A stretch of DNA of 29,742 bases from a virus. The notes under the pieces are model-generated. The model saw only the letters and a list, made by a program, of their open reading frames with translations, was not told the DNA's origin and ran no database searches. Shown in pieces: positions 1 through 29,742 of this stretch (within the stretch, counting starts at the first letter, position 1; every line of letters begins with the position of its first letter). The position numbers and the translations under genes were made by a program. The stretch is from positions 1 to 29,742 of the IMG/VR virus record IMGVR_UViG_3300017751_000138. One strand, given 5' to 3'.

Positions 1-267
1 CATAAAATTGAATTAGGTATTGTACAAGATATAATACAAATATTTAGCGAAGCACAAGAACAATTTTCAACTGCTGGATCTTTGGAAGATAGAGCATTAG
101 GTGAATATGAAAATTCTTTACAAACTTTATTAAGAGCAGAAGAACTTATTAATGAAGCATATTCACAAGCACAAGATTTAGGAGTAGAAATGCCAAGTGA
201 TACACAAAGATTATTTGAAAGGGTTAATAACTTTATAGGATTTGCACAAGATAAATTAAATAAATAA
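1..267 (+). CDS. Hypothetical head-module protein, 3' part (5' end missing)
   Basis: The frame is open from base 1 to a TAA at 265-267, giving 88 residues with no start inside the window that I trust (a TTG at 82 is internal). The protein is acidic and probably alpha-helical. Its first residues (HKIELGIVQDI) resemble a segment of the next gene (KHKVDLSLVDDI), and both share a later RAEELIN / KAEELGID-like stretch, so the two look like tandem paralogues. The start codon is probably the ATG at 29711 at the other end of the window. Joining the ends restores VYG-K-HKIEL if one base is supplied. It lies between the XkdF-like protease and the capsid genes, so a head-assembly role is inferred from position only. 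Confidence 0.75.
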   Translation, partial: HKIELGIVQDIIQIFSEAQEQFSTAGSLEDRALGEYENSLQTLLRAEELINEAYSQAQDLGVEMPSDTQRLFERVNNFIGFAQDKLNK

Positions 268-270
268 AAA

Positions 271-720
271 ATGAAAAGTAGATTAGAAAAAGTATTAGAT
301 AAAATGCCTAATAAAAAGGTAGATTTAAAAAAGCATAAAGTTGATTTATCACTTGTTGATGATATTAATAATGAATTAGATAGTTTTGAACAAGCTGAAT
401 CAGAAGCATCATATTTAGCTTATGAATGGGGTGATGAAATTATGGATGCTTATTCTGAATTAAGTTTAAAATATAATATTGATGATTATATTGTAAATGG
501 GCAAACAACAAATTTAGAAGAATACGCAGAAAAATTATTAACTGCATTATTAGAATTACAAACTAAAGCAGAAGAATTAGGTATTGATCCAAATGAAATT
601 TTATATGATTTTGATGATATAAAACAAAGAGTGGACAACGCATCATCATTAAATAGTGATGCAAAAGCAAAATATCGTGAAATTATAAGTTGGGTTGGTC
701 TTAATGATTTTTGGAGATAA
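271..720 (+). CDS. Hypothetical acidic helical protein, paralogue of upstream gene
   Basis: 149 residues, ATG start 3 nt after the preceding stop. It is acidic, predicted helical, and has no Cys-rich or membrane segment. Residues near 20-33 (KKHKVDLSLVDDI) match the start of the preceding partial gene, and the AEELGIDPNE region near 100 matches AQDLGVEMPS there, which suggests duplication and divergence. No domain is recognised. It sits in the protease-to-capsid interval; a scaffold or head-assembly helper is possible but unproven. Its stop TAA overlaps the next ATG (TAATG), so the two are translationally coupled. Confidence 0.8.
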   Translation: MKSRLEKVLDKMPNKKVDLKKHKVDLSLVDDINNELDSFEQAESEASYLAYEWGDEIMDAYSELSLKYNIDDYIVNGQTTNLEEYAEKLLTALLELQTKAEELGIDPNEILYDFDDIKQRVDNASSLNSDAKAKYREIISWVGLNDFWR

Positions 721-884
721 TGCCAAGAAACAACAAAAATAAAACCTTTATACCAAGTAGAACATCACCACCTACTGGTTCATCACGTGCTTGTTTATGT
801 TGGGATACTAACAAATATTCTATTGAATGTTGTGATGGTTCTATACACGCACAAGGCATAGGTGTAATAACAAGAACAGACTAA
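720..884 (+). CDS. Small Cys-rich phage protein
   Basis: 54 residues, ATG overlapping the previous stop (TAATG at 718-722). It has a basic N-terminus, then a CLCWD motif and an ECCDGSIHAQGIG motif, giving four cysteines in two pairs (CxC and CC). I recall similar small proteins with C-L-C...YS...CCDGS...AQGIG in flavobacterial phage head modules. Function is unknown; the cysteines could bind a metal or form a small structural knuckle. Strong coupling to its neighbours and a typical motif make it a real gene despite its length. Confidence 0.75.
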   Translation: MPRNNKNKTFIPSRTSPPTGSSRACLCWDTNKYSIECCDGSIHAQGIGVITRTD

Positions 885-908
885 AAACGCAAAAAATAAA
901 TTAAAAAT

Positions 909-917
909 CGTTATATA
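909..917 (+). promoter_or_regulatory. CGTTATATA motif, copy 1 (capsid unit)
   Basis: CGTTATATA, 6 nt before the ATG at 924, in an AT-rich gap after gene 720-884. One of five exact copies, each opening a structural or packaging unit. It shares an upstream ACGCAAAA block (from 887) with the copy at 29101, in both cases starting 22 nt before the core. Inferred late promoter or translation signal. Confidence 0.6.
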
Positions 918-923
918 AGTATT

Positions 924-1520
924 ATGAAAGCAACCAAAATGTTAAATGACATAAAAACGCTTCTAAACATCGAGGTAAAACTTGAAGAAATGAAGTTAGA
1001 GAATGGTACTGTTATCACAACAGAATCATTAGAAAAAGGGAACGAAGTATTTATCGTTACCGATGATGAAAAAGTAGCAATGCCAGTAGGGGAATATATC
1101 CTTGAAGATGGTAAGTTATTGATCGTAGAAGAAGAGGGTATCATTGCAGATGTAAGAGATGTATCTGATGATGTACCAGCTAAAGAAGAAACTGAAGATT
1201 TAGAAGAAACTATTGAAACGGAAGTACCCGAAGAAGTTGCATCAGAAGTTGAAGCAATAGTTGAAGCAGTAGTTGAGGTTATTGCACCAGTTATTGAGGA
1301 AGTAAAATCTGAAATTGAAGAACTTAAAAAACAATATTCTTCTTTAATGGATGACAAAGAAGAAGAAAAAGTAGAAGATAAGAAAAAAGAAGATTTATCT
1401 GCTGCAACAAAACCAATTACAAGAAATTCAGCACCAAAATCTAACAAAACTAAAGTAGAGTTTGGAACTGGAAAATTCGCAACAACTTTAGATAGAGTAT
1501 TAAATAAATTAAATAAATAA
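924..1520 (+). CDS. Acidic scaffold-like capsid assembly protein
   Basis: 198 residues. The ATG at 924 follows the CGTTATATA motif by 6 nt. The N-terminal ~80 residues form a compact domain (MKATKMLNDIKTLLN..., then EKVAMPVGEYILEDGKLLIVEEEG). This is followed by a very Glu-rich helical segment (about 85-155) and a basic tail. That layout (small domain, acidic coiled coil, basic C-terminus) and its place directly before the capsid gene fit a scaffolding protein; similar proteins precede MCP genes in Flavobacterium phages. The capsid gene starts 7 nt later. The long antisense ORF over this gene is a shadow of its Glu/Lys-rich codons. Confidence 0.7.
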   Translation: MKATKMLNDIKTLLNIEVKLEEMKLENGTVITTESLEKGNEVFIVTDDEKVAMPVGEYILEDGKLLIVEEEGIIADVRDVSDDVPAKEETEDLEETIETEVPEEVASEVEAIVEAVVEVIAPVIEEVKSEIEELKKQYSSLMDDKEEEKVEDKKKEDLSAATKPITRNSAPKSNKTKVEFGTGKFATTLDRVLNKLNK

Positions 1521-1527
1521 AATAAAA

Positions 1528-2508
1528 ATGGCAAATTTAAGAAAAACAAATCTTGCAACTACAGTTAATATCACTACAACTTATGCTGGTGAATTTGCTG
1601 GTGAGTATATTGCAGCAGCTTTACTATCTGCATCAACTATTGATGATGGTGGTATTACAGTAAAAGCAAATATTGCTTACAAAGAAGTATTAAAAAAATT
1701 AGCAACTGGTTCATTAGTAAGTCCAGCAAGTTGTGATTTTACACCTAATTCATCTGTAACATTAACAGAAAGAATTATACAACCAGTAGAATTACAAGTT
1801 AATCTACAATTATGTAAGTATGATTTTGTGAACGATTGGGAAGCACAACAAATGGGATATGGTTTAGGTCAGTCATTACCACCTAAATTTTCTGATTTTA
1901 TGATTGCACACGTAGCAGCAGAAGTAGCACAGAATACAGAATTTTGTATTTGGCAAGGTGATACCGCAGCTGGTACTAACAATTCATTTGATGGGTTTGA
2001 AAAACTAATTGCAGCATCAGCAGCAGCAGGTGATATACCAGCAGGTCAGCAAGTAGCAGCAGTAGCAGGTGGTTTAGATGCAACTAATATTATTGCAGAA
2101 TTATCTAAAGTAGTAGATGCTATACCAGCTTCACTTTACGGAAAAGAAGATTTATTCTTATACATTGGTTCAAAAGCAGCTAAATTCTATGTACAAGCAT
2201 TAGGTGGTTTTGTAGCAGCTGGTTTAGGTGCAAATGGTGTAAACAATATGGGTACACAATGGTGGAATAACGGATCACTAACTGTAAATGGTGTTAAGAT
2301 TTTTGTATGTCCTGGAATGTCAGACAACAAAATGTATGCAGCACAAAGAAGTAACCTATACTTTGGAACTGGATTGTTAAACGATACAAATTCTATTAAA
2401 GTATTGGATATGGCAGATTTAGATGCTTCAAACAATGTAAGAATGGTAATGCGTTTTACATCAGCAGTACAGTTTGGAATTGCTGAAGATTTAGTAGAAT
2501 ACGCTTAA
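1528..2508 (+). CDS. Major capsid protein
   Basis: 326 residues, ATG 7 nt after the scaffold-like gene. The sequence is Ala/Gly-rich and soluble, with the features of an HK97-fold capsid subunit: a helical N-terminal arm, a long central P-domain-like region, and a C-terminal part reading VNGVKIFVCPGMSDNKMYAAQRSNLYFGTG, followed by a strand-rich end (NVRMVMRFTSAVQFGIAEDLVEYA) typical of capsid and encapsulin-like proteins. Its position after the scaffold and before a strong intrinsic terminator fits the most highly expressed late gene. There is no decoration domain. The assignment rests on context and overall pattern, not on a single motif. Confidence 0.8.
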   Translation: MANLRKTNLATTVNITTTYAGEFAGEYIAAALLSASTIDDGGITVKANIAYKEVLKKLATGSLVSPASCDFTPNSSVTLTERIIQPVELQVNLQLCKYDFVNDWEAQQMGYGLGQSLPPKFSDFMIAHVAAEVAQNTEFCIWQGDTAAGTNNSFDGFEKLIAASAAAGDIPAGQQVAAVAGGLDATNIIAELSKVVDAIPASLYGKEDLFLYIGSKAAKFYVQALGGFVAAGLGANGVNNMGTQWWNNGSLTVNGVKIFVCPGMSDNKMYAAQRSNLYFGTGLLNDTNSIKVLDMADLDASNNVRMVMRFTSAVQFGIAEDLVEYA

Positions 2509-2529
2509 AATTAATTAACCAATAAATTA

Positions 2530-2563
2530 GGGTAGGTAGGTCATCTACTTACCCTTTTTTTTT
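2530..2563 (+). terminator. Intrinsic terminator after capsid gene
   Basis: Stem GGGTAGGTAG / CTACTTACCC (10 bp, one G-T pair, loop GTCAT) followed by nine T. It lies 21 nt after the capsid stop codon. Confidence 0.9.
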
Positions 2564-2578
2564 AAAAAAAATATATAT

Positions 2579-3100
2579 ATGTCTTGTTTATTAACAACTG
2601 GAAGAAAAATACCTTGCAAATCAGCGTTTGGGGGTATTAAAAGAGTATATTTTGCTGATTATGGTGGTATAACTGCTGTAACAGTAGATAGTACAACTAA
2701 AGAAGCAACAATAACTGGTAGCCCAACGTGGTTTGAATTTGATGTAAAGGGTAATTCATCTTTAGAAACTACTGTAACAAGTAGTAGAGAAAATGGAACT
2801 ACATTTTATACTCAAACTTTAAACTTAACACTAACTTATTTAGATGCAAAAACACAAGCAGAACTACAAACACTTGCAGTAGCAAGACCACAAGTTGTAG
2901 TTGAAGATTATTACGGTAATAGTTTCTTATGTGGGTTTGAAAATGGAATGGAATGTACGGGTGGAACAGTAGTAACGGGAGCAGCAGCAGGTGATTTAAG
3001 TGGTTTTACACTTACTTTTGAGGGTATGGAAGAAACTGCACCATACTTTTTAGATGCACCAGTAACTGGTGATGCAACACAAATAGATCCAACTGCATAG
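2579..3100 (+). CDS. Structural protein, probable major tail tube protein
   Basis: 173 residues. The ATG at 2579 lies 15 nt after the T-run of the preceding terminator, directly behind an ATATATAT tract. N-terminus MSCLLTTGRKIPCKSAFGGIKRVYFADYGG is of a kind I recall in flavobacterial phage virion proteins. The rest is rich in Thr/Val/Gly beta-strand patterns (TTVTSSRENGTTFYTQTLNLTLTYL, then SGFTLTFEGMEE), fitting a tail-tube beta-barrel. Two Cys pairs may be structural. It has its own terminator downstream (3124-3151), so capsid and tube-like gene are separately terminated units, as expected for the two most abundant virion proteins. A decoration or minor structural protein is the alternative. 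Confidence 0.6.
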   Translation: MSCLLTTGRKIPCKSAFGGIKRVYFADYGGITAVTVDSTTKEATITGSPTWFEFDVKGNSSLETTVTSSRENGTTFYTQTLNLTLTYLDAKTQAELQTLAVARPQVVVEDYYGNSFLCGFENGMECTGGTVVTGAAAGDLSGFTLTFEGMEETAPYFLDAPVTGDATQIDPTA

Positions 3101-3123
3101 TTTTAATTTTAGTTAATAAATTA

Positions 3124-3151
3124 AGCATCCTTTATAGGGTGCTTTTTTTTT
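3124..3151 (+). terminator. Intrinsic terminator after tail-tube-like gene
   Basis: Stem AGCATCCT / AGGGTGCT (8 bp, one wobble, loop TTAT) followed by a run of about nine T. Confidence 0.9.
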
Positions 3152-3185
3152 ACAATATAATTTCTACAAATTAGGTAATTATTTA

Positions 3186-3194
3186 CGTTATATA
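3186..3194 (+). promoter_or_regulatory. CGTTATATA motif, copy 2 (portal unit)
   Basis: CGTTATATA after the 3124-3151 terminator and 4 nt before the ATG at 3199. Because a terminator sits just upstream, the genes downstream need a new transcription start here or readthrough, which supports a promoter role. Confidence 0.65.
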
Positions 3195-3198
3195 GTTG

Positions 3199-3627
3199 AT
3201 GATTATATTAACCACAAGTGCAACTGCACAATCGTTATCAGTAATACCAAGAGATTACTTAACAGATTTTATTATGTCTATACGTGATGATAGTACAAAC
3301 GTAGTAAAAACCTATCAAATCAATGGTGCTACACAAGTAGGTAATTATTTAACATTTACAAATATATTTAACCCTATATTAGTAGAAAATCATTTTTACG
3401 ATGTAACATTAGAAACTGCAAATAGTTTTTGGAATACAAATGTTAAGTTATGGGAAAACGATACAACGCTTTGGAATGTAGATGATGCAAGTGATGGAGT
3501 TATTTATAAGGATAGAATTTTCTGTACAGACCAAGATATAGACCAAAATAATAATGACTATTATAACTTAAATAAAGGGCAATATACAACCTACAATGGT
3601 TATAATAATACTTATATAGTAATATGA
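3199..3627 (+). CDS. Hypothetical structural protein upstream of portal
   Basis: 142 residues from the ATG at 3199. The TTG at 3196 is in frame but adjacent to the CGTTATATA motif, and ATG is preferred. The protein is rich in Asn, Thr, Asp and aromatic residues with beta-strand patterning (TNVVKTYQINGATQVGNYLTFTNIF; later WNTNVKLWENDTTLWNVDD) and ends in a Tyr/Asn-rich low-complexity tail. No signal peptide or membrane segment is evident. Its stop overlaps the portal start (ATGA at 3624-3627), so it is translationally coupled to the portal. Neck or head-vertex function is inferred from position only. Confidence 0.7.
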   Translation: MIILTTSATAQSLSVIPRDYLTDFIMSIRDDSTNVVKTYQINGATQVGNYLTFTNIFNPILVENHFYDVTLETANSFWNTNVKLWENDTTLWNVDDASDGVIYKDRIFCTDQDIDQNNNDYYNLNKGQYTTYNGYNNTYIVI

Positions 3628-5684
3628 AAAGACAAAGAAATAGTAAAGGACAATTTACAAAAGCATCAAAGGTATCAGAATTTGGCTTTGTTAATTTAAG
3701 TACTTACACAAGCCCAGAAATTAAAGAAGTAAACGGTGAAGATTGGATAGAATACGGTGCAGATAACAATTATTTTCAATACTTAATAGATAGATACAAT
3801 GGTTCACCTACTAATAACGCTGCTATTAATGGCATTAGTCAAGCTATATATGGAAAAGGACTGAACGCAACTGATAGTAACAGAAAACCTAATGAGTACG
3901 CACAAATGATTGCATTGTTTAAAAAAGATGTAGTTAGAAAAGTGTGTTACGATTTAAAGCTAATGGGTAATGCTGCAATACAAGTAATTTACTCAAAAGA
4001 TCGTAGTAAAATTGTTCAGTTAGAGCATATACCTATTGAAACATTACGTGCTGAAAAATGTGATGAAAATGGTGAAATACCAGCATACTTTTATTTTGAT
4101 GATTGGGCAAACATAAAACGTACTGATGAACCTTTAAGAATACCAGCTTTTGGAATGTCTAAAGAGGGTATAGAAATTTATTATATAAAACCATATAAAA
4201 GTGGTTTTTACTACTATTCACCAGTAGATTATCAAGGTGGTTTACAATATGCAGAATTAGAAGAAGAAGTATCTAATTACCATTTAAACAATATTATGAA
4301 TGGTTTAGCACCATCAATGTTAATTAACTTTAACAATGGTACACCTAACCAACAAGAACGTAAATTAATAGAAAATAAAATTGCTCAAAAGTTTAGTGGT
4401 ACATCAAACGCTGGTAAATTTATTTTAGCTTTTAATGACAACAAAGAATCACAAGCAGAAATAACACCAGTACAATTAAGTGATGCACATAACCAATACC
4501 AATTTTTAAGTGAAGAAAGTACACAAAAAATAATGGTAGCACATAGGATTGTTTCACCTATGCTATTAGGTATTAAAGATGGTTCGGGTTTAGGTAATAA
4601 TGCAGAAGAAATAAAGACTGCATCCTTACTAATGGATAACACCGTTATAAGACCATTTCAAGAACTTTTAATTGATTGCTTTGACCAAATATTAGCGTAC
4701 AATGAAATTAGCTTAAACCTATATTTTACAACATTACAACCTTTAGAATTTACAGATGTAGATAAGTCAGTACAAGATGCAGATACTATTGAAGAAGAAA
4801 CGGGTGTTGAAAAAAGAAGATTTAGCCTAAAACAAATAGATGGCAAAGAAGCATACGAAACCAAAGAGGAAGCAATAAAGGTAGCAGAAGAAATGGGTTG
4901 TGGTGGTTATCACGCACACGAGGTAGAGGGTATTACATATTATATGCCTTGTGAAACACACCAAGAATTAAAAGCACCTTGTTGGGATGGTTACGAACAA
5001 TATGGTACAAAAATAAAAGATGGTAAGGAAGTACCTAATTGTGTTAAAATGGAAAAAGAACCTTTTTTATCTGATGAAATGGGTGAATCTATTTTAAAAC
5101 ATTTACAAGGTGAAAAAGTTGGTGATGAATGGGAATTGGTAGATGAATTAAGTACAGATGAAAACATTAGTGATGATGATTGGGCAAATATTTGTATAAA
5201 AAAGAAAAAAAGTTTATTCACAAGGCTATATGATGAAATTACATCTAAAAACAATGGTAGTGCTGAAAGCTATTTAGATTCTAAATATTATAAAATAAGA
5301 TATAAATATGTTGTAGGATCAACTAAAGCAATGGAAAAAGGCAACCAGTCAAGAACCTTTTGTAAAAATATGATGCGTTTATCTGATGATGGTATTATAT
5401 ACCGAAAAGAAGATATTGACCAAGCAAGTTTTAGAGGTGTAAATAATGAATTTGGGCATAAAGGGCAAAACTATTCGCTTTTCAAATTTAAAGGGGGTAT
5501 TTATTGTAGGCATAAATGGGTTAGGGTTTTGTATAGAATGAAAGCAACAACTGAACCATCTGAAAATTTAGATGACTATAAAAGAACAAGGGCAATACCA
5601 TCAAGTTATAATATTAAACCAGCTGGTACAAGAGAATCAGAAATAGCACCAATTAATATGCCCGATAGAGGTGCATACAAATAA
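3624..5684 (+). CDS. Portal protein with C-terminal extension
   Basis: 686 residues; the ATG overlaps the upstream stop. Residues 1 to about 385 look like a phage portal: EYGADNNYFQYLIDRYNGSPTNNAAINGIS near the start, and HRIVSPMLLGIKDGSGLGNNAEEI near 306-330, the region after the stem/wing of SPP1- and HK97-type portals. After an acidic linker there are three further modules: GGYHAHEVEG-ITYYMPCETHQEL (about 422-445), CWDGYEQYGTKIKDGKEVPNC (about 453-473), and a C-terminal domain from about 555 (YKIRYKYVVG, FCKNMM, IYRKEDID, KGGIYCRHKW). I recall such modules in other Bacteroidetes phage structural or protease proteins, so this looks like a fusion. The neighbouring protease at 29113 lacks a comparable tail. 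Confidence 0.8.
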   Translation: MKRQRNSKGQFTKASKVSEFGFVNLSTYTSPEIKEVNGEDWIEYGADNNYFQYLIDRYNGSPTNNAAINGISQAIYGKGLNATDSNRKPNEYAQMIALFKKDVVRKVCYDLKLMGNAAIQVIYSKDRSKIVQLEHIPIETLRAEKCDENGEIPAYFYFDDWANIKRTDEPLRIPAFGMSKEGIEIYYIKPYKSGFYYYSPVDYQGGLQYAELEEEVSNYHLNNIMNGLAPSMLINFNNGTPNQQERKLIENKIAQKFSGTSNAGKFILAFNDNKESQAEITPVQLSDAHNQYQFLSEESTQKIMVAHRIVSPMLLGIKDGSGLGNNAEEIKTASLLMDNTVIRPFQELLIDCFDQILAYNEISLNLYFTTLQPLEFTDVDKSVQDADTIEEETGVEKRRFSLKQIDGKEAYETKEEAIKVAEEMGCGGYHAHEVEGITYYMPCETHQELKAPCWDGYEQYGTKIKDGKEVPNCVKMEKEPFLSDEMGESILKHLQGEKVGDEWELVDELSTDENISDDDWANICIKKKKSLFTRLYDEITSKNNGSAESYLDSKYYKIRYKYVVGSTKAMEKGNQSRTFCKNMMRLSDDGIIYRKEDIDQASFRGVNNEFGHKGQNYSLFKFKGGIYCRHKWVRVLYRMKATTEPSENLDDYKRTRAIPSSYNIKPAGTRESEIAPINMPDRGAYK

Positions 5685-5690
5685 AAAAAT

Positions 5691-6197
5691 ATGGCTACAA
5701 CTTTATTTATAAATAGAACTGATTTAGTAAGAAACTCGATACTTTCTGGTTCAGTAGATACTGATCGTTTTATTCAGTTTGTTAAGATTGCACAAGAAAT
5801 AGATGTTCAGCAAATAATGGGAACTAAAATGTACGATGGTTTAACTGCTGCAATACCTAATATTGATTTACCAGCTAATGCAAGATGGAAAACAGTTTTA
5901 GATGATTATATAGCACCAATGTTAATATGGTATGCACAATCTAACTATATGCCTTTTGCAGCGTATCAAATAAAAAATGGTGGGGTGTTTAAACATACAT
6001 CAGAAAATTCACAATCAGTTGATAAAAACGAAATAGATTTTTTAGTAGAAAAAGCACGTACAAACGCTGAATGGTATAGTAGAAGATTTATTGACTTTAT
6101 GAGTTTTAACCAAACTACATATCCAGAATACACAAGTAATATAAATGATGATATATACCCAAGTAATGATGCAACTTTTAATGGGTGGGTATTATGA
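5691..6197 (+). CDS. Head-tail adaptor-like protein
   Basis: 168 residues, ATG 6 nt after the portal stop. It is helical: residues ~25-45 (RFIQFVKIAQEIDVQQIMGTKMYDGL), a central LDDYIAPMLIWYAQSNYMPFAAYQIKNGGVFKHTSEN block near 70-105, and an amphipathic C-terminal helix around EKARTNAEWYSRRFIDFM. This pattern occurs in a DUF family of Bacteroidetes phage connector proteins placed just after the portal. By analogy with gp6/gp15-type adaptors it would sit in the ring below the portal. Function is inferred from position and pattern; no catalytic motif is present. Confidence 0.65.
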   Translation: MATTLFINRTDLVRNSILSGSVDTDRFIQFVKIAQEIDVQQIMGTKMYDGLTAAIPNIDLPANARWKTVLDDYIAPMLIWYAQSNYMPFAAYQIKNGGVFKHTSENSQSVDKNEIDFLVEKARTNAEWYSRRFIDFMSFNQTTYPEYTSNINDDIYPSNDATFNGWVL

Positions 6198-6274
6198 TTT
6201 ATAAACCGAAAAAAGCAAACATAGAAAAACTAAAAACCTTTTTAAAAAGGGTTAAAATAAAAAACAAAAAATAG
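6194..6274 (+). CDS. Very small basic protein
   Basis: 26 residues, ATG overlapping the previous stop (ATGA-type, 6194-6197), TAG stop 1 nt before the fibre gene. It is strongly basic (about ten Lys). Coupled start and stop positions suggest real translation, but it could equally be a leader that keeps ribosomes moving into the long fibre gene. No function is recognised. Confidence 0.45.
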   Translation: MIYKPKKANIEKLKTFLKRVKIKNKK

Positions 6275-6275
6275 T

Positions 6276-9200
6276 ATGGCAACTTTATTTAATACTAAAA
6301 TATCTGATACTTACGAGGGGTTAATAAAAACATCTGATAATGGTGTAATAGGTGCAGTAGAAAAAAACCTAACTGATGGTTTAGGTAACGCATCAACTTT
6401 AAGTATAGGTACATCATCAGCAAGTTTTACTGGAACTTTAGATTTAACAAACGCAACTGTAGTTGGTTTATCAAGTGGTGCAGTTGATAGTGTAAACGGG
6501 CAAACGGGTGTTGTTGTTCTTACAAGTACTAATATAGCAGAGGGTACAAATTTATATTTTACAGATGCAAGGGTAGAATCAAATAGTGCAGTTGCTTTAA
6601 ATACTGCAAAAGTTACATTCCCCGAAGCACCAAACGATGGGCAACAGTATGCAAGACAATCGCAAGGGTGGTCAGTTGTAAGTGGTGGTGGTGCAGTAGA
6701 TAGTGTTAATGGGCAAACTGGTGTTGTGGTACTTGATACAGATGATATTACAGAGGGTGCAACAAATTTGTATTACACCGATGCAAGAGTTGATGCAAAC
6801 AGTAATGTTGTAGCAAATACTGCAAAAGTTGGAATTACTACATCACAATCTGATGCTATTGTTTTAAATACTGCAAAAGTTGGTATCACACCAACACAAG
6901 CAAATGAAATATCTGCTAATACATTAAAGGTAGGAATAACCACACAACAAGCTACTGATATAACAAACAACAACGCTAAAATATCTTTTGATAGTGCTTC
7001 AAGTACAAAGTTAAATGGTATTGAAGCTGGTGCAGAAGTTAATATTTTTACATCATTAACAACTAATGGTAGTGGTGGTTCAGCTACACTTGTAAGTGGT
7101 GTTTTAAATATACCTCAATATAGTAGTGGTGGTGGTGGTAATGTTTCTTCTGTAAATGGACAAACTGGTACGGTTGTTCTTGAAACTGATGATATAAGCG
7201 AGGGTACAACTAATTTATACTATACAGATTCAAGAGTTTCTGCAAATAGTAGTGTATCAGCAAATACTGCTAAAGTAGGCATAACATCACAACAAGCAAC
7301 GGACATTACTAATAACAACGCTAAAGTTGGAATTACTACAAGTCAAGCAAACGAAATAGCAGCAAACACTTTAAAGGTAGGTATCACACCTACACAAGCA
7401 TCAGACATTACTACCAATAATGCAAAGGTAGGCATCACAACGCAACAAGCAAGTGATATAACAACTAACAATGCCAAAGTAGGTTATACGGATGCTTTAG
7501 TATCTGCTAATTCAGATGTAGTTGCAAATACTGCAAAGGTTGGTATCACATCAAGTCAAGCAACTGCAATAACAAATAATACTGCAAAAAATTCTTACCC
7601 TACTGCTGATGCAACTAAACTTGCAGGAATACAAGCAGGTGCAGAAGTAAACGATGTAGATAGCGTAAATGGTTTAACGGGTGCAGTTTCTTTAGGATTG
7701 CTTGAATTAGATGATGTAGGTGCAGATGGAATAAGTGGGCAAGTATTAACAACTAATGGTAGTGGTGCTTTTACTTTTACAACTGTCAGTAGTGGTGGTG
7801 GTGGTGTTTCAAGTGTAACGGGAACTGGTTCAGTAAGTGGTTTAACATTAACAACGGGGGGTACAAGTACTGATCCTATATTAACATTAGGTGGTACATT
7901 AAGTTTAACAAGTGCAAACGTAACAAGTGCTTTAGGCTTTACTCCATACAGTAATACAAACCCAAACAATTATATTACGGGAATTGATAGTAGTGATGTT
8001 ACAACTGCTTTAGGTTTCACACCTTACAATGCTACCAATCCAAATAATTTTATTTCTACATATACAGTAACAAATTCTGATGTAATTACTGCTTTAGGCT
8101 TTACACCTTATAATAGTACAAACCCAAGCAATTTTACAAGTAATTTAGGAATAGTACAAAGTGTTACGGGTAATGCAGGAAGTTTAGAAATTGTTAATGG
8201 TGTTTTAAATGTACCACCATCAGCAGCACCAGTAGATAGTGTAAATGGTGCAACGGGGGTAGTAGTGTTAGATACAGATAATATTGCACAAGGTACAACC
8301 AATAAATATATGGTATTGGGTACAACTGCAAGTACTGCTTTAGCAGGTAACACAAGTTTATTACAACTTGGTACAACATCAACTACTGCCCTTGCTGGTG
8401 ATACAACTACAATTACACCTACACAAGCTGCAAATATTACAACCAACAATAGTAAAGTTTCTATGGTTTTAGGAACTACTGCTGGTACTGCATTAGAGGG
8501 TAATACTACAACAATAACACCTACACAAGCAAACGAAATAACTGCAAATACTGCTAAAGTTTCATTTGTAGATGCACCAAGTGATGGTAATGAATATGCA
8601 AGAAAAAATGCAGCTTGGGTTATAGTTACAGATGCAGATAGTGTTACAAGCGTAAATACTCAAACTGGTGCAGTAGTACTTGATACGGGTGATATTGCAG
8701 AAAATGTAAATCTTTATTTTACCGATGCAAGAGTTGCAGCAAATTCAGCAGTTACATTAAATACTGCAAAGGTAGGTTTTACACAAGCATTGGTATCTGC
8801 TAATACTGATGTTGTAGCTAATACTGCTAAAGTTGGTATCACTACACAACAAGCTACTGATATAACCAATAATAATTCAAAGGTTTCAATGGTTATCGGT
8901 ACTGCTGCAAATGAAGCAATGGCAGGTAACACTACTACGATTACACCCACACAAGCATCTAATATAACTGCTAATAATGCTAAAAATTCTTATCCAAGTG
9001 CAGATGCAACAAAGTTAGCAGGAATTGAAGATAATGCAGAAGTTAATGTACAATCAAATTGGAATGAAACAGATACAAATAGTGATGCTTTTATTCAAAA
9101 CAAACCAACTATACCAAGTGCTGCACCCGTTGATAGTGTTAATGGTGATACTGGGGTTGTAGTTTTAGGTACAGATGATATTGCAGAGGGTACTAATAAC

Positions 9201-9704
9201 CTTTATTATACAGAAGCAAGAGTATCTGCAAATTCAAGTGTAGCAGCTAATACTGCAAAAGTTGGAATTACCACACAACAAGCATCAGATATAAGTGCAA
9301 ATAATAATAAGGTAGGTATTACTACTCAACAAGCAAGTGATATTACTGCAAACAATGCAAAGGTTTCAATGGTACTTGGTACAACTGCTGGAACTGCTTT
9401 AGAGGGTGATACTGCATTATTGCAATTAGGTACATCATCAACAACTGCATTAGCAGGAGATACTACAACTATAAGTCCAACACAAGCAGCAAACATCACA
9501 ACTAACAACGCTAAAAATAGTTATCCAACTGCAGATGCTAATAAATTAGCAGGAATTGAAACAGGTGCAGAAGTAAACACTATTGATAGTAATACAACAG
9601 GAGAGGGTACGGGAGCTACTCAAATTTTAAATGTAGTCAGTATGACAGCAGCACAATATGCAGGCTCTCCTCAAAATGCAACAACTTTATATATAATTAC
9701 TTAA
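6276..9704 (+). CDS. Tail fibre / receptor-binding protein, repeat-rich
   Basis: 1142 residues. Low-complexity Thr/Asn/Ala/Val/Gly composition typical of trimeric fibres. There are seven related SVNGxTGxVVL units, most followed by DDIxEGTNLYYTDARV; eleven KVGIT units with a 17-residue period where tandem; three ALGFTPYxxTNPxNF units near residues 550-625, a known fibre repeat; and four TKLxGIExxAEVN units. The C-terminal end (ILNVVSMTAAQYAGSPQNATTLYIIT) resembles fibre ends in marine phages. The start MATLFNTKISDTYEGLIKT probably forms the tail-attachment part. No chaperone domain or enzymatic motif was seen. It overlaps none of its neighbours; the fibre-tip-like gene follows after 1 nt. Confidence 0.85.
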   Translation: MATLFNTKISDTYEGLIKTSDNGVIGAVEKNLTDGLGNASTLSIGTSSASFTGTLDLTNATVVGLSSGAVDSVNGQTGVVVLTSTNIAEGTNLYFTDARVESNSAVALNTAKVTFPEAPNDGQQYARQSQGWSVVSGGGAVDSVNGQTGVVVLDTDDITEGATNLYYTDARVDANSNVVANTAKVGITTSQSDAIVLNTAKVGITPTQANEISANTLKVGITTQQATDITNNNAKISFDSASSTKLNGIEAGAEVNIFTSLTTNGSGGSATLVSGVLNIPQYSSGGGGNVSSVNGQTGTVVLETDDISEGTTNLYYTDSRVSANSSVSANTAKVGITSQQATDITNNNAKVGITTSQANEIAANTLKVGITPTQASDITTNNAKVGITTQQASDITTNNAKVGYTDALVSANSDVVANTAKVGITSSQATAITNNTAKNSYPTADATKLAGIQAGAEVNDVDSVNGLTGAVSLGLLELDDVGADGISGQVLTTNGSGAFTFTTVSSGGGGVSSVTGTGSVSGLTLTTGGTSTDPILTLGGTLSLTSANVTSALGFTPYSNTNPNNYITGIDSSDVTTALGFTPYNATNPNNFISTYTVTNSDVITALGFTPYNSTNPSNFTSNLGIVQSVTGNAGSLEIVNGVLNVPPSAAPVDSVNGATGVVVLDTDNIAQGTTNKYMVLGTTASTALAGNTSLLQLGTTSTTALAGDTTTITPTQAANITTNNSKVSMVLGTTAGTALEGNTTTITPTQANEITANTAKVSFVDAPSDGNEYARKNAAWVIVTDADSVTSVNTQTGAVVLDTGDIAENVNLYFTDARVAANSAVTLNTAKVGFTQALVSANTDVVANTAKVGITTQQATDITNNNSKVSMVIGTAANEAMAGNTTTITPTQASNITANNAKNSYPSADATKLAGIEDNAEVNVQSNWNETDTNSDAFIQNKPTIPSAAPVDSVNGDTGVVVLGTDDIAEGTNNLYYTEARVSANSSVAANTAKVGITTQQASDISANNNKVGITTQQASDITANNAKVSMVLGTTAGTALEGDTALLQLGTSSTTALAGDTTTISPTQAANITTNNAKNSYPTADANKLAGIETGAEVNTIDSNTTGEGTGATQILNVVSMTAAQYAGSPQNATTLYIIT
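6814..9399 (+). repeat. Degenerate internal repeats of the fibre gene
   Basis: Tandem 51-bp units encoding a 17-residue period (AKVGITxxQAxxIxxNN) occur in clusters near 6820-6970, 7260-7570, 8820-8880 and 9250-9370, interspersed with SVNGQTG units. DNA copies differ at many third positions, so these are old protein-level repeats, not fresh duplications. Confidence 0.8.
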
Positions 9705-9705
9705 T

Positions 9706-10080
9706 ATGGGAATAAATTTAGGAAGCAATGCCATTAGTGCATTAAAGTTAGGTAGTACATCAGTATTAAAAGCATATTTAGGAAGTACGCAAGTTTTTCC
9801 TTTGCCCTCTGGTATTGCAACTGCAAGTATATCTAATTCATCAGGCAATATAAAATCACAAGATGGTACATTTTCTGCAACACAATTTTCAACATCGGGA
9901 AGTGGAACGGGTGCAACATTTACTGTAACATTAGTCAATCGTACTGCAACTGCTTTTACAATAACTAATATAGGAAGTGGATATGCTGTAAATGATACTA
10001 TTGAATTGCAAATTGCTTCATTACCAAATCAATTTCAAGTACCAAGAGTACAATTAACTGTTGTAACATTAGGGTATTAA
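9706..10080 (+). CDS. Fibre-tip-like structural protein
   Basis: 124 residues, ATG 1 nt after the fibre stop. It begins with two short repeats of the form LGSxxIxxLKLGST / LKAYLGSTQVFP, an N-terminal motif I know from small phage tail and fibre accessory proteins. A Ser/Thr/Gly-rich beta domain follows (GTGATFTVTLVNRTATAFTITNIGSGYAVNDTIEL). It probably caps or decorates the fibre or binds receptor. No enzyme motif. Linked to the fibre gene by position. Confidence 0.6.
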   Translation: MGINLGSNAISALKLGSTSVLKAYLGSTQVFPLPSGIATASISNSSGNIKSQDGTFSATQFSTSGSGTGATFTVTLVNRTATAFTITNIGSGYAVNDTIELQIASLPNQFQVPRVQLTVVTLGY

Positions 10081-10089
10081 AAAATTAGT

Positions 10090-10097
10090 TATCTTTG
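10090..10097 (+). promoter_or_regulatory. Possible host-type promoter -7 box (lysis unit)
   Basis: TATCTTTG matches the Bacteroidetes -7 box TAnnTTTG exactly, in a 42-nt gap before the ATG at 10123. The upstream box is poor (TTAG at 10069-10072, 17-nt spacer), so the call is moderate. It would give a short A/T-rich leader to the lysis cassette. Confidence 0.45.
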
Positions 10098-10122
10098 ATA
10101 AATAACTTTAAAAAATATTAAA

Positions 10123-10362
10123 ATGTCAAAAATCACAAAAGAAGAATTAAAATTAGTTCAAGAACAAGACCAAAGAAAAAGAGCAATTTTAAATGATATG
10201 GGTTTACTGCAAACACAAATACATACATTAAGTCATTTATTTGCACAACTTAATCAAGAAATTGAAGATAATAAAAAGGTACTTGAAGATAAATACGGAC
10301 AAGTAAATATTGAATTATCTGATGGTAGTATAAAACCAGTAGAAGATGGAAAAAATAAGTGA
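10123..10362 (+). CDS. Small coiled-coil protein
   Basis: 79 residues, ATG after a possible TATCTTTG promoter. Charged helical sequence throughout residues 5-65 (ITKEELKLVQEQDQRKRAILNDMGLL..., AQLNQEIEDNKKVLEDKYG), with heptad-like hydrophobic spacing, then the short VNIELSDGSIKPVE end. Similar small coiled-coil proteins are common before endolysin genes in Bacteroidetes phages, with no assigned function. Its 3' end overlaps the endolysin start by 17 nt. Confidence 0.7.
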   Translation: MSKITKEELKLVQEQDQRKRAILNDMGLLQTQIHTLSHLFAQLNQEIEDNKKVLEDKYGQVNIELSDGSIKPVEDGKNK

Positions 10363-10810
10363 ACATATAAGCTATAAAGAAGCAACATATTCAAATACTG
10401 CAAATAAATTAGGTATTGAAAACGAACCTAATGATAAGCAACTTAAATGTATGCAAACAGTTGCAGAAAAAGTTTTTGAACCATTACGTGAATGGGTGGA
10501 TTGCCCTATAAAAGTAAATAGTTTTTTTAGATCAAAAGATTTAAATACTGCAATTAAAGGTAGTTCAACAAGTAGTCATTTAAAAGGTCAAGCAATAGAC
10601 ATTACAAGTATGACTTGTGATAAAGATGATTGCAAAACAAATTTAGATATGTTTCATTACATAAAAGATAATTTAGACTTTGACCAGCTTATATGGGAAT
10701 TTGGTTCAACACCAAAATGGTTGCACGTTTCTTATGTATCTAAAAAGAAAAATAGAAAACAAGTTTTAGTAACTAAAAGAGCTGGTAAATATTATACTTA
10801 TAAAGAATAA
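10346..10810 (+). CDS. Peptidase M15-type endolysin
   Basis: 154 residues. The zinc peptidase M15 (D-Ala-D-Ala / L-Ala-D-Glu carboxypeptidase-like) signature is visible: SSHLKGQAIDI with H78 and D85 as metal ligands, the catalytic Glu candidate E118 (IWEFG), and third ligand H127 in WLHVSY. VNSFFRSKDLN at 57-67 is the usual preceding substrate-binding segment. There is no signal peptide, so release would depend on the holin gene downstream. It cleaves peptidoglycan stem peptides to lyse the host. Start ATG at 10346 overlaps the preceding gene. The basic C-terminal tail (KKKNRKQ..., KRAGKYY) may bind the cell wall. Confidence 0.88.
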   Translation: MEKISEHISYKEATYSNTANKLGIENEPNDKQLKCMQTVAEKVFEPLREWVDCPIKVNSFFRSKDLNTAIKGSSTSSHLKGQAIDITSMTCDKDDCKTNLDMFHYIKDNLDFDQLIWEFGSTPKWLHVSYVSKKKNRKQVLVTKRAGKYYTYKE

Positions 10811-10812
10811 TT

Positions 10813-11052
10813 ATGAAAGTTGGAAAATACGAATTTGATACTTTAGAAGCATACGAAGATGCAATAGCAGATATTGATGCTATAAAAAATAGAATAGTTG
10901 TATTAGGTTTTAGTGATGAAAAATATAGAGTAGATGTTTTATTTGATGGTGAAGAATCACACCCTACTAAATGGCTACCTTTTGCTATTGATATTGATAA
11001 CGAGGGGGTACATTATTTTCACGAATACCCATATTTAGAAAACAAGTTTTAA
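10813..11052 (+). CDS. Hypothetical acidic protein
   Basis: 79 residues, ATG 2 nt after the endolysin stop. Asp/Glu/Tyr-rich (MKVGKYEFDTLEAYEDAIADID; FDGEESHPTKWLPFAIDIDNEG). No cysteine, membrane segment or familiar motif. Tight spacing on both sides puts it in the lysis transcription unit. It might be a regulator of lysis or a virion accessory protein; nothing in the sequence decides this. Confidence 0.65.
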   Translation: MKVGKYEFDTLEAYEDAIADIDAIKNRIVVLGFSDEKYRVDVLFDGEESHPTKWLPFAIDIDNEGVHYFHEYPYLENKF

Positions 11053-11053
11053 G

Positions 11054-11503
11054 ATGCCAATACCAAAGAAAAAACAAGGTGAAAGCCAAAGTGATTTTAT
11101 GATCCGATGCGTACCACAATTAATGCAAGAGTACGAAAAATCACAAGCTATTGCAATTTGTTATGATTCATTTAAAAATGTAAAATTAAACGAAGTAGAA
11201 CTTGAAACCTATAATGACTACCCTAAAGGTGCAAAAAGTAATGCAAAAAAAGCAATAGCATATAAAGAAAAAAACGGAAGTAGTTGTGGTACACAAGTTG
11301 GGTGGACAAGAGCAAGACAATTAGCCAATGGTGAAAATTTATCACGTGATACAATAGCAAGAATGGCATCATTTAAAAGGCATCAACAACATAAAGATGT
11401 ACCATATTCTGATGGGTGTGGTGGTATTATGTGGGATGCTTGGGGTGGTTCAGCTGGTATAAATTGGGCAATTAATAAACTAAAACAAATAGATAAGAAA
11501 TGA
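11054..11503 (+). CDS. Bacteroidetes phage DUF protein (YPKGAKSNAKKA / RMASFKRH domain)
   Basis: 149 residues, ATG 1 nt after the preceding stop. Residues 1-40 (MPIPKKKQGESQSDFMIRC...EYEKSQAIAICYDSF) and the C-terminal domain (YPKGAKSNAKKAIAYKEKNGSSCGTQVGWTRARQLA, IARMASFKRHQQHKDVPY, CGGIMWDAWGGSAGINWA) form two modules I recall from structural or maturation-associated proteins of Bacteroidetes phages, where they are often fused to capsid or protease proteins. Here they stand alone in the lysis region, which is unusual. Three conserved-looking Cys and a His could bind metal. No enzymatic function can be assigned from sequence. ATGA-type overlap with the next gene. Confidence 0.7.
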   Translation: MPIPKKKQGESQSDFMIRCVPQLMQEYEKSQAIAICYDSFKNVKLNEVELETYNDYPKGAKSNAKKAIAYKEKNGSSCGTQVGWTRARQLANGENLSRDTIARMASFKRHQQHKDVPYSDGCGGIMWDAWGGSAGINWAINKLKQIDKK

Positions 11504-11655
11504 TAACAGATTTTAAAACATTACTTATAAACATAGGAGCGTTTGGTATTTCAATGACAAATATAGATATAGCATTAAAAATTATACTTGTACTTGTAAC
11601 AATAGGTTACACATTACAAAAGTGGTATTTACTTAATAAAAAGAAAAAGAAGTAA
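11500..11655 (+). CDS. Small single-TM protein, possible holin/antiholin
   Basis: 51 residues from the ATG at 11500, overlapping the previous TGA. A hydrophobic stretch at about 24-39 (DIALKIILVLVTIGYT) is followed by a strongly basic tail (NKKKKKK), giving an N-out/C-in-type membrane protein. It sits between the endolysin and the 3TM-type holin and couples to the latter by TAATG, so a role as holin partner or antiholin is plausible. Confidence 0.6.
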   Translation: MITDFKTLLINIGAFGISMTNIDIALKIILVLVTIGYTLQKWYLLNKKKKK

Positions 11656-12110
11656 TGCCAAAAAAAAAGTTTAAAGATACAAGAGTAGGCAAGTTTCTGG
11701 TAAAAGCAGCACCAAATATTTTAGGTGTTGCAAGTGATTTATTACCAGATGCTGGAGTACTTGGTATGGTTAAACAACTTATTTCAAACGATAGCGAATT
11801 ACCACCTAAAGACAAAGAAGAAGCATTAAAACTTATTGAACTTGATATAGTAGAAGCACAAGAGGTTAGTAAAAGATGGACTGCTGATATGGCTTCTGAT
11901 AGTTATTTAAGTAAGAACACAAGACCAATGACTTTGATTTTTCTTACGGTATCTATGATACTTTTGATTGTGCTTGATTCTTTAGATATTGAATTTGGTG
12001 TAAATACTGAATGGATAGAACTACTTAAAAGCCTTTTAATAACTGTTTATGTTGCTTACTTTGGATCAAGGGGTGTAGAAAAATTTAAATACATATCCCA
12101 GAAAAAATAG
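11655..12110 (+). CDS. Holin, 3TM GTA-type family
   Basis: 151 residues, ATG overlapping the upstream stop. An N-terminal helix (about 12-40) is followed by the motif RWTADMASDSYLSKNTRPMTL (74-94), which I associate with the 3TM holins of phages and gene transfer agents. Two clear membrane segments follow (about 93-111 and 124-138) and a basic cytosolic tail. It would permeabilise the inner membrane and release the M15 endolysin. It is the last gene before the AT-rich intergenic stretch at 12111, so it closes the late transcription unit, although no hairpin terminator follows. Confidence 0.8.
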   Translation: MPKKKFKDTRVGKFLVKAAPNILGVASDLLPDAGVLGMVKQLISNDSELPPKDKEEALKLIELDIVEAQEVSKRWTADMASDSYLSKNTRPMTLIFLTVSMILLIVLDSLDIEFGVNTEWIELLKSLLITVYVAYFGSRGVEKFKYISQKK

Positions 12111-12293
12111 AATATATTGCCAAAATCATTACATTTTTATTAATTATATATTTCTTTAGATATATATTTATATTTATTTATATTTGTTATAGAATATATT
12201 TTGGTATTTATTTTTAGATATATTTAGATAAAATACTAAATTATAAAAAATTCAAAGTTATTACATTTTTTTTAAAAATCAAAAACAAATATT
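12111..12293 (+). other. AT-rich intergenic region between late and early modules
   Basis: 183 bp, almost entirely A/T, with repeated TTTAGATATAT and TTATATTTAT-like blocks and two copies of ATTACATTTTT (12128-12138 and 12260-12270). A TATATTTG box at 12179-12186 could be a -7 element with a poor upstream box (TTTA, 20-nt spacer). No hairpin terminator and no long ORF. It separates the lysis genes from the early genes and is a candidate control region or unwinding element. Confidence 0.5.
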
Positions 12294-12422
12294 ATGAATG
12301 AAACAAAATGTTTAAAAATTAGAAAAGAACACTATATGCTATCAATAAGGGGTGTTGTAGTTGGTGAATTTGAATTAAGTGAATTAAGGCATTTAATGGA
12401 AGTTATAGATAATGCCATCTAA
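12294..12422 (+). CDS. Small hypothetical protein
   Basis: 42 residues, ATG at 12294 after an A-rich leader (AAAAACAAATATT). Sequence MNETKCLKIRKEHYMLSIRGVVVGEFELSELRHLMEVIDNAI has a beta-beta-helix feel. It overlaps the NinG-like gene by 11 nt, which argues for real coupled translation. No recognised domain. Confidence 0.55.
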   Translation: MNETKCLKIRKEHYMLSIRGVVVGEFELSELRHLMEVIDNAI

Positions 12423-12825
12423 AACAATACCTAAAAGCAAAAAAAAACCAAGTAGAGGTAAACTTGTTAAAAAGCTGGATTCAGTATTTAGTCAATACAT
12501 AAGGTTAAAAGATTCAGTAGATGGTTACGCAACTTGTTTTACTTGTGGTAAAAAAGACCATTGGAAAAAATTACAGAACGGACATTTTCAAAGCAGAAAA
12601 CATTATGCTACAAGATGGGATGAACAGAATTGCCAAGTGCAATGTGCAGGGTGTAATGTGTTTCGATATGGTGAACAATTTTTATTTGCAAAGTATTTAG
12701 ATGAAAGGTTTTATGCTGGGTTATCTGATGAACTATATATTAAGTCAAAACAGATTGTTAAGTTTACAAATTCAGAAATAGAAGAAATGATTTTAAAATA
12801 TAAAAAGTTGGTAGATAGTATGTAA
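12412..12825 (+). CDS. NinG/Rap-like HNH recombination nuclease
   Basis: 137 residues. A basic N-terminus (residues 1-20) leads into a Cys/His metal-binding domain: C42-x2-C45, NGHFQSRKHYATRW with H58 and H64, then C74, C78 and C81. That layout (CxxC, HFxxR....TR, CxxCN) matches phage lambda NinG (Rap), which promotes RecBCD- or Red-type recombination and cleaves branched DNA. The position at the head of the early replication module fits. It lacks the long N-terminal part of lambda NinG, so it is a compact form. The start at 12412 overlaps the upstream gene. A promoter (-7 box 12831) follows the gene. Confidence 0.8.
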   Translation: MPSKTIPKSKKKPSRGKLVKKLDSVFSQYIRLKDSVDGYATCFTCGKKDHWKKLQNGHFQSRKHYATRWDEQNCQVQCAGCNVFRYGEQFLFAKYLDERFYAGLSDELYIKSKQIVKFTNSEIEEMILKYKKLVDSM

Positions 12826-12838
12826 AACAGTATCTTTG
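12808..12838 (+). promoter_or_regulatory. Host-type promoter upstream of a terminator
   Basis: TTG at 12808-12810, 20-nt spacer, TATCTTTG at 12831-12838 (exact TAnnTTTG). It starts inside the 3' end of the NinG-like gene. Transcription from it would meet the terminator at 12867-12894 after only about 50 nt. Confidence 0.6.
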
Positions 12839-12866
12839 CTTTAGTTTGTTTTGTTATGTTTAAATT

Positions 12867-12894
12867 GGGTTGCAGAAATGCAGCCCTTTTTTTT
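12867..12894 (+). terminator. Intrinsic terminator
   Basis: Stem GGGTTGCA / TGCAGCCC (8 bp, one wobble) with a GAAA tetraloop, then eight T. It ends the NinG unit or the short RNA from the 12831 promoter. Confidence 0.9.
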
Positions 12895-12923
12895 GTTTAT
12901 TAACAGAAATGTTTATACCTTTA
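12892..12923 (+). promoter_or_regulatory. Host-type promoter of replication genes
   Basis: TTTG at 12892-12895, 20-nt spacer, TACCTTTA at 12916-12923 (7 of 8 of the consensus). The -33 box overlaps the T-run of the terminator. It drives the ATG at 12951 through an A-rich leader ending AAAACAAAACAA. Confidence 0.65.
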
Positions 12924-12950
12924 CGATTATTAATTTTAAAAACAAAACAA

Positions 12951-13079
12951 ATGGTAAACACAAATTTTAGTAACCAAACTACAAATCAATTACTTACTGA
13001 ATACCAGTTTAGAGTTGAAGCCTTACAAAACAAGATAGAAGAATTAAAGGCAATTCTACAAGTAAACAATTTAATATAA
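12951..13079 (+). CDS. Small coiled-coil early protein
   Basis: 42 residues. I start it at ATG 12951, behind the AAAACAAAACAA leader; the longer in-frame version from a TTG at 12870 begins inside the terminator hairpin and is rejected. Sequence MVNTNFSNQTTNQLLTEYQFRVEALQNKIEELKAILQVNNLI is one amphipathic helix. First gene of the replication transcription unit. Function unknown. Confidence 0.65.
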   Translation: MVNTNFSNQTTNQLLTEYQFRVEALQNKIEELKAILQVNNLI

Positions 13080-13083
13080 CATA

Positions 13084-13458
13084 ATGGAACGAAACAAATT
13101 AGTAGAGTTATACAAAAAGTATAATTTAGAAAAAACAGATGTATTTAAACACCAACACTATGTAATTATTACAAGGCAAGGTATTGAAAAAATACAAGCA
13201 CAAGAACAAATCAAAATTAAATTTGATGTAATAAAATGCGAACCTAACTTTGCAGTTGTAAAAGCAGTAAATGAAAACATTGAAACTTTTGGATCAGCTT
13301 ATAAAGGTGCAAGTTTTAAAGAGGGTAACACCAATAGTTGGTACGTAATGGAAATGGCAGAAAAAAGGGCATTGTCAAGAGCAGTACTAAAACTAACTGG
13401 GTTTTATGAACTTGGTGTATTTGGTGAAGATGAAAGCGAAGATTTTAAAAAGAAATAG
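13084..13458 (+). CDS. Possible annealase-like recombination protein
   Basis: 124 residues, ATG 4 nt after the upstream stop. An alpha/beta protein with a strand-rich core (IKIKFDVIKCEPNFAVVKAVNENIETFGSA) and a conserved-looking helix, WYVMEMAEKRALSRAVLKLTG (about 90-110). That helix recalls the EtkAlgRAL-type helix of phage single-strand annealing proteins (Rad52/ERF-like), and the gene stands beside an SSB and a RecA-fold ATPase, the usual companions. The protein is short for an annealase, so I call this only a possibility; a replication accessory protein is the alternative. Acidic/basic tail EDESEDFKKK. Confidence 0.5.
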   Translation: MERNKLVELYKKYNLEKTDVFKHQHYVIITRQGIEKIQAQEQIKIKFDVIKCEPNFAVVKAVNENIETFGSAYKGASFKEGNTNSWYVMEMAEKRALSRAVLKLTGFYELGVFGEDESEDFKKK

Positions 13459-13466
13459 ATATAATT

Positions 13467-13592
13467 ATGAAAAAACGTAAAGTAAAACCACCTTTAAATG
13501 ATAAAATAAAATTTATACCTTGTGATGAAAATAGACAAATATATTCTTATACAAGAACAGATAAAAAATCAGCACAAAGGGAAATAAAATGA
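13467..13592 (+). CDS. Small basic hypothetical protein
   Basis: 41 residues, ATG 8 nt after the preceding stop, TGA at 13590. It is Lys/Arg-rich with IKFIPCDENRQIYSY and an RTDKKSAQREIK end. Single cysteine. Short but in register between two tight genes. No function recognised; nucleic-acid contact is possible from charge. Confidence 0.5.
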   Translation: MKKRKVKPPLNDKIKFIPCDENRQIYSYTRTDKKSAQREIK

Positions 13593-13615
13593 ATATTAAC
13601 TAAATTTATATATAT

Positions 13616-13918
13616 ATGAGTACATTAATCAATGGTTCAATTAGAGTAGATAAACTACCAAAAGAAAAGTTTATCAAAGGAAAAGATGGTGCAGTTTATT
13701 ACAACTTTACTATTTCAGTACAAGATGAAACACGATACGGGAACAACGTAGCGTTTATGGATTCACAAACAAAAGAAGAACGAGATGCTAAAATGCCAAA
13801 AAACTATTTAGGTAATGGCAAAGTAGTTTGGACTGATGGAACTGTTACATTAGCAGAACGTGAAGAAAAGCAACTTGAAGTTGCAGTAGATGAACAAAGT
13901 GGTGATTTACCATTTTAA
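13616..13918 (+). CDS. Single-stranded DNA-binding protein
   Basis: 100 residues. A short OB-fold-like domain (NGSIRVDKLPKEKFIKGKDGAVYYNFTISVQDETRYGNNVAF) is followed by DGTVTLAEREE and an acidic tail ending SGDLPF. The acidic tip with a terminal Pro-Phe is the protein-interaction tail of bacterial and phage SSBs. It would coat ssDNA and recruit the ATPase and nucleases next to it. The ATG at 13616 sits directly behind a TATATATAT tract with no SD site. A terminator follows at 13927, so it ends a transcription unit. Confidence 0.75.
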   Translation: MSTLINGSIRVDKLPKEKFIKGKDGAVYYNFTISVQDETRYGNNVAFMDSQTKEERDAKMPKNYLGNGKVVWTDGTVTLAEREEKQLEVAVDEQSGDLPF

Positions 13919-13926
13919 ATTTAAAA

Positions 13927-13956
13927 GGGTGTTATTAATTTAATGCCCTTTTTTTT
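13927..13956 (+). terminator. Intrinsic terminator after SSB
   Basis: Stem GGGTGTTA / TAATGCCC (8 bp, two wobbles, loop TTAATT) followed by eight T. Weaker than the others, so it may be partly read through into the ATPase gene. A TATCTTTA box at 13958-13965 could restart transcription. Confidence 0.75.
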
Positions 13957-13979
13957 ATATCTTTATAGAAAAATAATAT

Positions 13980-14819
13980 ATGACTAAACAACAACAAACT
14001 GAACACAATATGTTAATGGACTTTATCGAACACGATTGTAAAGTAGACATTAACGAAAAAATAGACTATCCACCAGTAGCATTAAGTTATGGTGAAAAAT
14101 TATTAAAATCTGAAAGTGGTGATAAATTAGTACCGATTGCTTTAGGAACTTATGGGAACTTATCAGTAGTTACAGCACCACCAAAAACTATGAAAACATT
14201 TTTTATTTCTTTATTAGCATCAGTATATTTAAGTGGTACAAATATATATGGTGGTAACTTAAAAGGGCATAAAGGTAATGGTCATCTTTTACACATAGAT
14301 ACCGAACAAGGCTTATGGCATTGTCAAAAGGTATTTAAAAGACCATTAACAATGGATTCAAGTATAAACACAAATAACTACCATACATTTGGGTTAAGGT
14401 CAATAGATCACAAAATGCGAATAGATTTTATAGATTACTATTTAGAAAACAAAATAGATAAACCAAGTTTAATAATAATAGATGGTATTGCTGATTTATG
14501 TAGTGATGCCAATTCAATAATAGAATCAAATGCTTTAGTGCAAAGATTAATGGAATGGAGTGCTAAATATAAATGTCATATAATAAATGTTATACACCAA
14601 AACTATGGTAGCCAAAAATTTGGTACTGGGCATTTAGGGAGTTTTCTTGAAAAAAAAGCAGAAACAGTTATAGCATTAGAAGCAAATACAGTAAACAAAG
14701 ATTGGGTTACTGTTAAGTGTGGTAGGTCAAGAGGTTATTCTTTTGATACATTTTCTTTTGAAGTTAATGATGTAGGTTTACCACAAATAGTAAATAATAT
14801 TTATGATCCTTTAGCGTAA
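13980..14819 (+). CDS. RecA-fold ATPase, RepA/Sak4-like
   Basis: 279 residues. Walker A-like APPKTMKT at 66-73 (A-x-P-K-x-x-K-T form), HIDTEQ at 105-110 (catalytic Glu region after strand 2), Walker B LIIIDGIADL at 164-173, and HQN at 206-208 as a sensor-like strand end. The AAPKxxKT-type P-loop marks the AAA_25/RepA-like helicases and phage Sak4 recombination ATPases. With SSB and a possible annealase next door, it acts in phage DNA replication initiation or recombination. A primase domain is absent, and no DNA polymerase gene exists in the window, so it probably recruits host replication. It overlaps the next ATG by 1 nt. Confidence 0.75.
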   Translation: MTKQQQTEHNMLMDFIEHDCKVDINEKIDYPPVALSYGEKLLKSESGDKLVPIALGTYGNLSVVTAPPKTMKTFFISLLASVYLSGTNIYGGNLKGHKGNGHLLHIDTEQGLWHCQKVFKRPLTMDSSINTNNYHTFGLRSIDHKMRIDFIDYYLENKIDKPSLIIIDGIADLCSDANSIIESNALVQRLMEWSAKYKCHIINVIHQNYGSQKFGTGHLGSFLEKKAETVIALEANTVNKDWVTVKCGRSRGYSFDTFSFEVNDVGLPQIVNNIYDPLA

Positions 14820-15298
14820 TGGTAGAAAAAACAATGGTATTAATTGCTGAAAAGCACAAAACCTGGATAGAAATAGTTACCAGCTTCGGTTGCCCAAAAG
14901 AAACATCAGAAGATATAGTACAAGAAATGTATATTAAGATACATAAAAAACTAAATAAAGGTTTAGATATTATGTACAATGATGAGGTAAACTACTACTA
15001 CATATTTAAAACATTAAGAACATTGTTTTACGATTTAAAACGCAAGGAAAAAAACATTACTATTATTAATATTGAAGATGTAGATATTGATAAGTCTATT
15101 TCAGATATTGATTATGATAAGGCATACGCAATTATAAAAAAAGAATTAGATAATATGTTTTGGTATGATAGGAAAGTATTTGAAATAATTAATAGTGGTG
15201 AAAGCATAGCAGAATTTAGTAGAAAATCATACATACAATACTATTCATTGTATAATACTTACAACAAAGTAAAAGATAAATTAAAGAAACTGCTATGA
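14819..15298 (+). CDS. Divergent sigma-factor-like protein
   Basis: 159 residues, TAATG coupling to the ATPase. Residues 24-45 (GCPKETSEDIVQEMYIKIHKKL) match the core-binding helix of sigma-70 region 2 (consensus about AEDivQevFlki), and NYYYIFKTLRTLFYDLKRKEKN (58-79) fits the following region 2.3/2.4 helix. After an acidic linker, residues 107-157 (ELDNMFWYDRKVFEIINSGESIAEFSRKS..YSLYNTYNKVKDKLKKL) have the length and helix pattern of region 4, with ESIAEFSRKS as the first HTH helix. No anti-sigma or extra domain. It is the best candidate to read the CGTTATATA motif before structural genes. It could instead be a sigma-fold protein without promoter function. Confidence 0.7.
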   Translation: MVEKTMVLIAEKHKTWIEIVTSFGCPKETSEDIVQEMYIKIHKKLNKGLDIMYNDEVNYYYIFKTLRTLFYDLKRKEKNITIINIEDVDIDKSISDIDYDKAYAIIKKELDNMFWYDRKVFEIINSGESIAEFSRKSYIQYYSLYNTYNKVKDKLKKLL

Positions 15299-15750
15299 AA
15301 ACAAAACCAAATAAATTCATACAAAAATCATATAATAGAAGTGATACATTTGCTAAAGATATATTTATTAAATATGCTAAATTTTTCGGTCATAAAATAA
15401 TTAAGAAAAAAGAAGATTACGGAATGGATGTTATAACATCTAAAGATGGTAAAAAATATTACTTTGAACTTGAATTATTATCATATAAACCTTTTATAAA
15501 TTCTAAAACTTTTTACTATAAAAATGTAAGTTTTTTAGCAAGAAAAAAAAGGTTACACAAAATAAATAGTTTTAATTATGTTATAATTTGTTCTGAAACT
15601 GGTTATGCAGTTACTTGTTTTTCTGATGAAATATTTAAAGAAAAATACTATGTTGAACAATTTATAAATAGTAAAGAACGAAAAGGTATTGATAAATTTT
15701 ATAGAGTACCTAAAAATAAATGTAAATTTTTAAACTTAAATGTAATATGA
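15295..15750 (+). CDS. PD-(D/E)XK-like nuclease candidate
   Basis: 151 residues, ATGA overlap with the sigma-like gene. Strongly basic with many Lys/Tyr/Phe. Residues about 40-62 (KKKEDYGMDVITSKDGKKYYFELEL) show the layout D-x(12)-ELE, like the core of restriction-endonuclease-fold proteins (acidic residue, hairpin, E-x-E/K strand). FNYVIICSETGY gives a further buried strand. The fold is inferred from this pattern only; a resolvase or a defence/counter-defence nuclease would fit. It follows the sigma-like gene with 4-nt overlap and leads into a small conserved gene. Confidence 0.45.
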   Translation: MKTKPNKFIQKSYNRSDTFAKDIFIKYAKFFGHKIIKKKEDYGMDVITSKDGKKYYFELELLSYKPFINSKTFYYKNVSFLARKKRLHKINSFNYVIICSETGYAVTCFSDEIFKEKYYVEQFINSKERKGIDKFYRVPKNKCKFLNLNVI

Positions 15751-15893
15751 AATTAGGAAACCTTATTTACTACATTACTAAATATACTGGTATAAAATAC
15801 CTTGTTGATACCTGGCATAAATACAGAGGTACAAAATGTAATTGCAATGAACGTAGAAAAAAGTTAAACGAAATAAAAATAGATCGATGGTAA
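15747..15893 (+). CDS. Small CxC protein
   Basis: 48 residues, ATGA overlap at 15747. Sequence includes IYYITKYTGIKYLVDTW and TKCNCNERRKKLNEI. A small phage protein with a C-x-C-x-x-R-x-x-x-L-N motif is frequent in Bacteroidetes phages; function unknown. Both ends overlap other genes (7 nt with the next), supporting translation. An antisense ORF here is a shadow. Confidence 0.65.
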   Translation: MKLGNLIYYITKYTGIKYLVDTWHKYRGTKCNCNERRKKLNEIKIDRW

Positions 15894-16099
15894 AATTTAA
15901 TAAGCAAGACTATGCAAAATGGGAAAACTTTAGAATGGGTACAAAGCAACACATTACTAACCAAGAATTTGAATTGGTGTGTAAACTACACGCTGAATAC
16001 CACAAACACAATTACTACAAACCTTGTACTTGTAACCCAAGAACAATAAAGCAATGGATAAAAGATTTAAACGTAATATGGAATAATGGTATTAAATAA
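15887..16099 (+). CDS. Hypothetical protein
   Basis: 70 residues, overlapping neighbours by 7 nt and 14 nt. Residues NQEFELVCKLHAEYHKHNYYKPCTCNPRTIKQWIKDLN carry three Cys and three His in a compact patch (C-x(9)-HxxxxH-x(6)-CTC), a possible metal-binding site. The end RTIKQWIKDLNVIW looks helical. Function unknown. Confidence 0.65.
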   Translation: MVKFNKQDYAKWENFRMGTKQHITNQEFELVCKLHAEYHKHNYYKPCTCNPRTIKQWIKDLNVIWNNGIK

Positions 16100-16499
16100 A
16101 ATACACCAGCTTGAAAAAGCTATGGTAGTGCTACTAAATTTTGATGGCTGGAATTTACAATGGAGTGGTGAGGGTTCAGAAAGATACGATGCTAAAGGTA
16201 AAACACCCAAAGGTTTTGATTGTGTTATAGAAATGAAATTTAGAAAAACATACTATGAAACCAAGATGCTTGAAAAAGATAAATACGATGCTTTAATGAA
16301 GCTGGGTAAAGATGTAATAAAGATTTATTTTGTAAACGATCCAAAAGGTAATTATATGTATTACTTAAATACATTAGAAATGCCAAAGACCGAAAAGAAA
16401 TATTGCCCAGATACTACAATGTGGACTAAAAAAAGAGTAACAAAAGATGTTTACCTACTAAAGGAAAACGATGCAGTTAGAATTAATTTGAATGAATAG
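16086..16499 (+). CDS. PD-(D/E)XK nuclease-fold protein, possible resolvase
   Basis: 137 residues. After a helical start (HQLEKAMVVLLNFDGWNLQWSG), the segment KGFDCVIEMKFRKTYYETKMLEKDKYDALM at about 42-71 contains D-x3-E-x-K (FDCVIEMKF), the catalytic strand of the PD-(D/E)XK superfamily, followed by the usual helix. VIKIYFVNDPKGNYMYYL completes the sheet. Such compact proteins in phage replication modules are often Holliday-junction resolvase-like or exonucleases. It lies last in the early unit before a strong promoter at 16511. Catalytic residues are read from the pattern only. Confidence 0.6.
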   Translation: MVLNKIHQLEKAMVVLLNFDGWNLQWSGEGSERYDAKGKTPKGFDCVIEMKFRKTYYETKMLEKDKYDALMKLGKDVIKIYFVNDPKGNYMYYLNTLEMPKTEKKYCPDTTMWTKKRVTKDVYLLKENDAVRINLNE

Positions 16500-16510
16500 T
16501 TATTAATAAT

Positions 16511-16541
16511 TTTGTTTATAAGTTAATTAATAGTATATTTG
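16511..16541 (+). promoter_or_regulatory. Strong host-type promoter
   Basis: TTTG at 16511-16514, 19-nt spacer, TATATTTG at 16534-16541: an exact Bacteroidetes -33/-7 pair. The block 16498-16521 recurs with one mismatch at 21198-21221. Drives the small genes, exonuclease and DnaA-like gene. Confidence 0.8.
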
Positions 16542-16569
16542 ATTATTATTAATTATAAAAACAAACAAA

Positions 16570-16713
16570 ATGAAACAATCATTAATTAATCAAATTTGGG
16601 TTTATTGTAAAAACACCCATAACGAACAAGATTACAAAGACCTTTTTAGTTTTTCAATTGAAGAATTAGAAGAAATATTATCAGATATTGAATTTGATAT
16701 AAAACATTATTAA
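16570..16713 (+). CDS. Small acidic early protein
   Basis: 47 residues from the ATG at 16570 after leader AAAAACAAACAAA. Reads MKQSLINQIWVYCKNTHNEQ then a helical FSIEELEEILSDIEFDI. First gene behind the exact TTTG/TATATTTG promoter, so probably expressed early and highly; small proteins in that place often tune host functions, but nothing identifies a target. Confidence 0.65.
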   Translation: MKQSLINQIWVYCKNTHNEQDYKDLFSFSIEELEEILSDIEFDIKHY

Positions 16714-16730
16714 TTTAAAAAACAAAACAA

Positions 16731-16895
16731 ATGTTACACAAAAAACGAATACAAGATTTAATTGATTTAACTAAAACAACTGATAATAGTTATTTGTTGC
16801 ATCAGCTTGAACTTTTACAAATAGAAATTGAAAGGGATATGATACAAAATAAATATGATACTATTGATGAATGTTATAAAAAAATAAACAGATAA
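16731..16895 (+). CDS. Small helical early protein
   Basis: 54 residues, ATG at 16731 behind AAAACAAAACAA, the same leader as at 12951. Helical hairpin pattern (KRIQDLIDLTKTT, LLHQLELLQIEIERDMIQNKYDTIDECYKKI). Stop overlaps the next ATG. No family recognised. Confidence 0.6.
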   Translation: MLHKKRIQDLIDLTKTTDNSYLLHQLELLQIEIERDMIQNKYDTIDECYKKINR

Positions 16896-17011
16896 TGGAA
16901 CGAACAACTACACTTATGAAAATAGCATTTAGGTTATACAATAAATGCTTAACTGAACTAACAGTTGAAGAAAAAAATAATGTTATGGATATATACCAAG
17001 ATTTTTACTAA
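16895..17011 (+). CDS. Tiny hypothetical protein
   Basis: 38 residues, TAATG overlap at both ends. MERTTTLMKIAFRLYNKCLTELTVEEKNNVMDIYQDFY is helical. Its double coupling is the main support. Confidence 0.5.
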   Translation: MERTTTLMKIAFRLYNKCLTELTVEEKNNVMDIYQDFY

Positions 17012-17205
17012 TGATACAAATAGCAATAGGGTTAATAGTATTAAGTTTCTTTGTACCATCATACGTAAAACTTAATAAATTAAGAAATAAAGGATATTCA
17101 AAACTTGCAGAAGTTTTAGAATCATTAATATTGATATTGGCAATAATATGTCAATGGTCTTGGTATTTTACTTTTTTCTATATAATAATAAGTATATTCA
17201 GATGA
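17011..17205 (+). CDS. Small membrane protein
   Basis: 64 residues with two hydrophobic segments: about 3-19 (QIAIGLIVLSFFVPSYV) and about 38-62 (LILILAIICQWSWYFTFFYIIISIF), joined by a basic loop (KLNKLRNKGYSK). Predicted inner-membrane hairpin. It lies far from the lysis cassette, in the early unit, so a superinfection-exclusion or membrane-targeting role is a guess only. ATGA overlap with the next gene. Confidence 0.6.
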   Translation: MIQIAIGLIVLSFFVPSYVKLNKLRNKGYSKLAEVLESLILILAIICQWSWYFTFFYIIISIFR

Positions 17206-17351
17206 AAGTAAGTAATGCAGTATGGAAAGGCTTAAAAGAGCAAATAGAACACTTTACAGAACAAGATAAAGAAATAACTGATATAACAATAACATATCAA
17301 GTAAGACCAGCACAAAACAAAAACTATTTAAAACTAACAGTAAAACAATGA
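17202..17351 (+). CDS. Small hypothetical protein
   Basis: 49 residues. I choose the ATG at 17202, which overlaps the previous TGA; the longer in-frame version from 17148 lies inside the membrane protein gene. MKVSNAVWKGLKEQIEHFTEQDKEITDITITYQVRPAQNKNYLKLTVKQ has helix-strand-strand character. ATGA overlap with the exonuclease gene. Confidence 0.6.
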   Translation: MKVSNAVWKGLKEQIEHFTEQDKEITDITITYQVRPAQNKNYLKLTVKQ

Positions 17352-18061
17352 TATTATTAGTAGATGCAGATAGTTTAATATTCGCTGCTTGTTATAAGAA
17401 ACGTGAACATCCAGAGGATGAAAAATACTATACAGATATAGAAGATGCAAGAGCAAAGTTTGATGAGCAATATATGTCAATAGTAAACCACCTTGAAGAA
17501 ATGTACCAAATAGATAAGGTAATAACCTTTAGTGGATCAAAGGGCAACTTTAGAAAACTTATAACAAACGATTATAAAGCCAATAGAAAAAAGCAAGAAC
17601 TACCACCATTACTAAATGAAATGCACAAATTTGTAAAAGAACATTACGATTCAGTATATGGTTATGGTATTGAAACTGATGATATGGTTGCAAGGTACTG
17701 GAAAGAACTAACCGATGAATTAGGTAGGGATGAAGTAATGATAGTGAGCATAGATAAAGACTACAAACAATTTCCTTGCTTGATGTACAACTATCACTAT
17801 AAGCACAAAGAGGTATTAGATATTTCAGAAGATGAAGCATTGTATAATTTCTATGAACAAATGATTGTAGGAGATACTGCTGATAATGTAAACTACTTTA
17901 AAGGTAAAGGTGTAAGATTCGCACAAAAGTATTTTGAAGATTGCCAAACAAAATACCAATACACAAAAAAGTTATACGAATTATTTAAAGAACAATATAA
18001 AGGAAAAGCAAAACAAAAATATATAGAGTGCTACAACCTTTTAAAATTAAGAACCAATTAA
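17348..18061 (+). CDS. 5'-3' exonuclease / flap endonuclease (FEN family)
   Basis: 237 residues. FEN/5'-exonuclease signatures in order: LLVDADSL with D6 and D8; FSGSKGNFRKLITNDYKANR (61-80), where DYKANR matches the conserved Y-K-x-x-R; ETDDM at 109-113; SIDKDYKQ at 134-141; GDTADNVNYFKGKG at 165-178, the helix-hairpin-helix with metal-binding Asp. All metal ligands expected for the nuclease core appear present. It lacks a polymerase domain, like T4 RNase H and T5 D15. Role: removal of RNA primers/flaps in phage replication, or host DNA breakdown. It couples by ATGA upstream and TAATG downstream to the DnaA-like gene. Confidence 0.85.
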   Translation: MILLVDADSLIFAACYKKREHPEDEKYYTDIEDARAKFDEQYMSIVNHLEEMYQIDKVITFSGSKGNFRKLITNDYKANRKKQELPPLLNEMHKFVKEHYDSVYGYGIETDDMVARYWKELTDELGRDEVMIVSIDKDYKQFPCLMYNYHYKHKEVLDISEDEALYNFYEQMIVGDTADNVNYFKGKGVRFAQKYFEDCQTKYQYTKKLYELFKEQYKGKAKQKYIECYNLLKLRTN

Positions 18062-18639
18062 TGGATATACAAAAACACGAAATAGAACTTAATAGAATAA
18101 AAAGCTATGTAGATAAACATAGTGGGTATGATATAAGCACAAGGTCAAGGAAAGCAGAAGTAGTATTGTTTAGAACATTGTACTTTAAAATAGCAACCGA
18201 TACTACAAGCTGGTCATTACAAAAAATAGGGCAAACAGTAAATAGAGATCACGCAACCGTATTACACGCAAAGAAAAAACTATATGCTGAACTAATGCAA
18301 AATAAACATCTAACAAACCTATATGAAATATATAGAATAGAAGTATTAGGTCATCAAGTAAAAGCATACTATAAAGATGCAGAACAATACAATAGACTAA
18401 AACAAAAGTATAACGATTTATTGGCTTTAAAAATACCTAAAAATTTAGGTTACGAACTAACCAAAAACGAAACTGCATATAGAAAACTATCTGATGAAGA
18501 TAAAAAGGTATATGATGAACGTGCTGAACTTGTATTAAAGTCTTTTGAATGGAAGCGTAAAGATGAACAAAGAAAAGAAGTATACGATATAATTATTGGT
18601 GAACCAACAGTAACCGATGCAAGAGCAAGTTTAAGATGA
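18061..18639 (+). CDS. DnaA domain IV-like DNA-binding protein
   Basis: 192 residues from ATG 18061 (TAATG overlap); an in-frame upstream extension to 18028 lies in the exonuclease gene. Residues 27-75 match DnaA C-terminal domain IV: RSRKAEVVLFRTLYFKIATDTTSWSLQKIGQTV followed by NRDHATVLHAKKKL, where RDHATVLHA (62-70) corresponds to the DnaA signature RDHTTVLHA that reads the DnaA box. There is no AAA+ ATPase domain. The C-terminal ~120 residues are charged and helical. It could bind phage or host origins, or act as a DnaA competitor. A perfect DnaA box lies 42 nt downstream (18681). Confidence 0.75.
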   Translation: MDIQKHEIELNRIKSYVDKHSGYDISTRSRKAEVVLFRTLYFKIATDTTSWSLQKIGQTVNRDHATVLHAKKKLYAELMQNKHLTNLYEIYRIEVLGHQVKAYYKDAEQYNRLKQKYNDLLALKIPKNLGYELTKNETAYRKLSDEDKKVYDERAELVLKSFEWKRKDEQRKEVYDIIIGEPTVTDARASLR

Positions 18640-18651
18640 AAAAAATAAAAT

Positions 18652-18795
18652 ATGGATTGGGAATTAGAAATACAACTGCATTATCCACACGATAGATTTA
18701 TGTTAGGGTGGGAGTTTTTACAAGCAACAGAAGAATATAATTATAGAACTATAAAACTATATTTATTTATAGTAACATTTACACTTGACTTTTAA
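18652..18795 (+). CDS. Small hypothetical protein
   Basis: 47 residues, ATG 12 nt after the DnaA-like gene, stop adjacent to the next ATG. MDWELEIQLHYPHDRFMLGWEFLQATEEYNY then a short hydrophobic end (LYLFIVTFTLDF). Contains the DnaA box in its codons for HYPH. Function unknown. Confidence 0.55.
   Translation: MDWELEIQLHYPHDRFMLGWEFLQATEEYNYRTIKLYLFIVTFTLDF
18681..18689 (+). promoter_or_regulatory. Perfect DnaA box
   Basis: TTATCCACA, identical to the bacterial DnaA-box consensus, just after the gene for a DnaA-domain-IV-like protein. A lone 9-mer may occur by chance in 30 kb, and I saw no cluster, so origin function is not shown. Confidence 0.4.
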
Positions 18796-19671
18796 ATGAA
18801 ATTAAAAAACAATACAAATATATTTTGTTCTGTTTCTGCTGGGTATAGTAGTGTTATGATGGCTATAAAAATAAAAGAGTGGTTTTCAAATCATAATATT
18901 ATTTATGCTATGGCAAACACATCAAAAGAACACGAAGAAAGTTTAATATTTATGAATAAATGTAATAAATATTATAATATAAATATGAAATGGATTGAAG
19001 CTGGTTTTAATGAAAAAGGTGTAGGTGTAGATTTTAATATAGTTAAATATGAAAACCTAAAAACAAAAGGTGAAATATTTGAACAAGGAATAAAAAAACT
19101 TGGAATACCATCTAACATAAATAAATGGTGTAATAGGGATATGAAGTTAAGACCATTAAAAAAATATGCTGATAGTGTTTTTGGTTTAAATAACTATTCA
19201 ATAGCAGTAGGTTTAAGAATTGATGAAATGGATAGGGTAAGAAAAGATTATAAAGAAAATAATGTATTCTATCCTTTAATGGATAAAAAAATAGATAAAA
19301 GACAACGTAATAGATTTTGGAAAGACCAACCTATAAAAATAAATATACCAGCTTATAAAGGTAATTGTGATATGTGTTTCGAAAAGTCAAATAGAAAACT
19401 AATGACAATTATAAAACAAGAACCAAATAAAGCAGAATGGTGGGATAATATGATCCAAAAATATGGGAATGTATTAATTGAAGATAAACCAAGTTATAAT
19501 GATTTACTTAAACAAAATAACGGAATGTCTTTTTATAGAAAATATAAAACAATAGAAGATTTAGTAAAGATGGCTGAACAACCTTTTAATATTTATAATG
19601 ATGAATATATTTATGAAAATGATTTATTTGATTTAGAGGGTGAATGTGGAAGTGGTTGTAAAGTTTTTTAA
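18796..19671 (+). CDS. PAPS reductase-like / adenine nucleotide alpha-hydrolase protein
   Basis: 291 residues, ATG directly after the previous stop. PP-loop-type fold: FCSVSAGYSSVMMA (10-23) stands where PAPS-reductase-like phage proteins have SxSGGxxS; NKWCNRDMKLRPLKKY (109-124) matches the family's WCTxxLKxxP motif; AVGLRIDEMDR (137-147) the GxRxxE..R strand. GNCDMCFEKSNRK (189-201) adds a CxxC, and the C-terminus ends ECGSGCKVF with two more Cys, so a metal or Fe-S site is possible. Typical members use ATP or PAPS chemistry; in phages the role is unclear (sulfur metabolism or nucleic-acid thiolation). The P-loop residues Ala15 and Tyr17 are atypical, so activity may differ. Confidence 0.75.
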   Translation: MKLKNNTNIFCSVSAGYSSVMMAIKIKEWFSNHNIIYAMANTSKEHEESLIFMNKCNKYYNINMKWIEAGFNEKGVGVDFNIVKYENLKTKGEIFEQGIKKLGIPSNINKWCNRDMKLRPLKKYADSVFGLNNYSIAVGLRIDEMDRVRKDYKENNVFYPLMDKKIDKRQRNRFWKDQPIKINIPAYKGNCDMCFEKSNRKLMTIIKQEPNKAEWWDNMIQKYGNVLIEDKPSYNDLLKQNNGMSFYRKYKTIEDLVKMAEQPFNIYNDEYIYENDLFDLEGECGSGCKVF

Positions 19672-19687
19672 AAACACAAATTAAATA

Positions 19688-19696
19688 CGTTATATA
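19688..19696 (+). promoter_or_regulatory. CGTTATATA motif, copy 3 (terminase unit)
   Basis: CGTTATATA 16 nt after the PAPS-like gene. A TTG follows 1 nt later and the terminase small-subunit ATG 25 nt later, so the spacing to the start differs from the other four copies unless TTG is used. Confidence 0.6.
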
Positions 19697-19721
19697 ATTG
19701 AATAAACAAAATACTATCAAT

Positions 19722-19988
19722 ATGGATAAAAGAAAAAATAACGGAGGTGCAAGAGAGGGTGCAGGTAGACCAAAGAAAGCTGATGAACTAAAACTAATTG
19801 AAAAATTAGATAACCTAATTGATAATGATGAGGTGATCAAAACATTAGGTAAACAAATATTCAAAGGTGATTCTCGTGCAATGTCTTTATACTTTGGTTA
19901 TAGATATGGTAAACCAAAAGAAACAGTAGATATAAATTCAAGTGAGGGTTTTAATATAAACTTTAAAGATATTATAAGGTTTAAGTGA
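19722..19988 (+). CDS. Terminase small subunit
   Basis: 88 residues from ATG 19722; an in-frame TTG at 19698 would add eight residues and lies right behind the CGTTATATA motif. NNGGAREGAGRPKKADELK (6-24) is the classic N-terminal motif of phage terminase small subunits (GGARxGAGRPxK), followed by helices (EKLDNLIDNDEVIKTLGKQIFKGDSRAMSLYFGYRYGKPKE) that form the DNA-binding/oligomer part. It recognises packaging sites and regulates the large subunit, whose GTG start overlaps its stop (GTGA at 19985-19988). Confidence 0.85.
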   Translation: MDKRKNNGGAREGAGRPKKADELKLIEKLDNLIDNDEVIKTLGKQIFKGDSRAMSLYFGYRYGKPKETVDINSSEGFNINFKDIIRFK

Positions 19989-21193
19989 TAGATGTAAACT
20001 TAAAGTACGAACCAATAAAAACATCTGATGCCAGGTATTTTATTGTAACTGGTGGTAGAGGTTCGGGTAAATCTTATTCTATTAACCTATTGCTTTTGCT
20101 TTTAACATTTGAAGCAGGACATACAATTCTATTTACAAGGTTTACTTTATCATCTGCATACATATCTATTATACCCGAATTTATAGACAAAATAGAAACA
20201 CTTGAATTACAAGACCATTTCTATATAACTAAAAACGAAATAATAAATAAGCTATCTGGAAGTAAGATAATATTTAAAGGTATCAAAACATCAAGTGGGG
20301 ATCAAACTGCAAATCTAAAATCACTTACCAATATATCAACGTGGGTTATGGATGAAGCAGAAGAACTTGTTGATGAAAACATCTTTGATAAAATAGATTT
20401 ATCAGTTAGAAACCTAAAAAACAAAAATAGGGTTATACTTATATTAAACCCAGTTACAAAAGAACATTGGATATACAACAGATTCTTTCAAGACAAAGGG
20501 GTACAAGCTGGCAGTAATACCACAAAAGGCAATACAACGTACATACACACTACTTATTTAGATAATGTAGAAAACCTATCAAAAAGTTATTTAGAGCAGA
20601 TAGAGAGCATTAAAATACGTAGACCGAATAAATACAAGCATCAAATGTTAGGGGGTTGGTTAGAAAAAGCAGAGGGTGTTATATTTACTAATTGGTCAAT
20701 AGGTGAATTTAAAAAAGTAGGTGTTTCAGTCTTTGGTCAAGATTATGGTTTTGCAAATGATGAAAATACTTTAGTAGAAACCAACATAGATACTACAAAC
20801 AAAATAATCTATTTAAAGGAATGTTTTTATTTAAAAGGACTTACTACATCACAAATAGCTGAACTGAACTTAAAACACGCTGCAAACAATTTAATAGTTG
20901 GTGATAGTGCTGAACCAAGATTAATTCACGAAATAAAAGCAAAGGGTTGTAATGTTGTTGCATCAATTAAAGGTGCTGGATCTATAACCTATGGAATATC
21001 TTTATTACAAGATTATGATTTAGTAATAGAAGAAAACAGTATCAACTTAATAAAAGAACTAAACAACTATTCTTGGTTAGAAAAGAAAAGTAAAACACCA
21101 CAAGATAAATTTAACCACATTATAGATGCCATAAGGTATTCTGTTTCATACCAATTACAAAACCCTAATAGGGGAACTTATTATGTTTCTTAA
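19985..21193 (+). CDS. Terminase large subunit (PBSX/Terminase_3 type)
   Basis: 402 residues, GTG start overlapping the small-subunit stop. Walker A GGRGSGKS (23-30), Walker B and catalytic Glu in WVMDEAEE (120-127, D123 E124), coupling motif ILNP (near 155). The C-terminal RNase H-like nuclease has VFGQDYGFA (D253), IVGDSAEP (D307) and HIIDAIRY (D381), the expected three acidic residues. ATP-driven packaging and cutting of concatemeric DNA. Family pattern is that of PBSX XtmB/Terminase_3, several members of which package by headful, consistent with circularly permuted ends. A terminator is absent; a new promoter starts 17 nt downstream. Confidence 0.93.
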   Translation: MIDVNLKYEPIKTSDARYFIVTGGRGSGKSYSINLLLLLLTFEAGHTILFTRFTLSSAYISIIPEFIDKIETLELQDHFYITKNEIINKLSGSKIIFKGIKTSSGDQTANLKSLTNISTWVMDEAEELVDENIFDKIDLSVRNLKNKNRVILILNPVTKEHWIYNRFFQDKGVQAGSNTTKGNTTYIHTTYLDNVENLSKSYLEQIESIKIRRPNKYKHQMLGGWLEKAEGVIFTNWSIGEFKKVGVSVFGQDYGFANDENTLVETNIDTTNKIIYLKECFYLKGLTTSQIAELNLKHAANNLIVGDSAEPRLIHEIKAKGCNVVASIKGAGSITYGISLLQDYDLVIEENSINLIKELNNYSWLEKKSKTPQDKFNHIIDAIRYSVSYQLQNPNRGTYYVS

Positions 21194-21210
21194 AATAAGT
21201 TATCAATAAT

Positions 21211-21241
21211 TTTGTTTATAACTAAAAAAGTTGTATATTGC
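21211..21241 (+). promoter_or_regulatory. Host-type promoter of leader RNA unit
   Basis: TTTG at 21211-21214, 19-nt spacer, TATATTGC at 21234-21241 (consensus TAnnTTTG, degenerate at the end). The 24-nt block at 21198-21221 repeats 16498-16521 with one mismatch, supporting a shared promoter or operator. Confidence 0.65.
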
Positions 21242-21255
21242 AGTATAATTAAATA

Positions 21256-21267
21256 AGTTCTTTAACA
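21256..21267 (+). promoter_or_regulatory. boxA-like antitermination site
   Basis: AGTTCTTTAACA, about ten nt downstream of the expected transcription start. It matches the E. coli rrn boxA (TGCTCTTTAACA) at 10 of 12 positions and, from memory, the GTTCTTTGACA element of Bacteroidetes rRNA leaders. Would bind NusB/S10. Confidence 0.45.
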
Positions 21268-21418
21268 TATTGGGTTGAAATCAGCGAGGGTAGCAGATTA
21301 ATGAATTGAGTTAGTAATTAGATACAGATATAGATACTAAAGAAAACCAACAGAATTAAAAAAAATTAGCACAAGTAGTAAACTGACAAAAATGTAGGTT
21401 CGTGATTTAACCCAATAT
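21267..21418 (+). ncRNA. Candidate structured leader RNA closed by a long stem
   Basis: ATATTGGGTT (21267-21276) pairs perfectly with AACCCAATAT (21409-21418), and AAATCA (21278-21283) continues with TGATTT (21403-21408), leaving only G21277 bulged: 16 bp closing a 119-nt domain. Inner pairing is possible (TTAGTA / TACTAA around 21315-21345). No ORF beyond a few codons lies inside. It fills most of the 242-bp gap between the terminase and the next gene. An independent small RNA or a regulatory 5' leader both fit; local alternative hairpins exist (GGTT/AACC near 21397-21412). Confidence 0.5.
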
Positions 21419-21435
21419 TTAAAAACAAACAAACA

Positions 21436-21642
21436 ATGAATATAGAAACAAAAGAGTTTTTAAAAGATTACAATAATTTGCTTGAAGAAATTAACAATGA
21501 AATTGATGGTGTTGAAGATATGCCAAAAAACAAAAAGGCTAAAAAAATAAGTGATGTAAATATAATTGATTTAGAGCAATCCAAGTTTTTATATAATTGG
21601 TATTTAGAAATAAAAAATAAAACAAAATGCAAACAGAACTAA
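21436..21642 (+). CDS. Small hypothetical protein
   Basis: 68 residues, ATG behind AAAAACAAACAAACA. Helical and charged (FLKDYNNLLEEINNEIDGVEDMPKNKKAKKISD, then LEQSKFLYNWYLEIKNKTKC). First coding gene after the structured leader. No family recognised. Overlaps the next gene by 16 nt. Confidence 0.65.
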   Translation: MNIETKEFLKDYNNLLEEINNEIDGVEDMPKNKKAKKISDVNIIDLEQSKFLYNWYLEIKNKTKCKQN

Positions 21643-21782
21643 CAGAAATAAACGAGCAACTGAAAACTTATTTATATTCTAATGATCAAGAACAGATTGA
21701 TTGTGCTGAAGTATATTTAAGAAACGTACATAGAAAATATGGAACGGTAGACATAGTACAAATTAAAAACATAACAAAATGA
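21627..21782 (+). CDS. Small hypothetical protein
   Basis: 51 residues, ATG after AAAACAAA inside the end of the previous gene. MQTELTEINEQLKTYLYSNDQEQIDCAEVYLRNVHRKYGTVDIVQIKN is mostly helical. ATGA overlap with the next gene at 21779. Function unknown. Confidence 0.6.
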   Translation: MQTELTEINEQLKTYLYSNDQEQIDCAEVYLRNVHRKYGTVDIVQIKNITK

Positions 21783-21937
21783 AATTATCTTTAAACACAT
21801 TATGCGAATTATTTGGAAAGCACTACGGTAGTTCTTTCTATCTTTTAGGAACTAAAATAAATGATTTAAACAAAGTGATGAATTTAGTAGATGATAGTTC
21901 ACTATCACCACAAGAAATTCACGATTTAAGAATATAA
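21779..21937 (+). CDS. Small hypothetical protein
   Basis: 52 residues, ATGA overlap. MKLSLNTLCELFGKHYGSSFYLLGTKINDLNKVMNLVDDSSLSPQEIHDLRI; the last segment looks helical. Function unknown; supported by coupling and codon style shared with neighbours. Confidence 0.6.
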   Translation: MKLSLNTLCELFGKHYGSSFYLLGTKINDLNKVMNLVDDSSLSPQEIHDLRI

Positions 21938-21941
21938 CAAA

Positions 21942-22073
21942 ATGAAAACAGACAAACCAAGTAATGCTGAAAAAGCAGCAAAGATTTTTAAGAAGTTAAT
22001 AAAGTATTTTTTAATATTCGCATTGTGCTACTTTGTATGTAGAACATTAGCATCAGTACTTTTTGGAATATGA
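21942..22073 (+). CDS. Small single-TM protein
   Basis: 43 residues, ATG 4 nt after the previous stop. Basic N-terminal half (KTDKPSNAEKAAKIFKKLIK) followed by one membrane segment (about 21-42, YFLIFALCYFVCRTLASVLFGI), so N-in membrane anchoring. ATGA overlap with the zinc-ribbon gene. Confidence 0.6.
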   Translation: MKTDKPSNAEKAAKIFKKLIKYFLIFALCYFVCRTLASVLFGI

Positions 22074-22195
22074 GTTGGGATGATTTTTTAAACCCACACG
22101 AACAAGCAGAATATGAATGCAGCGAATGTGGTGCTGCAATGCAAACCGATAAAGGTGTATGTTGTGGAACTTGTTTTGAAGCAAGTATGATTTAG
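22070..22195 (+). CDS. Small zinc-ribbon-like protein
   Basis: 41 residues. C17-x2-C20 and C31-C32-x2-C35 (YECSECGAAM and GVCCGTCFE) form a compact zinc ribbon or knuckle. Acidic N-terminus MSWDDFLNPHEQAEYE. Possible modifier of host transcription or a DNA/RNA-binding stub. Last gene before a strong terminator. Confidence 0.65.
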   Translation: MSWDDFLNPHEQAEYECSECGAAMQTDKGVCCGTCFEASMI

Positions 22196-22223
22196 TAGTT
22201 AGTTTTTTTTATGAAAGGAAAGG

Positions 22224-22250
22224 GCAGTCAGAAATGGCTGCTTTTTTTTT
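22224..22250 (+). terminator. Intrinsic terminator before tail module
   Basis: Stem GCAGTCA / TGGCTGC (7 bp, one wobble) with a GAAA tetraloop, then nine T. Separates the small-gene unit from the tail unit that starts at the CGTTATATA motif 36 nt later. Confidence 0.9.
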
Positions 22251-22285
22251 ATTATATTTACTACTATAAAATAGTTAAATAAATA

Positions 22286-22294
22286 CGTTATATA
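22286..22294 (+). promoter_or_regulatory. CGTTATATA motif, copy 4 (tail unit)
   Basis: CGTTATATA after the 22224-22250 terminator and exactly 3 nt before the ATG at 22298. The terminator just upstream argues for a transcription start here. Confidence 0.65.
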
Positions 22295-22297
22295 GAT

Positions 22298-22948
22298 ATG
22301 AATATTAATATTGAAATACCAACAAAGTTATCTGATATTACTTTAGGGCAATACAAAAGGTTTCTAAATATCCAAAAGCAAACTGAAGAATCACATTTTT
22401 TAAATGCTAAAGCTATTGAAATATTTTGTGATATTGAACTTAAAAACGTTATGCGTTTGAAGATGGCAGATTTTGATAAAATTACAAACAAGATCAATTC
22501 ATTGTTTGAGCAAAAACCAAAGCTGGTACAACGGTTTAAAATTGATAGTGTTGAATATGGCTTCCACCCACAATTAGATGAATTAACATTAGGTGAATAT
22601 ATTGATGTAGATACTTACATTGCAGATTGGGAAAATATGGAAAAGACAATGAACGTATTATACAGACCAATAGAAAACAAATTAAAAGATAGATACTCAA
22701 TAAAAGAATACAATGTTGATACAAGTGATAATTTATTAGCTATGCCAATGGATGCAGTTTTGTCATCAATTTTTTTTTTGTGGAATTTAGGGATAGACTT
22801 ATCGAAAACTATTCTGAACTATTCGGAACTGGGGGAGGTAACGAACTTAACGCATCAGCAAATTTTAGCAGAAAATGGGGATGGTATCAGTCAGTATACA
22901 CACTCGCTAATGGGGATATTACAAGACTTGAAGATATCACCAAATTAG
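22298..22948 (+). CDS. Tail assembly chaperone, short form (G-like)
   Basis: 216 residues, ATG 3 nt after the late motif. N-terminus MNINIEIPTKLSDITLGQYKRFLNIQ and the central QLDELTLGEYIDVDTYIADWENMEKTMNVLYRP are typical of flavobacterial phage proteins in the tail-chaperone position. It ends 79 codons upstream of where lambda-like logic would place a tape-measure-binding T domain, but a second frame with that domain overlaps it from a T10 run. The reading frame after the T10 run (LWNLGIDLSKTILNYSELGEVTN...) is the unshifted end. It folds or coats the tape measure before tube assembly. Confidence 0.7.
   Translation: MNINIEIPTKLSDITLGQYKRFLNIQKQTEESHFLNAKAIEIFCDIELKNVMRLKMADFDKITNKINSLFEQKPKLVQRFKIDSVEYGFHPQLDELTLGEYIDVDTYIADWENMEKTMNVLYRPIENKLKDRYSIKEYNVDTSDNLLAMPMDAVLSSIFFLWNLGIDLSKTILNYSELGEVTNLTHQQILAENGDGISQYTHSLMGILQDLKISPN
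22770..22779 (+). other. T10 slippery run for -1 frameshift
   Basis: Ten T. In the zero frame they read (AT)T-TTT-TTT-TTG, so the heptamer T-TTT-TTT (22771-22777) is an X-XXX-XXX slippery site. A -1 shift leads directly into the chaperone extension frame. Extra T insertion by polymerase slippage would give the same result. Confidence 0.7.
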
Positions 22949-23037
22949 AAGTACATAAATGTTTTATGATGTTATCATTTGTAAAGGAAAAAAACGAAAT
23001 AGAATCAAAACAAATTAAAAGTAAATTCAAAAGATGA
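22777..23037 (+). CDS. Frameshift extension of tail chaperone (GT-like)
   Basis: Open in the -1 frame from the T10 run to a TGA at 23035-23037 (86 residues), giving a fusion of about 246 residues with the first 160 of the short form. The only possible independent start is GTG 22780, which has no leader. The domain ASANFSRKWGWYQSVYTLANGDITRLEDITKLEVHKCFMMLSFVKEKNEIESK matches the recurrent WGWY..IY.LA.GDI..(L/F)..(V/I)T.L..H pattern of tail chaperone C-termini, which contact the tape measure. Its stop overlaps the next start by ATGA. Confidence 0.7.
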   Translation, partial: FVEFRDRLIENYSELFGTGGGNELNASANFSRKWGWYQSVYTLANGDITRLEDITKLEVHKCFMMLSFVKEKNEIESKQIKSKFKR

Positions 23038-23501
23038 ATCAAGGTATAAGAGGTTTTTATCAATTAACCGAAACAATAAAAGAACAACTACTTGCAGATA
23101 CAAATATAAATACTGTTTCAACTGGTGATGTTTCTAATTTGAATTTAAACAAACAAGATATTTTCCCTTTAGGTCATATCATAGTAAACAACGTAGTAGC
23201 AGAAGAACAAGTATTAAGATTTAACATTACAGTAATTGCTTGTGATATTGTAGATCAAAGCAAAACAGAAACACTTGATAGATTCGTAGGTAACAACAAC
23301 GAACAAGATATTTTAAACACGCAGTTAAGCGTATTAAACAAACTGATTCAAAATTTAAGAAAAGGGCAACTGCATACTGATATGTACCAGCTTGAGGGTA
23401 ACCCATCATTAGAACCTTTTTATGATAGGTTTGAAAATATGTTAGCTGGGTGGTCTTGTGGAATAGAAATATTAATATACAATGATATAACTATTTGCTA
23501 A
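23034..23501 (+). CDS. Tail completion / terminator-like protein
   Basis: 155 residues, ATGA overlap with the chaperone extension. IRGFYQLTETIKEQLLADTNINTVSTGDVSNLNLNKQDIFPLGHIIVNN is an opening that recurs in flavobacterial phage tail regions. Alternating strands and helices (VLRFNITVIACDIVDQSK; NTQLSVLNKLIQNLRKG) resemble the tail-terminator fold, and the place between chaperone and neck protein fits. Assignment by pattern and synteny only. Confidence 0.5.
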   Translation: MNQGIRGFYQLTETIKEQLLADTNINTVSTGDVSNLNLNKQDIFPLGHIIVNNVVAEEQVLRFNITVIACDIVDQSKTETLDRFVGNNNEQDILNTQLSVLNKLIQNLRKGQLHTDMYQLEGNPSLEPFYDRFENMLAGWSCGIEILIYNDITIC

Positions 23502-24034
23502 TGAAAACTATCTATACACAAAAAGCATTAAAATCATTTTCTGATTATGTTATCCAGCAGTCAAAAACAAGGCTAACTAAAAAAGACCAAAACTACACAA
23601 GCGAATTATACAATTCATTAAAGTATGATTTTGAAAAAGCAGATGATGGTTTTATTATTGATTTTAAAATGGTAGACTATGGGGAATTTCAAGATAGAGG
23701 TGTTAAGGGTGTTAATAGTAATTACATAGAAAACAAAAACAGTCCATTTAGTTATAAGCCAAGCAGTAAGTTAAGAGGGTTAGAATACCATACTGGTATT
23801 TTTTCAAAGTGGGCAAAGTTTAGAGGTTTACAACCAAGAGATAAAAAGGGTAGGTTTGGATCGTATAAAACTATGGGTTATATATTAGCTGATAGTATAA
23901 AGAAAAAAGGAATTAAGGCAACTATGTTTTTTACCAAATCATTTGAAATGGGTTTTGAAAAGTTACCACAAGAATTACAAGAAGCATTTGCATTAGATGT
24001 AGAATATGCAATAGTATTAGCAGCAAAAAAATAA
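23501..24034 (+). CDS. HK97 gp10-like neck / tail completion protein
   Basis: 177 residues from ATG 23501, which overlaps the previous TAA; an in-frame TTG two codons earlier is ignored. Sequence holds FKMVDYGEFQDRGVKG (about 55-70), the loop-strand seen in gp10/Gp17-like proteins (DYaefvdkG), then a basic region (KWAKFRGLQPRDKKGRFGSYKTMGYILADSIKKKGIKATMFFTKS) with the pattern shaaRsIkrrGI.p..F. Its place between the presumed tail terminator and a tail protein supports a neck or tail-completion role. Confidence 0.65.
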   Translation: MKTIYTQKALKSFSDYVIQQSKTRLTKKDQNYTSELYNSLKYDFEKADDGFIIDFKMVDYGEFQDRGVKGVNSNYIENKNSPFSYKPSSKLRGLEYHTGIFSKWAKFRGLQPRDKKGRFGSYKTMGYILADSIKKKGIKATMFFTKSFEMGFEKLPQELQEAFALDVEYAIVLAAKK

Positions 24035-24037
24035 GAT

Positions 24038-25036
24038 ATGCCAAGATTAGCTTTAAGAAGTCCACAATTTAAATATAAAGAAATACCAGTTAGTGGTGTA
24101 GCTTCAACACTATGTGAAATTACTATTGATAGTATTTCAAGATATACATTAATAAAAAACGTAAGAAAAAGCACAACTGTAAATTTTGATATATCAGAAC
24201 TTGCAAGAGATTATTTAGATATATATTATGATTCAACATACGTACCACAAGAAATTTCAATAACTACAACACTAACAAATTATAGTGGTTTAAATGCTAC
24301 TGGTTCAGTAGTTGGTTCTGTAACATCATTTGTAGACAAAGGTTTTGAGGGTTACGGATATTATGAAGAAAACACCAACCCAACCCTACCAACAGCTAAT
24401 TATTTAATTTCTAAAAACCCAGATACAAACGAAGTACAATTATACTATCCTAAAAGTGTAGCTGGTGTTTCTGCTTTTACTGGCAAAGTACCCGAAACTT
24501 TAGGTAGTGGAATACAAGTAATTAGTTTTGCACAAGGATCAACTGCAATAGGTGGTACATATCCATCAACTATAAAACGAATAGAATGTACTAAATATGG
24601 AAGTGGTAAAAAAATTATATTTATTAATCGTTATGGGGTGCAGCAAGACTTATGGTTTTTCTTAAAAGAAACAAAAACACTTGCAAGACAAAACGAGGGT
24701 TACAAAGCAAATGTATTGACATATCCAAATACAAATAACCCAGCTACTTATTCTATTTCTGATGCACCAAACAAAACATTTAACACAACTGCTAAACAAA
24801 CATTTACTTTAAGTAGTGGTTACTATCCACAAGGTGCTAATAATTTCTTTGAAGAACTTTTATTAAGTGAGTACGTTTGGTATGAAAGAATAAATAAAGT
24901 TAGTGGTGCTGATGAAGTTATACCAGTAAAAGTAAAAAAATCATCTATACAATTTAAAACATCTGTTAATGATAGATTAATAGAATACACTATTGATTTT
25001 GAAGAAGCATTTGATTATATAAACAACATTAGATAA
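24038..25036 (+). CDS. Tail protein, probable baseplate/tail-tip component
   Basis: 332 residues, ATG 3 nt after the preceding gene. Strand-rich with PRLALRSPQFKYKEIPVSGVASTLCEITIDSISRYTLIKNVRKSTTVNFDISELARDYLDI at the start, INRYGVQQDLWFFLKETKTLARQNEGYKAN in the middle, and a beta-rich end (VKKSSIQFKTSVNDRLIEYTIDFEEAFDYIN). Similar proteins occur next to tail-tip genes in flavobacterial phages. No lysozyme or carbohydrate motif. A distal tail position is inferred. Confidence 0.55.
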   Translation: MPRLALRSPQFKYKEIPVSGVASTLCEITIDSISRYTLIKNVRKSTTVNFDISELARDYLDIYYDSTYVPQEISITTTLTNYSGLNATGSVVGSVTSFVDKGFEGYGYYEENTNPTLPTANYLISKNPDTNEVQLYYPKSVAGVSAFTGKVPETLGSGIQVISFAQGSTAIGGTYPSTIKRIECTKYGSGKKIIFINRYGVQQDLWFFLKETKTLARQNEGYKANVLTYPNTNNPATYSISDAPNKTFNTTAKQTFTLSSGYYPQGANNFFEELLLSEYVWYERINKVSGADEVIPVKVKKSSIQFKTSVNDRLIEYTIDFEEAFDYINNIR

Positions 25037-25218
25037 TGCAACAAAAGTTAGTTTTATACATAGGTAATGTATCAGTTTATACAGAAGATGAAAGAGTAGA
25101 CCAATTCAAAGATGAATCTGTATCTTTTACACAAACGATACAGAACGTAAAAGACTTAAAAAAAATCTTTACTGAATTTACTAAAACCTTTGCATTACCA
25201 GCTTCAAAAAAAAAATAA
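25036..25218 (+). CDS. Tail protein, N-terminal piece before A10 frameshift
   Basis: 60 residues, ATG overlapping the upstream stop. MQQKLVLYIGNVSVYTEDERVDQFKDESVSFTQTIQNVKDLKKIFTEFTKTFALPAS is a natural N-terminus, but the frame ends right after a run of ten A (25206-25215) with SKKK-stop. The frame of the long gene downstream continues the same sequence sense (KKNNKIFDHYYNYDIVNGFDARVKV), so these are two parts of one protein of about 721 residues. Confidence 0.75.
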   Translation: MQQKLVLYIGNVSVYTEDERVDQFKDESVSFTQTIQNVKDLKKIFTEFTKTFALPASKKK

Positions 25219-27202
25219 TAAAATATTTGACCATTACTATAACTATGATATTGTAAATGGTTTTGATGCAAGGGTAAAAGTAAATGCTTCATTAGAATTA
25301 AACGATATACCATTTAAAAAAGGCAAAATAGCATTAACTGGAGTTGATTTAAAAAACAACGTACCACATACATATAAGATAACTTTTTATGGCAATACAG
25401 TTAATTTAAAAGATATTTTAGGTGATGATCAATTAAGTAATTTAACGGAGTTAAGTATATTAGATACTGATTATAATTATAGTACAGTTTTAGCAGCAAT
25501 GCAAAATGAGTATTTAGGTAATTTGATTGTACCATTAATTACGCATACAGATAGAGCAACTTATGATAGTGCTTCAAATGTACCTGATGATGGAAATTTA
25601 TACTATCGAGCTGGGTTTGCTAATAATGGTCTTAAATTTACACAATTCAAATATGCTTTAAGATTACAAGCTATAATATCAGCAATAGAATTACAATACC
25701 CAGATATAACGTTTTCAGATGATTTTTTTAATGATACATCAAATACAGATTTTTATAATTTGTATATGTGGTTACATAGAAAAAAAGGTGAAATAGCAGC
25801 AGAAGAACAAGTTGAAAGAGTTTATAATACATTTACTGATTGGTATGAATCATTTGGTAATAACCCTCGTAATTCTATTATACAAGATGGTTATTTAAGG
25901 TTACAATTAAATTATCCACAAGAAATACCCAATGGAAATACTTATTTTCAAGAAGTTATATTAACATTAACCCCAACACTTTTAACATCAAACGTACCTT
26001 ATAGTGTAAAGGTTTTTAATTTAGCTAATGGTAGTGAAGAAGTAGGGGGTTTTGTTGAACAAACTGGAACACAAATTATAAATTTTGGTGATGATTTAAA
26101 TAATATGGGTTTGTATGCTGTACAGATAGCTTGTGCATCAACTATTGAATTTGCTGCTAATGGTGGTATAGAATGGTATGTTAAATCAATAGCGATTATA
26201 TATAATACATTCCCAAATCCAATTCAAACAATAACTTCTATATATATATACAAAAATGTAAGTGCGTTTACTACAAATTTAGATATAGAATTTAATATAT
26301 TAGAGCAAATACCTAAAATGAAAATTATAGATTTTCTAACTGGTTTATTTCAAATGTTTAATCTTACTGCATACGTAGAAAATGATATTATTGTAGTGCA
26401 GCCTTTAGATGAATTTTATGATAAAGCACCAACATTACAAGGGCAAGTCATACCAATTAATATTGATGAATATTTAGATGTAACAAAATCAGCAGTTGAT
26501 ATTGCCTTACCTTTTTCTAAAGTAAATTTTACTTACAAAGGTGTTAAGACATTTTTAGCACAACAATTTAATCAGTTAAACAATAAGGTTTGGGGTTCAA
26601 GTAGTTATTCTTTAGGTGGGAATGTTTACGATACACCAAGTACAGAATATAAAATAGAAATACCTTTTGAACACGTTATGTATGAAAGGTTAGTTGATCA
26701 AAATAATGGTTCAAATACTGATATTCAATATGGCTATTTTGTAGATGATAACCAAGAATCTTATATTGGTGAACCATTAATATTTTATAAATATAGAATA
26801 GCAAGTGGTACTAATATAACAATTAGAGATTTAGCAGGTAATAGAACTGTAATTAATAATTACCATATCCCTATGAATAGTAAAGATATTGATTCAAGTA
26901 CAAGTAAAGTAAACATACATTTTGATAATTATGTTAATGAATATCTTGCTAATAGTGCTACTGATTCTGTTGCTTTTACTGATACTTTATTTCAAACACA
27001 ATATAGTAATTATATTAACGAAGTGTTTAACCCAGCAAGAAGATTAACAAAAGTTACTGCATACCTACCATATAAAATATTTAGTAGTTTACAATTATAT
27101 GATAGAATAGAAATAGGGCAAAAATATTACAAAATAAATTCAATGACTACAAACCTAACAACTGGTAAAACAGAATTTGAATTATTAAATACTGATTTAT
27201 GA
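25205..27202 (+). CDS. Tail protein (tip/hub-like), main piece after A10 run
   Basis: About 665 residues in the frame that joins the preceding piece. The in-frame TTG at 25190 lies inside the preceding frame and is not a likely start. Early region NNKIFDHYYNYDIVNGFDARVKVNASLELNDIPFKKGKIALTGVDLKNN...YKITFYGNTVNLKDILGDD is a pattern I recall from large structural tail proteins of flavobacterial phages. Middle parts carry galactose-binding-like beta segments (FQEVILTLTPTLLTSNVPYSVKVFN). The late region (KMKIIDFLTGLFQMFNLTAYVENDIIVVQPL, about 375-410) resembles hub-domain strands. Probably distal tail or receptor-binding hub. Stop overlaps the next ATG. Confidence 0.65.
   Translation, partial: QKKNNKIFDHYYNYDIVNGFDARVKVNASLELNDIPFKKGKIALTGVDLKNNVPHTYKITFYGNTVNLKDILGDDQLSNLTELSILDTDYNYSTVLAAMQNEYLGNLIVPLITHTDRATYDSASNVPDDGNLYYRAGFANNGLKFTQFKYALRLQAIISAIELQYPDITFSDDFFNDTSNTDFYNLYMWLHRKKGEIAAEEQVERVYNTFTDWYESFGNNPRNSIIQDGYLRLQLNYPQEIPNGNTYFQEVILTLTPTLLTSNVPYSVKVFNLANGSEEVGGFVEQTGTQIINFGDDLNNMGLYAVQIACASTIEFAANGGIEWYVKSIAIIYNTFPNPIQTITSIYIYKNVSAFTTNLDIEFNILEQIPKMKIIDFLTGLFQMFNLTAYVENDIIVVQPLDEFYDKAPTLQGQVIPINIDEYLDVTKSAVDIALPFSKVNFTYKGVKTFLAQQFNQLNNKVWGSSSYSLGGNVYDTPSTEYKIEIPFEHVMYERLVDQNNGSNTDIQYGYFVDDNQESYIGEPLIFYKYRIASGTNITIRDLAGNRTVINNYHIPMNSKDIDSSTSKVNIHFDNYVNEYLANSATDSVAFTDTLFQTQYSNYINEVFNPARRLTKVTAYLPYKIFSSLQLYDRIEIGQKYYKINSMTTNLTTGKTEFELLNTDL
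25206..25215 (+). other. A10 run splitting the tail gene
   Basis: Ten A after TC. Nine A (or twelve) would give one continuous frame, ASKKNNKIFD. Ten produce SKKK-stop. So either a natural indel or assembly error, or a recoding/transcript-slippage site. Confidence 0.7.
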
Positions 27203-27336
27203 TAAAAAATATATTAGACTTATTACAAGAAGTAAAAGGTGAAACGGAAAACATACGTATTGCACAAGGTAAATATGCTTTACCTACATCAGTAAAGAAT
27301 AGCTACAAACTAATGAAACAAGTATGGAAAAAATAA
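27199..27336 (+). CDS. Small protein before tape measure
   Basis: 45 residues, ATGA overlap upstream and 13-nt overlap with the tape measure gene. MIKNILDLLQEVKGETENIRIAQGKYALPTSVKNSYKLMKQVWKK; basic, helical at the ends. A second small chaperone or coupling peptide is possible. Confidence 0.6.
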   Translation: MIKNILDLLQEVKGETENIRIAQGKYALPTSVKNSYKLMKQVWKK

Positions 27337-29078
27337 ATTTAGAATTACAAGCAAATACTAAAGAAGCACAAAAAAATGTTGATGACTTAAATAAAAAAGT
27401 TAAAGATACAGGTAGAAGTGCAAGAAAAGCTGGTAAAGATTTATCTGCTGGTATGCAAATTGGCAATGAAGCAGTAAGGGCATTAGATAGATATACTGGT
27501 GGTTTAGCATCTAAATTAGTTGCAGTAGGTAAAGCAGCAAAGTTAAGTGGTAAGGCAATGAAAAGTGCGTTAATATCAACTGGTATTGGTGCTTTAGTTG
27601 TTGCTTTAGGTTTAGTTGTTGAATATTGGGATGAAATAGGTGAAGCATTAGGTTTTATAAATAAAGATTTAGAAAGACAAAAAGCATTAAATGATGAACT
27701 TTTAACATCAGTTGATAGCCAATTATCACTTTTACAAAAAGAACAAAAATACAACGAACAAAGGGGTATATCTAATTCTGAAAATCTTGAAAAACAAAAA
27801 CAAATATTATTAGCAAAAGATGCTATATTAAAAAGGTCAATTAAAATACTTGAAACGCAATTACTACAAGAACAAGCAGCAGCAAAAGAGGTTACAACTT
27901 GGGATAAAATAAACGCTGGTTTTCAAGGGTTTTTATTTGGTTATAGTAAACAAGTAGAATTACTTGCAAAAACTGCTTCAATAAGTACAGAAGAACAAAA
28001 GAAAATAAATGATTTACAAGGAAAACTTAACAAACTAAAAGGTGAAGAATTAGATATTGATTTATTACTAAACCCACCAGCTAAAAAGAAAAAAGAAGAA
28101 AAAGTTGAAACTGATCCAGCTATTGAAGAAAAAGCAAAAACAATAGAAGAAATTGCTAAACTTGAAGATGCTTATTTTCAAAAACAACTTGATAAACAAA
28201 CACAAGAACTAAATGCAGTAAGTGATAAATATTTTGGTTTAATAGAAAAAGCAAAACAATTTGGGCTTGATACTGCTGAACTTGAAGCACAAAGAATAGC
28301 AGAAGAAGATGCTATAAATGAAACTTATAGATTACAAGCAGAACAAAAAGAATTAGAACGTTTACAAGGTATAAAAGATATTCAAGATGAATTTAAGGTT
28401 TTAACTGATGAAGAACGTGAAATTGCAAAACTTGAAAAAGAACAGTCAGAAACAATAGCAGAATTAGAAAGGTTAGATGCAACCGAAGCACAAAAATTAG
28501 CTATTGTTGAACATTATGAATTATTAAAGCAAGGTGTAAAAGACAAAACTGCTGCACAAGATGAAGAATTAGATAGAAAAGTTTTAAATGCAAAACTTAA
28601 TATGGCAAAACAAGGTTTTGATTTATTAGCTGATATTGCTGGTAAAGACAGTAAAACTGGTAAAGCTATGGCATTAGCAAGTGCAACAATAAGTGGAACT
28701 TTAGGTGTAATGAACGCTTTTACAACTGCACAAGATTCTCCGATTACAAAAGTATTTCCAGCATATCCATTTATACAAGCTGGTTTAGCTGGTGCAGCAG
28801 CATTAAAAAACATAGCAGCAATAAAATCAGTTGATCCAAGTGGTAGAGGTAACAAAGGAACTGTACCAAGCGGTGGTGGTGGTGGTGGTGGTTCAGCACC
28901 AACAACTGAAAGTTTACCCCCAGCTTTTAATATAGTAGGTGCAAGTGGTACAAATCAATTAGCAGATGCAATAGGTGGTCAAACACAACAACCAACAAAA
29001 GCATACGTAGTTGCAAGTGATGTTTCTACTGCACAAGAAATGGATAGAAATATAATTGAGGGTGCAAGTATAGGATAA
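27324..29078 (+). CDS. Tape measure protein
   Basis: 584 residues. N-terminal coiled coil (LELQANTKEAQKNVDDLNKKVKDTGRSARKAGKDLSAGMQIGNEAVRAL), membrane-type segment at 81-102 (SALISTGIGALVVALGLVVEYW), a long charged Glu/Lys/Gln coiled coil (about 110-435), then an Ala/Gly-rich hydrophobic region (about 445-500) and a poly-Gly linker at about 516-523. This is the classic layout of a tail-length ruler, short for a siphovirus, so the tail should be short (using ~0.15 nm per residue, on the order of 90 nm). It enters the host envelope during DNA injection. The ATG overlaps the preceding small gene. Confidence 0.85.
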   Translation: MEKINLELQANTKEAQKNVDDLNKKVKDTGRSARKAGKDLSAGMQIGNEAVRALDRYTGGLASKLVAVGKAAKLSGKAMKSALISTGIGALVVALGLVVEYWDEIGEALGFINKDLERQKALNDELLTSVDSQLSLLQKEQKYNEQRGISNSENLEKQKQILLAKDAILKRSIKILETQLLQEQAAAKEVTTWDKINAGFQGFLFGYSKQVELLAKTASISTEEQKKINDLQGKLNKLKGEELDIDLLLNPPAKKKKEEKVETDPAIEEKAKTIEEIAKLEDAYFQKQLDKQTQELNAVSDKYFGLIEKAKQFGLDTAELEAQRIAEEDAINETYRLQAEQKELERLQGIKDIQDEFKVLTDEEREIAKLEKEQSETIAELERLDATEAQKLAIVEHYELLKQGVKDKTAAQDEELDRKVLNAKLNMAKQGFDLLADIAGKDSKTGKAMALASATISGTLGVMNAFTTAQDSPITKVFPAYPFIQAGLAGAAALKNIAAIKSVDPSGRGNKGTVPSGGGGGGGSAPTTESLPPAFNIVGASGTNQLADAIGGQTQQPTKAYVVASDVSTAQEMDRNIIEGASIG

Positions 29079-29100
29079 ACGCAAAATTTAAAATTAAAAA

Positions 29101-29109
29101 CGTTATATA
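29101..29109 (+). promoter_or_regulatory. CGTTATATA motif, copy 5 (protease/head unit)
   Basis: CGTTATATA exactly 3 nt before the ATG at 29113. The upstream ACGCAAAA (from 29079) lies 22 nt ahead of the core, as at 887 for copy 1. Confidence 0.65.
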
Positions 29110-29112
29110 ATT

Positions 29113-29610
29113 ATGAAAATAATAGAACTTATTTTAGATGAAGATCAAGAAGATGCAGGAGTAGAAGCAATATCTATTGTAGAAAGTCCAGCTATTGAAT
29201 CAGACTTTATTGCTTTAAAAGACCAAGAAATAAAATTAGCACAAGTAGATGGTGATAAAAAAATCTTAATGGGTGCTTTGTTAATACCTAATAAACCTAT
29301 TTATAGAAATGGTGCAGAGGGTGAATATTACATTTACTTTTCTAAAGATACAGTACAAAAAGCATCACAAATGTATTTAAAGAATGGCTATCAAAACAAT
29401 AGTACATTAGAACACGCAGAAACTTTAAGTGGTTTAACACTTGTTGAAAGTTGGTTAGTAGAAGATGAAGTACAAGACAAATCAAGAAAATACGGACTTA
29501 ATGTACCAGTAGGTACTTGGATGGGTGCGGTAAAAGTTAATAACGCTGAAATATGGCAAGAGTATGTTAAGACAAATAAAGTTAAAGGTTTTTCTATTGA
29601 AGAGTATTAA
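29113..29610 (+). CDS. XkdF-like prohead serine protease
   Basis: 165 residues, ATG 3 nt behind the late motif. Hallmarks of XkdF-type phage proteases: DAGVEAISIVESPAIESDFIAL (14-35), a GALLIPNKPIYR strand (54-65), EYYIYFSKDTVQKAS (71-85), LEHAETLSGLTLVESWLVED (99-118; H101 and S113 are candidate catalytic residues), VPVGTWMGAVKV and a terminal KVKGFSIEEY. XkdF is a capsid-maturation protease that trims scaffold and capsid N-termini. It is only the protease core; the C-terminal extension often carried by related proteins is absent here, while similar modules sit on the portal. Next genes lead, via the window ends, into the capsid cluster. Confidence 0.8.
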   Translation: MKIIELILDEDQEDAGVEAISIVESPAIESDFIALKDQEIKLAQVDGDKKILMGALLIPNKPIYRNGAEGEYYIYFSKDTVQKASQMYLKNGYQNNSTLEHAETLSGLTLVESWLVEDEVQDKSRKYGLNVPVGTWMGAVKVNNAEIWQEYVKTNKVKGFSIEEY

Positions 29611-29619
29611 GAAGACAAA

Positions 29620-29721
29620 ATGGAAGCACCTAAAGATAAGATTAAAGAAGAATATTCAAAAGATAAAAGTGCTGAAAAGACATTAAATAAAATCATAAAT
29701 ATATTGACCAATGAAAAATAA
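29620..29721 (+). CDS. Tiny Lys/Glu-rich protein
   Basis: 33 residues from ATG 29620, 9 nt after the protease stop (TAAGAAGACAAAATG). MEAPKDKIKEEYSKDKSAEKTLNKIINILTNEK is helical and charged. Overlaps the next start by 11 nt. Could be a scaffold-like peptide or a leader. Weakly supported. Confidence 0.4.
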   Translation: MEAPKDKIKEEYSKDKSAEKTLNKIINILTNEK

Positions 29722-29742
29722 CATAGAAAAAGTTTACGGAAA
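29711..29742 (+). CDS. Start of head-module gene continuing at base 1
   Basis: ATG at 29711 reads MKNNIEKVYG and runs off the end. Appending the left end with one extra base gives VYG-K-HKIELGIVQDI and on to the stop at 267, a protein of about 99 residues. Without the extra base, the direct join stops within six codons. Confidence 0.55.
   Translation, partial: MKNNIEKVYG

Follow-up and report, generated by a model that had tools for sequence, protein, structure and literature searches.

Late-gene timing is hardly known in Bacteroidetes phages that carry no RNA polymerase of their own. The window analysed here (the whole stretch of DNA under study, a 29,742-base viral record from IMG/VR) raises this question through a single ORF at 14819..15298 (+ strand): is its 159-aa product a sigma factor, and does it direct the host polymerase to a motif that stands before the structural genes? 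Since the ends of the window sit about 0.1 kb apart in relatives, it represents approximately a whole, circularly permuted genome. A sequence-only reading had held that this genome lacks an RNA polymerase gene, a statement verified in part, as the 28 main ORFs scanned contain no Pfam match to one.

The reading frame of the ORF is intact and begins with an ATG that overlaps the stop codon (TAATG) of the gene immediately 5' of it, which encodes an AAA_25/RecA-like ATPase (13980..14819, + strand; Pfam AAA_25, 1.8e-8). This gene order is retained in most relatives examined. Just 5' of the ATPase-sigma pair lies an intrinsic-terminator-like hairpin with a T-run (13923..13952, + strand), and a hairpin-like G-run/T-run block occupies the equivalent place in relatives. 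This element may delay sigma expression, which would then depend on read-through or on a weak host promoter. Within 13923-13979, the hairpin and T-run are followed by a TATNTTTA-like box ahead of the gene pair. In one clade (loci L111, L114, L123, and L126 of records G015, G017, G018, and G020), CGTTAACATT-ATG and an upstream AAAACA-like stretch are found directly 5' of the sigma gene, a site that is a possible autoregulatory promoter.

The ORF encodes a minimal sigma factor of the ECF type, and the case is made by the family alignment and the predicted structure, together with homology to gp35 of phage P12024L. Taken alone, the window protein matches sigma models weakly and below curated cut-offs (Pfam Sigma70_r2, E=0.05; SigZ, E=1.7e-4); its phmmer search against the PDB yields chance matches only, and tblastn against isolate phages returned no match at E<=1, P12024L included. 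A first IMG/VR scan recovered 247 stretches related to the protein, and a wider scan extended the family to members of ~21% identity. Of the NCBIfam ECF sigma models, NF058625 is matched by 28 of 31 family representatives and TIGR02937 by 25 of 31 (E<=0.01; best E 8.2e-12), while Pfam Sigma70_r2 is matched by 30/31 family members at E<=0.1. The family profile also recovers sigma factors from the PDB. The earlier proposal of a divergent sigma gene is thus borne out by profile searches with the family members, which match ECF and sigma-70 models, and weakly by the window protein on its own. Among cultured viruses, the Nonlabens (Persicivirga) phages P12024L and P12024S carry homologues of the window sigma (24% identity), portal (40%), and terminase (56%), a relationship reached through terminase synteny and direct protein comparison. 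Their gp35 is annotated only as a 'hypothetical protein containing Sigma-70 region 2'; that of P12024L matches ECF models over its length, with E-values down to 5.6e-8. Bacterial and archaeal genomes, when scanned, yielded a single weak relative, encoded by a Bacteroidetes MAG. An apparent interruption of the sigma gene in record G046 was rejected, as the stop precedes the start codon.

According to an AlphaFold2 prediction made with the family alignment (pLDDT 90), the protein has two domains joined by a short, loose linker: (i) sigma2, at approximately residues 13-78; and (ii) sigma4, at approximately residues 99-158, with a flexible linker at ~79-98. The helices correspond to these two domains only, region 1.1 and sigma3 being absent. 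Four helices make up the predicted region 4 (residues 99-112, 115-125, 130-137, and 141-158). The relative placement of the two domains is uncertain (pTM 0.50), and because it differs, the whole-chain rmsd to solved ECF structures is large; region 2 alone superposes on that of E. coli sigmaE at 3.3-3.9 Å. In a Foldseek search of the PDB, nearly all of the top ~30 fold matches were sigma factors, as were the matches with a probability of at least 0.97, the best of them to ECF factors (SigL, SigH, SigE, RpoE, AlgU); none reached E<=0.001. Conservation within the family peaks in the region 2 helix EDIVQEMYIKIHK (residues 31-43), and Asp32, Val34, Gln35, Met37, Tyr38, and Lys40 are invariant or nearly so in 31 sequences, down to ~21% identity, such that invariant residues concentrate in the core-binding helix. 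The core-binding helix and the plausible region 4 helix set that had been read from the letters are both present, and structure prediction returns a sigma2-linker-sigma4 fold.

The motif itself, CGTTATATA, occurs in five exact copies in the window, all on the + strand, against 0.26 expected, and none of 100 shuffles reached five. When one mismatch is allowed, there are 13 occurrences against 12.7 expected; significance is therefore limited to exact copies near an ATG. Each exact copy lies just 5' of the first gene of a structural or packaging unit, so that the shared motif described earlier stands. CGTTATATA is the -10 part of a predicted two-part promoter, [C/T]AAAA-N14-CGTTATA(TA). The upstream element was sought in 29 non-redundant sites picked only by the 9-mer and a nearby ATG, and [C/T]AAAA emerged unselected at -19..-15 with a score of 4.2, where the highest of 2000 rotations reached 1.38. 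The gap between the two elements is 14 nt. Usually 3-6 nt separate CGTTATA from the ATG, with about 25 nt for the terminase small-subunit gene; measured from the C of the motif to the A of the ATG over 72 sites, the distance is 12 in 40, 13 in 14, and 15 in 11, and at the terminase small-subunit gene it is 33-34 nt. As the distance to the ATG varies while the 14-nt gap stays, the -10 element keeps its position relative to the upstream element and not relative to the ATG. ECF promoters, those of flavobacteria included, typically have a -10 box of the CGT type (PMC9723704). The ECF promoter form, a CGT-type -10 with an A-rich or AAC -35 approximately 16 nt away, is found both in the window and in P12024L (AAC-N16/17-CGTT).

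The five predicted promoters and the units behind them, all on the + strand, are as follows. Late promoter 1 (890..917) has a CAAAA-like element at 890-894, 14 nt, and CGTTATATA at 909-917, 6 nt before the ATG at 924; late unit 1 (924..2508; phrog_24921, phrog_11320) comprises a scaffold-like ORF and ORF 1528-2508, probably the major capsid gene. One and the same profile matches the scaffold-like ORF with its C-terminal part and the protease with its N-terminal part. Late promoter 2 (3167..3194) has CAAAT at 3167-3171 and, after 14 nt, CGTTATATA at 3186-3194, 4 nt from the ATG at 3199, and heads late unit 2 (3199..5684), in which an ORF of ~142 aa precedes the portal gene (3624-5684; phrog_33693, 2e-97; Pfam Phage_portal, 6e-10). 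Late promoter 3 (19669..19696; TAAAA at 19669-19673, 14 nt, CGTTATATA at 19688-19696, ~25 nt to the ATG at 19722) precedes late unit 3 (19722..21193), with a small-subunit-like ORF, assigned to the terminase by its position, and the terminase large subunit (19985-21193; TerL phrog_2, 8.5e-40). Late promoter 4 (22267..22294; TAAAA at 22267-22271, 14 nt, CGTTATATA at 22286-22294, 3 nt to the ATG at 22298) lies 3' of a terminator-like site and opens late unit 4 (22298..22948), a 216-aa ORF heading the tail-gene cluster (phrog_32199, synteny). Late promoter 5 (29082..29109; CAAAA at 29082-29086, 14 nt, CGTTATATA at 29101-29109, 3 nt to the ATG at 29113) stands before late unit 5 (29113..29610), which encodes an XkdF-like head maturation protease (Pfam Peptidase_S78_2, 5e-13).

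Gene and motif also occur together across relatives. In 36 sigma-bearing genomes, 117 bipartite, start-adjacent CGTTA sites were counted against 7.4 expected from permuted cores, whereas five Bacteroidota phages without the sigma gene, controls that are distant relatives, had one site against 1.3 expected. Three sigma-bearing records (G016, G019, G021) had no sites under the strict rule. When IMG/VR was scanned with only the promoter pattern, irrespective of the gene, 80 loci were recovered; structural genes homologous to those of the window were present at 76 of them, and every one of the 11 records of 22-34 kb carried the sigma gene. It was absent from two larger records (70 and 101 kb, with one and three motif copies, respectively), which look like chance hits. 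In a portal-based sample, 5 of 7 records had the sigma gene; the other two (G065, G067), with motif but without gene, were rejected as counterexamples, both contigs ending before the sigma locus. Relatives that keep the motif and lack the gene were thus not found among contigs covering the sigma locus.

The form of the motif varies with the sigma factor. Records with mostly CGTTAA (P12024L, G037, G038, G027, G031) group in a single sigma clade (support 96/94), and nearly all records outside it carry CGTTAT; as the variant follows the phage phylogeny too, it supports the pairing of sigma and motif without proving it. The late genes of P12024L carry AAAACAAA-N-CGTTAATA at a spacing similar to that of the window promoters, from which they differ in having one more A and in the greater strength of the AAAACAAA element. 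No description of the P12024L promoters was found in the literature searched, the original genome paper lying outside that search. In P12024L (L082), small annotated minus-strand ORFs are arranged back to back with late promoters at 2980, 5365, and 25945, and at least at 5365 the upstream element of the late promoter is overlapped, on the opposite strand, by a host-type TATATTTG box.

The pairing that the sequence-only reading had put forward is backed by this co-occurrence and by the motif variant tracking the sigma tree, direct recognition being presumed. As gene and motif occur in the same phage lineages, they could in principle have been co-inherited without direct contact. A host ECF sigma could read the CGTTATA promoters while the phage protein does other work, such as helping or blocking a host sigma. 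Flavobacteria have several ECF factors, and the ECF-type promoters of Flavobacterium psychrophilum have a CGT box (PMC9723704), so this type of motif is not unique to the phage. This explanation is nevertheless improbable: the phage protein keeps both domains needed for binding core and promoter, gene and motif are found together in very divergent phages while the five other Bacteroidota phages lack the gene and have the motif at chance level or not at all, and the motif variant tracks the phage sigma tree.

Phages are also known to use co-activator and sigma-appropriator proteins. The window protein could be a sigma-fold protein of this kind that works with the host primary sigma, like T4 AsiA/MotA or a detached region 4 protein, and the strong divergence of its family would agree with this. 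Against it, sigma2 and sigma4 are both present in full ECF topology, conservation is highest in the core-binding helix, and the late promoters lack the host TAnnTTTG box, as had been read from the sequence; such a role is therefore very unlikely. The least probable reading makes CGTTATATA a translation-initiation element, for although it lies at ribosome-binding distance (C to A of the ATG mostly 12-15 nt) in a group where Shine-Dalgarno sites are absent (PMC6847099), its fixed 14-nt gap to the upstream element reaches beyond any ribosome site, it stands 33 or 34 nt from the ATG at the terminase small-subunit gene, and it occurs at unit starts only, with none at internal genes.

The preferred reading, that the phage sigma redirects the host polymerase to the CGTTATA promoters of the late genes, is very probable, although binding, recognition, timing, and start sites are what we infer. 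The host consensus box is TAnnTTTG (PMC6847099), and on the coding strand of the window such boxes lie mainly from 10 to 16.6 kb. Two candidate host-type -7 boxes on the + strand, each with an upstream TTG, are TATCTTTG (12831..12838), between early genes, and TATATTTG (16534..16541), in the early module. Scans for E. coli-type sigma-70 promoters fell below shuffles and were uninformative, as expected for Bacteroidetes. Host polymerase would probably read the early genes from TAnnTTTG boxes, and the sigma factor, produced at an early or middle stage of infection, could then bind host core RNA polymerase via its sigma2 helix. Its sigma4 domain would read the A-rich element and its sigma2 domain CGTTATA, and with the polymerase so redirected, the five late units (protease, scaffold/capsid, portal, terminase, and tail) would be switched on.

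By analogy with ECF promoters generally and with phiEco32, late transcripts would begin at the ATG or within a few bases of it. Because the -10 element is usually 3-6 nt from the ATG, the majority of late mRNAs are expected to have no leader or almost none. This would be unusual: leaderless mRNAs amount to only 5.5% in F. psychrophilum (PMC9723704), and leaders of >10 nt were found for 87% of predicted transcripts in F. johnsoniae (PMC6847099). Since CGTT lies 12-15 nt from the ATG at most sites, which in effect fuses the -10 element with the start codon, we slightly favor the idea that the sigma creates a leaderless late transcriptome, possibly switching translation too.

Control of late genes by an ECF sigma factor that the phage itself encodes has precedents in phiEco32 (gp36), with homologues in SU10 (gp32), 7-11, and Privateer (PMC4331800, PMC4281155, PMC7881722). 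There, the motif tAATGTATAtA is described before middle and late genes (PMC4281155, PMC4331800, PMC7881722), in phiEco32 6-8 nt before start sites (PMC4281155). The window resembles phiEco32 in its ECF-type phage sigma, in the presumed use of host core enzyme, and in a short -10-like motif of its own, with a TATA part, before structural units. In contrast, the phiEco32 group comprises large (77-90 kb) enterobacterial podoviruses with a different motif, for which the cited passages describe no clear -35, whereas the small Bacteroidetes phages have two-part promoters; phiEco32 also has, in the same accounts, gp73, an inhibitor of the host sigma70 polymerase. The F. psychrophilum ECF promoters (motif SM6; PMC9723704) differ from the phage system in serving host genes with a host sigma. 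What is new here is that small Bacteroidetes phages harbor a widespread and strongly diverged branch of these factors, together with a promoter of two parts that matches it; their late mRNAs are probably leaderless. The sigma-bearing family consists of widespread small marine viruses of Bacteroidetes-type bacteria, and it supplies a concrete sigma-promoter pair common to hundreds of uncultured viral contigs and to the cultured P12024L and P12024S. The motif is a ready marker of late genes in viral metagenomes, the pair is an orthogonal promoter-sigma set that could serve Bacteroidetes genetics, and the arrangement predicts leaderless late mRNAs in bacteria without Shine-Dalgarno sites.

Several further features were observed. 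The Bacteroidota phage phiST of Cellulophaga (L425) has an annotated RNA polymerase of its own (13528-15897), a different solution to late transcription, and the sigma gene was not found in its first 40 kb. A 1142-aa ORF of the window (6276-9704) consists of many degenerate repeats (VNGQTGVVVL, TANTAKVGIT) with no Pfam match and is probably a tail fibre or adhesin. The early module includes a protein with a DnaA C-terminal DNA-binding domain (18028-18639), and the annotation of Olleya phage Harreka_1 lists a DnaA-HTH protein resembling it. A PAPS-reductase-family gene (18796-19671) adjoins the terminase unit, and RAP44 also has genes of this family, one of them near its terminase.
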